Shown here in pieces: positions 1 through 64,000 of a stretch of 64,000 nt of DNA. This stretch comes from an uncultured Bacteroidales bacterium (lineage in GTDB: Bacteria > Bacteroidota > Bacteroidia > Bacteroidales > Paludibacteraceae). Each line of letters opens with the position of its first letter. Position 1 is the stretch's first letter. The stretch spans positions 51,504-115,503 of the forward strand of contig CADCBP010000004.1 in NCBI GenBank assembly GCA_902799705.1, read 5' to 3'. The notes below the pieces were generated by a model. The model had not been told where the DNA came from, searched no databases, and saw nothing but the letters and a program-made list of their open reading frames with translations. The position numbers and the translations under genes were made by a program.

Positions 1-39
1 GAGTAAAAGAGTGAAGAAGAAAATTATGAAAAAGAAAAA

Positions 40-111
40 ATGAAAACCAACCAACCATTATTTTCGGTACTGATTGCCGATTATTATAATGGCAAATATA
101 TGTTAATATGA
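40..111 (+). pseudogene. 5' fragment of a family-2 glycosyltransferase gene
   Basis: A 23-codon reading frame starts MKTNQPLFSVLIADYYNGKY and then stops. This is the usual first beta strand of a GT2 enzyme (hydrophobic strand followed by YxNGKY) with everything after it missing. Its TGA overlaps the ATG of the aminotransferase at 108. Three similar stubs occur at 12829, 16122 and 19834, each next to an accessory gene block, so it is read as the remnant of a gene whose body was replaced. It could also act as a short translationally coupled leader. Confidence 0.6.
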
Positions 112-1229
112 ATGATAGCAAAATGATAACAGTAACATCTCCGTTATTACCTGACTTAAAAGAGTTTTATAATTCTTTAGAGAAGATATGGGATAGCAAG
201 TGGTTGACCAATAATGGTTCATTCCATCAGCGGTTGGAGAAAGCTTTGGCGGAGTATCTCGGAGTGGAGTATATTTCTCTATTTACCAATGGAACCTTGC
301 CTTTGATAACTGCGTTGCAAGCATTAGGCCTGACAAAAGGCGAAGTAATAACTACTCCGTATTCGTTTGTCGCTACAACACATAGCATATGGTGGAATGG
401 ATTAACACCTGTGTTTGTGGATGTAGATCCCAATACAGGTAATATTGATCCAGAGAAGATAGAAGCGGCAATAACTGAGGATACGGTAGCAATTATGCCG
501 GTACATGTTTATGGTCAGCCATGTGATCATGAACGGATTGAGGCGATAGCGAAAAAGCACAATCTTAAAGTTATATACGACGCCGCGCACGCATTTGGAG
601 TTTGTAAGAATGGAGAGAGTGTTTTGAAATGGGGGGACATTAGCACATTGAGTTTTCATGCCACGAAAGTTTATGGAACAATTGAAGGTGGCGCAATTGT
701 TTGCCGGAGCAGAGAGATGAAAACAAAAATAGATAATCTGCGTAACTTCGGCATTGTAGATGAGGTGTCGGTCGCCTATCCAGGCATTAATGGTAAGATG
801 GATGAGGCAAGAGCTGCATTTGGCCTGCTAAACTTAAAACAAGTAGATGCGGCTATTTCAAAACGTAAACAGGTCGCTGAGCGATATCGAAAGGAATTAA
901 CGGGGGTTGATGGCGTTACATTTCTACAAGAAGAGACAAATATTCGATATAACTACGGATATTTTCCAATATTTGTAAACGAAGAGAAATATGGTATAAG
1001 TAGGGATGCTCTGTATGTGAAATTAAAAGAGAATAACATCTTAGGACGTAGGTATTTTTATCCGTTGATAAGTACATTTGAACCATATCGCACATATTTT
1101 TCTGCGGCACCGAGTAATTTACCAATAGCCACGAAGATGGCAGAAGAAGTGCTATGTCTTCCGATACATCATGCATTAAGCAATGAAGAGGTGTCGCGAA
1201 TAGTAGATATCGTACGAAAAATTAAATAG
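108..1229 (+). CDS. DegT/DnrJ/EryC1/StrS-family sugar aminotransferase
   Basis: PLP-dependent aminotransferase that adds an amino group to a keto nucleotide sugar during polysaccharide synthesis. It is full length for the family (373 aa). The N-terminal substrate region, the YDAAHAFG motif (Asp contacting the PLP ring nitrogen) and the PLP-lysine motif FHATKVYG (Lys187) are visible, followed by a GG-containing loop and a normal C-terminal domain. It overlaps a GT2 stub upstream and is followed by two GT2 genes, so it probably belongs to the same operon. The exact sugar cannot be read from the sequence. Confidence 0.85.
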   Translation: MNDSKMITVTSPLLPDLKEFYNSLEKIWDSKWLTNNGSFHQRLEKALAEYLGVEYISLFTNGTLPLITALQALGLTKGEVITTPYSFVATTHSIWWNGLTPVFVDVDPNTGNIDPEKIEAAITEDTVAIMPVHVYGQPCDHERIEAIAKKHNLKVIYDAAHAFGVCKNGESVLKWGDISTLSFHATKVYGTIEGGAIVCRSREMKTKIDNLRNFGIVDEVSVAYPGINGKMDEARAAFGLLNLKQVDAAISKRKQVAERYRKELTGVDGVTFLQEETNIRYNYGYFPIFVNEEKYGISRDALYVKLKENNILGRRYFYPLISTFEPYRTYFSAAPSNLPIATKMAEEVLCLPIHHALSNEEVSRIVDIVRKIK

Positions 1230-1242
1230 AAGTTAAGTAGGT

Positions 1243-2298
1243 ATGGTTAACGAGAAGCCAATATTATCCGTTATTTTAATATCTCATGAACAACGCGAAT
1301 TGCTTAGACGCTGTGTCGATAGTATATTAGCAATGCAGGTAGATTATCCCTATGAGATAATTATCAGCGATGATCGATCAACTGATGGTACTTATGAGTT
1401 GGCGCAAAAGTATGCCACGGATGTGGCTACTGGTGTAATAGACAGAAACGGGCTTGTACGTATCATCGCTACGCAATGTAATTCTGATGATTGCAGCCCC
1501 GCTACTACTTCGCAGCGTAGCGGATGGAATAGATGTAATGGATATAAACATGTTGAAGGTAAGTATATCGCTCATGTGGATGCTGATGATTACTTTCGTG
1601 AAGGTGCAGAGGTGTATAAAAAACAGATAGAACTCCTAGAACAACACCCTGAATGTAGTTGTTGTATGGCAAACCTTTACGAACTTGATGAAGGCGATAC
1701 TAAATTACGACAAAGACATGAACCTAAACTATACTATACTGGAAGAATTATTTCAGGAGAAGAGTTTATTAAAGAAAATTGCTTCATTGAAAGCCATGTC
1801 TTTATGTATCGGCGTAATTATGAACAAGATCCAGTCGCACTTTACGGTAAACTCTATGTGGACTCATTATTGACATATCATCATATGCAGTTTGGTCCAG
1901 TCATATGTTTGAACCAAACGGATTATATCTATGTCCAGTATCCTAAATCAATAAGCAATCAGGTCGTTAATAATAATGATGTAGCTATTATCTGGTGTCT
2001 GCCAATTCTTATATCATGTACTGTAAAATATTGGTATCAATATATGTATCGATATAATTTGCCATATATACTCGAAGTGGTTGGAATGAGTAGACATGGT
2101 TATCGTTTGCAAGAAAAGAATAACAACTCTCTCAAAGATGTCAATTCGTATATCATGCATACATTTAACAGAGAACTGACAGGAGTAGATAAATTGCGCA
2201 TTAAGATAATAATGAAGTATATACGGCTATTAATTAAGCACAAGAGAAGTTCGAATTTTGAAATGCATTTATTGTATCTTTTATTAAATATGGAGTAA
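1243..2298 (+). CDS. family-2 glycosyltransferase
   Basis: GT-A fold inverting glycosyltransferase (351 aa), expected on the cytoplasmic face of the membrane. It begins with the classic strand LSVILISHEQ, has the nucleotide-binding ISDDRSTDGT motif, and the metal-binding DADD near residue 113. Between these, bases 1499-1523 form a 7-bp inverted repeat (CCGCTAC/GTAGCGG) inside the code, at a loop where family members are normally shorter. Downstream of the aminotransferase with a 13-bp gap and 2 bp before the next GT2. Donor and acceptor unknown. Confidence 0.85.
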   Translation: MVNEKPILSVILISHEQRELLRRCVDSILAMQVDYPYEIIISDDRSTDGTYELAQKYATDVATGVIDRNGLVRIIATQCNSDDCSPATTSQRSGWNRCNGYKHVEGKYIAHVDADDYFREGAEVYKKQIELLEQHPECSCCMANLYELDEGDTKLRQRHEPKLYYTGRIISGEEFIKENCFIESHVFMYRRNYEQDPVALYGKLYVDSLLTYHHMQFGPVICLNQTDYIYVQYPKSISNQVVNNNDVAIIWCLPILISCTVKYWYQYMYRYNLPYILEVVGMSRHGYRLQEKNNNSLKDVNSYIMHTFNRELTGVDKLRIKIIMKYIRLLIKHKRSSNFEMHLLYLLLNME

Positions 2299-2300
2299 CT

Positions 2301-3197
2301 ATGAAGAACCAAAATCCATTAGTATCCGTATGCTGTATTACATATAATCAAGAGAAGTTCATCCGTAAGACATTGGATGGGTTTGTGATGCAAAAAACGA
2401 CATTCCCGTTTGAGGTGGTGATTAGTGATGATTGCAGCCAAGATAAAACTCGCGCTATAATTTCAGATTATAAAACGAAGTATCCTGATTTATTTCGCGA
2501 TGTAAGTCCGGTGAAAAATATGGGTTCAATGGAGAATTTCTTTTATTCGCAGGAGCAAGCAAAGGGAAAATATATTGCAATGTGTGAAGGTGATGATTAT
2601 TGGATTGATCCGCTCAAACTGCAAAAGCAGGTGGATTTTTTAGAGACTCATCCAGATTATGCAATAGTGTTCCATGAGGTGAAAATATGGGCAGAGGAAA
2701 CTCAAGAGTTTATAAAAAACAATATCACTCGTCCAGTGCCGGAGACAACGACACAGGTGGATATGTCGGAGGGAAACTATATGCATACACCATCGGTAAT
2801 GTTCAGGGTGCATAAAGAAATTTATCCGATTATTCATTCATACGGACATTTCTTGCCGGATGATTATGCGTGCTGGATGTTAACAGCAGAATACGGGAAG
2901 ATATATAGAATGCCTGATGTGATGGCGGTTTATAGAGTCGGGAGTGGAATATGGAGTACGTCTAAAACGATAAAAAATGATTTGAAATATTTAAGTACCA
3001 TAAGCAAGTTGTATGTCTCTATGACTGACGATATAGTTAAAGAGAATCTGCATAAACAGATAACAGAGATGATAAATTCGCTGTGTTATGTAGAGGAGAA
3101 CTTAAATGCAATCCGTTCCTCCAAGGCCTACCACCTCGGTAAATTATTGCTCAAGCCCTTTCGGTGGATGAAGAGGATAGGCAGAAAAAATGAGTGA
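2301..3197 (+). CDS. family-2 glycosyltransferase
   Basis: 298-aa GT2 enzyme. It shows VSVCCITYNQEKFI at the start, ISDDCSQDKT for nucleotide binding and CEGDDYW as the metal site. It resembles the upstream GT2 in its N-terminal half, so the two may be ancient paralogues. It ends in a basic segment (LLKPFRWMKR) that probably lies on the membrane. It follows the previous gene by 2 bp and is the last gene before a 380-bp gap holding a structured repeat and a terminator. Confidence 0.85.
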   Translation: MKNQNPLVSVCCITYNQEKFIRKTLDGFVMQKTTFPFEVVISDDCSQDKTRAIISDYKTKYPDLFRDVSPVKNMGSMENFFYSQEQAKGKYIAMCEGDDYWIDPLKLQKQVDFLETHPDYAIVFHEVKIWAEETQEFIKNNITRPVPETTTQVDMSEGNYMHTPSVMFRVHKEIYPIIHSYGHFLPDDYACWMLTAEYGKIYRMPDVMAVYRVGSGIWSTSKTIKNDLKYLSTISKLYVSMTDDIVKENLHKQITEMINSLCYVEENLNAIRSSKAYHLGKLLLKPFRWMKRIGRKNE

Positions 3198-3242
3198 TTT
3201 CTTGGGGAAAACATACTAAAAGTTAGAAAAGTGTATTTTTTA

Positions 3243-3273
3243 TTTGCAAATTCGATAGAAAAGTGTACCTTCG
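3243..3273 (+). promoter_or_regulatory. weak Bacteroidota-type promoter
   Basis: TTTG at 3243-3246 and TACCTTCG at 3266-3273, 19 bp apart. The -7 box differs from TAnnTTTG by one base. No gene follows before the next terminator; a transcript would carry only the structured element at 3313-3417. Confidence 0.4.
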
Positions 3274-3312
3274 TGGCGGATTTTAAAAAGTAATGGTCAT
3301 TTCGGAAATGTA

Positions 3313-3417
3313 GATTACAAATTTATAAGTCATGCAATTCTCAATCCTTGTTGCAACTCGTGAACTCAAGAAATATGCTATCTCATCCACGGGACTATCG
3401 TTGATAGATATGTAATC
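3313..3417. repeat. structured element (family E), intergenic copy
   Basis: Outer stem GATTACA (3313-3319) pairs with TGTAATC (3411-3417), closing a 105-nt segment with internal inverted repeats such as CTATC/GATAG. The length and the layout of one outer stem around several hairpins match ten other copies. The flanks GGAAATGTA and CCTTTAC are weak versions of the usual boundaries. It lies in a 380-bp gap with no gene. Confidence 0.5.
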
Positions 3418-3507
3418 CTTTACTCCAAAGCCTACTGCCTGTGGAGGGTAAAAGCACTTGTTTTTAATGGCAAAATTAAGAAAAAAATCAATTTTATAGA
3501 AGAATTT

Positions 3508-3540
3508 CCCATATATATTTTGGTATATGGGATTTTTTTT
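3508..3540 (+). terminator. intrinsic terminator overlapping a promoter
   Basis: A 9-bp stem (3508-3516 with 3523-3531, one G-T pair) with a 6-nt loop is followed by eight to nine T residues. It would end transcription arriving from the upstream glycosyltransferases. The loop and 3' arm also contain the -33 box of the next promoter. Confidence 0.75.
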
Positions 3541-3549
3541 GTACCTTTG
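3519..3549 (+). promoter_or_regulatory. Bacteroidota promoter for the 3579 gene
   Basis: TTTG (3519-3522), 19-bp spacer, TACCTTTG (3542-3549), about 30 bp before the start codon. It sits on top of the terminator hairpin, so stopping and restarting transcription are packed into the same 40 bp. Confidence 0.75.
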
Positions 3550-3578
3550 CAGCCGCAAAGGTAGTAGAAACAGAACGA

Positions 3579-4508
3579 ATGAAGTTAAGTGTTATCATAT
3601 TATCCTATACAATCGACGAAGAAATCTATCAGATGAACTGCAGGGCGATAGAGTCGCTGTTCTCTTCCGAGAATTGGAGATTGGAGAATGGAGATTGGAC
3701 ATTGGAGGTACTGCTGATAGAGAGCAATAGGGATTCGAACCGCAGATACGATTCTCGAGTACGGGTGATGATGCCGGAGGAGAAGTTTGGGTTTCATCGA
3801 TTCTTCAATATCGGTTTGGAGCAGACGAGTGGGGAGTTTGTGGCGTTCTGTAATAACGATATTGTGTTTGAAAAGGGGTGGTGGAGCGCAATCATGAAGG
3901 TGAAGAAAGAGCATCCGCGGTTCATGTGCTTCTCGCCGGTGGATAGCAGTTATCCTATGATGGTGGAAGAGATTGCGACCGGTAAGGAATACACAATAGG
4001 ATGGGAGAACAAACGCCATTTTGCTGCATGGTGCTTCGTCTGGGAGCGAAAGGTGTTTAAGACGATCGGGCTCTTTGACGAGACATTTGATTTCTATTCT
4101 GCGGATGATGATGAACTGATGACGCTTCGTTACCATGCCATTCCAAATGTGCTGGTAACCGACAGCGAAGTAAAGCATCTAAGCCAGGTGGTAACAAAGA
4201 AAGTAGGCATTAACAAATATGCTGTAACCGATAAGGAAAAATATCCGCTTTCGGATTATGAAATCAAACGCGGCTTGACGTGGCTATGGGATGATGTACG
4301 GTTCTATGTGGCATATCAGCGAGAAAAAGCCAAATGGGGAAATCATTGGATGCGCAAACGAGTAAATAACTTATTGCTGCGTCATCCATGGCTCAACATC
4401 CGTCCGATTACGAAGATTCTCTATAATCGCCGAGTCAATCTCTTTTTGGCAAAAATCACCGGTGTTTCAGATCCTAATCCGGTGCAATATGAGGATTGTA
4501 GATTGTAG
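3579..4508 (+). CDS. family-2 glycosyltransferase with an in-frame repeat insert
   Basis: 309-aa GT2 enzyme: MKLSVIILSY strand, LLIESNRD nucleotide site, CNNDIVF in place of DXD, and a DDDEL region further on. Residues about 31-43 (SENWRLENGDWTLE) are encoded by a degenerate repeat of the word GGAGATT (3670-3708). It falls between the first helix and the second beta strand, where homologues would have a short turn. Led by its own promoter, it begins a new transcription unit that may include the small gene at 4541. Confidence 0.8.
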   Translation: MKLSVIILSYTIDEEIYQMNCRAIESLFSSENWRLENGDWTLEVLLIESNRDSNRRYDSRVRVMMPEEKFGFHRFFNIGLEQTSGEFVAFCNNDIVFEKGWWSAIMKVKKEHPRFMCFSPVDSSYPMMVEEIATGKEYTIGWENKRHFAAWCFVWERKVFKTIGLFDETFDFYSADDDELMTLRYHAIPNVLVTDSEVKHLSQVVTKKVGINKYAVTDKEKYPLSDYEIKRGLTWLWDDVRFYVAYQREKAKWGNHWMRKRVNNLLLRHPWLNIRPITKILYNRRVNLFLAKITGVSDPNPVQYEDCRL

Positions 4509-4540
4509 ATTGTAGATTTGAAATTGTAGATTGTAGATTT
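4493..4540 (+). repeat. GATTGTAG word repeat between genes
   Basis: Six imperfect copies of an 8-9-nt unit (GATTGTAGA) run from the last codons of the upstream glycosyltransferase to the next start codon. A related but different array, rich in CCAATCT, follows that gene at 4895-4924. Confidence 0.8.
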
Positions 4541-4894
4541 ATGACGAAGCATGATTTTATAGATAAGTGCGTGAGTTTTTCGGTAAAAATTAATAAACTA
4601 AGGATTTATCTCCGCGAAAAGCAACACGAATATAATAACTCTGACCAGATTCAGCGTTCGGGTACTAGTATAGGTGCTAATTATTGCGAAGCATGTGATG
4701 CTGAAAGCAAAGCAGATTTTATTCATAAAATGACCATTGCATTAAAAGAGGCCAATGAAACTATTTATTGGTTGCGAGTGCTATATGGATCGGGACTGAT
4801 AACCCAAAATCAATATGACGATTTATTGAAGGACGTTAATGAGTTGTATAGTGTCATTACTGCTGGTATTAAAACCGCGAAATCACACCAATGA
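4541..4894 (+). CDS. four-helix-bundle protein (23S rRNA IVP-like family)
   Basis: 117-aa all-helical protein of the four-helix-bundle family related to the 23S rRNA intervening-sequence protein. The conserved core is visible: IQRSGTSIGANYCEA, then KADFIHKMTIALKEANETIYWL. Members are very often inserted as single genes in Bacteroidota polysaccharide loci; their function is unknown. A paralogue of the same fold lies at 8962. Word repeats flank it on both sides, consistent with a gene that arrives as a unit. Confidence 0.8.
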   Translation: MTKHDFIDKCVSFSVKINKLRIYLREKQHEYNNSDQIQRSGTSIGANYCEACDAESKADFIHKMTIALKEANETIYWLRVLYGSGLITQNQYDDLLKDVNELYSVITAGIKTAKSHQ

Positions 4895-4990
4895 ATTCCA
4901 ATTTCCAATCTCCAATCTCCAATAAAAAATAATCCAATTATCGTAATATTAGCTAAAAAACAAAGTTTTTTTCGATAATTGAATTATTTA

Positions 4991-5039
4991 TTTGCACATG
5001 TCATTTTTTTTGTGTACCTTTGTGCACTTTTTGTGCACA
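4991..5039 (+). promoter_or_regulatory. promoter with inverted repeat over the start site
   Basis: TTTG (4991-4994), 20 bp, TACCTTTG (5015-5022). Immediately after it is a perfect inverted repeat TGTGCAC-TTTTT-GTGCACA (5021-5039) that overlaps the expected +1 and touches the ATG at 5039. It could be an operator or an mRNA hairpin hiding the start codon. No repressor gene is adjacent. Confidence 0.65.
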
Positions 5040-6361
5040 TGACGAAAAAGAAGATAATCATATTACAGGAAAATCTGTTTGCCAATACGGATGCTAATTC
5101 CAAGTTGGTGTTTCGTCTGTGCGAACAATTGCTGAAGATAGGATATAATGTATCAGTTCTTGGCATTGCTAATCATGAAGCAGAACAAGTGGAAGAATAT
5201 AAAGGTATCCATCTTATTCATGAACCGGATAATAGAGCAAAGGAAGTGCGGCAACTAAAGGATCGACTTGGCCGCTTCCATTGGTTGAGATATGTCATAC
5301 GTCCGCGTTCTATTTGGTATCGCATCAATAATGACCGGTATACGCCATTTTATTTGGAAACGCGCTCATGGCTGCGCAAACATACGCATGAATACGATGC
5401 GCTTATAGCTTGTTGTTCTCCTTATTATCCATTAGCCTTGGCTGCAGAAGTTGCTGATCGAATACCGGTAATATTCTACAAAATAGATCCGGTTGGTTCT
5501 TGGCCGGATAAATCGAATGGCGATGCGGCTCTATCCACGATCGAAAATGAAATTAAATGGGATAATGTGGCTGCTCGTATCATCATGCCGGATGTGGTAT
5601 ATCGCGATTATATGCGTTTGCCAACCAAGGTAAATGGGGGAAAAGTCGCAGTGGTTCAATTTCCGAATGTGCGAAGATTTGAGATTGGAGATTGGAGATT
5701 TGAGATTGGAGATTGGGGATTGAATAATGAGAATCAGGTGAATCTGTTCTTTATTGGCAAGTTTTATGCAACGATACGGCATCCGCAGTATTTGTTTGAT
5801 TTGATGGAGGCGTTAGGGGGGACGGGAATTGTGCTGCATATTGTGGGACCGATAAACTATATGGGATTTGATAAGGAGTATATAGAGAAGTACTTCACGA
5901 ATAAGATTGAGAATATCCGATTCCATGGGGCAGTTCCTCCGAATGAGGCTGATGCACTCTTGACAAAAGCAGACGGATTGGTGCATTTGGGCAATAGTGT
6001 AGATACCGCGATGCCTAGCAAGATATTGGACTATATCAGTAGCGGCAAACCGATTTTGAATATCTGTAAAATTCCTACTTGCCCGACTTTGTCGTTGATG
6101 GAGCGCTATCCGATAGGATTGACAATTTTTGAGCAGTCAGATGTCAGTGATCAGTATTCAGTTGTCAGTTGTCGGTCGTCAGTAATCAGTGAGGAGATAG
6201 TAGAACAAGTTAAGGAATTCTGCATTACGAATAAAGGCAAGCAGATTCCATATGAACAGATAGAGAAGTTATATCCTGAATGTACGATTGAATATGTAGG
6301 GAATCAATTTGATGAAACGATTCAGGCAGCAATAAATGAATTTAAGACAAATAAGATATGA
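5039..6361 (+). CDS. GT-B fold glycosyltransferase with two in-frame repeat inserts
   Basis: 440-aa glycosyltransferase of the two-Rossmann-domain type. The ATG at 5039 is chosen because an upstream in-frame start (4979) lies inside the promoter. The second domain is recognisable from LFFIGKFYATIRHP, the IRFHGAVPPNEADALL segment and the LGNSVDTAMPSKILDYISSG sugar-nucleotide site. Two inserts of word-repeat DNA are translated: 5675-5731 (FEIGDW repeated, residues about 213-231) between the domains, and 6133-6193 (a run of TCAGT words, residues about 366-385) near the end. The stop overlaps the ATG of capE by 4 bp. Confidence 0.8.
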   Translation: MTKKKIIILQENLFANTDANSKLVFRLCEQLLKIGYNVSVLGIANHEAEQVEEYKGIHLIHEPDNRAKEVRQLKDRLGRFHWLRYVIRPRSIWYRINNDRYTPFYLETRSWLRKHTHEYDALIACCSPYYPLALAAEVADRIPVIFYKIDPVGSWPDKSNGDAALSTIENEIKWDNVAARIIMPDVVYRDYMRLPTKVNGGKVAVVQFPNVRRFEIGDWRFEIGDWGLNNENQVNLFFIGKFYATIRHPQYLFDLMEALGGTGIVLHIVGPINYMGFDKEYIEKYFTNKIENIRFHGAVPPNEADALLTKADGLVHLGNSVDTAMPSKILDYISSGKPILNICKIPTCPTLSLMERYPIGLTIFEQSDVSDQYSVVSCRSSVISEEIVEQVKEFCITNKGKQIPYEQIEKLYPECTIEYVGNQFDETIQAAINEFKTNKI

Positions 6362-7395
6362 GTATTTTTAAAGACAAAGTATTATTAATCACTGGCGGTA
6401 CCGGCAGTTTCGGACATGCTGTAATGGACCGATTTCTGCGTTCGGACATAGGGGAAATCCGTATTTTCTCCCGGGATGAGAAGAAACAGGATGACATGCG
6501 CCATGAGTATCAGGCGAAGATGCCGGAGGTAGCGGAGAAGATCCGATTCTATATTGGCGATGTGCGTGACTTGGCTTCAGTCAAGAACGCGATGCATGGA
6601 GTTGATTATATCTTCCATGCTGCGGCTTTGAAACAAGTGCCATCATGTGAGTTTTTCCCGCTTGAGGCAGTTAGAACCAATGTGCTTGGCACGGAGAATG
6701 TGCTTACTGCTGCGATAGAGGAAGGCGTGAAGAGTGTGATATGCTTGAGTACCGACAAAGCGGCATATCCGGTCAATGCGATGGGTACATCCAAAGCTAT
6801 GATGGAAAAGGTGATCGTAGCCAAATCGCGTACGGTTAGCCCCGAGAGAACCAAGATTTGTTGTACCCGTTACGGCAACGTCATGTGCAGTCGCGGAAGT
6901 GTTATTCCATTGTGGATAGAGCAGATACGCAACCATCAGCCTATCACGTTGACAGAGCCTAGCATGACGCGGTTCATTATGTCGTTAGACGAAGCGGTGG
7001 ATTTGGTGTTGTTTGCATTCGAGCATGGTGAGAGTGGGGATATATTGGTGCAAAAAGCACCGGCTTGCACTATTCTGACACAGGCAGAAGCGGTGTGTGA
7101 GTTGTTTGGCGGAAAGAAAGAAGATATCAAGGTAATTGGTATTCGTCATGGAGAGAAGATGTATGAGACATTACTCACAAATGAAGAATGCGCTCATGCT
7201 ATTGATATGGGTAATTTCTATCGCGTACCATGTGACAAACGCGGACTGAATTATGATAAGTATTTCAGCAAAGGCGATACAGAACGCACGAAGTTATCGG
7301 AGTTTAACTCTAATAACACGCAGTTGCTGACGGTGGAGGAAACAAAAGCGAAGATTGCTTCTTTGCAGTATATACAGGAAGAACTAAAAAAGTAA
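6358..7395 (+). CDS. capE: UDP-GlcNAc 4,6-dehydratase/5-epimerase (CapE/WbjB/FnlA type)
   Basis: Extended SDR enzyme that turns UDP-GlcNAc into the UDP-2-acetamido-2,6-dideoxy-L-4-hexulose used for UDP-L-FucNAc. 345 aa, normal length. It shows the NAD-binding GGTGSFG loop, the D-V-R-D segment, the AALKQVPSCE motif, and the STDKA...MGTSK active-site region in which Met replaces the usual SDR Tyr, typical of this group. It overlaps the upstream glycosyltransferase by 4 bp and is followed by CapF and CapG homologues, which makes the pathway assignment strong. Confidence 0.9.
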   Translation: MSIFKDKVLLITGGTGSFGHAVMDRFLRSDIGEIRIFSRDEKKQDDMRHEYQAKMPEVAEKIRFYIGDVRDLASVKNAMHGVDYIFHAAALKQVPSCEFFPLEAVRTNVLGTENVLTAAIEEGVKSVICLSTDKAAYPVNAMGTSKAMMEKVIVAKSRTVSPERTKICCTRYGNVMCSRGSVIPLWIEQIRNHQPITLTEPSMTRFIMSLDEAVDLVLFAFEHGESGDILVQKAPACTILTQAEAVCELFGGKKEDIKVIGIRHGEKMYETLLTNEECAHAIDMGNFYRVPCDKRGLNYDKYFSKGDTERTKLSEFNSNNTQLLTVEETKAKIASLQYIQEELKK

Positions 7396-7480
7396 CCAGT
7401 AATCAGTGATCAGTAATCAGTAATCAGTGACCAGAAATAGAGAACCGCTGACAACTGAACGCTGAAAGCTGAAAACTAAA
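7394..7480 (+). repeat. CAGTAATCAGTGAT word repeat
   Basis: The gap between capE and capF is filled with overlapping copies of a TCAGTAA/TCAGTGA word, then a GCTGAAAACT word. The same TCAGT words occur in coding DNA at 6133-6193 and 52236-52268. Confidence 0.8.
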
Positions 7481-7490
7481 AGATATTCAT

Positions 7491-8690
7491 ATGAATATAT
7501 TAGTTACCGGAGCAAAAGGATTCGTAGGCACTAATCTGTGTGCAGAATTACGAAATATCCGTGATGGTAAAGCGCGGTGCTATGGTGATTTGGTGGTAGA
7601 TGAAGTGATGGAATATGATATAGACTCTACACAAGAGCAATTGAATGGCTATTGTGCCAAAGCAGATTTTGTGTTTAATCTGGCAGGCATCAATAGACCG
7701 AAAGATCCGGCTGAGTTTATGGAGGGTAACTGCGCTTTTGCGGATACCTTGCTCGAATGCTTGCGTAAGTATCATAACACTTGTCCCGTCATGCTTTCTT
7801 CTTCCATCCAAGCCACACTTTCCGGACGTTTTGGAGATAGTGAGTATGGACGTAGCAAACGTGCCGGGGAAGAGTTGTTGTTTAGGTATGCAGAAGAGAC
7901 AGGAGCAAAAGTGCTGGTATATCGTTTCCCGAACCTATTTGGAAAATGGAGTCGGCCGAACTACAATAGTGCTGTAGCTACCTTTTGCTATAATATAGCC
8001 CATGATTTGCCTGTTACGATAAACGATCCAAATGTAGAATTGGAATTGCTGTATATTGATGACTTGGTGCAGGAGATGATCGCTGCCCTGAAAGGAGAGG
8101 AACATCGTTGTGAGTTTGATGGGGTAGAGACGGTATTGAGACCGGCTGGACGGTATTGCGCAGCTCCGACGACGCATAAAGTGAGGTTAGGAGAAATAGT
8201 GGAGTTGCTGCAACGGTTCCATGACCAACCGCAGTCGCTTATTATTCCGGAAATACCGAATAACTCTTTTGCCAAGAAACTTTATTCGATGTATCTCAGT
8301 TATCTGCCGAAAGAGAAAGTGGCTTTTCCGCTAAAGATGAATATCGATGACAGGGGCTCGTTTACAGAATTACTCAAGTCCGATAAATGCGGACAAGTAA
8401 GTGTGAACATCTCGAAACCGGGAATCACCAAAGGGCAGCACTGGCATCATAGCAAGTGGGAGTTCTTTATGGTGGTAAGCGGACATGCCCTTATTCAAGA
8501 GCGTAAGATAGGCTCAGACGAAGTGATGGAGTTTGAGGTGAGTGGCGATAAGATAGAAGCGGTTCACATGCTTCCGGGCTATACACATAATATTATCAAT
8601 TTGAGTGAGACGGAGAATTTGGTGACGGTGATGTGGGCAAATGAGCCATTTGATCCCACGCATCCGGATACGTATTTTGAACCAGTGTGA
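7491..8690 (+). CDS. capF: CapF-type bifunctional reductase/epimerase with cupin domain
   Basis: Second enzyme of UDP-L-FucNAc synthesis (CapF/WbjC/FnlB): C3 epimerisation and NADPH reduction of the CapE product. 399 aa. The N-terminal SDR domain starts with GAKGFVGTNL and has a Y-x3-K-like YGRSK; the C-terminal cupin (from about residue 285) has the metal-binding HWHHSKWEFF cluster and MLPGYTHN. This two-domain layout is specific to CapF. It lies between capE and capG homologues, though separated from capG by a repeat block and a four-helix-bundle gene. Confidence 0.9.
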   Translation: MNILVTGAKGFVGTNLCAELRNIRDGKARCYGDLVVDEVMEYDIDSTQEQLNGYCAKADFVFNLAGINRPKDPAEFMEGNCAFADTLLECLRKYHNTCPVMLSSSIQATLSGRFGDSEYGRSKRAGEELLFRYAEETGAKVLVYRFPNLFGKWSRPNYNSAVATFCYNIAHDLPVTINDPNVELELLYIDDLVQEMIAALKGEEHRCEFDGVETVLRPAGRYCAAPTTHKVRLGEIVELLQRFHDQPQSLIIPEIPNNSFAKKLYSMYLSYLPKEKVAFPLKMNIDDRGSFTELLKSDKCGQVSVNISKPGITKGQHWHHSKWEFFMVVSGHALIQERKIGSDEVMEFEVSGDKIEAVHMLPGYTHNIINLSETENLVTVMWANEPFDPTHPDTYFEPV

Positions 8691-8699
8691 TTAGTTAAT

Positions 8700-8876
8700 A
8701 GAACTGCGTATGAGAATCAAAGATTTGAGACACTTTGTGTTTAGATGCGATGCATTTAGAAACTTTGCTTTTAGAACTGCGTATGAGAATCAAAGATTTG
8801 AGACACTTTGTGTTTAGATGCGATGCATTTAGAAGCTATTTTTTTAGAACTGCCTTTGAGAATCAAAGATTAGAGA
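8700..8876 (+). repeat. 73-bp tandem repeat, 2.4 copies
   Basis: Two nearly identical 73-bp units starting AGAACTGCGTATGAG (8700 and 8773) are followed by a partial, more divergent copy from 8846. The rest of the gap to 8962 is low-complexity sequence with scattered AAGGC and CTAAA words and no gene. Confidence 0.85.
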
Positions 8877-8961
8877 TGCAAGGCGTATAGTAAAAGAGAG
8901 AACTAAAGCAAGAAAGGCTCTAACACTAAAACAGCAAGGCTGTTCTAAAAACTAGGTAGTT

Positions 8962-9324
8962 ATGAACATGAACTATAGTTATAGAAAGCTTAATGTATAT
9001 AAGTACGCGAGAACGTTGGTGCTTGAAACGTATAAATTGGTAGATAAGTTTCCACGTAAAGAGATGTATGCGTTGAGTGATCAATTGCGCAGAGCAATCG
9101 TGTCGGTTCCGTCTAATATTGCCGAAGGATTAAGCAGAACTTCAGATAAAGAGAAGAGTCACTTTTTAGATATTGCGTATGGATCTCTTATGGAAGCACA
9201 ATGCCAATTAGAGATAGCTGCGGATTTAAAGTATATTACAGAGGAAGAACTAAAAACGATAGAATCTATGATAGATGAGGAGGCAACTATTATCGCCGGA
9301 ATGAGGAGGGGGCTGAGTAAATAG
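8962..9324 (+). CDS. four-helix-bundle protein (IVP-like family)
   Basis: 120-aa helical protein. The family core is LSDQLRRAIVSVPSNIAEGL followed by SHFLDIAYGSLMEAQCQLEI. Same fold family as the gene at 4541 but a different subgroup. It interrupts an otherwise continuous capE-capF-capG set, which supports insertion of the gene as a single-gene cassette. Function unknown. Confidence 0.85.
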   Translation: MNMNYSYRKLNVYKYARTLVLETYKLVDKFPRKEMYALSDQLRRAIVSVPSNIAEGLSRTSDKEKSHFLDIAYGSLMEAQCQLEIAADLKYITEEELKTIESMIDEEATIIAGMRRGLSK

Positions 9325-9424
9325 GCGCAAGGCGTAAGAACTTTGTTATAGATGTTGAGCATTGATTCTAAAGCACTTAGTGCTCTAAATACTAAAATTT
9401 GTAAAATTCTAATTACTAAGATAA

Positions 9425-10582
9425 ATGGTTACATTTAAAAACAATGGCAAACTGAAATTGCTGATTATCGTTGGTACCCGTCCCGAGATTATTCGTCTCG
9501 CGGCTGTTATCAACAAATGCAGGCAGTACTTCGATACGCTTTTGGCGCACACGGGTCAGAACTATGACTATAACCTGAATGGAATCTTCTTCCACGACTT
9601 AGGTCTCGCGGATCCGGATGTATATATGGAGGCAGTGGGCAAAGACTTGGGCGAGACGATGGGAAACATCATCGCGAAGAGTTACCAACTGATGGTTGAG
9701 ACTCAGCCGGATGCTGTATTGGTTCTTGGTGATACCAACTCCTGTCTGTCCGTTATCGGAGCTAAGCGCTTGCATATCCCTATCTTCCACATGGAGGCAG
9801 GAAACCGTTGTAAGGACGAATGTCTGCCCGAGGAGACTAACCGTCGTATTGTAGATATTATCTCGGATGTGAATATGGCATATTCGGAGCATGCGCGTCG
9901 GTATTTGGCTGAATGCGGATTACCCAAGGAGCGGACATATGTCACCGGTTCGCCGATGGCGGAGGTGTTGCACCAAAACTTAAAGCAGATAAAAGCATCC
10001 GATATACATCAGCGATTGGGGTTAGAAAAAGGTAAGTATATCTTGCTTAGTGCACATCGCGAGGAGAATATTGATACAGAGAAGAATTTCTTGTCATTGT
10101 TCAATGCAATCAATGCGATGGCAGAGAAATACAATATGCCGATTCTATACTCATGCCACCCGCGAAGTAAGAAACGTTTGGAGGCAAGTGGATTCGAATT
10201 AGATAGACGTGTGATTCAGCACGAACCACTTGGCTTCCATGACTATAACTGCTTGCAGATGAATGCGTTTGCAGTTGTTTCGGATAGTGGAACTCTACCG
10301 GAGGAATCTTCCTTCTTTACCTCTGTTGGACATCCATTCCCCGCTATCTGTATCCGTACCAGTACAGAGCGTCCCGAAGCGTTGGATAAGGGCTGTTTTT
10401 TCATAGCAGGAATAGATGAGAAATCTCTGTTACAAACGGTAGATACTGCTGTTACGATGCACCGGAATGGTGATTATGGCATTCCTGTGCCGGATTATGT
10501 AGAGGAGAATGTATCTACTAAAGTCGTGAAGATAATACAAAGTTATACCGGAATAGTTAATAAAATGGTTTGGAGAAAATGA
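9425..10582 (+). CDS. capG: UDP-N-acetyl-L-hexosamine 2-epimerase (CapG/WbjD/FnlC type)
   Basis: Non-hydrolysing C2 epimerase that completes UDP-N-acetyl-L-fucosamine. 385 aa. It has the GTRPEIIRL nucleotide loop, the subgroup-specific LLAHTGQNYDYNLN and NRCKDECLPEETNRR motifs, and the SDSGTLPEESSFF active-site loop where ordinary WecB enzymes read SDSGGIQEE. With capE and capF it gives a complete UDP-L-FucNAc pathway. Its TGA overlaps the ATG of the interrupted acetyltransferase. Confidence 0.9.
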   Translation: MVTFKNNGKLKLLIIVGTRPEIIRLAAVINKCRQYFDTLLAHTGQNYDYNLNGIFFHDLGLADPDVYMEAVGKDLGETMGNIIAKSYQLMVETQPDAVLVLGDTNSCLSVIGAKRLHIPIFHMEAGNRCKDECLPEETNRRIVDIISDVNMAYSEHARRYLAECGLPKERTYVTGSPMAEVLHQNLKQIKASDIHQRLGLEKGKYILLSAHREENIDTEKNFLSLFNAINAMAEKYNMPILYSCHPRSKKRLEASGFELDRRVIQHEPLGFHDYNCLQMNAFAVVSDSGTLPEESSFFTSVGHPFPAICIRTSTERPEALDKGCFFIAGIDEKSLLQTVDTAVTMHRNGDYGIPVPDYVEENVSTKVVKIIQSYTGIVNKMVWRK

Positions 10583-11244
10583 GACTCTTAAACAAAATAT
10601 CTAAAGCATTCAGTCTTTGTCGTGATATCAATGTATGGCAGACGTTGAAGTTGTATTACTCGCAGCCGCATCCTCGTAGTGCAGAGTTGCATATAAGTAA
10701 CAAGTCGCAAATATACATTGCTCCAACTGCTAAGATTTAGATGAATCCAAACTCGATTTTTGAGTTTAATATGATGGAAGATCCATTCCGAAAAGTTCGT
10801 CCGTCGCGGCTGATATTGAAAGATAATAGTCGGTTGGTTTGCAAAGGACACATTCAAACATTTGAAGCCGTGAAGATAGAGTGTTTACCTAATGCTGTTG
10901 TTGAAATAGGAGATAAGAGTTATATAAACCATAATAGTGAAATTCGATGCCGTGAACGAATAACAATAGGAAATAACGTATCCATTGCATACAATGTGCT
11001 AATACAAGATTCGGACTATCATACCACTTATGACGATAACGGGAATCCCAAACCACAAACGCTTCCTGTTGTAATCGAAGATAATGTGTGGATAGGAGCG
11101 AATGCAATAATTTTAAAAGGAGTGACAGTCGGAGAAGGAACTATTGTTGCTGCTGGGAGTGTTGTTACTAAAAGTGTTCCTCCGTATTCGTTGGTGGGAG
11201 GTAATCCTGCAAGAATCATTAAACAAAATATTAAACATAGTTAA
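10579..11244 (+). pseudogene. hexapeptide-repeat acyltransferase split by an in-frame TAG
   Basis: One reading frame encodes an acyltransferase of about 221 residues but contains TAG at 10738-10740. The first part (53 codons, MRLLNKISKAF...) overlaps the capG stop in ATGA fashion, as for a coupled gene. The second part restarts at ATG 10741, directly after the stop, and holds the left-handed beta helix ([33 protein letters not shown]) with the usual [10 protein letters not shown] end. The catalytic part is intact, so re-initiation could still give an active 167-aa enzyme. TAG ends other genes here, so recoding is unlikely. Confidence 0.75.
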
Positions 11245-11246
11245 AT

Positions 11247-12206
11247 ATGTTCAAAACCCCAATATTATTAATCACCTTCAATCGTCCGGATCATGTAAGG
11301 AAGGTATTGATAGAGATACGTAAGCAACAGCCTACGAAACTCTACGTATGTCAAGACGGAGCAAGAGAAGGGAATGAAAATGATAGAGTTAAGTGCCAAG
11401 AGGTTCGCAATGTCGTCAAGGAACTGGTAGATTGGCCATGCGAGTTGCACACGTTGTATCAAGAGCAGAACCTCGGTTGTGGTCCTGGACCTGCAGCAGG
11501 GTTAACATGGTTCTTTGAACATGTAGAAGCAGGGTTGATTTTTGAAGACGATGCGGTCCCGCATTCGGATTTCTTTGAGTATGCTGAGGAATTGTTGGAG
11601 AAATACAAGGATGATATGGATGTGCGCGCTATTGCTAGTATGAATGTGGATACACATAAATGGGGCGACGGTTCATATTATTTCTCTATGATGAATCGCA
11701 ATCTTTGTGCATGGGCAACTTGGAGACGATCATGGAATGACTTTGATTTATATCTCCGCCACATTCCTTGGCGTAAATTGGATAAAGCTTTGAAACAATA
11801 TGGATGCTCATTCTATGAACGAGAATATTGGTTAGATCGATTAGCTGAAGCTCAAAAGAATGCGCAAGGGGGCAAGAGTTGGGATATGCAATTCTTTATG
11901 TCTATTTGGTTGCACCATGGTAAAGGAATAATACCTAATGTAAATCTCAGTAGTAATATCGGTACTGTGGGTGAAGGAACACATCAGATGGGAGAGGGTA
12001 ATATTATAGATAATGTTCCGACAATGCCCATTCTTCCGCTAATTCATCCAACATCAGAAGATATTCAATCGAAGGCAGATAGAGAATTCCATAACCGTTA
12101 TTTCGAACCTCAACCTAGCTCATTATCAAGATTTGTTGCAAAAGTAAATAAACGAATTAAACGTATAACCGGACATCAAGGCCCATGGATAAAGAATAAA
12201 AAATGA
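11247..12206 (+). CDS. nucleotide-diphospho-sugar transferase, GNT-I-like
   Basis: 319-aa glycosyltransferase of the group that resembles eukaryotic GNT-I. It starts with TPILLITFNRPDHV, has LYVCQDGAREGN, an NLGCGPGPAAGLTW donor loop and the metal site FEDDAVP, followed by NLCAWATWRRSWN. It follows the acetyltransferase by 2 bp and overlaps the next by 4 bp, so it is part of the capG operon. The linkage made is unknown. Confidence 0.8.
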   Translation: MFKTPILLITFNRPDHVRKVLIEIRKQQPTKLYVCQDGAREGNENDRVKCQEVRNVVKELVDWPCELHTLYQEQNLGCGPGPAAGLTWFFEHVEAGLIFEDDAVPHSDFFEYAEELLEKYKDDMDVRAIASMNVDTHKWGDGSYYFSMMNRNLCAWATWRRSWNDFDLYLRHIPWRKLDKALKQYGCSFYEREYWLDRLAEAQKNAQGGKSWDMQFFMSIWLHHGKGIIPNVNLSSNIGTVGEGTHQMGEGNIIDNVPTMPILPLIHPTSEDIQSKADREFHNRYFEPQPSSLSRFVAKVNKRIKRITGHQGPWIKNKK

Positions 12207-12832
12207 AATCATTCAAATACTACATACAAAAGTTATCAGGCAAATGGTTGCATGAGCCTATTATTCCTGGAGACAAAACCACTGGCTTTTCTTTAGTGCG
12301 TTCGGAACGGAGTAATTGTACTATTGGCAAAAATGCCTATGCAGTTGCCCCATACTATCTGCATAATGTGCAGTTAGGCGATTACTCCTATTTTGCTAAA
12401 AATGCACAAGTAGCAAATACTATCATTGGTAAGTTCTGTTCTATCGGTCCGAACTTTTGCTGCGGCTTGGGAATTCATCCCACAGATGGTATCAGTACAC
12501 ATCCAAAATTCTATCGTGGAGATATAGAAGAATTCAAGCCTGTGACAATCGGCAATGATGTCTTTATTGGCGCTAATGTAACAGTCTTGGATGGTGTGAC
12601 GATTGGCGATGGTGCAGTAATTGGAGCGGGTGCTGTAGTTAACAAAGATATACCCCCTTATGCGATTGCTGTAGGATGCCCCATAGAGATTAAGCGTTAT
12701 CGTCTTTCCGAATCCCAAATCGCCGCTATGCAGCGTATTCAATGGTGGAACTGGAGTGAAGACAAACTGAAAAACGTAAGAGAGATGTTTAATGATATTG
12801 ATGGATTCATTAAAATGTATGATACAAAATGA
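12203..12832 (+). CDS. CatB-like O-acetyltransferase
   Basis: 209-aa left-handed beta-helix acyltransferase of the xenobiotic/CatB type. Hexapeptide turns are visible (IGKFCSIGPNF, IGNDVFIGANVTVLDGVTIG), with the looped-out His region GIHPTDGISTHPKFY. It probably acetylates a sugar of this polysaccharide. It overlaps the previous gene by 4 bp. Its stop overlaps the ATG of a GT2 stub at 12829, so the gene that once followed was a glycosyltransferase. Confidence 0.85.
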   Translation: MKSFKYYIQKLSGKWLHEPIIPGDKTTGFSLVRSERSNCTIGKNAYAVAPYYLHNVQLGDYSYFAKNAQVANTIIGKFCSIGPNFCCGLGIHPTDGISTHPKFYRGDIEEFKPVTIGNDVFIGANVTVLDGVTIGDGAVIGAGAVVNKDIPPYAIAVGCPIEIKRYRLSESQIAAMQRIQWWNWSEDKLKNVREMFNDIDGFIKMYDTK

Positions 12833-12912
12833 CACTATCAATCATAACAATCAACTACAACAACGCTGAGGGCTATAACAACTATAAATATAGATTAATA
12901 TGTTTACTTTAG
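12829..12912 (+). pseudogene. 5' fragment of a GT2 gene at the cassette edge
   Basis: The frame reads MTLSIITINYNNAEG and then leaves the family pattern (YNNYKYR), stopping at 12910. The first 45 bp are nearly identical to the start of the intact GT2 gene at 18891. It overlaps the stop of the acetyltransferase and runs into the first gene of the four-gene cassette. A second, more divergent copy follows the cassette at 16122. Confidence 0.8.
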
Positions 12913-13856
12913 AAGTAATACTAGATGCCTTAGTACCAATAGCTGTTGATTCGGTAAACTATGTAGTAGAGGTGGTTGAACCATCATTCTTCGATATGCC
13001 TAAATATATTTGGGAAGGCCTATTTGCAGTCGTGGATGTATTGGTAGTAGGTCTTCTTTTAGCATATATCGCGACAAAATATCAACATCGAAAAGAGGTA
13101 GAATGGAAACTGAGAGGAGAACTGCTTGAGAAACGTATTGAATCTTATCACAAAGTAAGTACATTCGTATACGCACTATATAACCAACAAGACCCAACTG
13201 AAGAGGAACAAGAGTCTATATCATCATTATTAGAATATCCGCAGTTAGTTATTCCTTCAATTAAATATGCCGAGTTTTATTCATCCGAGAAGAGTTTTCG
13301 GGACTTTAGATTACAATTGGATAACTTGATTACTCAAGAGAAACTATTCCTTGATTATCCCGTGTTGCTTCATTTGGAGTGCATGCGGTTCTATTTTGAC
13401 GAAGTTGCAGGAGCGTTAGACAACTTTATTTCCAAAGAGCGCAATCCGAAGAATAAATTTACGTCTGCTCAAATCGCCAAGCATATAGATATAGGAATGA
13501 AAGCCTTTGGAGTTGCTCTCAATAATGATATGTCCAAATGGTATGCATGGACAGACCAATTGATAGCGGAAAAAATGCGCAAACCTGAAATGATGCCCGG
13601 CAAGTATAGATTTGAACATTGGTGGGACGATTGGACAGATTCCATAATCGAATGGGCTCAAAAAAAGAAAAAGAGAAACCGATTCATAAAATTCTTTATT
13701 TGGCTTAAAATAGGACGATGGGACTTCTTTCAAAACGGAAGTATGATGTATTTAGTCTTTTTGGGAGCACATTATATGGATCTCAAGGTACCTATATGGG
13801 AAGAGACTCCGGAGAATGCACATAAGTTGATAACCGAATATTATCAGATAGGCTAG
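12900..13856 (+). CDS. single-pass membrane protein, cassette gene 1
   Basis: 318-aa protein of unknown family. The N-terminus is probably outside; one transmembrane helix (about residues 40-58, FAVVDVLVVGLLLAYIA) is followed by a basic, charged helical stretch (HRKEVEWKLRG) and a cytoplasmic helical domain. The segment YIWEGLF...LLEKRIESY matches YIWQGLF...LLEKKLDLY in the next gene, so the two are related in the membrane anchor and adjoining coil, while their C-terminal regions differ. No promoter is evident in the 67-bp gap; it is likely transcribed from the sugar operon. Confidence 0.75.
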   Translation: MFTLEVILDALVPIAVDSVNYVVEVVEPSFFDMPKYIWEGLFAVVDVLVVGLLLAYIATKYQHRKEVEWKLRGELLEKRIESYHKVSTFVYALYNQQDPTEEEQESISSLLEYPQLVIPSIKYAEFYSSEKSFRDFRLQLDNLITQEKLFLDYPVLLHLECMRFYFDEVAGALDNFISKERNPKNKFTSAQIAKHIDIGMKAFGVALNNDMSKWYAWTDQLIAEKMRKPEMMPGKYRFEHWWDDWTDSIIEWAQKKKKRNRFIKFFIWLKIGRWDFFQNGSMMYLVFLGAHYMDLKVPIWEETPENAHKLITEYYQIG

Positions 13857-13860
13857 AATC

Positions 13861-14679
13861 ATGATTAATAGTGATATCATACACATGACACCCGACTATA
13901 TTTGGCAAGGATTATTTCATGTCCTTGTTTTGGGCGTGTCCACATTAGTGGTTGCTATTGTGACATCCTGGGTGTTCAAACGCAAAGATGAAGTAACTCG
14001 TGTTGAGGGAGTGTTGTTGGAAAAGAAGTTGGATTTGTATAGGCAGTTGTCTGATAAGTTATTAGCTTTCGAATCACTACATCAATTTAGCGAAGCGGAG
14101 ATTGCAATGGCAAAGCATCTAATTGGAGAGAGTGGTCTTGAGATGCCTAAGTTTTATCATGCTCCGAGTTTTATGGTGGAAGGTGCTGATAAGATGTATG
14201 ACCAACTCATGGAATTTGATAAGTTCGCGACGGAAAATAAGATGTATTATGATGATTATACGGCATGGCCAATCTTTGTGTTTTTAAATTACAAGAACTT
14301 ATTTGTTCGTTTTCATGCTATGTTTAGGGATGAAATCTTTGGAATGGGGTATAAAATGACCGACAAGGTGAAAACTGTTGAGGGTGATATGTTCCGTGCT
14401 ATCGGTTTGATTGTGTGTGCAGAGTGGGGAGAAAGAGTAGAGGATGTGTTACAATCATTACAAGAGAGTGTAAATAATCTATCGCTGAAGCATAGAAAGA
14501 AACCGCTGTACGATTACCAAACTATTCAAGATCCGAATGGTCCAATGATGCAATCATTTCAGAATTCGGAACTAATAAAGAATAATGACAAGATTACGCA
14601 TTTAATTACTTCGTATGTTGCATTAGGGCTTGTCGCCGCAGGAATGAAAGAAAAAGATTTGAGAAAATTAAGAAAATGA
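13861..14679 (+). CDS. single-pass membrane protein, cassette gene 2
   Basis: 272 aa, related to the preceding gene over its first 60 residues. One transmembrane helix (about residues 17-38, FHVLVLGVSTLVVAIVTSWV), then KRKDEVTRVEGVLLEKKLD, a probable coiled segment, and a mostly helical cytoplasmic part. No catalytic motif recognised. It lies 4 bp after gene 1 and overlaps gene 3 by 4 bp, so the two membrane proteins are probably made together and may form a heteromer that recruits the NTPase and nuclease. Confidence 0.75.
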   Translation: MINSDIIHMTPDYIWQGLFHVLVLGVSTLVVAIVTSWVFKRKDEVTRVEGVLLEKKLDLYRQLSDKLLAFESLHQFSEAEIAMAKHLIGESGLEMPKFYHAPSFMVEGADKMYDQLMEFDKFATENKMYYDDYTAWPIFVFLNYKNLFVRFHAMFRDEIFGMGYKMTDKVKTVEGDMFRAIGLIVCAEWGERVEDVLQSLQESVNNLSLKHRKKPLYDYQTIQDPNGPMMQSFQNSELIKNNDKITHLITSYVALGLVAAGMKEKDLRKLRK

Positions 14680-15236
14680 ATCATTTGTACATTATATCAG
14701 GAAAAGCAAATACCGGCAAAACGCATACATGCTGGTTACTTTATACGATGCTAAGTTGTTTAGGGGAGGTTAAGTTATTTGAGAACTTAGGTTTCCCCAA
14801 TGCAGCAATACCATATAGTTTTGTATTAGGACATTTGCAGCGTAAGATGCTTCATCCACGAACTCGCTCATTCCGCGATTTTCGTGCTATCATTGAGTTG
14901 AAAGGCAAACGAATCGCATTGTTTAGTGCAGGAGATCAGTTGGAGAATAATCATAATGATATACTGAGCCTCCTTAAAAACGAACAATGGGCACATGATA
15001 ATAGTGCCGATTATATCATATGCGCCGCGCGTGAAAGAAACTATGAGCACAGAGGTTGTTATTCACATTATAGTAACGGACAGATATATGAGTACCTCCT
15101 GAAGGAATTTTCGGAGTCAGAGCGAACGATATACCATAAAGAGTCATATACCAATGCTGATCTGCAAGTATCCCAAACAAAAGAGGTTGCGGGGAAGATA
15201 TTATGGGATATAATTGATAGAATATATAATAGGTGA
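14676..15236 (+). CDS. small P-loop NTPase, cassette gene 3
   Basis: 186 aa. A Walker A motif is at residues 9-16 (GKANTGKT), with a likely Walker B strand RIALFSAGD near residue 80. It is too short for a full AAA+ module and has no sensor motifs that I can see; it resembles a kinase-like or signalling NTPase fold. Overlaps of 4 bp with both neighbours show tight translational coupling. Substrate unknown; the context suggests an ATP or GTP switch between the membrane proteins and the nuclease. Confidence 0.75.
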   Translation: MNHLYIISGKANTGKTHTCWLLYTMLSCLGEVKLFENLGFPNAAIPYSFVLGHLQRKMLHPRTRSFRDFRAIIELKGKRIALFSAGDQLENNHNDILSLLKNEQWAHDNSADYIICAARERNYEHRGCYSHYSNGQIYEYLLKEFSESERTIYHKESYTNADLQVSQTKEVAGKILWDIIDRIYNR

Positions 15237-16111
15237 GATTAGTTAACGTTGTCGATATGAAAATGAACGAAAGACAGTTATGCAAATTTATCGAAGATTG
15301 GAAAGATGAGCGCTATCCACAATGGGTGGATTTTCGCAGGAGCGTACGTGAATGCCGGCGCACCGGAATATATCTCATAGAAGGAGGTAATCAACTTTTA
15401 GACATCATAGAGGATATTTTGGGGAATATCGAATATTATTTTGATGTATTACCTGGGCAACATATTATTCCCGCACGTATATCATCTCCTCATCAACTAA
15501 TTCGTTGCTTGCATGGCTTGCGGGAGTATGCAAAGCAACAAATGGAATTTGTAAATAAAATTCCGGCAAAGTATCAAAGTCGTTACGAAGTGCGTGATGT
15601 ATATGAAATGTTGGAGCATGTATATGAGATGGCTGATTATTGTATTCAATCATACAAAGTTGAGATTGTGGATGACACCTACATGAAGCCATATCTCGAT
15701 ATGAAAGCATGCTTAGATTCCGAAGATATGGACGGGTTTGAAAATATATTATTTTCAGTGTATAAACAAATACCTTATGAAATCCAATCCGAGAAATTAA
15801 GCGAAGCATATTTTCACTCCATCGCGCATGCTGTCATGTACCAATTAGGTTTTCATGCATATTCCGAGCAATCATTTTGCGATGGACGATTGGATATGAA
15901 GATAGAAATGGAGAAAAGAGTCTATATCTTTGAATTTAAATATTCGAAAGATGACATAGATATGTGCGATGAAGCAATCCAACAAATCAAGGATAAACAG
16001 TATGCTGATCCATATATACTTAAGAAAAAGAGGGTGATTGCAGTGGGTATAACATTCGGTCAGAAGAAACGTAACATTATCGGCTGCAATAAAGAATATT
16101 TATCAAATTAA
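15233..16111 (+). CDS. PD-(D/E)XK nuclease-domain protein, cassette gene 4
   Basis: 292 aa. The C-terminal 100 residues carry a PD-(D/E)XK nuclease fold of the type found at the end of DUF1703/AAA-ATPase-like proteins: GRLDM with the catalytic Asp, EFKYSKDD for the ExK pair, and QIKDKQYADPY. In that family an AAA domain usually precedes the nuclease; here the first 190 residues are a helical region instead, and a separate NTPase gene lies just upstream. Start at 15233 overlaps gene 3 by 4 bp; an internal ATG at 15257 is an alternative. Confidence 0.75.
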   Translation: MRLVNVVDMKMNERQLCKFIEDWKDERYPQWVDFRRSVRECRRTGIYLIEGGNQLLDIIEDILGNIEYYFDVLPGQHIIPARISSPHQLIRCLHGLREYAKQQMEFVNKIPAKYQSRYEVRDVYEMLEHVYEMADYCIQSYKVEIVDDTYMKPYLDMKACLDSEDMDGFENILFSVYKQIPYEIQSEKLSEAYFHSIAHAVMYQLGFHAYSEQSFCDGRLDMKIEMEKRVYIFEFKYSKDDIDMCDEAIQQIKDKQYADPYILKKKRVIAVGITFGQKKRNIIGCNKEYLSN

Positions 16112-16121
16112 AGTAGAACAG

Positions 16122-16193
16122 ATGGCACTATCAATAATCGCAATTAACTATCATAATGCCAATGGCAAAGTATGTTTGATGTGTTGTGTGTAA
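16122..16193 (+). pseudogene. 5' fragment of a GT2 gene after the cassette
   Basis: A 23-codon frame reads MALSIIAINYHNANGK and then leaves the family pattern. It matches the same 15 residues as the stub at 12829 and the intact gene at 18891. With the stub at 12829 it brackets the four-gene cassette. Confidence 0.75.
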
Positions 16194-16405
16194 TGTACGG
16201 TGCAAGGTGTACAGTGTATAGTGTATGACGTGTAACCCGTTTTTGATTTACTGTATAATGTTACTCTTTGCATAATTATTTTCGTTATTTTCTCCGCAAA
16301 AGCGGTATAATCTATATAATTTTCTAAAAATATTTGGTTTATTTGCAGAAATTTTAGCGAAATGCAGTTTTATTCGCAAAAATTATAGTAAATAAGTAGA
16401 TTTTA

Positions 16406-16437
16406 TTTGTTTATTTGCAAAAAAATTAGTACCTTTG
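16406..16437 (+). promoter_or_regulatory. promoter of the AAA/DUF4143 gene
   Basis: TTTG (16406-16409), 20 bp, TACCTTTG (16430-16437). The 70-nt leader can form AGGAAA/TTTCCT inside a longer imperfect stem. The remainder of the 16194-16507 gap is low-complexity DNA (GTGTA words up to 16235, then AT-rich sequence) with no gene. Confidence 0.7.
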
Positions 16438-16507
16438 CAGCGAATTTCCCGAAAATAAGGAAAGATTAAACAAAAGTTTCCTGATATTCGGGGCAGAATT
16501 GTAGATT

Positions 16508-17812
16508 ATGGCAAGAAAAGAGTTATTCAAATCGCTAATTGCATTGAGTCAGGCAGAGTTGCCGTTCGAACGGATAGAACGAGAGATGGATCTGCCGGTA
16601 CAGCCGGAACTGATAATAACTGTTCCCGGTGTGCGGCGTGCCGGTAAGTCATCATTACTGATGTTAGCTGTGAATAAGCTATTGACTTCGGGCATCAAGC
16701 ACGAACAGATACTCTGGGTGAACTTCGATGATGAGCGTTTGGACGGAATGTCAACAGAAGAATTAGACGAAGTACTACAAGCCTATCGGGAGATGTATCC
16801 GGAGATAGATTTGAAGGATGTGTATATGTTCTTCGATGAGATACAGAACATTATAGGTTGGGATCTGTTTGTGTTGCGTGTATTTAAGTCTTATTGCCAG
16901 CATGTATATGTGACGGGTAGCAACGCCAAACTACTATCTTCTGAAATATCCACTGCTCTGCGTGGATGGACACTCGATTATGAGGTGTTGCCGTTGAGTT
17001 TCAGGGAGTTTTGTCGTTTCAAAGGAATAGATGCACATAGTTATCTGGAGAGCGACAAGGCAAAGCGTTATGCCGCGATGGAGGAGTATATACATGGTGG
17101 CGGATTCCCAAAAGTAGTACTGGCGAGCGAGAAATCGCTGAAGTTGCGTTTGCTGCAAGGCTATTTCAATACCATGCTGTTTCGCGATTTAGCAGAGCGT
17201 CATGAGATAAAAAACATAGAAGCGCTGCGCTATTTTCTCAAGCGCGTGATGCAGAATCTAACGAAGACAACATCTATCAATGCCATCGTGAACGATATGC
17301 GTTCCAGAGGTGTGTCGGTAAGCAAGGATGATCTATATAGCTGGGCAGACTGGGCAGTGGAAGCATATCTATTTGTGCGCTATCCTAAATACAGCCGTTC
17401 GTTAGTGAAAGAGAACCAGTCGCTGCGTAAGTATTATGTGATAGACACTGGTATGCGTCAGGCTGTGCTGATGCCCCAATCGGAAGACAAGGGCAAGTTG
17501 CTGGAGAACATAGTGGCGTTGGAGTTATTCCGTCGGCGTGGGGCAGACAGGAAGATGTTTTATTGGCAGGAAGGACGCGAGTGTGACTTTGTGGTGCAGC
17601 GTGAAGACTATGTAGAAGAGTTGATACAAGTAACTTGGGACATGGCGGATGAGGATACGCGTAAACGTGAGATAGAGGGAATAAAAGAAGCTGCAAAAGG
17701 AACCAAGTGTGACAAACTCACCATCGTGACTCGCGAGCGGACAGAGACCATAGAGGAAGATGGTTACAGAATAGAGATTGTGGGAATAGAGGAGTGGCTA
17801 TCACGTAAGTAA
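16508..17812 (+). CDS. AAA (AAA_14) ATPase with DUF4143 domain
   Basis: 434-aa two-domain ATPase common in Bacteroidota genomes. Walker A GVRRAGKSS near residue 40, Walker B MFFDEIQN near 117, an arginine-bearing GSNAKLLSSE sensor, and a C-terminal DUF4143 with a nuclease-like sheet (FYWQEGRECDFVVQ). The substrate of this family is not established; a role in mobile or defence biology has been proposed. It has its own promoter and a terminator downstream, so it is a self-contained unit inside the sugar locus. A distant paralogue lies at 58385. Confidence 0.85.
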   Translation: MARKELFKSLIALSQAELPFERIEREMDLPVQPELIITVPGVRRAGKSSLLMLAVNKLLTSGIKHEQILWVNFDDERLDGMSTEELDEVLQAYREMYPEIDLKDVYMFFDEIQNIIGWDLFVLRVFKSYCQHVYVTGSNAKLLSSEISTALRGWTLDYEVLPLSFREFCRFKGIDAHSYLESDKAKRYAAMEEYIHGGGFPKVVLASEKSLKLRLLQGYFNTMLFRDLAERHEIKNIEALRYFLKRVMQNLTKTTSINAIVNDMRSRGVSVSKDDLYSWADWAVEAYLFVRYPKYSRSLVKENQSLRKYYVIDTGMRQAVLMPQSEDKGKLLENIVALELFRRRGADRKMFYWQEGRECDFVVQREDYVEELIQVTWDMADEDTRKREIEGIKEAAKGTKCDKLTIVTRERTETIEEDGYRIEIVGIEEWLSRK

Positions 17813-18023
17813 TTTTTCTAGACATCATCGAATCAATCCCGAGTCATTCCCGAGAGAATATCGAATCATTCCCGAACGATAAATCACATGATGCAGACAA
17901 TATTGCAGAAGGTGAACTGGATGGACATGGTATGTGCAAATTTTGCACACACCGCTCAACATGGTGCAATAGAAAGAAAATATGGTATAACTTAATCAAA
18001 ATTAAATAAAAATTGAAATTTGT

Positions 18024-18055
18024 GGCATATACTCTTGTATATGTCATGTTTTTTT
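18024..18055 (+). terminator. intrinsic terminator after the AAA/DUF4143 gene
   Basis: 9-bp stem (18024-18032 with 18037-18045), TCTT loop and a T-rich tail (18049-18055). The DNA before it (17813-18023) holds a CCCGAGTCATT word repeat and no gene. Confidence 0.75.
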
Positions 18056-18072
18056 AGAAAATCAAATAGTAT

Positions 18073-18102
18073 CTTCGGTCCTCCCAACGGGACCCACCGA
18101 AG
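18073..18102. other. small inverted repeat
   Basis: CTTCGGT (18073-18079) pairs with ACCGAAG (18096-18102) around an inner GTCC/GGGAC pair. It lies between a terminator and the promoter of the BRO-N gene. Its role is unknown; it may be a degraded structured element. Confidence 0.45.
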
Positions 18103-18186
18103 TTACAGTGCAGCGATGCTGTAAATTCCAAGTTTTAACCAAAAATCATTAAAAATACAAGTATTTTATAGATTTTCTGCCCAAAA

Positions 18187-18218
18187 CTTGTTTATTTGAA
18201 TCTTTTTTCGTAACTTTG
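18187..18218 (+). promoter_or_regulatory. promoter of the BRO-N gene
   Basis: TAACTTTG at 18211-18218, with CTTG 20 bp upstream at 18187-18190, 24 bp before the start codon. Confidence 0.5.
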
Positions 18219-18241
18219 TGCGCTAAAATGAAAAATGGATA

Positions 18242-18745
18242 ATGGAAGATAAATTCGCAATACAACTTTTCGAGGGCAATAAAGTGCGTGTCGTCTGGGA
18301 TGAAGAACAAGAGAAATACTTTTTTTCTGTTGTGGATATCATCCAAGTATTAACCGACAGTGTTAATCCGACTGATTTCCTCAAGAAGATGAAGTCGCGC
18401 GATAAAGAACTTGCTGAAGGGTGGGGACAATTTGTCATCCCCCTTGCATATCGAACAGCAGGAGGCAAGCAAAAAATTAATTTCGCCGATCTGCAGGGGA
18501 TCTTCCGTATTATTCAGTCTGTTCCGTCCAAGAAAGCAGAGCCTGTAAAACAATGGTTGGCGCAATTGGGTCAGCAGAGAATTGACCAGATGATAGATCC
18601 GGAACAAACGTTCCAAATGGCAGTGGAGGATTATCGCTGTCAAGGTTACTCGGATATTACATCATCGACACAAAAACAAAAGACAAAAAGGGTGAATTAC
18701 CTTTTGATGACGAAAACAAATAACCGACTCATGACCGACCGATGA
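18242..18745 (+). pseudogene. BRO-N domain (phage-antirepressor-like) gene with internal deletion
   Basis: The first 140 residues are a BRO-N domain (FFSVVDIIQVLTDS, then FVIPLAYRTAGGKQ and ADLQGIFRIIQSVPSKKAEP), found in phage antirepressors and DinD-like proteins. After EDYRCQGYSD the family would normally continue for over 100 residues. Here the frame runs into an unrelated tail, while another frame reads DTKTKDKKGELPFDDENK and stops at 18721, a typical natural end for the family. The middle was therefore deleted with a frame change. Confidence 0.75.
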
Positions 18746-18890
18746 GCGGGAGAAGAATAATTGAATGGTGACGCAAACTATGTTTGCTAAATGGTGCAAA
18801 TGGTGCGAATGGTGCAAATAGCGCTTCACCATTAAGCAATCCACCATTAGTGCGAAGCGCGCTCACCATTAATCAAGTAGCAATAAAGTC
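18737..18890 (+). repeat. shared intergenic repeat block
   Basis: Begins with a 33-bp sequence (GACCGATGAGCGGGAGAAGA...) that is repeated exactly at 22909-22941, then AATGGTGCA words, and ends with CACCATTAATCAA plus TAGCAATA, also present near 32708. All copies sit just upstream of a gene in the same orientation. Confidence 0.75.
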
Positions 18891-19799
18891 ATGAAACTAT
18901 CAATAATAACAATCAACTACAACAACGCTGAGGGCTTAAAGAAAACCCTTGCCTCCGTTGCATCACAGACCTATCGCGACATCGAGCACATCATCGTTGA
19001 TGCTGCTTCTACCGATGGTTCGGTAGATGTTATCCGTGATTACGAATCTGCTAACCGTTCATCTGTTCATCCATTAACCATTGTATGGAGCAGCAAAAAA
19101 GATAAGGGTATTTATAATGGAATGAATATTGGTATACAGCGCGCAACAGGAGACTATATTCAGATATTGAACAGTGGCGACATCCTCGCTGCGCCGGACG
19201 TTACCGAGCGTATGATGGCTGCGCTCAAAGCGCAGAATGATGAGATGAGCAGCACAAGTGTGCTAAATGAGCCACTATCGCTTAATGATGGAGTTGCCAT
19301 CTTATATGGCAACATGCTTAAATCGTACGACGGCAAGACGATTATCCATCGTGATACCTGCGGAGGCGATATGTACACACCTGAATCGTTCTTATATTTC
19401 TATAAAGGGACATTGAATCACGACTGCGCTTATATCCGTCATGACTTGTTCGAGAAATACGGGCTCTATAATGAGGATATGAAGATTTGCTCCGATTGGG
19501 AATGGTACGTGCGTGCTATAGTCATTGGTGGAGAGAAACCGGTATATACGAATATAGATGTGACTATCTTTGACATGAATGGAGTGAGTGAGTCGTATGG
19601 CAAGAACGCGGATATCATTAAGCGAGAACGTCGCGAGTATCTGGAGAAAATATTGCCACCGTCTGTCCTGTGGGATTATGATATGTATGCTTTTCCCATA
19701 ACCCAGTACCAACGACTAAAAAAATACCACCTTTGGGGATTGGTTTACTTTATGGAAAGAGTATTATTTAAGTTAGAAAAGTGGAGCGTTCTAAAGTGA
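18891..19799 (+). CDS. family-2 glycosyltransferase (WcaA-like)
   Basis: 302-aa GT2 enzyme: MKLSIITINYNNAEG, VDAASTDGSVDV, a KGIYNGMNIGI segment and NSGD in place of DXD, followed by a catalytic ENDW-like SDWEWYVR. Residues 124-133 (LNEPLSLNDG) are encoded by a short hairpin repeat also found in the glycosyltransferase at 22237 and, in intergenic form, near 32608. Two 5' stubs of close relatives lie at 12829 and 16122. Confidence 0.85.
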   Translation: MKLSIITINYNNAEGLKKTLASVASQTYRDIEHIIVDAASTDGSVDVIRDYESANRSSVHPLTIVWSSKKDKGIYNGMNIGIQRATGDYIQILNSGDILAAPDVTERMMAALKAQNDEMSSTSVLNEPLSLNDGVAILYGNMLKSYDGKTIIHRDTCGGDMYTPESFLYFYKGTLNHDCAYIRHDLFEKYGLYNEDMKICSDWEWYVRAIVIGGEKPVYTNIDVTIFDMNGVSESYGKNADIIKRERREYLEKILPPSVLWDYDMYAFPITQYQRLKKYHLWGLVYFMERVLFKLEKWSVLK

Positions 19800-19833
19800 T
19801 TTATGAATTATGATTTCAAGTTTATGATTTAGT

Positions 19834-19920
19834 ATGAAACTTAGCATCATAGTACCGATATATAATGTGGCTCCGTATCTGCGCAAATGCGTAAATGTAA
19901 AAAATATAATGCAAAAATAG
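19834..19920 (+). pseudogene. 5' fragment of a GT2 gene before hipBA
   Basis: A 28-codon frame reads MKLSIIVPIYNVAPYLRKCV and then diverges. It matches codons 2-20 of the intact glycosyltransferase just after hipA (21647) at roughly 85% of bases by eye. HipBA thus sits between a truncated and a complete 5' end of similar genes. Confidence 0.8.
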
Positions 19921-19958
19921 TAAAAAACATGTATATTGAATAAAATCTAATTCGATAA

Positions 19959-19990
19959 TTTGCATGTATAAAATATTTTTAGTAATTTTG
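19959..19990 (+). promoter_or_regulatory. hipBA promoter
   Basis: TTTG (19959-19962), 20 bp, TAATTTTG (19983-19990), 30 bp before hipB. Autoregulation by HipB is known in the family; I see no clear palindromic operator. Confidence 0.65.
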
Positions 19991-20020
19991 CGCAGTTTTT
20001 AACTAATCCGATTATTCAAT

Positions 20021-20347
20021 ATGGCTATTTCTGGAAATAATATGGATTATCATTCAATGAGCGATGATAGATTGGCACTTCTGTTGGGTGAGTTTATCAA
20101 GTATCATCGAATTGAAAAAAATCTGTCACAAGAAGAGTTAGGAACGGCGGCTGGTATAAGCAGACCAACCATATCGCTTATGGAGAGAGGAAAATCCATG
20201 AGTTTGAATAGTATCATACGCGTTTTGAGAGTTTTAGACTTGTTATACTTATTCGACGCAGTGCGGATTACGCAACAGATTAGTCCAATGGAACTTTTGA
20301 AAATCCAGGAAAAGCAGCGTAAACATTCGTCTAAAAAAAGGCCATGA
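20021..20347 (+). CDS. hipB: HipB-like antitoxin (Xre-type HTH)
   Basis: 108-aa helix-turn-helix protein: LGEFIKYHRIEKNLSQEELG, then AAGISRPTISLMERGK, the recognition part of an Xre HTH. In HipBA systems it binds the promoter and neutralises HipA. It overlaps hipA by 4 bp (ATGA). A second in-frame ATG at 20042 is a possible start. Confidence 0.85.
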   Translation: MAISGNNMDYHSMSDDRLALLLGEFIKYHRIEKNLSQEELGTAAGISRPTISLMERGKSMSLNSIIRVLRVLDLLYLFDAVRITQQISPMELLKIQEKQRKHSSKKRP

Positions 20348-21654
20348 GTTCAACAGCAAAGGTTAAAATATGGGATGCGACAGTTGGTGCTGTGACATGG
20401 CGTGATGAAGACGGCATGGCATATTTTGAGTATGACAAACGTTTTGAGAAAAACGGTTGGAATCTCTCTCCTCTAATGATGCCTTTAGATAGACCGCATA
20501 AAGTATATTCGTTTCTTTCTTTGCGGCGTAGAGATCCGAATGAATTGAATGCATTCAATGGTCTTCCCGGTTTGTTGGCAGACTCGCTTCCAGATAAGTA
20601 TGGCAATGAACTGATTGATTCATGGTTAGCATCCCAAGGACGTCAGCCTAATAGCATGAACCCTGTTGAGAAATTGTGCTTTATCGGGTCTCGAGCTATG
20701 GGGGCTTTACAGTTTGAACCGGTGGTGGACATAGGGGATAAAGGCATCAAAAAAATCAGCATACGTTCGTTGGTGGATATCGCTTCGGAGATTCTGGCTA
20801 AAAGAAGATCTTTTGCAGCAAATATGAACTCAGCAGATTTGGCCGTTCGTAAAATACTTAGTATCGGGTCTTCTGTGGGAGGAGCACGTCCGAAGGCTGT
20901 GATTGCATATAATGAAGAGACAAGAGATGTGCGTTCCGGTCAGTGTGATGCAGATCCCGGATATGAACATTGGCTCATTAAACTGGATGGTGTGAGTGAT
21001 GCACAGTTAGGTAGTTCAAAAGGATGGGGGCGTGTGGAGTATGCGTATTATCTAATGGCCAAAGAATGTGGCGTGGAGATGATGCCGTGTCAACTCTTTG
21101 AAGAGAACAAAAGAGCGCATTTTATGACCAAGCGATTTGATAGGCAAGGAACAGCAGAGCGATTGCATACACAAACCATGTGCGCTATCAATCACATGGA
21201 TTTTAACCATAATATGAGTTATAGTTATGAGCAGTTGTTCCAAATAATGCGGCAGTTAAACCTTACATATCCTCAAATGGAGCAAATGTTCCGCCGTATG
21301 GTTTTTAACGCCTATGCCCGCAATTGTGATGATCATACGAAGAATCATTCGTTTATAATGGACAAAAAGGGCAAATGGACTTTGGCGCCTGCTTACGACA
21401 TTTGTTTTGCTTACAATCCCGCTAATCAATGGGTAAGCAAGCATGCGTTGAGCATTAATTTTAAGAGGGAGCATTTCACGATGGATGATTTCATGTCTGT
21501 TGCACGGCTGATAAACTGTCGTAAACCGGAAACCATCATAGCCAAAGTGAAAGAGACAGTATCCCATTGGTCGGATTTTGCCGCTCAGGCTCATGTGGAC
21601 GATGATTTATATAGAATGATACAGGAATCAATACTGGTTGACGTTGATGATTAA
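20344..21654 (+). CDS. hipA: HipA-family Ser/Thr kinase toxin
   Basis: 436 aa, normal for HipA. N-terminal subdomain (VWRDEDGMAYFEYDKRF-like region), then the glycine-rich GSSVGGARPKA ATP-loop motif, HWLIKLDG with the ATP-binding Lys, the catalytic NCDDHTKNHSFIM, and the metal-binding LAPAYDI. In the type member the kinase phosphorylates GltX and arrests growth. All key residues appear present, so it is probably active. Its last 8 bp overlap the next glycosyltransferase. Confidence 0.88.
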   Translation: MSSTAKVKIWDATVGAVTWRDEDGMAYFEYDKRFEKNGWNLSPLMMPLDRPHKVYSFLSLRRRDPNELNAFNGLPGLLADSLPDKYGNELIDSWLASQGRQPNSMNPVEKLCFIGSRAMGALQFEPVVDIGDKGIKKISIRSLVDIASEILAKRRSFAANMNSADLAVRKILSIGSSVGGARPKAVIAYNEETRDVRSGQCDADPGYEHWLIKLDGVSDAQLGSSKGWGRVEYAYYLMAKECGVEMMPCQLFEENKRAHFMTKRFDRQGTAERLHTQTMCAINHMDFNHNMSYSYEQLFQIMRQLNLTYPQMEQMFRRMVFNAYARNCDDHTKNHSFIMDKKGKWTLAPAYDICFAYNPANQWVSKHALSINFKREHFTMDDFMSVARLINCRKPETIIAKVKETVSHWSDFAAQAHVDDDLYRMIQESILVDVDD

Positions 21655-22708
21655 ACTTTCCTTCATAGTACCAATCTATAATGTCGCTCCATATCTACGC
21701 AAATGCGTGGATAGTCTGCTCGCACAGGATTATGATAACTATGAGATCATTCTCGTGGATGATGGAAGTACTGACGATTCATGGTCAATTATCCAAGAAT
21801 ACATCACTCGGTTTAGAGGATTAGAGGATGAGAGGATTAGAGGAATTCATCAGGAGAATGGGGGATTGAGTGCAGCGCGGAATACAGGTATTGCTGCTGC
21901 ACGCGGTGAATATCTCTGTTTCGTCGATAGCGATGACTATTGGGAGCCGAACGTGTTAGGTGGACTGATGGCGCAAGTGGAGCGCGACAATCTCGATGTG
22001 CTCCGCTTCAAATATCAGCACGTGAGATTAGTCGAGAGTCGAGAGTCAAGAGTCGAGAGTAAATATGAGATGTTTAATCCATATAAGCAGAGTCCGTATC
22101 GTGATGATAACTATTCAGAGGAGGTGACAGATGGAGTTTCGTTCCTCAATACCCGCATGGGTACAGCCTGCTATGCCGTGATGTTTATCATCAAACGAGA
22201 CATGCTCTACAATGATGGAATGAGCTGCGACAAATCGCTAAATAATCCGCTATCGCTTAATGATGCATGCCTTTTCACTGAAGGAATCTATTTTGAGGAT
22301 ACAGATTGGACTCCGAGAATGCTGGTAAGAGCTCAGCGGGTGGCGAGCACGGACACGATAGTGTATAACTATCTCGTGCGACAGGGAAGTATTACGAAGG
22401 CTGTGGATCGAAACAAGAAAAAGAAAGTACTGGAGGATAAGATGCGACTGATAGGTGAGATGCAACGCCAAGCGGAAGAGTTGAGTCAACAAGGCAAAAA
22501 TCATAGCTGGTATCAGCGAATGATAGCCGATACAGTTATAAGTGTCATCAATATTATCAGTACGACCTTCTATTCCGAGCGCCAGTCTTACCTCTCGCGA
22601 TTGTGCGAACTGCGCGTCTTCCCAGTCTCCTCGCGTGGGTTAAAGGCGCGACTGATTAATTTTTCCCCGCGCTTAGCAGTCGAGATGATGCATATTAAAC
22701 ATGGATGA
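21647..22708 (+). CDS. family-2 glycosyltransferase with in-frame repeats
   Basis: 353-aa GT2 enzyme: LSFIVPIYNVAPYLRKCVDS, LVDDGSTDDSW, GLSAARNTGI and the DXD site FVDSDDYW. ATG 21647 is preferred over TTG 21638. It carries three in-frame low-complexity stretches: TTAGAGGA words (21810-21845), TCGAGAG words (22031-22060), and the short hairpin repeat LNNPLSLNDA (22237-22265). The start codon lies inside the hipA reading frame, so the toxin cassette is joined directly to this gene. Confidence 0.82.
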   Translation: MIKLSFIVPIYNVAPYLRKCVDSLLAQDYDNYEIILVDDGSTDDSWSIIQEYITRFRGLEDERIRGIHQENGGLSAARNTGIAAARGEYLCFVDSDDYWEPNVLGGLMAQVERDNLDVLRFKYQHVRLVESRESRVESKYEMFNPYKQSPYRDDNYSEEVTDGVSFLNTRMGTACYAVMFIIKRDMLYNDGMSCDKSLNNPLSLNDACLFTEGIYFEDTDWTPRMLVRAQRVASTDTIVYNYLVRQGSITKAVDRNKKKKVLEDKMRLIGEMQRQAEELSQQGKNHSWYQRMIADTVISVINIISTTFYSERQSYLSRLCELRVFPVSSRGLKARLINFSPRLAVEMMHIKHG

Positions 22709-23023
22709 TGCGCAGGTATGCGCGGCTTCTTTGTAAATCAAAAATGAAGAATAATTAGCAATACAATTGTTTGTAGTCAGTATTTGCGGATAGTGTTGAG
22801 GAATACAAGTATTGGAATATTGGAATAAACTGGTGCAAAGACTGAATGAGGAAGGAAATGAAACCGTTACAAATTGTTACTACTTGAAATAGCCTGCTGC
22901 TAACTACTGACCGATGAGCGGGAGAAGAATAATTGAATGGTAACGCAAACGAAGTCAGCTAAATGGTAGAATTGTAACGGTGGTAGGCAAGGCTCTAAAA
23001 AATAATAAAAACGCTAAGCAACT
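22709..23023 (+). repeat. gene-free repeat block
   Basis: No gene. It holds a copy of the 33-bp repeat from 18737 (at 22909-22941), then AATGGTA words and a GCAAGGCTCTAAAA segment also seen near 8920. No clear promoter for the following gene. Confidence 0.6.
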
Positions 23024-24400
23024 ATGATACGGAATAGACATCAGGATGTGAAAATACCAGATGAGAACCCATTTGAGCATGATCAATTAGGTCGAGAGCA
23101 ACATGTAGTGAATTTTGAACGTATTGTTTCACTCTATGCTGAGACAGGATGCGTGATGGCGCTGAATGGTCTGTGGGGAACAGGAAAGACGACATTCGTT
23201 GAGATGGCGTTGAAAGACATGAGAAACAAGGGGTACAAACCTCTCTATTTCAATGCTTGGACGAATGATTTCGTGAGTGATCCATTAGTGGCATTGCTCG
23301 CCGAGATGAAAGAGGTGCTGCCAGAATCGCAGAACTTGGATAAGGCCTTAGGTTTAGGTGGTAAGATACTTACTACCATTGGTGCATCCGTATTAAAAGG
23401 GGTAGTTAAGAGCAAAGTCGGAATAGATATTGATCAGGTGGCGGATGACGTGGCAGGTGTGATAAAAGACCAGATCGACGAGTATACGGAACAAAAGAAA
23501 TCATTAGCGGATTTTAAAGACACATTGACTGAATATGTGGCGGATAACACGAAGGATGGAAAGCCTGTGGTTTTCTTTATTGACGAGTTAGACAGGTGCA
23601 ATCCGCATTTTGCCGTACAGGTGTTAGAGCGCGTTAAGCATTTGTTTGATATTCCGAACATGATATTTGTACTGATTATCAACAAGGAGCAGTTAAAGCA
23701 TGCTGTTTGCGGATATTACGGAAGTGAGAATATTAATGCGGAAAACTATTTGCGGAGAATTATTGACGTAGAATACCAGTTACCGGAAGTTGATAAAGAA
23801 AAATATTTCGATTTACTATACGAAGAATATGCGTATGGAGACATTCTTAATACGTCCTTTAGAGCCAGTGATAGGTTGAAACAAGATACGGCTTATTTCC
23901 AATCGCTGATCGGATATCTGATGCGATATACTGATTTTGACTTGCGCACGATGGATAAGTTCATTGCACAGACACGTTTAGTGATGCAAACATACGCCCC
24001 GAGAGAAAAATTTTATTCAGGGGTATTTATAATGTTAAGTTACTTGCGGATAGCTGACGCGGAGTTATATGAACAAATAAAAGAGCATCAATTTGGGGTA
24101 ATAGAGTTAGTGGAGAAATTGGATAAGAGTTTAGGGGTGATTCTGCAGAGAATCAGCGATGCAAATGCATATCCCAAAAGTGATATCATGTCCGCATTGA
24201 CACGCTTGATATATACCTATGATCCGGAGCAAATAGATGACAATTTCCATGATATGTTGCTTCAGGTAAAGATCATAAACATTGATGTTGATGAATTTAT
24301 GAAACACATGGAGATTACAAAAAAAGATTGTCCTCTCGGTCATGATGAGATGAATGCGGTTTTTGAGCATCTGGGATTTGTAAAATATGTAAATTTGTAG
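23024..24400 (+). CDS. KAP-family P-loop NTPase
   Basis: 458-aa NTPase of the KAP (Kidins220/ARMS, PifA) family. Walker A GLWGTGKTTF near residue 49, an FNAWTNDFVSDP motif after strand 2, and Walker B FFIDELDRCNP near 186, followed by KHLFDIPNMIFVLIINKEQL. No transmembrane insert is obvious, so it is likely a soluble member. PifA-type proteins mediate phage exclusion, which makes defence plausible; that is inference. It is a single-gene unit ended by a terminator at 24478. Confidence 0.85.
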   Translation: MIRNRHQDVKIPDENPFEHDQLGREQHVVNFERIVSLYAETGCVMALNGLWGTGKTTFVEMALKDMRNKGYKPLYFNAWTNDFVSDPLVALLAEMKEVLPESQNLDKALGLGGKILTTIGASVLKGVVKSKVGIDIDQVADDVAGVIKDQIDEYTEQKKSLADFKDTLTEYVADNTKDGKPVVFFIDELDRCNPHFAVQVLERVKHLFDIPNMIFVLIINKEQLKHAVCGYYGSENINAENYLRRIIDVEYQLPEVDKEKYFDLLYEEYAYGDILNTSFRASDRLKQDTAYFQSLIGYLMRYTDFDLRTMDKFIAQTRLVMQTYAPREKFYSGVFIMLSYLRIADAELYEQIKEHQFGVIELVEKLDKSLGVILQRISDANAYPKSDIMSALTRLIYTYDPEQIDDNFHDMLLQVKIINIDVDEFMKHMEITKKDCPLGHDEMNAVFEHLGFVKYVNL

Positions 24401-24477
24401 AGACGCGACTTAACACTTTTAATGGACTGCAAAGTGAGATGACGGGCAAGATGGTAGGAATAGATAGTTCGATATAA

Positions 24478-24500
24478 CCTCGGCGGGAGCCGGGGTTTTT
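24478..24500 (+). terminator. intrinsic terminator
   Basis: CCTCGGC (24478-24484) pairs with GCCGGGG (24489-24495) around GGGA, followed by five T. It ends the KAP NTPase unit. Confidence 0.75.
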
Positions 24501-24553
24501 GTGTAATCAGGTGGAATTAGGTTAATTTAGGTAAAATTGCAAAAAAAAAGCAG

Positions 24554-24599
24554 TACCTTTGTACGCTCGATGGTTTTGAGCCATCGGGCGTATTTTTTT
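24554..24599 (+). promoter_or_regulatory. promoter with a terminator hairpin at +1 (attenuator?)
   Basis: TACCTTTG (24554-24561) is followed at once by a 12-bp stem (24562-24573 with 24581-24592), a 7-nt loop and seven T. Transcription starting a few bases after the -7 box would pass straight into an intrinsic terminator, giving a very short RNA unless read-through occurs. The gene starts at 24624. The promoter at 24960 also has a 12-bp hairpin at the same place. Confidence 0.7.
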
Positions 24600-24623
24600 G
24601 TTTAATTTTAACCTATTATTCTT

Positions 24624-24908
24624 ATGACTTCATTATCTCCGGCCGAGAAGGCTGTTCTGCAAGCCTGGCACGACTATGTGCATGGCCATCAACCGAGTTT
24701 TAATCACAAAGACGAATCCGAAAACGACACCATAGACCGGGTTCGTCTTTTCTATTTAATGACCGAGATCCTGTATGAGTACTATCGCGAATCGAATGTC
24801 CGGTGGTTCTCCTATCAGGCACTCCGCATGATGCAGGTGGACAGCGGTACATTCAGCCGATGGCGAAAACAATGGGCCAAAACATGGCTGAATCTGCGGT
24901 TGAAGTGA
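24624..24908 (+). CDS. small protein of unknown function
   Basis: 94 aa, no recognised family. Mostly helical, acidic in the middle (HKDESENDTID) and basic at the end (FSRWRKQWAKTW), with SYQALRMMQVDSGTFSRWRK looking like a short helix-turn-helix. The first of a run of small genes separated by structured elements. The leader contains the attenuator-like hairpin at 24562. Confidence 0.55.
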   Translation: MTSLSPAEKAVLQAWHDYVHGHQPSFNHKDESENDTIDRVRLFYLMTEILYEYYRESNVRWFSYQALRMMQVDSGTFSRWRKQWAKTWLNLRLK

Positions 24909-24959
24909 GCGAAATCCCGCGTTTCTGCAAAATGCAGATTTAGTTAACGAAAATTGCCG

Positions 24960-24996
24960 TACTTTTGCAGCCGGATTCGGAAATGAGTCCGGTTGC
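24960..24996 (+). promoter_or_regulatory. promoter followed by a long hairpin
   Basis: TACTTTTG (24960-24967), then a 12-bp stem with wobble pairs (24967-24978 with 24985-24996). Only two T pairs follow, so it is a weaker terminator than the one at 24562. The next gene starts 390 bp downstream at 25385, beyond a structured element. Confidence 0.5.
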
Positions 24997-25079
24997 ATTG
25001 GTCTTTTATAAGTCAACAATTACCAACAATGACCAAAAATTATTTATAGAAGTAATCAAAAAAACTTAAAGAAAAATAC

Positions 25080-25204
25080 AGATTCTACAGTTGCTCTATG
25101 CAACTTAGTGTAATCGCTCATCAGCCTACATAAAAACAAGCTTTCCCGATAGTCTGCTAATCGATTCCACTTATCAGTACCAATAATTGCCACTGATAGA
25201 ATCT
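25080..25204. repeat. structured element (family E), intergenic copy
   Basis: Outer stem AGATTCTA (25080-25087) with TAGAATCT (25197-25204), 8 bp, 125 nt overall. First hairpin GTTGC/GCAAC (25090-25104), last hairpin ATCAGT/ACTGAT (25173-25178 with 25192-25197). Left flank AAAAATAC, right flank TTCACAAAAAAT followed by a mini hairpin CGCTGCG. It fills most of the gene-free stretch 24909-25384. Confidence 0.7.
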
Positions 25205-25384
25205 TCACAAAAAATCGCTGCGCTTCAAAAAATACCGAAAATGCTATGCAGCGTGTTAGTGAAAAGAAAACCGATAAAAGAAAGTAACCAAAGAAAAATT
25301 AAAAACAGGTGGTACATATAGGTGTTACAACAAATAATTGAAAATTGTAACACCTTATGTAACACCGTTAAAATTTAATCTATT

Positions 25385-25705
25385 ATGGACCAATTTGATG
25401 CATTATGGACTATGCTCCGCCAACATGGCTCATCTGCCAAGAGGGAGCATGAATGTGTGCAGTTATGGCGCACCTATTCGCCTACGTTACAGCAACAGAT
25501 TTTCAATGCTATCTGTTCTAAGCTTGAGCATAACAAGTTCGTACATTACGACCCTCTGCGTGCAATCCAAGAAAACGCCAGGGCTGTGCAGACACAGACG
25601 CTTTCGTACAAAGAGTATTATGCTCGATATGGTACGACGGAGGAACGAGACGGATGGAAAATGGAGAATCCGACAGGACAGAAGGTGATATATGTTAGGG
25701 ATTAG
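25385..25705 (+). CDS. small protein of unknown function
   Basis: 106 aa, not recognised. Helical, polar, with LWRTYSPTLQQQIFNAICSKL and a Tyr-rich SYKEYYARYG segment; a soluble small DNA- or protein-binding role is possible but unproven. Leader of about 400 bp containing a structured element. It ends within a TTAGGG word repeat. Confidence 0.55.
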   Translation: MDQFDALWTMLRQHGSSAKREHECVQLWRTYSPTLQQQIFNAICSKLEHNKFVHYDPLRAIQENARAVQTQTLSYKEYYARYGTTEERDGWKMENPTGQKVIYVRD

Positions 25706-25736
25706 GGTTTAGGGATTAGGGTTTAGGGTTTAGGGG
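25695..25736 (+). repeat. TTAGGG-like word repeat
   Basis: About six units alternating TTAGGGA and TTTAGGG at the 3' end of the preceding gene, whose stop codon lies in the first unit. It resembles telomeric repeats only by chance of the word. Confidence 0.85.
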
Positions 25737-25851
25737 AAGGGATGGTATAGTGACGTACAGGATGGTCGCGAAATGGTCGTGTAGTTGCAATGAATTTTAT
25801 ACGAATTATCACTAGTGTACCATTAAAAAAGAACAAAAACATAGATAAACC

Positions 25852-25971
25852 CTTTTAAAGGCTTTTGCGCTTCGCACTATGCGTACTTTGTTGCTAAAAA
25901 CTCCTTGAGTGCAAGCACCCAGAAAGTTTTTAACACCAAATAACATCCTTACGGGATAAAGCATTTAAAAG
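25852..25971. repeat. structured element (family E), variant flanks
   Basis: Outer stem CTTTTAAAGGCTTT (25852-25865) with AAAGCATTTAAAAG (25958-25971), 13 of 14 paired, 120 nt overall. Inside are AAAAACT/AGTTTTT (25896-25902 with 25925-25931) enclosing GTGC-AA-GCAC, and ATCC-TTAC-GGAT. Flanks are ACATAGATAA and ACATAAACAT instead of the usual ones. No gene lies in 25706-26017. Confidence 0.6.
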
Positions 25972-26017
25972 ACATAAACATCAAAAACAATAAATACTAT
26001 TAGTAAAAAAATACAAT

Positions 26018-26257
26018 ATGAAAGTAGAATTGATTATACCTATAGAGACGTTGAGAGGGGCGCTAAGGAAGGACGGATACTACTTCCGGTTATACCGAGG
26101 TGTACAGATCGTTCAACGATGCCCCAATCGGTCAGGGCATACGAAAACAGCAGCAGAGGCGGCAAATCAACGTAAGTTTGCTGCGAAGTACGGGAGGCGG
26201 AAACCGGCATCCGATGCCGGACTAACTAACGAAGAAAAAGATCCAACTCACGAATGA
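26018..26257 (+). CDS. small basic protein of unknown function
   Basis: 79 aa. The central YRGVQIVQRCPNRSGHTK and AANQRKFAAKYG resemble, weakly, the layout in the proteins at 26301, 27549 and 28321 (a Tyr/Phe-Arg strand, a basic turn, then an Ala-rich helix with a KFA/RFA motif). Family unknown. It is followed at 43 bp by the next small gene. Confidence 0.5.
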   Translation: MKVELIIPIETLRGALRKDGYYFRLYRGVQIVQRCPNRSGHTKTAAEAANQRKFAAKYGRRKPASDAGLTNEEKDPTHE

Positions 26258-26300
26258 GTAGGTTAAAAACGAAAAGTATAATGTTTAATCTTTAAAAAGA

Positions 26301-26558
26301 ATGGCAAGAGTAACACCACCAATGGGGATCAGGAGTATCTCCGGAAAAGTAGGAAACGTATGTTTCAGGACAATGAAAGGAAGCGGGAAAGTGTATATGA
26401 GCGCACTGCCGAGTAAACGAACAACGAAATTGCAGGAGAGTGAGATAGAGGCTCGTGAACGGTTTGCAAAAAGAGCACGATTGGTAAAGGCGATGCGGCA
26501 GGAAGGGTCTAAATTGATGCCAAAGGAACTTTGGAAATTAGCAGAGCAAGCGGTATAG
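26301..26558 (+). CDS. small basic protein, paralogous set
   Basis: 85 aa. GIRSISGKVGNVCFRTMKGS is followed by KVYMSALPSKRTT and EIEARERFAKRARLV. The same order (Ser-Gly start, CFRT-like strand, TGKVY turn, then an Ala/Arg helix with RFAK) is seen at 27549 and 28321, so these form a divergent family of one small fold. Highly basic, so nucleic-acid binding is possible. Probably co-transcribed with 26018 and 26563. Confidence 0.6.
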   Translation: MARVTPPMGIRSISGKVGNVCFRTMKGSGKVYMSALPSKRTTKLQESEIEARERFAKRARLVKAMRQEGSKLMPKELWKLAEQAV

Positions 26559-26562
26559 GCCT

Positions 26563-26718
26563 ATGAGGGAAACGACAATCAAGCGACACTGCAAGATCCG
26601 AAAACGCTACAAGGAACTGTTAGGTACGGATTCGGTCATGAATATCTACTACAGCATAGGCGATGAATTTTGCATGAGTGTGGATAGGGTGCGGCAGATC
26701 ATCGCTATGCGCAAGTAG
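26563..26718 (+). CDS. 51-aa protein with HTH-like end
   Basis: A short frame starting MRETTIKRHCKIRKRY begins 4 bp after the previous stop. The C-terminal SIGDEFCMSVDRVRQIIAMRK has the look of the second half of a sigma-like helix-turn-helix. The tight spacing and the clean frame support a real gene; too short for a firm family call. Confidence 0.5.
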   Translation: MRETTIKRHCKIRKRYKELLGTDSVMNIYYSIGDEFCMSVDRVRQIIAMRK

Positions 26719-26773
26719 AAAAAACGTAAAAAAATGAGGGGTTTTATGTGCGATTGGTGAAAATCACTAACAC

Positions 26774-26799
26774 TTTCGTGCCAAAACCCCTTATCTTTG
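26774..26799 (+). promoter_or_regulatory. likely promoter of the 26896 gene
   Basis: TATCTTTG at 26792-26799 is a good -7 box; the nearest -33-like TTTC (26774) is closer than usual. The leader is about 90 nt. Confidence 0.5.
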
Positions 26800-26895
26800 C
26801 ATCGTTTTTCGAGAAGAGATAATCGAAAACGCGTTTTTACACAAGCGAATTAACCCACTCAACAATCATAAATCATCAATTTGACAACGTCAACA

Positions 26896-27240
26896 ATGTA
26901 TTTGAAATTTGTAAGACATAATCATCTCAGCGGTAATATTAGCCGCGGAAGCCTCTATAGCGTTCACTTCGAGCCCAACGAAAAGGGCGGGTATAATGAA
27001 CACCGAACTCTCATCAGCGACGCGTATGAGGTTGATTCCGAGGTGAATTATCCGCCAGCGCTGATTTACGAAGCCGAGGTACGGCGCACGAATGGCCACA
27101 TGCGTCTGTCCTTCGGCAGAGGCAACCGGCAATCTTTGCTGCACCTTATTGATCGCGATGCGCGCGAGCAGTTCTTTGCTGAACTTCTTGACGCCCTCCG
27201 CCATCACGAAGATGTGCGGATTGAAGTCGCGCAGGTTTAA
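26896..27240 (+). CDS. small protein of unknown function
   Basis: 114 aa from ATG 26896 (a TTG at 26881 extends it by five residues). Beta-rich first half (YLKFVRHNHLSGNISRGSLY), then a helix with DAREQFFAELLDALRHH. No family recognised. Its GC content and codon use look higher than those of the neighbouring genes. It is followed by a structured element. Confidence 0.55.
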   Translation: MYLKFVRHNHLSGNISRGSLYSVHFEPNEKGGYNEHRTLISDAYEVDSEVNYPPALIYEAEVRRTNGHMRLSFGRGNRQSLLHLIDRDAREQFFAELLDALRHHEDVRIEVAQV

Positions 27241-27295
27241 CCTTTAAATTAACTAAACGTTCACCCGTGATCTTTGAAAAGTAAATCGAAAATGC

Positions 27296-27419
27296 GCAGC
27301 CTACCGAGCTTGATAACTCTCGAGCCCGAGAACCTGAATGTCGGTCAGTAAGTAAACTTCCTTCCTCCATCCATGCTCTCTGTCTCAATCGACTACCTTG
27401 ACAGTCGTCGACTGGCTGC
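27296..27419. repeat. structured element (family E), intergenic copy
   Basis: Outer stem GCAGCC (27296-27301) with GGCTGC (27414-27419), 124 nt overall. First hairpin CTCG-AGCC-CGAG (27319-27330), last hairpin CGACT/AGTCG (27390-27407). Flanks AAAATGCG and TTACAAAAAT, then ATCCC-TTT-GGGAT. It fills the 27241-27548 gap. Confidence 0.75.
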
Positions 27420-27548
27420 TTACAAAAATATCCCTTTGGGATAGAAAATAATGAAAATCTATGCAGTGCACAGCAAATATTTTGGAATTTTTGATTTACA
27501 AAGTAGAACTTCCGGAAAACTAAATTAACAATCTAAACTTTAATAACA

Positions 27549-27890
27549 ATGGCAGAAATCAAACCGATGGCTCTTATCGAGAGCATGAAGAAAAAAGTGT
27601 GCGAACACAGCGATGTTTACTTCCGTACCAACAAGCGCACCGGAAAAGTGACGACCGGCAAGTTATGCAACCCCTCCACGAAGGAGCCGAGTGCTGCGCA
27701 GATTGCGGCGAAAGCGCGTTTCACGAAGGTGCAAGCGGCTGTTCGCGAGATTTTGGCCGGCACAAGCGAGCAAAAGACCGCATTAGTAGCCGGATACAAG
27801 TCGCAGACCAAGTATGGTTCGCTATTCGGTTATGCGATGCACAAGCTCAACGACCAGTACGACGAAAACGGCGATAAAATAGGAGGTTAA
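27549..27890 (+). CDS. small basic protein, paralogous set
   Basis: 113 aa. SDVYFRTNKRTGKVTTGKLC and AAQIAAKARFTKVQAAVREIL repeat the pattern of 26301 and 28321, with an added C-terminal segment (YGSLFGYAMHKLNDQY). Function unknown. It is followed by a 57-aa lipoprotein gene after 1 bp, so the two are one unit. Confidence 0.6.
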   Translation: MAEIKPMALIESMKKKVCEHSDVYFRTNKRTGKVTTGKLCNPSTKEPSAAQIAAKARFTKVQAAVREILAGTSEQKTALVAGYKSQTKYGSLFGYAMHKLNDQYDENGDKIGG

Positions 27891-27891
27891 A

Positions 27892-28065
27892 ATGAGAAAG
27901 ATTTTGATTGTAAGTATCATAGGTGTCCTAGGGGCGCTTGTGTTTGAAGCGTGCAATGTGACGCGAACGATCACCACCCGAAGCGAGGCATGGCAGAAAG
28001 GCGACACATCTGTCGTAATCCAGAGCAAGACGATCGAGACGTATGATGCGTCGAAGAAACTCTGA
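27892..28065 (+). CDS. small putative lipoprotein
   Basis: 57 aa starting MRKILIVSIIGVLGALVFEAC: a positive start, a hydrophobic core and a Cys at residue 21 as a loose Bacteroidota lipobox (FEAC). The short mature part is rich in Thr and Ser (TRTITTRSEAW). Its start lies 1 bp after the previous stop, with a GGAGG site at 27882-27886. Confidence 0.6.
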   Translation: MRKILIVSIIGVLGALVFEACNVTRTITTRSEAWQKGDTSVVIQSKTIETYDASKKL

Positions 28066-28086
28066 TTTTGAAAGTAAACGAAAATG

Positions 28087-28205
28087 CGGCAGGACGGCTA
28101 CTGATGTAGCCTAATGGGCACCGGCTTTTGCTCTCTTGCGAGCAAGCTCCCAGAGGACAAAAACCAATACCCATTCCGCCCGACTTCAATAAGTCGTCCG
28201 TCTGC
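28087..28205. repeat. structured element (family E), clearest fold
   Basis: Outer stem GGCAG (28087-28091) with CTGCC (28201-28205). Inside: hairpin 1 GGCTAC-TGAT-GTAGCC (28095-28110); arm 2 AATGGG/CCCATT (28112-28117 with 28169-28174) enclosing TTGCTC/GAGCAA; hairpin 3 CGACTT-CAAT-AAGTCG (28180-28195). This is a four-way, cloverleaf-like junction of 119 nt. Flanks AAAATGC and TTACAAAAAT. No gene in 28066-28320. Confidence 0.8.
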
Positions 28206-28320
28206 CTTACAAAAATAATAAAAAATAAGAAAAATATTTTAAAGTTACTAGGGGACTAAGTACCAAGTACTATCCGCATTTTCGATTTAAAATTATTAAC
28301 CATTAAACCAAATTTTAACT

Positions 28321-28704
28321 ATGGCAAAAGTAAACTGGAGTGCCGGTATCGACAGCGTATCCGGAGCACTCGCAAAACCGAGCAAGAGCGGTCATCACTC
28401 TTGTGCCAAAATGCTCCTGGGCACGCACCGCGTTGCGGCTACCACGAGCAAAGATTGTAACCGCGTGTATATCCGCCGCAAGGTGGAGCGCTCGACGGAA
28501 GTGACAGTCAAGGAACTGAAGGCTCGTTCCCGTTTCGCAGAGGTAGGCAGAGCCGTTCGCCTGCGTGCCAAAGACCTCATGCAGATCAATGCCGACCAGG
28601 CGGCGTTCCTCGCGCAACGCGACACGGCAGGTGGTTGCCAGACCATGAAGGCCTACTTGTGGAAAGTATGCGGCGAAGCGTACGACGAGCAGCACGGAGC
28701 GTAA
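28321..28704 (+). CDS. small basic protein, paralogous set
   Basis: 127 aa. WSAGIDSVSGALAKPSKSG, then NRVYIRRKVERST and ELKARSRFAEVGRAVRLRAK, the same ordered pattern as 26301 and 27549. Function unknown. GC-rich compared with the polysaccharide genes. It lies between two structured elements. Confidence 0.6.
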   Translation: MAKVNWSAGIDSVSGALAKPSKSGHHSCAKMLLGTHRVAATTSKDCNRVYIRRKVERSTEVTVKELKARSRFAEVGRAVRLRAKDLMQINADQAAFLAQRDTAGGCQTMKAYLWKVCGEAYDEQHGA

Positions 28705-28705
28705 T

Positions 28706-28792
28706 GCAGCGGAGCTGCAATGATGAATTGAGCGCGACTACGTCGCTCAATGATGAATTGATGGAAAGGGAGACCCTTCGGGGCCGCCCTTT
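28706..28792. repeat. hairpin repeat block (family F)
   Basis: Three small hairpins in a row: GCAGC-GGA-GCTGC (28706-28718), GCGAC-TAC-GTCGC in an AATTGAG...GCTCAATGATG frame (around 28731-28754), and AAAGGG/CCCTTT (28765-28792). About 26 bp around the second are identical to 32610-32635. Confidence 0.7.
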
Positions 28793-28813
28793 CTCTTGTG
28801 TAATCAAAAATGC

Positions 28814-28946
28814 GCATTTACGTCCGCTAAGCCTACGGCCTACGCGACCAGGAGCGTAATCTTCCACAAGCGCTCGCAAGCAAGCTTGCAGCGCTCGTAA
28901 AAGCCTACACTCCCAACTCGCTGCTTAATAGCAGCACGTTGAATGC
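28814..28946. repeat. structured element (family E), intergenic copy
   Basis: Outer stem GCATT (28814-28818) with AATGC (28942-28946). Arms: TACGC/GCGTA (28841-28858), a long arm AGCGCT-GCAAGC with GCTTGC-AGCGCT (28869-28895), and CTGCT-TAAT-AGCAG (28921-28934). It is clearly homologous in sequence to the copy inside the gene at 37127. The right flank TTACAAAAATGCG is followed by a mini hairpin GGATT/AATCC and a second TTACAAAAAA. Confidence 0.78.
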
Positions 28947-29084
28947 TTACAAAAATGCGGATTTGCAATCCTTACAAAAAATAACAAAAATAAAATGGGT
29001 ATTTAAATGTTATTTTTCTATCAAATATAAACACCCAAAGGGCATTTTTCGGAGGTCTCTTTTTTTTGTAATTATACAAAAATA

Positions 29085-29116
29085 TTTGCGTATATCAAAA
29101 AAAAGCAGTAATTTTG
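29085..29116 (+). promoter_or_regulatory. wecB promoter
   Basis: TTTG (29085-29088), 20 bp, TAATTTTG (29109-29116), 24 bp before the chosen start. Confidence 0.7.
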
Positions 29117-29139
29117 TAGCGGATTTTATGTGTGTGTAT

Positions 29140-30318
29140 ATGAAGAAAACAATATTACTGGTATTCGGAACACGGCCAGAGGCGATAAAGATGGCGCCGC
29201 TGGTAAAGAAGTTACAGAGCGAACCGGATCAATTCAAGACGGTAGTGTGCGTCACAGCGCAGCATCGGCAGATGTTGGATCAAGTGTTGCATATATTCGA
29301 CATCATGCCGGATTATGATTTGGACATCATGAAACCCAACCAAGATCTGTATGATGTCACCTCTCGCGTGCTTCTCGGTATGCGCGATGTGTTGAAAGAG
29401 GTACAACCGGACGTGGTGCTGGTTCATGGCGATACGACGACGAGCACAGCTGCGGCTTTGGCAGCATTTTACCAGCAGATACCTGTCGGGCATGTGGAGG
29501 CCGGACTACGTACGCATAATATCTATAGTCCATGGCCGGAGGAGATGAACCGGCAGATGACAGGACGTATAGCAACCTACCATTTTGCACCGACGCCTCT
29601 TGCGAAACAGAACTTGTTGCACGAGAATGTAGCAGAGAACCAAATCATCGTTACCGGCAATACCGTCATCGATGCGCTGTATATGGTAGTCGATAAGATC
29701 AAGAATAATACAGGTCTACAATCAGAGCTTAACAATGTGTTGAAAGATGCCGGTTACGATACTGCACGTTTGGATGGCATTCGCCGTTTGGTGCTGATTA
29801 CCGGGCATAGAAGGGAGAATTTCGGCGATGGATTCATATCAATGTGTACGGCTATCCGCGATTTAGCTACTAAGTATCCCGAGGTCGATTTCGTCTATCC
29901 AATGCACTTGAATCCGAATGTCCGCAAACCGATACACGAAGTTTTCGGAGACATTGATCCTGTACACCATACACCCTACACTAAACACAATCTATTTCTA
30001 ATAGATCCATTAGAATACCTCAGTTTTGTTTATCTTATGGAGAAGAGCACGATCGTCCTTACTGACTCAGGCGGCATCCAAGAGGAAGCTCCCGGATTGG
30101 GCAAGCCGGTGCTCGTAATGCGCGATACAACCGAACGTCCAGAGGCGTTGGAATCAGGAACCGTCCATCTGGTAGGCACAAATTACGATAAGATAGTGGG
30201 AGAGGTTAGTACGTTGCTGGATGATGCGGCGGCATATCAGAAGATGAGCCAGGCAGTTAATCCATACGGAGACGGGAAGGCATGTGAGAGAATAGCCGCG
30301 TTCCACAAAAATATGTAA
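29140..30318 (+). CDS. wecB: UDP-N-acetylglucosamine 2-epimerase (non-hydrolysing)
   Basis: Makes UDP-ManNAc from UDP-GlcNAc. 392 aa from ATG 29140, chosen because longer starts (28939, 29128) lie in or at the promoter. GTRPEAIKMAPLVKK, VHGDTTTSTAAALAAF, HVEAGLRT, ITGHRRENFG and SGGIQEEAPGLGKPV are all in place, covering the UDP site and catalytic residues. It has no repeat insert, unlike the paralogue at 39486. It starts a new transcription unit that continues with the GT32 gene. Confidence 0.92.
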   Translation: MKKTILLVFGTRPEAIKMAPLVKKLQSEPDQFKTVVCVTAQHRQMLDQVLHIFDIMPDYDLDIMKPNQDLYDVTSRVLLGMRDVLKEVQPDVVLVHGDTTTSTAAALAAFYQQIPVGHVEAGLRTHNIYSPWPEEMNRQMTGRIATYHFAPTPLAKQNLLHENVAENQIIVTGNTVIDALYMVVDKIKNNTGLQSELNNVLKDAGYDTARLDGIRRLVLITGHRRENFGDGFISMCTAIRDLATKYPEVDFVYPMHLNPNVRKPIHEVFGDIDPVHHTPYTKHNLFLIDPLEYLSFVYLMEKSTIVLTDSGGIQEEAPGLGKPVLVMRDTTERPEALESGTVHLVGTNYDKIVGEVSTLLDDAAAYQKMSQAVNPYGDGKACERIAAFHKNM

Positions 30319-30323
30319 AAAAT

Positions 30324-31076
30324 ATGAGTCGAATTCCTAAAATTATTCATTATTGTTGGTTTGGTGGTAAAGAAATGCCGGAACTAGCTGTCAAATGCAT
30401 CGAGAGTTGGAAGAAGTACTTGCCGGAGTACGAATTGCGGCTATGGAACGAAGAGACCTTTGATCTCGATATGTATCCGTATGCGCGGGAAGCGTATGAT
30501 AACCGCAAGTTTGCGTTTGTGACGGATGTGGTTCGCCTCTGGGCATTGGAGAAGTTCGGAGGTGTCTATATGGATACGGACGTGGAGATACTGCGACCGT
30601 TAGGAGAATTGATGGATTTGCCGGCCTTTACAGGCTATGAAGCCAGTATGGCGAATGCACCGGTTACGGGTCTTATGGCATCCGCTCCGCATGGGCTGTG
30701 GGTGAAAGAGCAATTGGCGTACTATGAAGGCAAGCATTTCGTGAAGCCGGACGGGACTTTAGATATGACACCTAACACGAAGCCAATAGCCGATATTATG
30801 GTAGCAGGCGGATTTGTGATTAATGGAAGATATCAGGTGTATAAGAACGATATGCATGTGTTTCCTGTTGATTATTTCTGTCCGTTGACAAGTACAAGGG
30901 TGCTGAAGATAACGAAGAATACCTATTGTATTCACCATTTTGCCGGCAGTTGGGTAGAAAAGACGAGAGGGCAGATTATCAAAACCTGGATACGCGATCA
31001 TATCTTAGGAAGGAAACTGACGGATAAGATAGTCCAAATTAAACGGAGGATAAAGAGTGAAAGAGTGAAAGAATGA
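30324..31076 (+). CDS. GT32-type glycosyltransferase (DXD sugar-binding)
   Basis: 250-aa retaining glycosyltransferase of the capsular/OCH1-like group. PKIIHYCWFGGKEMP at the start, FVTDVVRLWALEKFGGVYMD and the DXD site DTD near residue 92; HHFAGSW near the end. The last residues (SERVKE) and the stop codon come from a GTGAAAGA word repeat that continues for 80 bp after the gene. Confidence 0.85.
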   Translation: MSRIPKIIHYCWFGGKEMPELAVKCIESWKKYLPEYELRLWNEETFDLDMYPYAREAYDNRKFAFVTDVVRLWALEKFGGVYMDTDVEILRPLGELMDLPAFTGYEASMANAPVTGLMASAPHGLWVKEQLAYYEGKHFVKPDGTLDMTPNTKPIADIMVAGGFVINGRYQVYKNDMHVFPVDYFCPLTSTRVLKITKNTYCIHHFAGSWVEKTRGQIIKTWIRDHILGRKLTDKIVQIKRRIKSERVKE

Positions 31077-31156
31077 AAGAGTGAAGGAGTGAAGGAGTGA
31101 AAGAGTGAAAGAGTGAAAGAATGAAAGAGTGAAGGAGTGAAAGAATGAAAGAGTTA
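31054..31156 (+). repeat. GTGAAAGA word repeat
   Basis: About twelve units of GTGAAAGA, ATGAAAGA and GTGAAGGA begin inside the 3' end of the GT32 gene. The same array type recurs at 37068, 40797 and 54418, and a relative lies in the metK coding region. Confidence 0.9.
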
Positions 31157-31266
31157 AAGACGCGGGGCTAAAAGACCCGCGCACAGAACAAAGAGGGATA
31201 TTAGTCAAAAATTATCAAAAATTGTCCAAGAATTATTAAAGTCAGAAGCAAATTGAAAGGCGAGAG

Positions 31267-32364
31267 GTGAGGCGGTTTTTGCGGATGATAGGAATGTGGG
31301 TGGCGGTGACAGTAGTGCTACTCGGCGGAGCGGAATGGATAGCAGAGTCCATTCCGAATTCGTATGTATATAAGCGCGAGTATATGGAGACGCACGGGGG
31401 TGAGATAAAGACCCTGATTTTGGGTTCATCCAATGCGTATGACGGACTCAATCCTTCGGAGTTGCCGGCGGCGTTTAATCTGGCGAACAGCAGTCAGACA
31501 CTTGAGGATGATTATCGGTTGTTAGCGAAGTATATAGACGGCATGGATTCGCTGGAGACCGTGATACTCGGATTGGGGTATCATAGTTTGGGAGAGGCGC
31601 AGGAGACGCACAGGAGAACATACTACACGATCTATATGGATCTTTATCCGCGATGGCCAATCAGTAAGAACAGTTTTGAGGTGTTTAATCTTGAACTGCT
31701 GACGAAGAAGATCATCAAGTATGCGGCGTCGCGGGACGTGACGCGATGCGACAGTCTGGGGCAGCGGTTAGGGCATACCCGGGAGGCAGCGGAGAATGGA
31801 GATGAGTTTTGGAATAAGGATGTCGAATCGTTGATTGCCAACGATCGATGGGAGAGTAACAAAAACATACAAAACACGGCCTACGCCGATATAAACAAAG
31901 AAAACAAAAATGCGGAATCGACAGTCGCAGAGCGCGACTTACGCGTAACTACCAACCAACCTGCTCGTGAGCAAGCTCCCGGACCGGATGCTTGCGAGTT
32001 CCGCACCGCAGGTACTGGTATCCAGTCCCCGCAGGATTTCTTACAAAAATGCGTCGTACCTCCTTACGAAAATGACAAAAATAATGCCAATGCTATGTTA
32101 GAGAGAATGGCAGATCTCTGTCAAGCGCGGGGAGTGAAGATGGTGGTGGTGCAGATGCCGGTGATGAAGGCATATAAAGAGGCGCTGCCGAAGGAGCAGG
32201 TCGCGGTGCAGGATAGCGTATTGCGGGCGTTGGAAGGGAAGGCGGTTTGTATCGATGCTTCGGAATGGGAGATACCCGCGGACGGGTGGTATAACGCAAC
32301 GCATCTGACAAGAGAGGCATCATCGGAATTTACCAAGAAGCTGAGAGAAGTTTTTTATAAGTGA
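31267..32364 (+). CDS. SGNH-like secreted/membrane-anchored protein with family E insert
   Basis: 365 aa from GTG 31267; ATG at 31285 is an alternative. One N-terminal membrane anchor (MWVAVTVVLLGGAEWIAE) and then a hydrolase-like domain with LILGSSNAYDG and a C-terminal DGWYNATHLT resembling the DxxH of SGNH/AlgX/DltD-like O-acetyl-transfer proteins. Residues about 198-277 are an insertion encoded by an A-rich leader (CGGCCTACGCCG hairpin) plus a full structured element; after it the domain resumes with MLERMADLCQARGVKMVVVQMP. Likely role: acylation of the exported polysaccharide (inferred). Confidence 0.65.
   Translation: MRRFLRMIGMWVAVTVVLLGGAEWIAESIPNSYVYKREYMETHGGEIKTLILGSSNAYDGLNPSELPAAFNLANSSQTLEDDYRLLAKYIDGMDSLETVILGLGYHSLGEAQETHRRTYYTIYMDLYPRWPISKNSFEVFNLELLTKKIIKYAASRDVTRCDSLGQRLGHTREAAENGDEFWNKDVESLIANDRWESNKNIQNTAYADINKENKNAESTVAERDLRVTTNQPAREQAPGPDACEFRTAGTGIQSPQDFLQKCVVPPYENDKNNANAMLERMADLCQARGVKMVVVQMPVMKAYKEALPKEQVAVQDSVLRALEGKAVCIDASEWEIPADGWYNATHLTREASSEFTKKLREVFYK
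31915..32039. repeat. structured element (family E) inside a coding region
   Basis: Outer stem GAATC (31915-31919) with GATTT (32035-32039, one G-T pair), 125 nt. Hairpins AGTCGC/GCGACT (31923-31939), TGCTC-GT-GAGCA (31962-31973), ACTGG-TAT-CCAGT (32014-32026). Flanks AAAAATGCG and CTTACAAAAATGCG. It is translated in frame without a stop. Confidence 0.78.
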
Positions 32365-32539
32365 TAGCATTTCCGGTTAATTAATTTTAATTTCCCGGTG
32401 CCCAATATCCGCTAATCATTACATCCAACTCATAGTTGTCCGTCCGCCTTACAAAAACACGCTAACGCTCACAAAAATGTCCTCTTTTTTGCTATAGAAC
32501 AATAAATTCTAATTTATTCAGCGAAAAATCAGCCTAAAA

Positions 32540-32571
32540 TTTGCGTATATGCAATTTTTGTAGTACCTTTG
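32540..32571 (+). promoter_or_regulatory. promoter of the 32736 gene
   Basis: TTTG (32540-32543), 20 bp, TACCTTTG (32564-32571). Upstream (32395-32480) is what looks like the right half of a family E element ending CCTTACAAAAACACG, with a mini hairpin. No gene in 32365-32735. Confidence 0.7.
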
Positions 32572-32607
32572 CAGGCCGAATTATGTTTTAGAATAAAACA
32601 TGGTGGA

Positions 32608-32735
32608 ATGAGCGCGACTACGTCGCTCAATGATGGAATGATGGAATGATGGATTGATGAAATGATGGATTGATGCCTACGGCACGTGTAGTGCGGCAGA
32701 GCCGCGTCACCATTAATCAATTAGCAATATAATTA
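32608..32735. repeat. family F hairpins and GATGGAAT word repeat
   Basis: A GCGAC-TAC-GTCGC hairpin with the same 26 bp as at 28729-28754 is followed by six TGATGGAAT words, GCGGC-AGA-GCCGC, and the CACCATTAATCAA / TAGCAATA end shared with 18867. It forms most of the leader of the next gene. Confidence 0.75.
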
Positions 32736-34331
32736 GTGAAGGATAACAATACAAATAGTATGATGCCCGGGCCGATGATGCCACAAGGACAGATGATGCA
32801 GGGGCCGATGATGGCGCCTCCTGCGCCACGCGGGTGGCGTGAACGCATGATGCATCGGTTCGGCATGGACATGGTTGTTCCACTCCGCAAGGGGGCGCGC
32901 ACCATCCCCGGTTGGATGATGGGTAAGCCTCTTGTTTTCTTCTTTATATCAATGTTCGCATGCTGGCTTGCTTTCGGTCATGTGCCGGCATTTGATTTGG
33001 TGATGGCAGCGTGCATTTCCACGGTTCTGTTTTTCTATGGCGGCTTCACCATGGCTAAGGCATGGGAGAGAAAGAAAGAGACTGCGTTTCTGAAGAATGT
33101 GTTCGTGGTTGGACTGGTCGTTCGACTGATATGGATATTGTATCTTTATTTTGTGTTTAATCCGGAGCATTTTGGTAATACCTATGGAGATAGGGCGGAT
33201 GTAGATTGGTATATTCCGTTTGGTAAGGATTTGTCGCAATGGTTGGCTGGAGATTCTAAATATTCGTTATCTGAGATAATAGACATTAATCAGTCTGCTA
33301 TAGATGATGTAGGGTACCCAATGTGGTTAGGATTAATATACGCGATAGTTGGTGTAGAGAATGATATTTTTGTTCCATTTGTACTCAAATGTATTCTCGG
33401 GGCATACTGCGCAATCAGCATCTATCATGTAGCGAAGCGGCATTGGGGAGAGGGAGTGGCTCGTATGGCTGCTATTTTTGTTTGTCTCAATCCGAATATG
33501 ATCTATTGGTGTGGAACGATGATGAAAGAAGCGGAGATGGTATTTGTTATTTGCGTAGGAATAGATAATTTTGATCGTGTCTTATACTCAGGGCAAAAGT
33601 ATACATTTAAAGCGCTATTACCAGGTATGTTAGCCGGTCTCGTGTTGATGTTTATGCGTACGGCATTAGGTCTGGTGTTCTTTATGGCTGTATTTGCTCA
33701 TATTATCATGTCATCTAAACGCGTAATGAGTGTTGGTAAAAAGATACTTGCCGGCGTGTTGGTTGGAATAGTACTGATGGTGGCAATGGGCGATAGAATT
33801 CGTACACAATCAGAGGAATTGTTAAAATCTGCCCAATCGAAAGAATATGAACAACAAAACTTAGAGTATCGCGCTAATCGTGAAGGCGGAAATGCATTTG
33901 CAAAATATGCAGGAGCTGCTGTATTCGCTCCATTGATTTTTACTATTCCTTTCCCGACATACAATGTGGCAAATGCGGAGCAAATTGTTCAAATCCAATT
34001 ATCAGGAGGTAGTTATATCAAGAATATTCTGTCATTTTTCGTAATTATTGTATTAATGCTGCTAATGATTAGCGGAGAATGGAGGAGACATGTTTTTATA
34101 TTGGCATATACCGTGGGGTACCATGTTGTTTTGGTATTGAGTAATTTCGCTCAATCCGGACGATTCCACATGCCGGTATGGCCGATGCTGATGTTATTTG
34201 CAGCGTATGGTATCCAGATTGCTAAAGGCAATAAGAAAATGCAGCGAGGTTTCACCATCGCGCTGGTGTTGGAGATTATTATATGTCTGGCGTGGAACTG
34301 GTTTAAACTCAAAGGAAGGGGTATGATTTAA
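32736..34331 (+). CDS. polytopic membrane protein, GT-C or polymerase-like
   Basis: 531 aa, about ten to twelve transmembrane segments, GTG start. An odd Met/Pro/Gln-rich cytoplasmic start (MMPGPMMPQGQMMQGPMM) precedes the first membrane helix near residue 69. A long first loop (YGDRADVDWYIPFGKDLSQW) and a KEAEMVF motif after NPNMIYWCGTMM are reminiscent of GT39/ArnT-like lipid-linked sugar transferases. The position among sugar genes fits transfer or polymerisation on the outer side of the membrane; Wzy is an alternative. Confidence 0.6.
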   Translation: MKDNNTNSMMPGPMMPQGQMMQGPMMAPPAPRGWRERMMHRFGMDMVVPLRKGARTIPGWMMGKPLVFFFISMFACWLAFGHVPAFDLVMAACISTVLFFYGGFTMAKAWERKKETAFLKNVFVVGLVVRLIWILYLYFVFNPEHFGNTYGDRADVDWYIPFGKDLSQWLAGDSKYSLSEIIDINQSAIDDVGYPMWLGLIYAIVGVENDIFVPFVLKCILGAYCAISIYHVAKRHWGEGVARMAAIFVCLNPNMIYWCGTMMKEAEMVFVICVGIDNFDRVLYSGQKYTFKALLPGMLAGLVLMFMRTALGLVFFMAVFAHIIMSSKRVMSVGKKILAGVLVGIVLMVAMGDRIRTQSEELLKSAQSKEYEQQNLEYRANREGGNAFAKYAGAAVFAPLIFTIPFPTYNVANAEQIVQIQLSGGSYIKNILSFFVIIVLMLLMISGEWRRHVFILAYTVGYHVVLVLSNFAQSGRFHMPVWPMLMLFAAYGIQIAKGNKKMQRGFTIALVLEIIICLAWNWFKLKGRGMI

Positions 34332-34386
34332 GGGTATATTAAATATGCGTTGAAGATAGATGATAGCAAAGATAAATTGGTGATTT

Positions 34387-35013
34387 ATGGATAGATATTT
34401 TCAGACAAGGAAAGAGTTTAAAGAATGTATGTACGCAGATGCATTCCGGTATGTTGGTGATCACGGAAGCGTAAGATTCGGTGAACTACTGCGTTACTAT
34501 CTACGTCATCCAAATTACCGTTATGTATATTGGATGCGTGTAGCTCAATATACATTCGGACGAAATTGGTTGTTTTTGTTGCGCGCGTTGGCCTATATGC
34601 GTTTGCAGTTATTGCGGAATCAGACAGGTATTCAAATCACTCCTTCGACTAAAATCGGCAGAGGGTTTTATATCGGTCATTGGGGATCGATAGTTGTAAA
34701 TGCAGCATCGTTAGGCGAAAATGTAAATATCATTCAAACCTGTACAATAGGTGTGGCGTATCGTGGAGATAGAGGTGGCATACCAACAATTGGCGATAAC
34801 GTGTATATAGGTGCCGGAGCGCGCATCTTTGGCGGTATAACCATAGGAAACAACGCTGCGATAGGAGTTAATAGCGTGGTAACGCGAGATGTTCCCGATA
34901 ATTCCGTCGCAGTTGGAGTTCCAGCCAAAGTTATCTCGATGACGGGATCGAAAGGATACATATATTCTTATATTGACAAAAATGGAGTAAAACATCCAAG
35001 ATATGACGTATGA
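34387..35013 (+). CDS. serine-acetyltransferase-like sugar acyltransferase
   Basis: 208-aa hexapeptide acyltransferase of the CysE/WcaB type: helical N-terminus, then [37 protein letters not shown] and [20 protein letters not shown], ending with [11 protein letters not shown]. In a polysaccharide operon this class normally O-acetylates a sugar rather than serine. It overlaps the next gene by 4 bp. Confidence 0.82.
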
Positions 35014-35954
35014 GAGTTCTTTTAGTTCATAGTGGAAATGCCGTTGGAGGAGATTCTTCCAAATATACGTTTGTTTTAGAGCAAGGGCGGGCATTAGCGG
35101 AACTTGGTTGTGAGGTGGAGTACTATGCCGTAGTGGGGAAAGGCGTGAGAGGGTACCTGCAAAATGTGAAGCCGCTGCGGGAGAAAGTGCGGGAGTGGAA
35201 ACCCGATATAATCCATGCCCATTACGGTTTATGCGGAATGGTGGCTGTATTGGCAGCGCGGAAAAAAGTGCCGGTAGTGATTACCTGCCATAACGGAGAA
35301 ACATTATCGCGTAGCGCGAACATCATCTCTTCGATAGCAGCGTGGTATGCGGATTATACGATATGTGTGGCACAACATATATACGACAAACTCTACTGGA
35401 AGCCAAAAGTTTATTGTATCCAACCGTGCGGCATAGACCTGAAAGATTTGCCTTTGATAGAGAAATCGGCAGCCATGAAGGAGATGGGGTTAGTTGCTGA
35501 CAAGATCAATATCCTCTTCGGAGGCTCGTTCTCCAATGTTCGGAAGAATGCGCCTTTAGCTAATGCGGCTATTGCGTTGCTCAAACGAGACGATATAAAT
35601 TTGATTGAGATGCGGGGATATAACCGCATCCAAGTCAATGAGTTGCTATGCGGTTGCGATATGTTGCTATTGCCGACCAAGAGTGAAGGCAGTCCGCAAG
35701 TGCTGAAGGAGGCGATGGCATGCAATTGCCCGATTGTGGCGACCGGCGTAGCTGATATCCCGTATTTGCTGCATGGCGTAACAAATAGTTATGTAACAAG
35801 TTTTGATCCGCAGGATGTGGCCGATAAGATTAAACGCGTCATCGCTTGCGGTGAACGTACGAATGGACGAGAACGAATACAGACGCTGCGTTTAGACAAT
35901 CCATTAGTTGCTGAAACCTTGCTAAGAATATACAAATCAATATTGAAATCATAA
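35010..35954 (+). CDS. family-4 glycosyltransferase
   Basis: 314-aa GT-B retaining glycosyltransferase. [13 protein letters not shown] at the start, [20 protein letters not shown], and the GT4 nucleotide-sugar motif [16 protein letters not shown] with the E-x7-E pair. Shorter than the 370-400 aa average through short loops. Coupled to the acyltransferase upstream (4-bp overlap) and 11 bp before the WbsX-like gene. Confidence 0.85.
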
Positions 35955-35965
35955 AATAGTTCGGT

Positions 35966-37072
35966 ATGAACAATAATATAGACGTAATTGCATTTTATTT
36001 ACCGCAGTATTATCCGATACCGGAAAATAATGAGTGGTATGGTACCGGTTTTACGGAATGGACAAACGTAGGTAAATCCAAACCGCTCTTCCGCGGACAT
36101 TATCAACCGAAAGTTCCGGCTGATTTGGGGTATTATGATTTACGATTGACTGAGGTGCGTAAGCAACAATCTAAGTTGGCACGTGAAGCAGGTATTGCTG
36201 CGTTCTGCTATTACCATTATTGGTTCGGAAAAGGCAAGATGCTGCTGCATGAACCGATAGAATGGATGCTCAAATCCGGTCAACCAGACCTGCCGTTCTG
36301 CCTGTGCTGGGCCAATCATAAATGGTATAACAAGACGTGGAACTCCGCGAAATCGGTATTGGATAAGAAAGAACTGATTGGTATTGACTATGGTGACGAA
36401 GCCGATTGGAAGTTGCATTTCGAGTGTCTGCTACCAGCTTTCAAGAGCGAGCGGTACTATAAGATAGACGGACGATTGGTATTTGTGCTCTATCGTGTAC
36501 AAGATATTCCGAATGTAGCGGATTTCAAACGCGTGTGGAATGAGCAAGCTGTTGCGCATGGTCTGCCGGAATTTTATTTTGTGAACTATATCGATGATGT
36601 GGCGAAACTGAATGAACCAATACAAAACAGTTGTGAGAAAAAAATCGTGATGATGAAAGCGAATATCGATTCGGTTGGAGGCAGTGCTTTTGTCCGGAAG
36701 TTATCGCGGTTCACGAAGATGTTAGTATCGCAATTATTACATATTCCTACTGGAGTGTATCAATATAATAAAATACGCAAGAAGCTCAGCGGACCGATTT
36801 TTGCGCAAGAAGATGTAATACCTGTGTTATTGCCGAATTGGGATAATACACCTCGCCGCGCAAACGGTGCGATGGTATTGGATAATGCCTCTCCGGACCA
36901 GTTCTATCTCCATTGCAAGGAGACTTTTGCCTATATACACAGCAAGAAGAACAAAGTAGTGTTCCTCAAGTCTTGGAACGAATGGGGAGAAGGAAACTAT
37001 ATGGAGCCGTGTTTAAAATATGGGCATGGTTATATAAAGGCGCTGAGACGGGCGCTTGATGAAGAAGAATGA
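35966..37072 (+). CDS. WbsX-like glycosyltransferase (GH99-like fold)
   Basis: 368 aa of the WbsX family often found in O-antigen and capsule loci. The family start (VIAFYLPQYYPIPENNEWYG and GFTEWTNV), FCYYHYWFGKGKMLLHEP, LCWANHKWYNKTW, and FLKSWNEWGEGNYMEP near the end are all present. Full length. Its precise reaction is not established. It ends against a GAATGAAA word repeat. Confidence 0.88.
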   Translation: MNNNIDVIAFYLPQYYPIPENNEWYGTGFTEWTNVGKSKPLFRGHYQPKVPADLGYYDLRLTEVRKQQSKLAREAGIAAFCYYHYWFGKGKMLLHEPIEWMLKSGQPDLPFCLCWANHKWYNKTWNSAKSVLDKKELIGIDYGDEADWKLHFECLLPAFKSERYYKIDGRLVFVLYRVQDIPNVADFKRVWNEQAVAHGLPEFYFVNYIDDVAKLNEPIQNSCEKKIVMMKANIDSVGGSAFVRKLSRFTKMLVSQLLHIPTGVYQYNKIRKKLSGPIFAQEDVIPVLLPNWDNTPRRANGAMVLDNASPDQFYLHCKETFAYIHSKKNKVVFLKSWNEWGEGNYMEPCLKYGHGYIKALRRALDEEE

Positions 37073-37126
37073 AAGAGTTAAAGAATGAAAGAATGAAAGA
37101 ATGAAAGAATTAAGGAATTAGAGAAT
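37068..37126 (+). repeat. GAATGAAA word repeat
   Basis: About six units of ATGAAAGA and variants fill the gap between the WbsX-like gene and the next, starting at the WbsX stop codon. Confidence 0.85.
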
Positions 37127-38521
37127 ATGAAAATTATAGTATATTTGGGACATCCGGCACATTTTCATTTGTACAAGAACGTCATTCAGAATCTGAAGAA
37201 TGACGGGCATACAGTGGAGGTGCTGATTAAGAAAAAAGAGAATCTGGAGCAGTTGCTGCAGAACTCGGGTATTCCGTATCATAACATCCTGCGAGAGGGA
37301 CGAAAGGATACGAAAGTAGGAATGGCGTTCGGTGCCATCAAACGCATCTGGCGCGAGTTGGTATTCTGCATCAAAGAAAAGCCGGATCTGCTGACTGGAA
37401 CCAGTGTGGAGAACTCATACGTAGGTCCGCTGCTGCGGATACCGGTGGTGTACTGCGGAGAAGATGATGCGGATGTGATTCCGTTGCAGGCGAAGATATG
37501 TTACCCCGGCGCAAGTGTGGTGCTGACCCCTGACAGTTGCGATGATGGTCAGTGGAACGGCAAGACGACGAAGTATCCGTCTTACCATGAGTTGGCATAT
37601 CTGCATCCGAACCATTTCAAGGCTTCGAAGCAGATTGTGAAGGAGCAGGGTATCAACCCGGACAAACCATACGCCATCATGCGGTTCGTGAAGCTCAAAG
37701 CGAACCATGACGACAACATCAAGGGAATCAATAAAGAGGTGGCTTTGCGGTTGATCGAGCTGATGAAACCGCATTTGGAGATCTATATCACAAGTGAGCG
37801 ACCGTTAGAGCCGGAGTTGGAACCGTACCGTATCCGGATCAATCCGATATACATGCATGACGTGATGGCGTTCGCGAGTCTGTATATCGGCGACAGCCAG
37901 ACGATGGCGGCTGAGGCCGGAGTATTAGGCGTGCCGTTCGTGCGGTTCAATGACTTCGTGGGAAGGATAGGGTATCTGCGAGAGCTCGAGGATGATTATC
38001 ATCTTGGCATCGGCATACATGCGTCGCCCTTAAATGAAGAGGAAAACAAAAACAATAAAAACACGGCCTACGCCGACATAAACATAGATAAGAAAAATAC
38101 GCATTCTACGCCCGCTATGTCCGATGGTCCACGCGGCCTGGAGCGTAACCACCCACAAGCGCTCACAAGCGAGCTTGCAGCGCCTGTAGATGCTAACACT
38201 CCTAACCTGCTGCCTGATGAGCAGCACGTTGAATGCTTACAAAAATGCGATGTTCCTTCTTTCGAAAATGACAAAAATAATAGCACCGCTACATGTGGAA
38301 ATATTCCGTTAAGCGGTACGGAGGCGTTATATGAGGCGGTGGAGAAGTTGATGGCATTGACGGAAGAGGAACGGAAGCGCATATATGGCGAGCGGGTGAA
38401 GAAGATGTTGGAGGAGAAGATTGATTATGCGAAATTCCTGACGTGGTTTATCGAGAACTATCCCGCCAGCGCAGAGACTACACGCAAAGCAGACAAAGCA
38501 TTTTGGAAACAATTTAAGTAA
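37127..38521 (+). CDS. DUF354 GT-B-like protein with family E insert
   Basis: 464 aa, about 90 longer than usual. DUF354 features: MKIIVYLGHPAHFHLYKNV, LTGTSVENSYVGPLLRIPVV, IMRFVKLKANHDD and YIGDSQTMAAEAGVLGVPFV. After YHLGIG the protein enters an insert (residues about 302-390) made of an A-rich leader (EENKNNKNTAYADINI) and a structured element, then resumes with the C-terminal helices (LYEAVEKLMALTEEER). The insert is at the surface-exposed end of the second Rossmann domain and may be tolerated. Likely acts on a sugar or lipid carrier (inferred). Confidence 0.75.
   Translation: MKIIVYLGHPAHFHLYKNVIQNLKNDGHTVEVLIKKKENLEQLLQNSGIPYHNILREGRKDTKVGMAFGAIKRIWRELVFCIKEKPDLLTGTSVENSYVGPLLRIPVVYCGEDDADVIPLQAKICYPGASVVLTPDSCDDGQWNGKTTKYPSYHELAYLHPNHFKASKQIVKEQGINPDKPYAIMRFVKLKANHDDNIKGINKEVALRLIELMKPHLEIYITSERPLEPELEPYRIRINPIYMHDVMAFASLYIGDSQTMAAEAGVLGVPFVRFNDFVGRIGYLRELEDDYHLGIGIHASPLNEEENKNNKNTAYADINIDKKNTHSTPAMSDGPRGLERNHPQALTSELAAPVDANTPNLLPDEQHVECLQKCDVPSFENDKNNSTATCGNIPLSGTEALYEAVEKLMALTEEERKRIYGERVKKMLEEKIDYAKFLTWFIENYPASAETTRKADKAFWKQFK
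38101..38236. repeat. structured element (family E) inside a coding region
   Basis: Outer stem GCATT (38101-38105) with AATGC (38232-38236), 136 nt. AGCGCT...AGCGC and CAAGC/GCTTG form the central arm (38158-38183), CTGCT/AGCAG the last hairpin (38207-38224). Long blocks match the intergenic copy at 28814 (GAGCTTGCAGCGC-like and CAGCACGTTGAATGCTTAC), proving that the same element occurs inside and outside genes. Flanks AAAAATAC and TTACAAAAATGCG. Confidence 0.82.
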
Positions 38522-38532
38522 AAGAAAAATGC

Positions 38533-38648
38533 GGCAGTACGGCATAAATTGCCTGAATGCGACCAACTAATCATCCGCTGATAGTAAACTCTCAGACGTA
38601 TGCTTACTTGTTCGCCTTCCAGTCCGATATAAATATCGTACTACTGCC
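38533..38648. repeat. structured element (family E), left copy of a direct pair
   Basis: Outer stem GGCAGTA (38533-38539) with TACTGCC (38642-38648), 116 nt. First hairpin GGCA/TGCC (38541-38553), last hairpin CGATAT-AA-ATATCG (38625-38638). The right flank TTACAAAAAT is followed by ATCCAT-TAT-ATGGAT. The region 38507-38695, including the last codons of the DUF354 gene, is repeated at 39238-39425 with few differences. Confidence 0.82.
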
Positions 38649-38792
38649 TTACAAAAATATCCATTATATGGATTGAAAAATACCAAAAATAGCCATGCCG
38701 GGCGAGGCACAGCAGGGTACATACAAAAATATCCATAGCATGGATTGAAAAATACCAAAAATAGCTTTAAAATAGCGAAGATACTATTCACA

Positions 38793-39239
38793 ATGGCGGA
38801 GAAGACGCAGATGCATATTGTAGAGGAGTCGAAGCGGCGGGAGTTGATACAGGCTTGTTACGGGATAATCGGGTGTATGCAAGAGGTACATAACCAATTA
38901 GGCCCTGGACTGCCGGAGTATTTATACCAAGAAGCGTTAACGACGGAATTGGTAGCTAACGGTTATACGGTCCATAAGGAATTCGAGTACCATCCATTGT
39001 ACAAGGGCAAAGAGATGAAAGCGTACCTGAAGATGGATATGGTAGTCGAAAGTGCGATAGGGAAGGTGATTATCGAATGTAAAGCACTAACCCAACTGAC
39101 CGAAAAGGAGCACTATCAGGTATTTGGTTATTTGCGCGGTACCGGTTGGCCGGTAGCTATATTGGTGAACTTTGGCACGAGCCCGAAAGCGCAGATTGAA
39201 CGATACCACTATAATGCGGGAACGATAGAGGTATTTTAA
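38793..39239 (+). CDS. GxxExxY protein (PD-(D/E)XK-like)
   Basis: 148 aa from ATG 38793 (an upstream in-frame ATG at 38745 lies in the repeat). The signature GPGLPEYLYQEAL gives the GxxExxY name, with IIECKAL and EKEHYQVFGYLR as the nuclease-like core and AILVNFG at the end. The family is widespread next to sugar genes in Bacteroidota and its function is unknown. It is bracketed by two direct copies of a 190-bp repeat, so it looks like a mobile or recently inserted unit. Confidence 0.88.
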   Translation: MAEKTQMHIVEESKRRELIQACYGIIGCMQEVHNQLGPGLPEYLYQEALTTELVANGYTVHKEFEYHPLYKGKEMKAYLKMDMVVESAIGKVIIECKALTQLTEKEHYQVFGYLRGTGWPVAILVNFGTSPKAQIERYHYNAGTIEVF

Positions 39240-39262
39240 ACAATTTAAGTAAAAGAAAATGC

Positions 39263-39378
39263 GGCAGTACGACATAAATTGCCTGAATGCAACCAACTAA
39301 TCATCCGCTGATAGTAAACTCTCAGACGTATGCTTACTTGCTCGCCTTCCAGTCCGATATAAATATCGTACTACTGCC
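39263..39378. repeat. structured element (family E), right copy of a direct pair
   Basis: Same sequence as 38533-38648 apart from a handful of changes; outer stem GGCAGTA (39263-39269) with TACTGCC (39372-39378). Substitutions such as CGGCATAAAT to CGACATAAAT weaken hairpin 1, so this copy may be decaying. The gap 39240-39485 has no gene. Confidence 0.82.
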
Positions 39379-39485
39379 TTACAAAAATAGCCATTAGATG
39401 GATTGAAAAAATACCCAAAATAGTCATGCAGGGCGAGGCGGGTACAGGCTGCGTATTTTTGATTATTTAGAAAATAATAACACAC

Positions 39486-40808
39486 ATGAAGATAACGATT
39501 ATTGCAGGGGCGAGACCCAATTTCATGAAAATAGCGCCTATTATTAAGGCGATTAAAGGGTGGAATGAGTTAACGAGTGAACGTTTAACGAATGAACGAA
39601 GTCTCATTCAGTACAGATTGGTGCATACGGGTCAGCATTATGACAAGAACATGAGCGACACGTTCTTCGAGGAGTTGGGGATTCCGGCTCCGGATGTGAA
39701 TCTGGGTTGCGGCGGTGGCAGTCAAGCCGAGCAGACGGCGGCTATCATGGTGGCATTCGAGAAAGAGTTGACGGCCCATCCTGCAGATATAGTGATGGTA
39801 GTAGGCGACGTGACCAGTACCATGGCTTGCTCTATCGTAGCAAAAAAACTGAACACGAAGGTATGCCACGTAGAGGCCGGAATCCGCAGTTGGGATCTGA
39901 CAATGCCGGAAGAGATCAACCGCATGGTTACAGATGCTTTGGCCGATTATATGTTCACTACATCAGAAGTCGCGAACCGCAATCTCATACGCATGGGAGC
40001 AGTATTAGAAAGTAAACCAAAAATACGGGATCTCCAGTCGTTAAACAACGACCTACACTGCCTTGCCCCGCAGTCTGCTCGTAAACAAGCTTCCGGACAG
40101 ACTACTGTTCAAATCAGTGCTGTAGAACCAGAGTTTCTGCAGGATCCCTCACAAAAATACGCTTCGCTCACAAAAAATACCAAAAATATTTCGCAACGTG
40201 TGTGGTTTGTCGGTAACGTGATGATCGATACGCTGCTGGCGAACAGGAGCCGTTTCCGGAAACCGGAGGTATGGGATGAGTTGGGACTGAAAGAGAAGGA
40301 GTTTATCGTGATGACGATGCATCGTCCGGCGAATGTAGATGAAGAGAACCATCTGCGCGAGACGATGGAGCAGATAGTAAGTAACGTTCATGGATTGCCG
40401 GTGATATTCCCGATACATCCACGAACAGCGAAATTGCTGTTCGGGTTAGAGGGTGAAAGGGTTAGAGGTTTAGAGGGAATGCCGAATCTGCATATCGTGG
40501 AACCGATGGGATATTTAGAGTTTAACTATCTGGTAGAGCGCGCGAAGGCGGTGGTGACTGACAGCGGTGGTATCACCGAAGAGACGACGGTGATGGGTGT
40601 TCCGTGCCTCACGCTGCGCGATAATACCGAGCGTCCGGAGACCTGTACGATAGGTACGAACGAATTGATCGGGACGAATCCCGCAGCTATCAAGCCGGCA
40701 CTGGACAAACTCTTCGCCGGCGAATGGAAGAAAGGCGGTATCCCGGAGTTATGGGACGGGCACGCAGCGGAAAGAATAATAGGTATTCTTTCAAGAGTGA
40801 ATGAATGA
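39486..40808 (+). CDS. WecB-like UDP-GlcNAc 2-epimerase with inserts
   Basis: 440 aa against a usual 370-380. The family core is complete: GARPNFMKIAPIIKAI, VVGDVTSTMACSIVA, HVEAGIRSWD, PEEINRMVTD, MTMHRPANVD, HPRTAK and DSGGITEETTVMGVP. Extra parts: residues 27-38 (TTAACGAG words), residues 176-236 (a complete structured element, after NLIRMGAVLE and before RVWFVGNVMIDTLL), and residues about 320-331 (TTAGAGG words). The insert lies between the two Rossmann domains, away from the active site. The sequence type also fits WbpI-like epimerases that act on diacetamido-uronic acids, which would agree with the WlbA homologue at 43223. Confidence 0.82.
   Translation: MKITIIAGARPNFMKIAPIIKAIKGWNELTSERLTNERSLIQYRLVHTGQHYDKNMSDTFFEELGIPAPDVNLGCGGGSQAEQTAAIMVAFEKELTAHPADIVMVVGDVTSTMACSIVAKKLNTKVCHVEAGIRSWDLTMPEEINRMVTDALADYMFTTSEVANRNLIRMGAVLESKPKIRDLQSLNNDLHCLAPQSARKQASGQTTVQISAVEPEFLQDPSQKYASLTKNTKNISQRVWFVGNVMIDTLLANRSRFRKPEVWDELGLKEKEFIVMTMHRPANVDEENHLRETMEQIVSNVHGLPVIFPIHPRTAKLLFGLEGERVRGLEGMPNLHIVEPMGYLEFNYLVERAKAVVTDSGGITEETTVMGVPCLTLRDNTERPETCTIGTNELIGTNPAAIKPALDKLFAGEWKKGGIPELWDGHAAERIIGILSRVNE
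40027..40148. repeat. structured element (family E) inside a coding region
   Basis: Outer stem GGGATC (40027-40032) with GATCCC (40143-40148), 122 nt. Hairpins GTCGTT-AAAC-AACGAC (40037-40052), CAGTCTG/CAGACT (40071-40103), ACTG/CAGT (40104-40118), GTAGAA/TTTCTGC (around 40121-40140). Left flank AAAAATAC; right flank CTCACAAAAATACG, then a mini unit GCTTCGC and a second CTCACAAAAAAT. Confidence 0.8.
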
Positions 40809-40848
40809 ATGAAAGAATGAAAGAATGAAAGAATGAAAGAATGAAAGA
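40797..40848 (+). repeat. GAATGAAA word repeat
   Basis: Six units of GAATGAAA begin at the stop of the epimerase gene and run to the ATG of the aminotransferase. Confidence 0.85.
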
Positions 40849-42168
40849 ATGATGCAGATAGCTGATAGAGTACAACGGATAGCGGCATCGCAGAGTCTGG
40901 CGATGGCAGCGAGGGCGAAAGCCATGAAAGCGGCAGGGATTGACGTGATCAGTATGTCGTTAGGTGAACCTGACATGGATACACCCGAACATATCCGTCG
41001 TGCGGCACAGGAAGCGATAGACAACCATTGGTCTCATTACGGGCCTGTGGCGGGAATACCGAGCCTGCGCGAAGCGATTGCTGTCGCGCAGAATGCGCAA
41101 GAAGAGAGGCTTAGCGGATCAGCGATTAGAGGATTAGGGGTAAGGTTTGAGGCGGAGGATGTGATTGTGAGTGTCGGAGCGAAGATGGCGATTTATAATG
41201 CCATTCAGACGATGATCAACCCCGGCGACGAAGTGGTAATCCCGATGCCGAGTTGGGTGAGTTATACCGAGATGGTGAAGGTAGCCGGCGGAGAAGTAGT
41301 GGCAGTGCAGACGAAATACGAGAATCGGTATTGCATGACGGCAGAGGAGTTGCGTGCGGCGCTGACGGAAAAGACGCGGATGCTCATTCTTTGCAGCCCA
41401 AACAATCCGACCGGAAGCGTATATAGTTATGAAGAACTGAAAGCGATAGTAGCCGTCTTGCGGGAGTATCCGCAGGTGGTGGTGCTGAGCGACGAGATTT
41501 ACAATGCGCTGGTTTATTCAGATGAGGAAAACAAAAACAATAAAAACACGGCCTACGCCGACATAAACATAGAAAAAGAGGAAAACAAAAATATAGTATG
41601 CTCGATGGCATTCTTTGCGGAAATAGCGGAACGGTTGATTATCGTGAACGGAGTGAGTAAGGCGTATGCGATGACGGGCTGGCGGATAGGATGGTTGATG
41701 AGTAAGGACAAAGCGTTCATCGAGGCGTGTACGCGGCTGCAAGGACAGCAAGTGACGTGCGCGACGATGGTGGCACAGAAGGCCGCACAAGCTGCTTTGA
41801 CGGGATCTCGAGAGTGCGTAGAACAGATGCGGCAGGTGTTTGCAGAGCGGAGAGAGTTGATATGCCGGCTGGCGGCCGAGATACCGGGATTCCGGTTCGA
41901 GAAACCGCAAGGTGCGTTCTACCTGTTTCCAAATATCTCAACATTATTTGGAAAATTTGAGATTGGAGATTTGAGATTGGAGATTGATAATGCAGATGAT
42001 CTGGTTGAGTACCTGCTGGAAGAAGCGTACGTGGCGGTGGTGAGCGGTTCGGCATTCGGATGTCCGGAATGTATCAGACTATCCTACGCGATCAGTACGG
42101 AGGAGATCGCCGAGGCGATGCGGCGCATCCAAGTCGCAATCACAAGGATAGTAAATAAGCAAAAATAA
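40849..42168 (+). CDS. aspartate-type aminotransferase with three in-frame inserts
   Basis: PLP fold-type I aminotransferase (AspB group), 439 aa versus about 395. Core motifs: SLGEPDMDTPEHI, SVGAKMAIYNAI, CSPNNPTGSVY, VVLSDEIYNALVYS, and the PLP-lysine site NGVSKAYAMTGWRIGW. Inserts: residues about 87-100 (TTAGCGGAT words), residues 225-252 (the A-rich leader with the CGGCCTACGCCG hairpin seen before two structured elements, here without the element), and residues about 366-382 (TTGGAGATT words). All keep the frame. The substrate is uncertain: aspartate or another amino acid. Confidence 0.82.
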   Translation: MMQIADRVQRIAASQSLAMAARAKAMKAAGIDVISMSLGEPDMDTPEHIRRAAQEAIDNHWSHYGPVAGIPSLREAIAVAQNAQEERLSGSAIRGLGVRFEAEDVIVSVGAKMAIYNAIQTMINPGDEVVIPMPSWVSYTEMVKVAGGEVVAVQTKYENRYCMTAEELRAALTEKTRMLILCSPNNPTGSVYSYEELKAIVAVLREYPQVVVLSDEIYNALVYSDEENKNNKNTAYADINIEKEENKNIVCSMAFFAEIAERLIIVNGVSKAYAMTGWRIGWLMSKDKAFIEACTRLQGQQVTCATMVAQKAAQAALTGSRECVEQMRQVFAERRELICRLAAEIPGFRFEKPQGAFYLFPNISTLFGKFEIGDLRLEIDNADDLVEYLLEEAYVAVVSGSAFGCPECIRLSYAISTEEIAEAMRRIQVAITRIVNKQK

Positions 42169-42174
42169 TTTGAG

Positions 42175-43203
42175 CTGAAGACCATCCTGACATATGAAGA
42201 AATAAATCAGGAACAGTGGAAGGAACTGATAAGAAACAGCGCGACGGGAACATGGTTTCAGACGCCGGATGCGTATGCATTCTTCGCCAGTATGCCGGAA
42301 TTGTTTGAGCCGTTTGCAGTGGCGGTTGAACGGATTAGCGGGTTAGCGGGCGTGTGTGTCGGGTATGTGACGAAGGAGAAGAGTGCGGTAAAGCAATACT
42401 TTACCCGGAGAGCGATCATCATCGGCGGACCGTGTCTCGCAGACGATGCGACAGACGCTGAAGTCATAGCGCTGATGACTGCGGTAAAAAGCACTCTCCT
42501 TTTAATGAGGGATGGGGCAGACTCCACTCCCATCTATATCGAGACGCGTAATTTGAACGACTATAGCAGATGGAAAGAGTCATTTGAGAAGGCACAATTT
42601 GCGTATTGCCCGCACCTGAACTTCCATGTGGATCCGAGGGAGAATAACCTGAGCGGGAACAGACGCCGGCAAGTCCGCAAAAGTGACGCTACAATAGAGG
42701 TGATCAAAAATGAAAGCATAAAAGAAGCGCCAAGCGAGAGTTCTATACGGGAGTGGTATGAGATATTGAGAAACTTGTATCGGACGAAGGTTAAGACCCC
42801 GTTATGGCCGGTAGAGTTTTTCATAGAGGCGTATCGGCAAGGAGTAGGGATATTTATCCTGGTAAAGCATAACAACCGCGTGATTGGCGGATCAATGCTT
42901 GTAAAAGGGGAAGAAGGAACAACCTATGAATGGTTTGCGTGCGGGATGAACAGCGCGTATAAGAAGCAGCATCCGTCCGTGATGGCGACTTGGGCAGGGA
43001 TACAATGGACAAAAGAGCAAGGATGCACACGTTACGATATGATGGGAGCCGGAAAGCCTGATGAAGAATACGGAGTACGGGATTACAAGGCTGAGTTCTG
43101 CGGCAAGATGGTGGAGCACGGAAGGTTTGTATGCGTTCAGCGTCCATTGTTATACCGGATAGGAACCATCTTCGTCAAGACGATAAAGAAATTGAAGAGA
43201 TAA
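42175..43203 (+). CDS. FemAB/GNAT-like acyltransferase, start codon unclear
   Basis: The frame is open from the previous stop (42166) and reads KTILTYEEINQEQWKEL and GTWFQTPDAYAFF, the usual beginning of a FemAB-type GNAT protein, but contains no ATG, GTG or TTG before ATG 42292. CTG 42175 is given as the likely start; ATG 42292 would lose 39 residues. The rest is well conserved: NLSGNRRRQVRKS, GGSMLVKGEEGTTYEW, MMGAGKPDEEYGVRDYKAEF. Probably transfers an amino acid or acyl group to a sugar or lipid precursor. Confidence 0.65.
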   Translation: MKTILTYEEINQEQWKELIRNSATGTWFQTPDAYAFFASMPELFEPFAVAVERISGLAGVCVGYVTKEKSAVKQYFTRRAIIIGGPCLADDATDAEVIALMTAVKSTLLLMRDGADSTPIYIETRNLNDYSRWKESFEKAQFAYCPHLNFHVDPRENNLSGNRRRQVRKSDATIEVIKNESIKEAPSESSIREWYEILRNLYRTKVKTPLWPVEFFIEAYRQGVGIFILVKHNNRVIGGSMLVKGEEGTTYEWFACGMNSAYKKQHPSVMATWAGIQWTKEQGCTRYDMMGAGKPDEEYGVRDYKAEFCGKMVEHGRFVCVQRPLLYRIGTIFVKTIKKLKR

Positions 43204-43222
43204 TTAAAGTATAATAAACGAT

Positions 43223-44197
43223 ATGAATAAACCATTGAATTTTGCATTGATTGGCGCGGCGGGATATATTGCACCTCGTCACATCAAAGCTATCCAAGAC
43301 ACAGGAAACAACCTTCTTGTGGCCTATGATAAATTCGATAGTGTAGGTCGTTTGGACAGTTCGTTCCCGGACTGCTCCTTTTTCACGGAGAATGAGCAGT
43401 TCGACCGTTTTTGTTCGAAACAGATGCGGACAGACAACCCCTTGAGTTGGGTATCTATCTGTACTCCGAACTATACGCACGATGCGTTTATCCGTTATGG
43501 TCTGCGTTTGGGATGCGATGTGATTTGCGAGAAACCATTAGTGCTCAATCCGTATAACATCGACAACCTCCTGGAGTTGGAGAACGAGACAGGTCACAAA
43601 GCCTATACGATGCTGCAGCTGCGTCTGCATGAGAAGATCCGTGCGCTGAAAGAGAAAGTGGAGAAAGGGCCGAAAGATAAGATATACGATGTGGATCTGA
43701 CTTATATCACCAGCCGCGGCAAATGGTATTACTCGAGTTGGAAGGGAGATGTTCACAAATCCGGAGGTATCGCCACGAATATCGGTGTGCATTTCTACGA
43801 TATGCTGCAGTGGGTGTTTGGTCCGGTGAAGAAAAATATCGTGCATGTCATGTCGTTCGACCGCGTAGCCGGGTATCTCGAGCTTGCGCAGGCTCGCGTG
43901 CGCTATTTCCTTAGTATAAATGCGGATTGTCTGCCGGCAGGGGTTGAACGCACATTCCGTACGTTGCGTGTGGATGGAGAGGAGTTTGAGTTCAGTCAAG
44001 GTTTTACCGAACTGCATACCGAAGCGTACAGACATATATTGGCAGGAGACGGTTTCCGCATAGCCGAGTCCCGCCCGAGCATTGAGACTGTGGCCCAGAT
44101 CCGGCATGCAGAACCGATCGGTTTGGTAGGCGACTACCATCCATTGGCTAAATTACCATTAAGCGCACATCCTTTTGGCTGGGATGAAAGGAGGTAA
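43223..44197 (+). CDS. wlbA: Gfo/Idh/MocA dehydrogenase, WlbA/WbpB type
   Basis: 324 aa. Oxidises C3 of UDP-GlcNAc-uronic acid, the step before amination in UDP-diacetamido-uronic acid synthesis. The N-terminal sequence LIGAAGYIAPRHIKAI is typical of WlbA; EKPLVLNP holds the catalytic-site Lys, and KSGGIATNIGVHFYDMLQW carries the second conserved Lys and His. Full length. Matching partners (aminotransferases at 108 and 51749, epimerases at 29140 and 39486, acyltransferases) are in the window, but a UDP-GlcNAc 6-dehydrogenase is not. Confidence 0.85.
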   Translation: MNKPLNFALIGAAGYIAPRHIKAIQDTGNNLLVAYDKFDSVGRLDSSFPDCSFFTENEQFDRFCSKQMRTDNPLSWVSICTPNYTHDAFIRYGLRLGCDVICEKPLVLNPYNIDNLLELENETGHKAYTMLQLRLHEKIRALKEKVEKGPKDKIYDVDLTYITSRGKWYYSSWKGDVHKSGGIATNIGVHFYDMLQWVFGPVKKNIVHVMSFDRVAGYLELAQARVRYFLSINADCLPAGVERTFRTLRVDGEEFEFSQGFTELHTEAYRHILAGDGFRIAESRPSIETVAQIRHAEPIGLVGDYHPLAKLPLSAHPFGWDERR

Positions 44198-44199
44198 GT

Positions 44200-45711
44200 A
44201 TGTTACGCGAAGGATGGAAAAGAAGGATATCGCTTGATTTTCTGGTATGGGTGATTGCCGCGGCGCTATGCATGTTATGGCGTTGGGTGGCGGATAAGAG
44301 CGAGATTGTTCATTACTGGGCTCTGTTCGGCATATTGGCGGTGTTATGGGTGGTGCTTGGTTTCGCCGTCCAGTTGTACCGGTCGTATAAAGAGACCTGG
44401 CTATGGCAGTCGGTGATGTCGCTGGTTGCCGATGCCGGTATATTGATAGGTTTATGTTGGTGGGTACTACCGAAAACACCCTATCAGTTATCGCCACGCG
44501 TTGCTATGTGGACAATACTGATCGTGTTGGTATTCGAATTAGTCATTGTTATCACAGAGCATTACTGGAAGTACGCAACCAATATGTTGGTGCCGGCGAT
44601 GCAGATTGAGCAACGCAAGAATGCTCAAGTACAACGTCAGGACGAGAAACGCAGTAAGAGTTCGATAGAGGCTATCCATCAGTCGGTGCTGAGTGTGACC
44701 ACGGAGGCGGATTACTATTTGCTGCGCAAGAAAGCAAGGCTGGATTCGCGATTGACAAAAGTGGTGTGTGACCGCAACAGATTTGCTTTCTTGCAACTGC
44801 AAGATTATCAATATGATACGATTGTTGATTTGACTTTGTTGAATGACGCCAAGGGTATCAATCGCCGGTTCTGTATCGTGAACCAGAAACTGCCGGACGG
44901 AGGACGGTATGTATGCTGTTACCGGCCGCAGGAGTATATCAAGCAGAAGATATTGAAACGCTATCCATGGGGCTTAAATTGGATTGTGTATTGTTTCTAT
45001 TTCTGGAATAAGCGCGTGCTTCCGCGTCTGATGTTAACCAGCCGTCTGTATTACGATCTGACAAAAGGCCGTAAGCGAATGCTGAGCAAGACGGAGGTGT
45101 TAGGCCGTTTGTACTACTGCGGATTTGAGGTGGACGAGATTGTGCCGATGGGGCACATCGAATATGTGTTTGCACACCGTCACTCGCAGCCTTACCCGCA
45201 AGAACAGATCAAGGTGTACGGTCCGCTGATCAAACTTCCGCGCGTATGCAAGAACAAGGAGATCAGGTTCTTCTATAAGATGCGCACCATGCATCCGTAC
45301 GCAGAGTATATCCAGAAATATGTATATGACACCTATGGCACGAAAGACGGCGACAAGGCAGCCAATGATTTCCGTATCACGACCTGGGGACACATCTTCC
45401 GCAGTCTATGGATAGACGAACTGCCGATGATCATCAATCTGCTGCGCGGCGACATGAAGTTGGTGGGTGTACGACCGCTGAGCAAGACGAAGTTCGACAC
45501 TTATCCGGAATGGTTGCAAGACCTGCGGACACAAGTAAAACCGGGACTGATTCCGCCTTTCTATGCCGATATGCCGCAGACACAAGAAGAGATGTTCGAA
45601 AGTGAAGCGCGATACACTCGGGCATACTTGGAACATCCGATCCGAACCGACTGGCGGTATTTCTGGAAGGCCTTTTACCAGATTGTATTCAATCACGCGA
45701 GGAGCAAGTAG
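44200..45711 (+). CDS. undecaprenyl-phosphate sugar-1-phosphate transferase-like
   Basis: 503 aa. Four transmembrane helices in the first 110 residues, a middle Rossmann-like region, and a C-terminal bacterial sugar-transferase core: FYKMRTM, then SLWIDELPMIINLLRGDMKL and VGVRPLSKTK. This enzyme type starts polysaccharide assembly on the lipid carrier. The C-terminal domain lacks an obvious re-entrant membrane helix at its beginning, so it is an unusual member. The gene starts 3 bp after wlbA. Confidence 0.75.
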   Translation: MLREGWKRRISLDFLVWVIAAALCMLWRWVADKSEIVHYWALFGILAVLWVVLGFAVQLYRSYKETWLWQSVMSLVADAGILIGLCWWVLPKTPYQLSPRVAMWTILIVLVFELVIVITEHYWKYATNMLVPAMQIEQRKNAQVQRQDEKRSKSSIEAIHQSVLSVTTEADYYLLRKKARLDSRLTKVVCDRNRFAFLQLQDYQYDTIVDLTLLNDAKGINRRFCIVNQKLPDGGRYVCCYRPQEYIKQKILKRYPWGLNWIVYCFYFWNKRVLPRLMLTSRLYYDLTKGRKRMLSKTEVLGRLYYCGFEVDEIVPMGHIEYVFAHRHSQPYPQEQIKVYGPLIKLPRVCKNKEIRFFYKMRTMHPYAEYIQKYVYDTYGTKDGDKAANDFRITTWGHIFRSLWIDELPMIINLLRGDMKLVGVRPLSKTKFDTYPEWLQDLRTQVKPGLIPPFYADMPQTQEEMFESEARYTRAYLEHPIRTDWRYFWKAFYQIVFNHARSK

Positions 45712-45726
45712 GTTTAGAGTTGAAAG

Positions 45727-46800
45727 ATGAAAGATTTTTTTGCCATAGTCAGAGCGGCGTTGTGGGATGAGCCGATGCCGGAGGTGGAGATGAGTGATGA
45801 ACTGATCCGTCTCCTTATGCAGCATGGTCTTGGTCCTTTGGTTTTTCCGAGATTGCCGATGACGCCGGTGATGAAAATGGTTTGCGTGCAGAATATGCAG
45901 ACCCAAGCGAAGATGCAAATCGTTTTAGAGCGGGCATGGAAGGCATTGGAGAAAGCCGGCATCAAGGCGGTGCTGATGAAAGGAGCGGGCCTGGCGGCAT
46001 ATTATCCTGATCCGTCTATGCGGCAATGGGGGGACATCGATTTATTTGTCGGCAAGGAACAGTACCACCCGGCGTGCGCAGTGATGCGCGAAACTTTTCC
46101 TGATGCACTGAAGTTCGACGAAGAACTGGACCATTACAAGCATTATAACCTGATTGCGGACGGTGTGTCAATAGAGACGCACCGTGTGAGCGTTGGATTG
46201 ACCCATCCGAGAGACGTGAGACGCTACGCGGAGATGGAGCGATACGGCATGGAGCATGCCTTCGAACTGAAGGTTGGAGATATGAGACTGGAGATCTTTG
46301 AACCGACGTTCAATGCACTGATGGTTTTTTTGCATTCATGGGAGCACATGATCAGCAGCGGAGCGAATATAAGGCAGTTATGCGACTTGGCGTTGTTGTT
46401 GCATCATGAACAAGAGCGCATCGATTGGAAACGTCTGGAGCACTGGCTGAAAGCACTGAACGCATGGGATGTGTGGCAGGTGTATATGATTGTGCTGAAG
46501 CACAACCTCGGGTTAGAGGTTAGCGGATTAGAGGTTAGCGGGTTAGAGGTTAGGGGCAAGCGACTGATGGAAGCCATACTGTATGGAGAGACTTTTGAAG
46601 GAACGAGCGAGATGAGTGCGACGAGGCAATCGAAGAAGTACCACAACCGGTTTGTTCGTAAATGGCATACGATGCAGGTGAGGATGGATAGTGCGGAGTG
46701 GGTGTCGCAGTTTAGTCCCGCCTACGCACGGCATATGAAAGAAGCAGTCTGGTTGGGCGGCCTCTCGCGGCTCTTTGCCAAAGACAGACACTGGGAGTGA
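45727..46800 (+). CDS. nucleotidyltransferase-family protein with in-frame repeat
   Basis: 357 aa of the NTP_transf_5-like group: VLMKGAGLAAYYPDPSMRQW followed by GDIDLFV, which supplies the two acidic metal ligands. C-terminal helical region with HSWEHMISSGANIRQLCDLA. Residues about 262-277 (GLEVSGLEVSGLEVRG) come from a TTAGAGGTTAGCGG word repeat (46510-46557). Members occur in capsule loci; the substrate is not known. Confidence 0.75.
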   Translation: MKDFFAIVRAALWDEPMPEVEMSDELIRLLMQHGLGPLVFPRLPMTPVMKMVCVQNMQTQAKMQIVLERAWKALEKAGIKAVLMKGAGLAAYYPDPSMRQWGDIDLFVGKEQYHPACAVMRETFPDALKFDEELDHYKHYNLIADGVSIETHRVSVGLTHPRDVRRYAEMERYGMEHAFELKVGDMRLEIFEPTFNALMVFLHSWEHMISSGANIRQLCDLALLLHHEQERIDWKRLEHWLKALNAWDVWQVYMIVLKHNLGLEVSGLEVSGLEVRGKRLMEAILYGETFEGTSEMSATRQSKKYHNRFVRKWHTMQVRMDSAEWVSQFSPAYARHMKEAVWLGGLSRLFAKDRHWE

Positions 46801-46826
46801 TAAAGTTGAAAGATGAAAGTTGAAAG

Positions 46827-48395
46827 TTGAAAGGACTGAAATACATAGTAATAGCATTAAACACCTTGTTTTTTGCGGTGATGGCTTGGTTGTTACCGTT
46901 GGGATTCGAAGAGAATGACGACGTGATGATGGCCATGATCGCCAATGGCAGTTATTCGGGGGTGCCGGACTATCATCTGGTATATATCAATGTGCTGTAC
47001 GGCTTTGTGTTAGCCGGATTGTACAGTATGACAAAAGCCGTCGAATGGTACACGCTGTCGTTCGCGGTGCTGCACGTCCTTTCGATGTCGGTGCTTGGTT
47101 ACTGCTTGCTGACTACCCCTAACCGTGCACGATGGGAACGAATCGTATGGCTGGTCATCCTGTATGCGCTCTGGGCGCGTATCATCGTTGCATTGCAATT
47201 CACAACGACAGCCGGCTTGGTGTGTCTCGCGGGGTGCGTGCTGTTGATGCGGGAAAGCAGGAAAGCGCGGTGGAGCGGAGTAGTATTAGTGATCATCGCC
47301 GCCTTGATACGTTTTATGGCTGCGGGGCTGGTGGGATTGCTGATGGCGCCGATCATCGTCTATACCTATCGTCTTGAATGGCGCAAATATATTGCGGTAG
47401 TGTTGATGCTGACGACGGTTGCAGGGTGCCGCATTGCGAACCAGAAGATTTATGACCGTGATCCGGAGTGGAAATATTACCGGGCCTATAACCAACTGCG
47501 GGCTCAACTGAACGACAACCCCAATGCGTATAAGTTGCGTCCGAACCAATTGCCGGAGAATATCAACTGGATTGACTACCAGTTACTCCTGCGTTTCACG
47601 CCCGATGCGGAACAGATTGACCTTCCTGCGATGAGGCAACTGAGCGCAATAGTTGGTAAAGTGCCGGTGCGCGACCAATGGAATAACCTGCACCGTTTGA
47701 ACAAGTATGCTGTAGAAGTGGTGATCTTGATAGCGCTGTTGATTCTGATGATTTTGACGACCGGTAACCGCACGAAGTATATCTTTTTGATAACATACAC
47801 CGCCTTCGTGGCAGCACTGGTCATACACGTAAGCCTGGACGGATTCCTGAAAAACCGTGTCTTCCTGTGTATGTTGATGCCGTTGCTCGTGACGGATTTC
47901 ATGCTGCTGCCGAAGACGACGGGTAAGAAACGGCGATGGGGAATAGGAATAGCGATGACGGTGCTGAGCGGATGGTATATCTATCAGATCTATGCGGAAT
48001 GCACCACGGCGAGTTATAACCGCTACGTATGGGAACGGCTGCAACGCCCATTGATTGATTATGTGCCGGACGATGCACAGGTGACGACTATCGGCACGAC
48101 GATGATGATGGAGGCAATGAATCCATGGCATATTTGGCCGTATGAATGCGGCAAATACACCTTGGGGTGGATGACCTGGTGTCCGCTCAACCAACCCGTA
48201 GGACACAGTTATCGCGCATTGCTGCGGGACGATATGTACATCTTTACGGACGTGCAAGGATACAAGCAGGAACGCACAGCCGTTCCGCGTATATGCGAAC
48301 AGATAGAGAAACATTACGGCGTGCCCACGAAAGTAGTGCCTGTGTGCCATAATGGGAAATATGCGCTTGTGCGCATGAGGATTAGGGATTTGTGA
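46827..48395 (+). CDS. polytopic membrane protein in sugar locus
   Basis: 522 aa with about nine to ten predicted membrane helices. The likely start is TTG 46827, inside a GTTGAAA word repeat (46802-46833); in-frame TGA precedes it. EENDDVMMAMIANGSYSG in the first loop has the paired acidic residues seen in GT-C enzymes, and a large soluble C-terminal part follows residue 400. Probably uses a lipid-linked sugar at the outer face; the family was not identified. Confidence 0.55.
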   Translation: MKGLKYIVIALNTLFFAVMAWLLPLGFEENDDVMMAMIANGSYSGVPDYHLVYINVLYGFVLAGLYSMTKAVEWYTLSFAVLHVLSMSVLGYCLLTTPNRARWERIVWLVILYALWARIIVALQFTTTAGLVCLAGCVLLMRESRKARWSGVVLVIIAALIRFMAAGLVGLLMAPIIVYTYRLEWRKYIAVVLMLTTVAGCRIANQKIYDRDPEWKYYRAYNQLRAQLNDNPNAYKLRPNQLPENINWIDYQLLLRFTPDAEQIDLPAMRQLSAIVGKVPVRDQWNNLHRLNKYAVEVVILIALLILMILTTGNRTKYIFLITYTAFVAALVIHVSLDGFLKNRVFLCMLMPLLVTDFMLLPKTTGKKRRWGIGIAMTVLSGWYIYQIYAECTTASYNRYVWERLQRPLIDYVPDDAQVTTIGTTMMMEAMNPWHIWPYECGKYTLGWMTWCPLNQPVGHSYRALLRDDMYIFTDVQGYKQERTAVPRICEQIEKHYGVPTKVVPVCHNGKYALVRMRIRDL

Positions 48396-48440
48396 TTTAT
48401 GATTTATGATTTAAGATTTAGGATTTAGGATTTGTGATTT
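48378..48440 (+). repeat. GATTTATG/GATTTAGG word repeat
   Basis: Seven units of GATTTRKG run from the 3' end of the membrane protein gene to the next start codon. The upstream stop codon (48393) lies within it. Confidence 0.85.
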
Positions 48441-49487
48441 ATGAAGACGATAGCGATAATTGGAGCGAGTTATTTGCAGCGCCCATTAGTAGAACGGGCT
48501 AAAGAGATGGGATTGCGCACGATCTGTTTCGCATGGGAAGAAGGCGCCGTGTGCAAGGATCTGTGCGACGTGTTTTATCCTGTCTCGGTGCTGGAGAAAG
48601 AAGAAATACTCTGTATATGTCGCGAGGAGAAGATTGATGGTGTATGCACTATCGCCAGCGATGCTGCAGCGCCGACGGTAGCCTATGTGGCGGAACAGAT
48701 GGGGCTGACAGGAAACAGTTATGAAGCCGCCGTGCGCGCGAACAATAAATATATGATGCGCGAGGCACTGATGGCAGCAGGCGTGGATTGTCCGCGATTT
48801 ATGCACGTTATAGAGGAGCCTTTCCCTAACCCTTCCCCGAAGGGACGTGATTTAGCGTTGCCGCTCATCGTCAAGCCGAGTGACCGGTCAGGCAGTCTTG
48901 CTGTGACGAAAGTGGAGACGCCTGAAGCGCTGCAGCCGGCGATAGAGAAAGCGATAAAGGCTTCGTTTGCGCACGAGGCGATGGTGGAGGAATATATCGA
49001 CGGTCGTGAGATAAGTGTGGAGATGATCAGCTGCAGAGGCATCCATTACGCATTGCAGATCACCGACAAGGTGACGACCGGAGCACCGCATTTTGTGGAG
49101 TTGGAGCATCACCAGCCTTCTGACTTGCCGGCAGCGATGCAGACGCATATCTTTGATATCACTCGCCTGGCGTTGGATGCACTGGGACTGACCAATGGCG
49201 CGAGTCATTCAGAGTATAAGATTACGAACGAAGGACGCATTGTCGTGATGGAGATAGGCGGCCGTATGGGCGGAGATTTTATCGGCAGCGACCTCGTGCG
49301 GCTGAGTACAGGATATGATTTCGTAGAAGGAGTGATCCGTGTGGCATTGGGGGAGATTATCCACCCGGAGCCCAAACAGATCGGTCGCAGTAGCGTGATC
49401 TTCGATGCTCCGGAGAACGTAAGTTGTAGCGGTGAGCGGACAGGGTATAGAATTTACCAAAATGGTAAATTAGTCGAAAGTTTATAG
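48441..49487 (+). CDS. ATP-grasp family ligase
   Basis: 348 aa. Pre-ATP-grasp Rossmann start (IAIIGASYLQRPLVERAKEM), then ANNKYMMREALMAAGV, the ATP-binding PLIVKPSDRSGSLAV, EEYIDGREISVEM and EIGGRMGGDF for the metal and phosphate site. Such enzymes join a carboxylate to an amine through an acyl phosphate. In this position it may attach an amino acid or other acid to a sugar precursor. It is the first gene of a tightly packed set ending at 54441. Confidence 0.8.
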   Translation: MKTIAIIGASYLQRPLVERAKEMGLRTICFAWEEGAVCKDLCDVFYPVSVLEKEEILCICREEKIDGVCTIASDAAAPTVAYVAEQMGLTGNSYEAAVRANNKYMMREALMAAGVDCPRFMHVIEEPFPNPSPKGRDLALPLIVKPSDRSGSLAVTKVETPEALQPAIEKAIKASFAHEAMVEEYIDGREISVEMISCRGIHYALQITDKVTTGAPHFVELEHHQPSDLPAAMQTHIFDITRLALDALGLTNGASHSEYKITNEGRIVVMEIGGRMGGDFIGSDLVRLSTGYDFVEGVIRVALGEIIHPEPKQIGRSSVIFDAPENVSCSGERTGYRIYQNGKLVESL

Positions 49488-49496
49488 TTTAGAGAC

Positions 49497-50423
49497 ATGT
49501 ATAAGCAGAGTTTGTCGGTGGTTGTGCCGATTTATAATGACGAAGAAGTGATCAGCGAACTGTTACGGCGGCTGACAGCGGTGTTGGAAAATATCGTGAA
49601 TGACTATGAGATCATCCTTGTGGATGACGGCAGTCGTGACCGGTCGTGGGAGATCATGCAGGCGGAGCGAGCAGAACGGGAACACCTGCGTATTGCCCGG
49701 CTGAGTCGTAACTTCGGTCAGCAGAATGCGATCGCGGCGGGTTTGTCGCTTACTGCGAAGGACCTGATCGTGCTGATGGACAGTGACTTACAGGACAGGC
49801 CGGAAGATATACCGGTGCTGATTGATGCCTTGTTGGCAGCACCCGAAGCGACGATGGCGATCGCCCAGTGGGAGGAACGCAAAGACAGCCGCATGAAGAT
49901 TGCCTTCTCGCGTCTCTTCCAGCATGTCAGCAACCGCATTACGGACATCCACACCATGCCGCGACTCGGCATCTTCCGCGTGATGAAGAAGAGTGTGGTG
50001 GAGGAGTTGCGCCGCTTCCCGGAGAAGACCGCCACGGCGGTGAGCCTGTTGTATTATATCGGCAACAAATATGTAGCGGTGCCGCTGAAACGCGATGCGC
50101 GCTTTGCCGGAAAGAGCGGGTATAACCTGTCGAAAATGCTTGCGCTGACTTTCGCCCGCATCTTTTCGTTCTCCATGTTCCCTATCCGCATGGTTACCTA
50201 TCTTGGGGCGCTGTTATGCGTCGGCAGTATGATTGCGGCGCTGGCACTGATTATCTATAAACTGATGGGTAATGTGTTAGCCGGATGGACCAGTATGATG
50301 GTACTCATGCTCTTCCTCTTCGGTCTGAATTTCGCGTTTCTGGGTGTACTGGGCGAGTATATCGGTCGTATCTTCCTGGAGACCAAGCAGCGTCCGAACT
50401 TTATCATCGAGCAGGTATTATGA
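49497..50423 (+). CDS. polyprenyl-phosphate glycosyltransferase (GtrB/DPMS-like GT2)
   Basis: 308 aa. LSVVVPIYNDEEVI, LVDDGSRDRSWE, FGQQNAIAAGL and the metal site MDSDLQDRPED place it with DPM1/GtrB/ArnC enzymes that move a sugar from a nucleotide to undecaprenyl phosphate. Two membrane helices at the C-terminus (VTYLGALLCVGSMIAALALI and MVLMLFLFGLNFAFLGVL) fit GtrB. It overlaps the next gene by 4 bp. Confidence 0.85.
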   Translation: MYKQSLSVVVPIYNDEEVISELLRRLTAVLENIVNDYEIILVDDGSRDRSWEIMQAERAEREHLRIARLSRNFGQQNAIAAGLSLTAKDLIVLMDSDLQDRPEDIPVLIDALLAAPEATMAIAQWEERKDSRMKIAFSRLFQHVSNRITDIHTMPRLGIFRVMKKSVVEELRRFPEKTATAVSLLYYIGNKYVAVPLKRDARFAGKSGYNLSKMLALTFARIFSFSMFPIRMVTYLGALLCVGSMIAALALIIYKLMGNVLAGWTSMMVLMLFLFGLNFAFLGVLGEYIGRIFLETKQRPNFIIEQVL

Positions 50424-51076
50424 GAAAAGTAGCGATATTAGGCGGTCAGGGCAATGCGGCGGTGGTAGCTGCAGCCATCGAGCATGCACGGCGCATGGGG
50501 GCCACGGATCTCGAAGTGGCGGGTTTCTTGAACGACCGCGTGCCGGTGGGGGAGAAGATAGACCTGTTTCCAGTCATTGGTAAGGTAAGTGACGCACAGC
50601 GGCTGTTAGCCGAAGGCTATTGGTTCATCAACACCATCTTCCGTATCGACGGAAACAGGGAGCGCATCGCCATGTTCGAGCAGTTGGGTATTCCCGATGA
50701 CCGCTTGGCGACTTTTGTGCATCCGATGGCATATGTCGCGCCGAGCGTCGAGTTGGGTCCGGGATGTGTTGTGCTGCCGCAGGTAGCGATGTCGCCGGGC
50801 AGCCGGCTCGGCAAAGGATGTATGATGATGGTGGGAGCTACGATGGGCCATGACAACGAAGTCGGCGACTTCTGTCATATCGCCGCGCAAGCATGCGTCG
50901 GCAGTTATCTGAAGATAGGCAAAGGGGTACATATCGGACTCAATGCCACGGTGCGCGAGAACCTGGCGATAGGCGATTACGCTACCTTGGGGATGGGTGC
51001 CGTGCTGACGAAGAATATCGGTGAAGAAGAAATTTGGGTCGGCAATCCGGCGAGGTTTTTGAGAATGGCTGACTGA
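50420..51076 (+). CDS. NeuD/PglD-type sugar O/N-acetyltransferase
   Basis: 218 aa from ATG 50420. N-terminal Rossmann-like part (VAILGGQGNAAVVAAAI) followed by a left-handed beta helix (PSVELGPGCVVLPQVAMS, IGKGVHIGLNATVRENLAIG) and GNPARFLR at the end. PglD-type enzymes acetylate UDP-4-amino sugars. The aminotransferase at 51749, three genes on, would supply such an amino sugar. Confidence 0.85.
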   Translation: MRKVAILGGQGNAAVVAAAIEHARRMGATDLEVAGFLNDRVPVGEKIDLFPVIGKVSDAQRLLAEGYWFINTIFRIDGNRERIAMFEQLGIPDDRLATFVHPMAYVAPSVELGPGCVVLPQVAMSPGSRLGKGCMMMVGATMGHDNEVGDFCHIAAQACVGSYLKIGKGVHIGLNATVRENLAIGDYATLGMGAVLTKNIGEEEIWVGNPARFLRMAD

Positions 51077-51084
51077 AAGACTGA

Positions 51085-51420
51085 ATGGTTAGAGCGAAGG
51101 ACATAGTAGCGTTGGTGGGCATCAACATGCTGTATGCTTGCGTGGGTATATGCACGAAGATGGCATCGATGCAGCCGACGGGTTCATGGCTGTACCTGTT
51201 ATGGTTCGGCGGCGCCGTGGCGATCATCGGCATCTATGCGCTGTTATGGCAGCAAGTCTTGCGACGTATCGAACTGAGCACGGCGTATATGTTCAAAGGC
51301 ACGACGCTGATCTTCACCATGCTCATCGCCGCTTTGCTTTTCGGCGAAGTCATCACAATTCCGAACATCATCGGTTCGGTCATCATCATTACAGGAATCG
51401 TTTTATTGGCGCGCTCATGA
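51085..51420 (+). CDS. EamA/SMR-like small membrane protein, ArnE-like subunit
   Basis: 111 aa with four membrane helices and the EamA ending TLIFTMLIAALLFGEVITIP. Paired with a second four-helix protein that overlaps by 4 bp, as in ArnE/ArnF, the flippase for Und-P-aminoarabinose. With the GtrB-like synthase at 49497 and the GT-C-like protein at 52873 it could flip an Und-P-linked sugar. Confidence 0.75.
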   Translation: MVRAKDIVALVGINMLYACVGICTKMASMQPTGSWLYLLWFGGAVAIIGIYALLWQQVLRRIELSTAYMFKGTTLIFTMLIAALLFGEVITIPNIIGSVIIITGIVLLARS

Positions 51421-51752
51421 TATATGCTTTGATTGCCATAGGATCCGTCTTCACCGCCGCTTGCGCACAGATGATGCTCAAGCAGGGTGCCCGTCGCGGT
51501 TATTCCCCATGGTGGCGGCAGTACATGAACGGATGGGTGATAAGCGGCTATGCAATCATGTTCGCCACGATGGTTGTGAATATCTGGTGCATGCATTACG
51601 GGCTGCAACTCAAGGAGATCAGCATCATCGAGTCCATGAGTTATCTGTTTGTGCCGGTCCTCAGTCGGGCGTTGTTCAAAGAACCCATCTCATGGCGCAA
51701 AGGACTCGCCATCGGAGTGATTATAATAGGAGTAATTGTATTTTTCTTATGA
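51417..51752 (+). CDS. EamA/SMR-like small membrane protein, ArnF-like subunit
   Basis: 111 aa from ATG 51417, overlapping the previous stop. Four membrane helices; FTAACAQMMLKQGARRG carries the family's Gln-Lys start, and SYLFVPVLSRALFKEPISW the EamA ending. It overlaps the aminotransferase ATG at 51749 by 4 bp. Most likely the partner of the preceding protein. Confidence 0.75.
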   Translation: MIYALIAIGSVFTAACAQMMLKQGARRGYSPWWRQYMNGWVISGYAIMFATMVVNIWCMHYGLQLKEISIIESMSYLFVPVLSRALFKEPISWRKGLAIGVIIIGVIVFFL

Positions 51753-52903
51753 AGATAAATTTCAATCAACCGCACTTGACGGGCAAGGAGGCCCATTACA
51801 TGTACGAGGCGGTGTTCGCCGGTAAGTTAAGCGGCAACGGTAAGTTCACAAAAGCCTGCCAGGCTTGGTTCGAGCAGCGCTACGGCTTTCGCAAATGTCT
51901 GCTGACGAGTTCCGGCACGGATGCTTTGGAGATGTGCGCCATGTTGTGTGGCCTGAAACCCGGCGACGAAGTGATTGTGCCGAGTTATACCTTCGTCTCG
52001 ACAGCGTTGGCGTTTCTGCGCGAGGGGGCCAAGGTGGTCTTTGCGGACAGTATGAAGCGTAACCCGAACCTGGATGCAGAGAGTCTGGAAGCGCTCATCA
52101 CGCCGCGCACGAGAGTCATTGTGCCGGTGCATTATGCCGGCGTGGCTTGCGACATGGATGCCATCATGGCGGTGGCGGAGAAGCATAACCTGCTGGTAGT
52201 GGAGGATGCCGCGCAAGCAATAGATAGCTATTACATCAGCCATCAGTCATCAGTTGTCAGCCGTCAGCCTCTCGGAGGCATCGGTCACTTGGCCGCTTTC
52301 TCTTTCCATGAGACGAAGAATATCACGGCGGGTGGCGAAGGCGGCTTGTTGGTGGTGAATGACGAGCGGTTCGTGCGTCGCGCGGAGATTATTTGGGAGA
52401 AAGGAACCAACCGCGCCGAGTTTTTCCGCGGCGAAGTGAATAAATACGGATGGGTGGACATGGGAAGTTCGTTCCTGCCGAGCGAAGTGAATGCGGCGTT
52501 CCTTTGGGCGCAGTTGGAGAATATCGACGACATCCAAAAGAAACGCAAGCAGCTGTGGGAGACTTACTATCAACGTCTTCAATCTCTATCAGAGCAGGGT
52601 AGGTTTACGCTGCCGGATATTCCGGATTATGCGACCAATAATGCCCACATGTTCTATCTCGTGTTGCCGAGTCTGGAGGCGCGTACGGGGTTGTTGGCCT
52701 ATCTGAAGGAGCATGAGGTATTTGCAGTCTTCCATTATCTGAGTCTGCATAGCAGCCATTATTATCACGATAAGCATGACGGACGGGCATTGCCGGAATG
52801 TGACCGCTATGCCGATTGTCTGGTGCGTTTGCCCCTGTTCTACGACCTGGGCACGGAGGATGTGAATCATATATGCGATTTGATCGAAGCATATTATCGT
52901 TAA
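51749..52903 (+). CDS. wecE: WecE/RffA-type dTDP-sugar aminotransferase with in-frame repeat
   Basis: 384 aa from ATG 51749. INFNQPHLTGKEAHYM, SGTDALEMCAMLCGLKPGDE, VEDAAQAID, and the PLP-lysine site SFHETKNI (Lys190) match the transaminase making dTDP-4-amino-4,6-dideoxygalactose; FdtB-like 3-amino products are an alternative. Between DSYY and PLGGIGHLAAF are about nine extra residues (SHQSSVVSR) encoded by a CATCAGT word repeat (52236-52268), next to the active-site helix. Overlaps both neighbours. Confidence 0.85.
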   Translation: MKINFNQPHLTGKEAHYMYEAVFAGKLSGNGKFTKACQAWFEQRYGFRKCLLTSSGTDALEMCAMLCGLKPGDEVIVPSYTFVSTALAFLREGAKVVFADSMKRNPNLDAESLEALITPRTRVIVPVHYAGVACDMDAIMAVAEKHNLLVVEDAAQAIDSYYISHQSSVVSRQPLGGIGHLAAFSFHETKNITAGGEGGLLVVNDERFVRRAEIIWEKGTNRAEFFRGEVNKYGWVDMGSSFLPSEVNAAFLWAQLENIDDIQKKRKQLWETYYQRLQSLSEQGRFTLPDIPDYATNNAHMFYLVLPSLEARTGLLAYLKEHEVFAVFHYLSLHSSHYYHDKHDGRALPECDRYADCLVRLPLFYDLGTEDVNHICDLIEAYYR

Positions 52904-54441
52904 CGCTGTTGGTGGTGGCGCTGGCATGGACCCTGTGGTTCGTTTTTGCCGGTTTCGGAAACCATCAGGACCCGCTCTACTGGCTGTATAAATACCAGCA
53001 TCTGGAGGGCGGATGGATGGCGGTGGGCACGCTGCTCACCGGCGGCGCTGTCGTGCGCATCTTCGGGGCGGAACTGCTGCCGCTACGTCTCTTCGGATGG
53101 TTATGTACGGTGAGTGCAATTGCATTGCCTTACTGTTGTCTGCTGGATAAGGAGCAGCGGAAAAAGAACCTCCATTGGCTGGCGCTCACTTTCCTGCTGA
53201 CGGGCTACGGCACGTTTCAGGAGTTCAGTCCCGGCACACTGACGGTACTGTTACTTTCCGCCATCTGGGTCACAGCAAGTAAATCAGAAACCGGAAATCT
53301 GAAATCAGAAATCTTTACGGCTATTCTCGCCGGAATAGCTGTAAGTGTCCGTTTCCCGAACATACTGGTGTTGCTTGTCCTGATTCCGTTGTGGAAGAAG
53401 CGCAGTCTGTGGTGCCTGCCTGTTGCCGCTGTTGCAGCCGCGATGGTGTACGGCATAGGTGCTCTTTTGGTCACGCCGGCGCCAATCGATGCCGCCATGA
53501 CCAGTCATGACTTATGGCCGATGGTCACCAAGCTATGGACGAATGCCGGCATGTTAGTCGGTTTTCTCCTTCTCGGCATCGGAGTGCTCGCTATCGGCAA
53601 GAATTTCCAATCTCCATTAACCGGTTTGATAATCGGTCTCGCGCTCGTATTATATATCGCGTATGCGACCCAACCCGCGCAGTGGTATAATGTCGAGATG
53701 ACCTACTTGCTTTCTGCATTGTGTATTGTGATCGCGGTGGCGGCAAGCAAATCAGAAATCATAAATCATAAATTTGAAATCTTAATTGGAGCGGCGATTT
53801 TAATAGTCGCGACCTTGGGCACCGACACGGCTTGGCTCAAACTCTTTCCGGCGGTGCTGTGCTTATTGCCGGTAGCCGCCGCGCAGCATGCAACTCCCAT
53901 GCGCCGTTATTTATGGTGGGTGTTGTTACCTGTGACGATGATGGTGATGGTTCGGCATAGTACGAACAGTATCGGCAAGAACGACCTCACGCAGGCGACA
54001 ACCATCAGTGCGATCTCTCCCTATCGAGGTATTGCAGTCACAGATGCACAGGAAGCGCGTATCCGGCAGTACAAAACAGATTACGAGCAACTCCAATCAC
54101 AAATCCTAAATCCTAAATCTGAAACCAAAAATATCTTGGCCCTCGGCCAGGAGAACCATCTGATGCGGGCTGTGACGGGGTGTCAGGCGGCGCGCTACAA
54201 TGAGTTCTGGTCGAATATTTACGATTCGGTTTATACCGCCAAATATCGTCCGATCATCGAAGAGGAGCAACCTGTTGTCTTCTGCTCTTTCTCGCCGCAG
54301 TTCAAGACCAAACCCGAGTACAAAGACCGTCAGAGCACCATGGAGCGCATGTTGCGCGAAATGGGATATACCGAAATAGCGCGGACCACCTTCCGCTACA
54401 CCATCTATATCCCCAGAAAGAGTGAAAGAGTGAAAGAATGA
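52873..54441 (+). CDS. polytopic membrane protein, GT-C-like, with several repeat inserts
   Basis: 522 aa from ATG 52873, overlapping the aminotransferase by 31 bp. About ten membrane helices and an acidic first loop (FGNHQDPLYWLYKYQHLEG). Three loops between helices are encoded by word repeats: 53278-53317 (AAATCAGAAA), 53748-53785 (AAATCATAAA) and 54093-54129 (CCTAAATC). The last residues SERVKE and the stop come from the GTGAAAGA array that follows. Probable glycosyltransferase using the flipped Und-P-sugar. Confidence 0.6.
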   Translation: MRFDRSILSLTLLVVALAWTLWFVFAGFGNHQDPLYWLYKYQHLEGGWMAVGTLLTGGAVVRIFGAELLPLRLFGWLCTVSAIALPYCCLLDKEQRKKNLHWLALTFLLTGYGTFQEFSPGTLTVLLLSAIWVTASKSETGNLKSEIFTAILAGIAVSVRFPNILVLLVLIPLWKKRSLWCLPVAAVAAAMVYGIGALLVTPAPIDAAMTSHDLWPMVTKLWTNAGMLVGFLLLGIGVLAIGKNFQSPLTGLIIGLALVLYIAYATQPAQWYNVEMTYLLSALCIVIAVAASKSEIINHKFEILIGAAILIVATLGTDTAWLKLFPAVLCLLPVAAAQHATPMRRYLWWVLLPVTMMVMVRHSTNSIGKNDLTQATTISAISPYRGIAVTDAQEARIRQYKTDYEQLQSQILNPKSETKNILALGQENHLMRAVTGCQAARYNEFWSNIYDSVYTAKYRPIIEEEQPVVFCSFSPQFKTKPEYKDRQSTMERMLREMGYTEIARTTFRYTIYIPRKSERVKE

Positions 54442-54520
54442 AAGAGTGAAAGAATGAAAGAGTGAAAGAATGAAAGAATGAAAGAGTGAAAGAATGAAAG
54501 AGTGAAAGAATGAAAGAGTG
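54418..54520 (+). repeat. GTGAAAGA/ATGAAAGA word repeat
   Basis: About twelve 8-nt units overlap the 3' end of the membrane protein gene and stop four bases before the holA ATG. Confidence 0.9.
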
Positions 54521-54523
54521 AAT

Positions 54524-55585
54524 ATGATCAAGAAATTCAATGATATTATCGCCGACTTGAAGGCGGACAAGTACGCGCCGGTGTATGTGCTGTGCGGTGA
54601 CGAACCTTATTATACCGATCAGGTGTGTGACTACATCGCGGAACATGCACTCGATGCGATGGCGCGGGAGTTTGACCAACAGATCGTTTATGGCCGTGAC
54701 CTGCAGAATGCCGACATAGCGTCGGTTATCAGTGCAGCGCGCGGCTATGCGATGATGGGGGGACGCAAGGTGGTTATCGTGCGAGAAGCGCAGACGGTGA
54801 AGAAATGGGAGGCGTTGGAGGCGTACCTCAATAACATCATGTTGCAGACGGTACTCGTGATCTGCTTTAACGGAAAGCCCGACAAACGGCAGGGGATATG
54901 GAAGACGGCGGCGGAGCATCCGCATGTAGTGTGGTTGCAATCTGACAAGTTGCGCGACTATGAAGTGGAGCGGTGGATCAGTGCCTACATCGCGGATTTT
55001 AATGCATCATTAAGCGGCAACGCCGCGGATCATCCCGACAGTCCGCCATTAACAATCGACCCGCGTGTGGCACCGCTTCTGGCGGATCACCTGGGGACGG
55101 ACCTCTCCGCGATTGTCGGTGCCATTCAGAAACTGCTTGACGGGCGTCCCGAAGGAGTCAACACCATCGACGCGGCGCTCGTGGAACGCAATATCGGTAT
55201 CTCGAAGGATTATAACATCATCGAATTGCAGTCGGCGCTTATCCGAGGAGATATAGCGAGAGCACACCGTATCACGCAGTATTTCGCTTCCAGCAAAGAC
55301 CATGTGATGGTACGCGAACTGGCGCCGTTGCATACCTTCTTCTCCAACCTGCTGATGTATCATTATATGCCCGACAAGAGTCAGGCGAACGTGGCGAAAG
55401 AGTTAGGCATCAACCCCTTCTTCGTGCGCGACTATGCCGCCGCGGCAAAACGCTATCCTGCTGGGAAGACATTCCTCATTATCGGATATCTGCGCGAGAT
55501 GGACGCACGCTACAAAGGAATCAACAACCCCTCGGCGAAAGATGCCGATTTATGGAAAGAACTGATCTATAAGATCATGCATTGA
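54524..55585 (+). CDS. holA: DNA polymerase III subunit delta
   Basis: 353 aa from ATG 54524 (a GTG at 54518 is in frame). Clamp-loader delta subunit: APVYVLCGDEPYYTDQVCDY start, MMGGRKVVIVREAQ, then HLGTDLSAIVGAIQKLL and the C-terminal clamp-loader collar. Residues about 162-180 (SLSGNAADHPDSPP) are longer than in homologues I know and contain a perfect GCGGC-AAC-GCCGC hairpin at 55014-55026. First housekeeping gene after the sugar locus; it ends back to back with the next gene on the other strand. Confidence 0.88.
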   Translation: MIKKFNDIIADLKADKYAPVYVLCGDEPYYTDQVCDYIAEHALDAMAREFDQQIVYGRDLQNADIASVISAARGYAMMGGRKVVIVREAQTVKKWEALEAYLNNIMLQTVLVICFNGKPDKRQGIWKTAAEHPHVVWLQSDKLRDYEVERWISAYIADFNASLSGNAADHPDSPPLTIDPRVAPLLADHLGTDLSAIVGAIQKLLDGRPEGVNTIDAALVERNIGISKDYNIIELQSALIRGDIARAHRITQYFASSKDHVMVRELAPLHTFFSNLLMYHYMPDKSQANVAKELGINPFFVRDYAAAAKRYPAGKTFLIIGYLREMDARYKGINNPSAKDADLWKELIYKIMH

Positions 55586-56113
55586 TTAATTACGCTCGTC
55601 CCGATAGGGAGGAGTAGGGACAGGAGTCTTGCGTTCGGGTTCCCAGTGAACAGGGTAACCGTGCTGTGTCACACGCAGAATGCTATCCAGCTGGTGCCGT
55701 GTCAGCGCCGGCTTTTTGTTTCGTCTGGGTGGGATAGAGTACATGGCAGGACGTAGGTTCATCACTTCCTCATGCGCCGCCTCAAAGGCGGTACGTTCTT
55801 CGTCTAATTTCGCCAGTACTTTCGGGTAGATCTTATCGAAGAGTTGGGGATGGGCGGTGTACCAAACCAGCGATGAGTCGAACTGAGCCTGCGTCACGCC
55901 GTGTTTCTCTAACACTTCGGCGTAGTAGATCTCGGTTACGTCATCATGCCCGAACTGCAAGCCTGTTACCTGCAGCAGCGCATCGGTCTTATGCAGATCG
56001 ACCATGATGTCCCTCATCTCCCACGAATGTAAGATCCCTTTCGGCCGGCAGCCGGATAGAGTAAAGAGCAAGAAATAAAGAATAAGGATTAATATGTATT
56101 GGTTGAACTTCAT
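55586..56113 (-). CDS. DUF4296 lipoprotein
   Basis: 175 aa with a lipoprotein signal (LFTLSGC, Cys22). The mature part has WEMRDIMVDLHKTDALLQ and a repeated helix pattern with FDSSLVWYTAHPQLFDKIY, typical of DUF4296. The gene regularly follows lspA in Bacteroidota and overlaps it here by 4 bp. Function unknown. Confidence 0.85.
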   Translation of the reverse strand: MKFNQYILILILYFLLFTLSGCRPKGILHSWEMRDIMVDLHKTDALLQVTGLQFGHDDVTEIYYAEVLEKHGVTQAQFDSSLVWYTAHPQLFDKIYPKVLAKLDEERTAFEAAHEEVMNLRPAMYSIPPRRNKKPALTRHQLDSILRVTQHGYPVHWEPERKTPVPTPPYRDERN

Positions 56114-56682
56114 TTTTGTCCGGACTCTTGATTCTTGACTCCTGAATCCTTATTCAACTCCTTCATATAGAAGAGCAGGATCGCTATTACGGCGCAGGTG
56201 ATGCAGCTGTCGGCGAAGTTAAACACGGGACGGAAGAAGACCACCTCGCCGGCGCTGTTATGAATCAGCGGAAAGTAGAACATATCCACCACGCGGCCGT
56301 AGAACCAGCCTGCGTAACCGAACAGCTTGCCGTAGAACACGCAGTCGATGATGTTTCCTAATGCTCCGGCGATGATGAAAGCGATGGTGGCGAGGAAACC
56401 GGTTTTCGTCTCGGGTTTATGGATCAGTACGTGTGCGTACCAGCCCAGCAGACCTACTGCTAACAGGCGGAAAAGGGTCAATGCCAACTTGCTGAACCAT
56501 TCGATGCCGAACGCCATTCCGTTGTTCTCGACATAGCATATCCAGAACCATGAGAATACCTCGCGGCTCTCGCCTAATGCAAAATGCGTGGCGATATAGA
56601 GTTTGATAGCCTGATCGATGACCAGCGATAGCAGCACTATTGCTGTCACCATCAGCGTCCTTTTGGTTACACTATACTCCAT
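56110..56682 (-). CDS. lspA: lipoprotein signal peptidase
   Basis: 190 aa, four membrane helices. Cleaves the signal from prolipoproteins. The catalytic aspartates are in GNIIDCVF and NFADSCI, with VENNGMAFG between helices. The last residues (KDSGVKNQESGQK) are encoded by a GACTCTTGATT word repeat, so the C-terminal tail is recent and variable. Confidence 0.92.
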   Translation of the reverse strand: MEYSVTKRTLMVTAIVLLSLVIDQAIKLYIATHFALGESREVFSWFWICYVENNGMAFGIEWFSKLALTLFRLLAVGLLGWYAHVLIHKPETKTGFLATIAFIIAGALGNIIDCVFYGKLFGYAGWFYGRVVDMFYFPLIHNSAGEVVFFRPVFNFADSCITCAVIAILLFYMKELNKDSGVKNQESGQK

Positions 56683-56691
56683 ATAGTTATT

Positions 56692-56721
56692 AGAAATTAG
56701 AAATCAGAAATCAGAAATCAG
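56692..56721. repeat. AAATCAGA word repeat
   Basis: Four units between the end of metK and the start of lspA, touching the metK stop codon. Confidence 0.75.
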
Positions 56722-58028
56722 TTTTTTCCGAATGCTGCTTTGACTTGGTCAAGGCGGTCGAGTTTCTCCCATGTGAACAGTTCCACTTCGCGGGTATATT
56801 CATGGTCGTCGGCATCCAGGAAGGTCTTTGTTACAACCTCGTTCTTGCGTCCCATGTGCCCGTAGCGCGCAGTCTCTTCGTACATCGGTTGCGTCAGTTT
56901 GAGGTCGCGTGTGATTGAGGCAGGACGCAGGTCAAACAGCTCGCTCACTTTCTGAGCAATCTCCGCATCGCTCATTGCCACTTGGGCTGTTCCGAAAGTG
57001 TTGACGTACAGCGAGACGGGTTCGGCTACGCCGATGGCATAACTCACCTGTACCAATGCCTCGTGTGCTACTCCTGCTGCTACGAGGTGTTTGGCGATCC
57101 ACCGTGCCGCGTAGGCTGCCGAACGATCCACTTTCGACGGGTCCTTGCCGCTGAAGGCACCGCCGCCGTGGGCGCCGCGACCGCCGTACGTATCTACGAT
57201 GATCTTGCGGCCCGTCAGACCCGTGTCGCCGTGAGGACCGCCGATGACGAAGTTTCCCGTCGGGTTGACTAACAACTTCGCTTTCGGATCTTCAAGAAAC
57301 TGCTCCAGCAGATGACCGTAGCGCGAGTCGCGCGTCGCTACGCGGGGAAGGAGAATCTCGATAATATCTTTTTTGATTCGTTCACTCGTTAACTCTTTCG
57401 CTCCTTCACTCGTTGCCACCTCCGGATCATGCTGCGTCGAGAGCACAATCGTGTCGATACGTACCGGGCGCTGCCCGCATGGCTTTCCGTCTCGGTCACT
57501 GACCGCGTCGTACTCGATCGTCACTTGAGACTTGCTGTCAGGACGGAGGTATTGCATCTGTTTGCCTTCCTTCCGGATACGCGCGAGGGTATAAACTAAG
57601 GTGTGCGCCAAGTCCAGCGTCAGCGGCATGAAATTGTCCGTCTCGTCCGTCGCGTAACCGAACATCATTCCCTGGTCACCGGCGCCTTGCTCTTCCGCTA
57701 CATCGCGGCTCACGCCCATGTTGATATCAGGGCTCTGGGCATGAAGAGCCGTCAGGATACCGCAACTCTCCGCCTCAAATTTGTATTCCGACTTCGTGTA
57801 ACCAATCTCCGCTATCGTCTTGCGGGCTATCTTCTGCAGATCCACCCATCCTTTGCAACTCACCTCGCCCGCAATCACAACCTGACCCGTCGTACACATC
57901 GTCTCACAGGCTACGTGAGCATGGGGATCTTGAGCTAACATATTATCCAATATGGCGTCTGATATCTGATCCGCCACTTTGTCCGGGTGTCCTTCTGACA
58001 CCGACTCTGATGTAAATAAATAATGCAT
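56718..58028 (-). CDS. metK: S-adenosylmethionine synthetase with in-frame repeat
   Basis: 436 aa from the ATG whose A is at 58028 ([20 protein letters not shown]); a longer start would lie in the leader. Makes SAM from ATP and methionine. GHPDK, the GEVSC loop, [20 protein letters not shown] and [16 protein letters not shown] are all present. Between STQHDPEVA and [12 protein letters not shown] the residues [11 protein letters not shown] are encoded by a GAGTGAA word repeat (57366-57415), within a region that is variable in other MetK proteins. This shows that the repeats enter essential genes. Confidence 0.92.
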
Positions 58029-58142
58029 AGTATTGTATATAAAAAAATCCACAAGCGACTGTTTGGTCTTGTGGCACAAGTTTTAGCATTGTTTTAACGA
58101 GGTTGCAAGCAGTCAAATCCATCCTCTGTTTCAAATCCGCTG

Positions 58143-58174
58143 CAAAGGTACTGCTTTTTTCCGATATACGCAAA
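58143..58174 (-). promoter_or_regulatory. metK promoter
   Basis: On the minus strand, TTTG (58174-58171), 20 bp, TACCTTTG (58150-58143), about 115 bp before the start codon. The rest of 58175-58384 has no gene but holds GCGG-AGTA-CCGC plus six T (about 58240-58257), which reads as a terminator on the + strand and could serve nothing obvious there. Confidence 0.75.
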
Positions 58175-58384
58175 TTTATATGATTTTTTTTTACTTTTTA
58201 TTTGCATATTAGAAAAAATCTTCGGGGACCCTTTTATATGCGGAGTACCGCTTTTTTATGCTCGCCTGGTTTATCTGGGATAGCGTAAGCGGTCTATAAA
58301 AAAAGCGGGCGCGACGCACCGCTCTACCAAATGGTACATCGTAAATGACCAAATGGTAAATGAATTGATCTTTGACATAGTGGA

Positions 58385-59569
58385 TTACCGAAACAGGAGA
58401 CGCAAGTCCGTTTGCAGGAAATCTGCCAGAGGCATTCCCTCGTTTCCTACGACAAAGGCTTGCAGCGGCTTGTATTTGCTGCTGAAGAGATGCAGTCCGG
58501 CGTTGGTGCGGGCGTTGGTGCTTTTCACCTCTATCGCCACCACGGACAGACCGCGCTGGAGGATAAAATCCACCTCGGCGTTATTCTCCCGCCAGTAGTA
58601 AACCTGCATGCGGTGTTTCTCCGCCTGGGATAGCAGATAACTGCCTACTGCCGATTCCACTTGCCGTCCCCACAGGGCGGCATCGGTCCGGACGGAAGCA
58701 AAAGTGGTCTGGTTATAGACATTCATCAGCGCGTTGTCAAACACCTGCAGTTTCGGTGTGCTGCTGTACTTGCGTGCTTTGTCGCGTGCGTATTTCTGCA
58801 ACCCCGATACCAGATTGGCTTCCGCGAGCAGTTGCAGATAGTTGGCGAGCGTGGTGGCATTGCCTGCTTCCTGCAGGTTGCCTAACATCTTCCTGAATGA
58901 CAACTCTTCACCGGAGTAGGCGCAGCACATCGTGAACAACTGGCGCAGCAAAGCGGGTTTGTAGATATTACTTGTTTGCAGAACGTCTTTGTTGATAGAG
59001 GCCTCTAAAATGGCATTCTCGACATACGCCCGCCATCGGTCTTCGTCAGCAATCATCTCTGCCGCACCGGGGTAGCCGCCATAATAGATATAGGTGTCGA
59101 GATCCCAACCGAACGCCTCGTGCATCTCGGAGTAGGTCCAGTGCGTCATGCGGATGAGTTCAAACCGTCCGGCTAAGGACTCTGTCAGTCCGTTCATGAT
59201 CATCAGACGGGACGAACCCAGAAGCACCAGTTTGATGGGCATACGGTTGAATGTATCCAGATCCCATTCCTTCTTGACGCGTTCGGACCAGTTGGGGATT
59301 TTCTGTACTTCGTCAATGACCAGAATCAGTTGCTCCGGTTGGCGGGATTGTACCATCAACCGCGCAGACTGCCACTTCTCCGCCAGCCATTCGTCAGAGG
59401 CGTAGATATTATCCGCCGAAAAGAACAGATGAGGAATGTCCAGTTGCTCCATAGCTTGGGTCACCATCGTTGTTTTGCCTACCTGACGGGGACCAACGAT
59501 CACTTGAATGAACTTTCTCGGCTCTTTCAACCTTGCTGTAAGTTCCTTAATTTCAGACCTTTGTATCAT
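58385..59569 (-). CDS. AAA (AAA_14) ATPase with DUF4143 domain
   Basis: 394 aa. Walker A GPRQVGKTT near residue 27, Walker B LILVIDEVQK near 82, GSSRLMIMNGL sensor, and a C-terminal DUF4143 with a complete nuclease-like core (YWRENNAEVDFILQ and AIEVKST). Function unknown; the same family as 16508 but a different subgroup. It stands alone with its own promoter. Confidence 0.88.
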   Translation of the reverse strand: MIQRSEIKELTARLKEPRKFIQVIVGPRQVGKTTMVTQAMEQLDIPHLFFSADNIYASDEWLAEKWQSARLMVQSRQPEQLILVIDEVQKIPNWSERVKKEWDLDTFNRMPIKLVLLGSSRLMIMNGLTESLAGRFELIRMTHWTYSEMHEAFGWDLDTYIYYGGYPGAAEMIADEDRWRAYVENAILEASINKDVLQTSNIYKPALLRQLFTMCCAYSGEELSFRKMLGNLQEAGNATTLANYLQLLAEANLVSGLQKYARDKARKYSSTPKLQVFDNALMNVYNQTTFASVRTDAALWGRQVESAVGSYLLSQAEKHRMQVYYWRENNAEVDFILQRGLSVVAIEVKSTNARTNAGLHLFSSKYKPLQAFVVGNEGMPLADFLQTDLRLLFR

Positions 59570-59638
59570 ATTGAATAAAAATGTTCAAAAGTAAAGTAAA
59601 AAATGTTCAGTTGTTGTAACATTTTGCATTTCCGGCTG

Positions 59639-59670
59639 CAAAAGTAGTAAAAATAAATGATATATGCAAG
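59639..59670 (-). promoter_or_regulatory. promoter of the minus-strand AAA/DUF4143 gene
   Basis: Minus-strand TACTTTTG (59646-59639) with CTTG about 21 bp upstream. The leader of about 70 nt contains repeats of the word GAACATTTTT. Confidence 0.55.
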
Positions 59671-59774
59671 TATTTTAGTGAAAAATGTTCCCTGAGCGCA
59701 AAATTTGGTAATCCAATGTCAATAATAGCCTATGGGTATAGCAATGGTATAGTAACCCTATAGGATTAACAAGG

Positions 59775-59838
59775 AAAAAAAAAAAACAAACAAACAAACA
59801 AACAAACAAACAAACAAACAAACAAACAAACAAACAAC
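59775..59838. repeat. poly(A) and CAAA tetranucleotide repeat
   Basis: Twelve A residues followed by about twelve CAAA units (59787-59834). A perfect tetranucleotide run of this size is prone to slippage. It lies about 120 bp upstream of the next promoter. The remainder of 59570-60035 has no gene. Confidence 0.9.
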
Positions 59839-59954
59839 AACAAACTAACAATACAAACAATCTTTAAAACTGAAGAGGCAACCGGATAAAACCGCCCCCA
59901 AACCCTACCTAAACCGGCAAAATGCCGTGCAAAATTTATTTTTCTTCCAAAAAC

Positions 59955-59986
59955 CTTGCGTATTTCATAAAATCTTCGTACCTTTG
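59955..59986 (+). promoter_or_regulatory. promoter of the secreted repeat protein
   Basis: CTTG (59955-59958), 20 bp, TACCTTTG (59979-59986), 50 bp before the start codon. Confidence 0.7.
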
Positions 59987-60035
59987 CGGCGCGAAGGTTT
60001 GAACCTGAGTTATGCTAATTAAATTATAATACAAT

Positions 60036-63000
60036 ATGAGAAACAATTTACTTTTTCGCCATTGGGCAGGGATAATATGCTTGATGTGCGCAGTGATCTT
60101 TAATGTGCAGTATGTAGCGGCGACCAACGTCAGCGGTACAACCTATGCCAGCAACCTTGTTGCCAATGACAACATCGTCCTGACAGGCAATACGGTGCTG
60201 TTCATGAATACGGACTTGACGCTCACAGGCATCAGCGGTGACTACACCTTGGAAATCCAAGGCAGCAACACGCTGACGGTGAACAACCCCAATGGGAATG
60301 CTATTTCCGTGTCGTCGCTGAATACCATATCCGCGTCATTGGATATTACCGGCAGCAAGGACGGTTTGAACGTGGATCAGGACATTACTATTTCCGGAGG
60401 TTCACTTGTTGTCCATGCCGGAGTGGATGGAGTCTATTCGCGCAATGGTAGTATCACGATGAATGGCACATTCAACCTTACCAGTACGAATGGTCGTGCT
60501 ATATATGCAAGAATCGGCAATGTTGCTATAACGGGTGATATAACTGCCTCAACATCATCTTCGCGAATGTCTGCCATTGAGGCAGGCTTGGCTGACAATA
60601 GCGGTTTTGCTCCCGGCAATATTACCATTACAGGCAGCACAGTCAATGTGAGTGCAGTGAATGTTGCGATACACGCATATGCCGGTTCTGTGAGCGTAAC
60701 GGGCGATGCGACGGTTACTTCTTCCAATGAAGCCGCTATTCAGACCACATCTATAGCAGGGTTTGGAGAGACATTCAAGAGTGATGTTACGTTAGACGGC
60801 ACATTCCATTTAGAAGGAGCCCCCCTTGCAGTAGTTTCCGGAGGCAAACTAACTCTGAAGACAGGCGGAAGCATTACATCAGTCGGTACATTATATGCAT
60901 TAGAGGCAATGACATTAAACGGAGATGTTGATGTGGACGGAAGAAATGCACAAGCCATTTGCTGTCGGTGGGGTGATATATCCATAACTGGTAACCTTAT
61001 TGCCAAATCCGCGTCGACTAGTGAACCTTGTGTCCAAGCCGGATTTGCAGACAATACAGGATTTGCTTCGGGTGGTGTTATCATCTTCGGAGGAACCGTA
61101 AATATTGACGCCGTAGCAGATGCCATTAAAACTCATGCTGACGGAGGAATCAATATATCCGGCAATGTTACCGTTAAATCCAAGAAGGGTGCAGCCTTGT
61201 TTGCGATGGCAATCGATCTAACTAATTTTAATGATAAATTTTACTCTGGCGATATTACACTGGCTGGAACAATTAATTTGAGTGGCGGCAAATACGGAAT
61301 AGTGTCAGGAGGTGGCGACATCACATTACAAAGCGGAAACCTGACCTCTGTGGGTGCTTTATACGCTTTGAGTGACATTACCATTAACGGAGATTTGAAT
61401 GCCAAGACAACACGCCCTGACGTGCCCTGCATTCAAGCCGGCAACGCTGATAATACAGGTTTTTATGAAGGAAATGTTACTATTACCGGTAATAATATAA
61501 TTGTCAGTAGCGTCACAGATGCTATAAAGTCTCATGCTCGCGGAAATATCAGTATTTCCGGTAACGCGAATGTCTATTCACTGAAGGGTGCGGCTATATA
61601 TGCATTTGCAATAGATTTCTTTGGCGAATTATATGCTGGCAATGTTACACTGGATGGAACCATCAAATTGAACGGTGGACAATACGGAATAGTGTCCGGA
61701 GGTGGCGATATTACATTACAAAGCGGTAGCCTGACCTCTGTAGGTGCTTTGTACGCCATGAGTGACATTACCATCAACGGAGATTTGAATGTTAAAACGG
61801 AACTTGCAGACAGGCCCTGCATCCAAGCAGGAAGCACTACTAATACAGGTTTTGTCATCGGTAATATCACCATCAACGGAGAAACTATTCTGGTCAATTC
61901 AGAGCATGACGCAATCAAAGCAATTGGCGGTAATATACGACTCACAGGAAATGCAACAGTTGCTTCCTCTAATGGTGCTGCCGTTTTTGCTTTTGGAATA
62001 GAGGCATTTGGTGAATCGTATAAAGGTGATGTTATCTTTGAAACCGGTGAATATAATATTTCCGGTAAGGAATATTCTATTGTATCACACGGTGCCATCA
62101 CCCTTTCCTCTGCATTAAAGATTGTTTCACCGACAAACGGAACTATTAGTGGATACACAATAGTAGATTCAAATAGCGAGACGGCTAAGTTTGTTCATAT
62201 TTCCGCTCCCGCTATCTCGGGTTCGGTAGCATTGACTTCTGAGCCGGCCCCGGGTGACTACGTCAGCTTCACGCTCACCGGCGATGTGGCAATGACGGTT
62301 ATTAGTCAAGTATGGCAGATAAGCGATGACGGTTCCGTATGGAGCGACATCGAGGAAGACGAACCGGCTGGTGCTCCTGCGCACGACGGCGTGCATCAGC
62401 AGCGCCGTGCTGTAACCACTCTAACATACACTCCGAAAGAATCTGAGATGGGCAAGTATCTCCGCGTCAAAGTGGCAGCGGCTGGCCATACCGGCTATAT
62501 CTACCGGTTGTTCCAACGCTGACTAACATCAACGACAAGGTGTACTTGTCCAATGCCAAGACGACGCAGGAGTATATCATCTTCAACTACTCCAAAGAAG
62601 CCTCGTCTCTTACCGCAAGCGATTGGAACAATGCCGTTACACCGGAAAGCGAAGTAGGTTTCTTTGAGTTGGGAGGTTCATCTAATGCGAATAACACCGT
62701 CTTTACCCGTGTCAAAGAGACCCCCTCGACATTGGTCGGTGAGCAGATAGCGGAAGCAAGAATATATATAGGCACATCGGTTTACATGACAGATGTAGAA
62801 TTGTCTGTGAGCAAAACGGTAGGCTATTTCCAGAACTTTAACAACGAACTGAATTGCAAAAAGGGTGATGTTATCCGCTGTGACGCATCGCCTGTACCAT
62901 CTAATGCCACCAACTGGTATGGTGTATCGGGCAGCAACTGGACTGTAGATTTCCACAATACCGGTTCTCAATACGGCACATTCTACGAGGATGCAGAGTG

Positions 63001-64000
63001 TACGAGACCCATCAGTTCTTCTACTAACTATAAAACAGTATATCTGAAGACACTTCAAGAAAAGAACTATCTGGATGTTCGCATTTTGGTATATAACAGT
63101 GCTATCGGTTACAAGACACGATATGTGCAGTTCAATGTTACTCCAGACGGCTATTTCCCGCTGTTAGACTATATCAACGGTTGCAGCCGTACCATTGCTG
63201 CCGGTGAGAAGATAACAGGTATTGAAGTCAGCCGCCGCCCGTTCTCCGGTTCGGTGTACGGTCTGACTACCGAAGTGAGCGGCGAGGGCACAGCCCCGAT
63301 AGTGTCGTTCTCGCTCTACGAGACGATGACCATCAATGCCATAAACGCTACGCCGGGTGTATATGTCTATACTCCGTTGCAAAACGGCCATCCGCTGAAT
63401 AACAACACGACCTTTACCATCACCGTCACCGATGGCAAATATGCTGTTGATTCCCTGATCTTGCGAGAGAATGCGATTACCGCCGACCCCAATGAGGAGC
63501 TCGAACTGGTAGCACAACTGATGCCGTCTAACTCCGAAGCGGCAATAACATGGACCAGTTCCAACCCAAGTGTAGCCACCGTAACAAACGGTATCGTGAC
63601 GATAGCCGCTAACGCGCCGATAGGTGCGAAAGCTACCATCACCGCTACCGCTAATGGCAAATCGGATGAGTGTCAGATAACCGTCAGCGGCGAGGAGTAT
63701 GACTTATATGTTGCCTCTACGCGTGTTACCAGCCGCAACCGTGACGACATCCTCGGCGACGGCAAATTTGCGTTCGACGGTATGAATACGCTGGCGATAA
63801 AGGGTAACTATACAATCAGCAACTCGGCCAATCTGGTGCGCAACACTGGCATTGACGGTCTCATCATAGATGTAGCACAGGCTTGCACGATATCACAGGG
63901 TTCGGAATCATACAGCACCTTGTTCGACCTTAGAAAGAACACCACTATTCGTGGCGAACAGATGACAGTCAACGGCAACGGAGTGGCATTTGGTACACAA
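60036..64000 (+). pseudogene. secreted beta-helix repeat protein, frameshifted, runs off the window
   Basis: A signal peptide (IICLMCAVIFNVQYVAA) leads into about 730 residues of beta-solenoid repeats. Each unit of about 100 residues has GDITLQSGSLTSVGALYA, SDITINGDL, then CIQAGNADNTGF and NITI strands; two units around 61290-61800 are nearly identical in DNA. A carbohydrate-binding-like domain and a C-terminal Ig-like (BIG_2) segment (AAITWTSSNPSVATV) follow. The first frame stops at 62520, but the protein clearly continues in another frame from about 62507 (VPTLTNINDKVYLSN) to the window end. Either a real frameshift, or an assembly error in a repeated gene. Confidence 0.75.

What the first reader, a model, noticed from the sequence alone, without database searches (positions are those of the whole stretch)
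25080..28946. A family of ~120-nt cloverleaf-like elements with conserved fold but different sequence
Eleven segments of 105-136 nt (3313, 25080, 25852, 27296, 28087, 28814, 31915, 38101, 38533, 39263, 40027) each have a 5-14 bp outer stem closing several inner hairpins. In most, one hairpin begins a few bases after the left arm and one ends a few bases before the right arm. The stem sequences differ (GATTACA, AGATTCTA, GCAGCC, GGCAG, GCATT, GGCAGTA, GGGATC) yet pair in each case, which is compensatory change. That implies selection on a folded RNA or single-stranded DNA. I know of no named element with this form; a MITE-like palindrome, an attC-like folded recombination site and a non-coding RNA are all possible.
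Basis: seen in the sequence. Interest (0 to 1): 0.88.

Follow-up and report, generated by a model that had tools for sequence, protein, structure and literature searches.

The report
Mobile cloverleaf DNA repeats with nuclease
A gut bacterium carries a family of folding DNA repeats that flank small nuclease genes, scatter between genes and even sit in frame inside genes, which suggests an undescribed kind of mobile element.

Summary
A covariance model built from five genome copies (one in the window) finds these ten, plus a truncated copy at 32334-32458, and not 3313. The copies share an outer stem, a short arm, a long arm, another short arm, and A-rich linkers. Outer stems change sequence yet pair: 21 of 23 distinct arm pairs are perfect over 5 bp (mean 4.9 of 5), against 3.1 when swapped. 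G-T cells are few (10, against 23 A-C) and 31 of 32 copies fold better on the other strand, which argues against a sense-strand RNA. Three window copies lie in frame inside ORFs, one in a wecB whose orthologues lack it. The new lead: copies 38528 and 39258 bracket a GxxExxY (PD-(D/E)XK nuclease) gene. In the genus, two GxxExxY clades carry two different linker types (10 of 11 and 10 of 10 loci), and both clades occupy a panD-tgt gap that is nearly empty in 22 of 24 genomes measured. I read this as a REP/RAYT-like mobile system with another nuclease; mobilisation by GxxExxY is inferred, not shown.

The parts
25075..25214 (+). cloverleaf copy, class-1 linkers, intergenic
   Evidence: R1 E 0.011; fold z -4.07
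25864..25972 (+). cloverleaf copy with class-2 linkers (ATAAACATAGATAAA type), intergenic
   Evidence: R1 E 0.0024; three-arm fold
27291..27429 (+). cloverleaf copy, class 1, intergenic
   Evidence: R1 E 9e-5
28083..28216 (+). cloverleaf copy, class 1, intergenic (in the model's training set)
28809..28956 (+). cloverleaf copy, class 1, intergenic
   Evidence: R1 E 2.7e-9
31849..32090 (+). composite insert inside ORF 31267-32364, read in frame: small hairpin CGGCCTACGCCG, cloverleaf 31909-32050, tail
   Evidence: (D7); outer ends approximate
   Evidence: R1 E 3.7e-5
38036..38290 (+). composite insert in frame inside the DUF354-family ORF 37127-38521, with cloverleaf 38096-38246
   Evidence: (D7); outer ends approximate
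38507..38770 (+). left direct-repeat copy: last 15 nt of ORF 37127-38521, cloverleaf 38528-38658, tail hairpins
38811..39239 (+). GxxExxY gene (TIGR04256, PF13366), PD-(D/E)XK nuclease family, between the two direct repeats; start codon chosen by me
39238..39410 (+). right direct-repeat copy with cloverleaf 39258-39388; 160 nt at 96% identity to the left copy
   Evidence: (D4)
40022..40158 (+). cloverleaf copy in frame inside wecB (ORF 39486-40808)
41521..41576 (+). small class-2 hairpin insert without a cloverleaf, in frame inside an aminotransferase ORF (40849-42168)
   Evidence: (D7)

Best explanation
The segments are copies of a mobile, palindromic DNA repeat. Each can fold into a four-way junction: an outer stem closing a short arm, a long arm and a second short arm. 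Some copies form the flanks of small units whose only gene is a GxxExxY nuclease of the PD-(D/E)XK type; the rest are gene-less derivatives. Inferred mechanism: the nuclease recognises the A-rich linker of its own class together with the folded DNA (extruded cruciform or single-stranded), cuts there, and break repair copies the segment elsewhere. Copies that are stop-free and aligned with transcription can persist inside genes as extra loops. Shown: the family, its covariation, its dispersal, the gene/linker coupling, filled and empty sites, and in-frame copies. Not shown: cleavage, movement, or that GxxExxY moves the gene-less copies.
For: R1 hits 16 of 37 genomes of the genus (own included) and 0 of 24 from other families (stricter filters); at least 26 places at E<=0.1 in the own genome. 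Outer stems covary at sequence-defined anchors: 21 of 23 distinct pairs are 5/5, swapped mean 3.08, highest of 2000 swaps 4.04. Window GxxExxY gene between two 160-nt direct repeats, 96% identical. R1 hits at E<=0.05 within 200 nt of the gene in 13 of 21 clade A/B GxxExxY loci and 4 of 31 others (counted by hand). Controls at E<=0.05: none in 29 other wecB loci (one place at E 0.35) or 29 other panD loci. Clade A: class-1 motifs in 10 of 11 loci; clade B: class-2 in 10 of 10, class-1 in none; each labelled set is one side of a tree branch. At the rimO gap, gene clade and linker class are swapped together. panD-tgt distance 56-128 nt in 22 of 24 loci measured, 852 in own (clade B), 911 in G003 (clade A). 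The model of GxxExxY has a nuclease fold.
Against: No cleavage or movement was observed and no target-site duplication was defined. Six genomes with R1 hits have no GxxExxY match at E<=1e-8 (G002, G006, G021, G022, G032, G034); four are under 89% complete, but G002 is listed at 90% and G034 at 97%. The motif lists were drawn up after I had seen the flanks, and three clade A and two clade B loci rest on one motif each. L141 (clade A, the panD-tgt unit of G003) has no class-1 motif; L189 has one class-2 beside four class-1. Of 31 other GxxExxY loci, 4 have class-1 and 3 class-2 motifs. Coupling rests on one split between two clades, so Fisher p 1.1e-5 ignores relatedness. R1 misses the class-2 unit of the own panD locus (E 0.5). 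Bacteroidota-wide, flank complementarity passed the mispaired 95th percentile in 13 of 30 loci, but 32 neighbouring ORFs had a 95th percentile of 49, above most of those scores. A looser cloverleaf signature was not specific (29 of 227 control windows).
Confidence: 0.6

Rival explanations
1. A structured RNA (cis-acting mRNA element or small RNA) selected for its fold; copies spread as regulatory or stabilising modules.
For: All 11 window copies lie on the same strand as the surrounding genes; real covariation.
Against: Only 10 G-T cells against 23 A-C in 36 pairs x 32 representatives; the reverse strand folds better in 31 of 32 (alignment fitted to the model). Copies occur in both orientations elsewhere, also as facing pairs. 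No Rfam family at gathering scores. Some copies are in ORFs.
Confidence: 0.12
2. GxxExxY genes and cloverleaf repeats merely share tolerant intergenic spots; the gene does not mobilise the repeats, which spread by another unseen enzyme or by replication slippage.
For: Same gaps host GxxExxY clades with different flanks; 31 loci outside clades A and B mostly lack the repeat; six genomes with copies but no GxxExxY match.
Against: At the rimO gap gene clade and linker class change together; no R1 hit at E<=0.05 in 29 other wecB and 29 other panD loci.
Confidence: 0.22
3. The repeats serve the host as transcription-stop or insulating elements: on the reverse strand hairpins are followed by a T-run, so orientation in operons is selected.
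For: Reverse-strand hairpins followed by CATTTTTG in many copies (by eye); co-orientation in the window; more copies with a stop-free frame in sense (35 of 78) than antisense (15 of 78).
Against: Presence differs between related genomes; copies read through inside ORFs do not act as stops there; orientation is equally explained by purifying selection against antisense copies.
Confidence: 0.06

Closest known systems
REP/REPIN repeats with RAYT (TnpA-REP) transposases, REPtrons
   Same: Palindromic dispersed repeats, an enzyme gene bracketed by copies, two protein groups with their own repeat types (co-evolution is stated in the abstract of PMC8266576)
   Different: REPs are 20-40 bp (abstract start of PMC3733652); here 110-150 nt with a four-way layout. 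Enzyme is of the PD-(D/E)XK type, not HUH; no Y1 transposase over cut-off in the genome
Rickettsia palindromic elements (RPEs)
   Same: About 150 bp, palindromic, inserted in frame in unrelated genes (passages of PMC10969869, and PMC3733652)
   Different: Another phylum; defined four-way fold; linked to a nuclease gene. Sequence relation to RPEs not tested
Integron attC sites
   Same: Folded, sequence-variable, structure-conserved sites after short genes (attC features recalled)
   Different: No paired core sites (0 of 78), no integron integrase over cut-off, copies inside ORFs
MITEs
   Same: Short gene-less derivatives beside a gene-bearing unit
   Different: No target-site duplication or matching transposase ends established

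Membership tests
REP/RAYT (REPtron) | HUH Y1 transposase (RAYT) in the genome | tested here: not met
   PF01797 in own genome: one match, 21.8 bits, under the cut-off of 23; genome listed as 94% complete
REP/RAYT (REPtron) | GTAG or CGTC tag beside the palindrome | tested here: not met
   GTAG near either end in 19 of 78 copies, CGTC in 2 of 78; not a family feature
REP/RAYT (REPtron) | Enzyme gene flanked by the repeat | tested here: met
   Window 38507-39410; repeat within 200 nt on at least one side in 13 of 21 clade A/B loci
Integron attC | RYYYAAC ... GTTRRRY core sites at the two ends (motif recalled) | tested here: not met
   0 of 78 with both ends, 5 of 78 with any
Integron attC | Integron integrase | tested here: not met
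   TIGR02249: 7 match rows, none over the cut-off; all 14 control genomes also ring
Rickettsia palindromic elements | In-frame insertion in unrelated genes | tested here: met
   Three window ORFs with cloverleaf; wecB orthologues without it
Rickettsia palindromic elements | Sequence relation to an RPE family | not tested
   no RPE sequences were compared
MITE | Target-site duplication | tested here: inconclusive
   No constant duplication seen by eye around copies; the window unit repeats 15 nt of the upstream gene
PD-(D/E)XK nucleases (for GxxExxY) | Fold and D...ExK residues | tested here: met
   PF13366 4.5e-29; model pLDDT 96.6, best Foldseek matches SSO0001 and Hjc; D76, E89, K91 conserved in at least 90% of 75 sequences

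The most novel reading that the evidence does not exclude
GxxExxY nucleases form a widespread class of minimal mobile elements whose substrate is a folded four-way DNA junction. The nuclease would act as a structure-specific enzyme on its own cloverleaf ends, and class-specific linkers would give each clade its own family of gene-less followers, some of them adapted to live in frame inside proteins.
Probability: 0.4. Interest if true: 0.87.

Novelty: new variant of a known kind. Interest (0 to 1): 0.72.

Why it matters
GxxExxY proteins are common (73 of 148 Bacteroidota genomes sampled, up to seven matches per genome), yet their family names give a motif and a fold, not a job. In the library searched the name GxxExxY appears in two papers, each time in passing. 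If they mobilise cognate folded DNA, a large family of unknown genes gains a testable job and a substrate. It would add a second enzyme class to the REP/RAYT type of repeat system, and a further bacterial lineage, besides Rickettsia, in which palindromic repeats add peptide loops to proteins.
Full report
WHAT IS THERE. The window is contig C4:51504-115503 of a 2.33-Mb genome listed as 94% complete. Five copies with a clear common fold, one from the window and four from elsewhere in the genome, gave alignment A3 and model R1. 3313 was not recovered, lacks the linkers, and folds only slightly better than shuffles (z -1.16). In the whole genome R1 gave 29 matches at E<=0.1; six are reverse readings of the same places, leaving 23, and three window copies come only with filters off, so at least 26 places, 13 of them on C4 (counted by hand, the weakest at E 0.09).

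ANATOMY. Reading along the plus strand: AAA(A)ATGCG; outer stem of about 5-9 bp; arm 1 (about 6 bp); arm 2 (about 60 nt); arm 3 (about 6 bp inside a short stem); then CTTACAAAAAT. Small hairpins separated by similar A-rich linkers often follow. The tip of arm 2 reads AGYAARCTY in 63 of 78 anchored copies, but many of these come from loci that one search had chosen by that tip, so the share is inflated. The terminal pattern CTYACAAAAATR occurs 35 times in the genome and its reversed control 0 times. A second linker class (ATAAACATAGATAAA type) surrounds elements with the same layout: of 13 stretches folded, about eight gave the three-arm form, by eye. Window 25864-25972 is one of these.

IS THE FOLD REAL? 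The strictest test used sequence-only anchors. A tip-plus-tail pattern that says nothing about the outer stem was scanned over the genome-contig collection. It hit 59 loci: 50 (53 places) in MAGs titled Bacteroidales or Paludibacteraceae, several from roe-deer gut or goat reticulum, and 9 scattered loci in other taxa. A left anchor was present in 50 of 53 Bacteroidales places and 0 of 9 others, so the nine are probably chance. Of 23 distinct arm pairs, 21 were perfect over 5 bp (mean 4.91); swapping partners gave 3.08, at most 4.04 in 2000 shuffles. In a model-fitted set of 32 representatives under 85% identity, 36 pairs were 90.7% paired against 57.3% in shuffles, and 34 of 36 had a two-sided change; shuffles averaged 28.5, highest 32. 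Being fitted, that alignment leans towards the structure. G-T cells were only 10 and A-C cells 23, and the reverse strand folds better in 31 of 32. I take this as selection, or copying, at DNA level rather than of a sense RNA; selection of hits by the model could also depress G-T. A single stem proves little: 56 of 63 1-kb blocks of the window contain a perfect 7-bp stem at that span.

DISTRIBUTION. R1 matched 16 of 37 genomes of the genus, the own one included, and 0 of 24 genomes from other families of the order, with stricter filters. That the genus belongs to gut Paludibacteraceae is my inference: several G genomes have contigs of exactly the length of named records found (for example 303338 and 86178 bases, G083). 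Copies differ between species and occur in both orientations elsewhere, sometimes as facing pairs.

INSIDE GENES. Three cloverleaf copies lie in frame within ORFs of the window: 31909 (ORF 31267-32364, no family match), 38096 (DUF354-family ORF) and 40022 (wecB). In wecB the insert lies before VGNVMIDTLL. I aligned 20 proteins of the 21 genomes with a match; the 19 others are 72-82% identical to the own one. Six have nothing at the site (L153, L155, L162-L165) and the rest carry other in-frame sequence there; none of the other loci has an R1 hit at E<=0.05. The model of own WecB (20 sequences, mean pLDDT 75.8) has 27-47 over residues 181-230, where the insert lies; residues 131-150 are also low, at 48-49, so the model only weakly supports an unfolded loop. 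A small hairpin of class 2 is in frame in the aminotransferase next door. Broken genes would escape this view, so I claim tolerance, not preference.

THE GxxExxY LINK. The ORF between copies 38528 and 39258 is a GxxExxY protein (TIGR04256 3.6e-30, PF13366 4.5e-29). The two copies are 160-nt direct repeats, 96% identical, and the repeat includes the last 15 nt of the upstream gene. The genome has three GxxExxY genes. The one at C4:34179 has R1 hits on both sides (E 3.5e-7 and 0.004). The one at C7:207357 has an upstream class-2 stretch that folds as a cloverleaf and a weak downstream R1 hit (E 0.5). In the genus, 27 of 61 genomes have GxxExxY genes at E<=1e-8; I examined all 52 loci listed. R1 hits at E<=0.05 within 200 nt of the gene occur in 7 of 11 clade A loci, 6 of 10 clade B loci and 4 of 31 others (counted by hand). 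At the same cut-off none was seen in 29 other wecB loci (some are two windows on one gene; one place at E 0.35) or in 29 other panD loci. Of the panD loci, own and G003 do hold a GxxExxY unit, so these are misses of R1 (own at E 0.5).

COUPLING. Clade A genes carry class-1 linker motifs in 10 of 11 loci (L141 has none; L189 also has one class-2 motif). Clade B genes carry class-2 in 10 of 10 and class-1 in none. Of 31 others, 4 have class-1 and 3 class-2 motifs (motifs chosen after seeing the flanks; five loci rest on a single motif; L189 was moved to clade A by me, as the tree confirms). On a tree of 49 proteins each labelled set is one side of a well supported branch. Independent evidence comes from shared gaps: upstream of rimO, L136 and L137 hold clade B with class 2 while L182 holds clade A with class 1. 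Between panD and tgt, own L114 holds clade B with class 2 and L141 (G003) holds clade A, whose flank has neither motif by count. From panD stop to a fixed tgt motif the distance is 56-128 nt in 22 of 24 measured loci, 852 in own and 911 in G003. So gene plus flanks behaves as an inserted unit. Flanks of GxxExxY genes are also self-complementary more often than mispaired flanks: 29 of 51 in the genus above the 95th percentile, 13 of 30 across Bacteroidota, where the neighbour-ORF control weakens the result.

HOW IT MOST LIKELY WORKS. By analogy with REPs and their TnpA-REP enzymes, I propose that GxxExxY recognises its own linker class and folded DNA, cuts, and repair spreads copies; gene-less copies follow in trans. 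Shown: family, fold covariation, unit-like insertion, coupling. Inferred: recognition, cutting, trans-mobilisation.

LITERATURE. GxxExxY occurs in two papers of the library, each one passing mention that I read as passages; the term PDDEXK_3 in none. In-frame RPEs are known (passages). REP/TnpA-REP co-evolution is from an abstract. Among the papers listed by searches (15 of 24 shown; 8 of 431 shown), no title or abstract start describes this family. The library holds open-licence PubMed Central papers only, no bioRxiv preprints.

Noticed in passing
window 3668, 5672, 7388, 31052, 41950, 54417 and others: Many arrays of 7-8-base units (GATTTGAGATTGGAG, AGTAATC, GTGAAAGA types); the one at 41950 lies inside the aminotransferase ORF and reads in frame there. 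Similar arrays fill some panD-tgt gaps in relatives.
   Followed up: partly
window 26301-26558, 27549-27890, 28321-28704: Three short ORFs without Pfam or NCBIfam match; the first two look related (37% over 60 aa), the third only weakly. A cloverleaf copy lies after the second and after the third.
   Followed up: partly
G000 contigs C5, C11, C12, C16: Class-1 linker repeats lie within about 300 bases of contig ends, so they may break the assembly and copy number may be underestimated.
   Followed up: no
L255-L284, flanks of GxxExxY genes: In several Bacteroidota genomes the gene sits between arrays like TTAACCACAGAGGACGCAGAG and their complement.
   Followed up: partly
L198, L228, L231, L235 and similar: Class-1 elements nested inside a larger palindrome (CTTTTGAAGGCTTT...AAAGCCTTCAAAAG type), some followed by class-2 linkers.
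   Followed up: no
wecB and aminotransferase loops, L146-L166 and L098: The same loops carry other in-frame inserted sequence in different species.
   Followed up: partly
window 58073-58132, minus strand: SAM-II riboswitch at the start of the minus-strand ORF 56718-58079.
   Followed up: no
window 8699-8876: 73-nt unit in about two and a half tandem copies.
   Followed up: no
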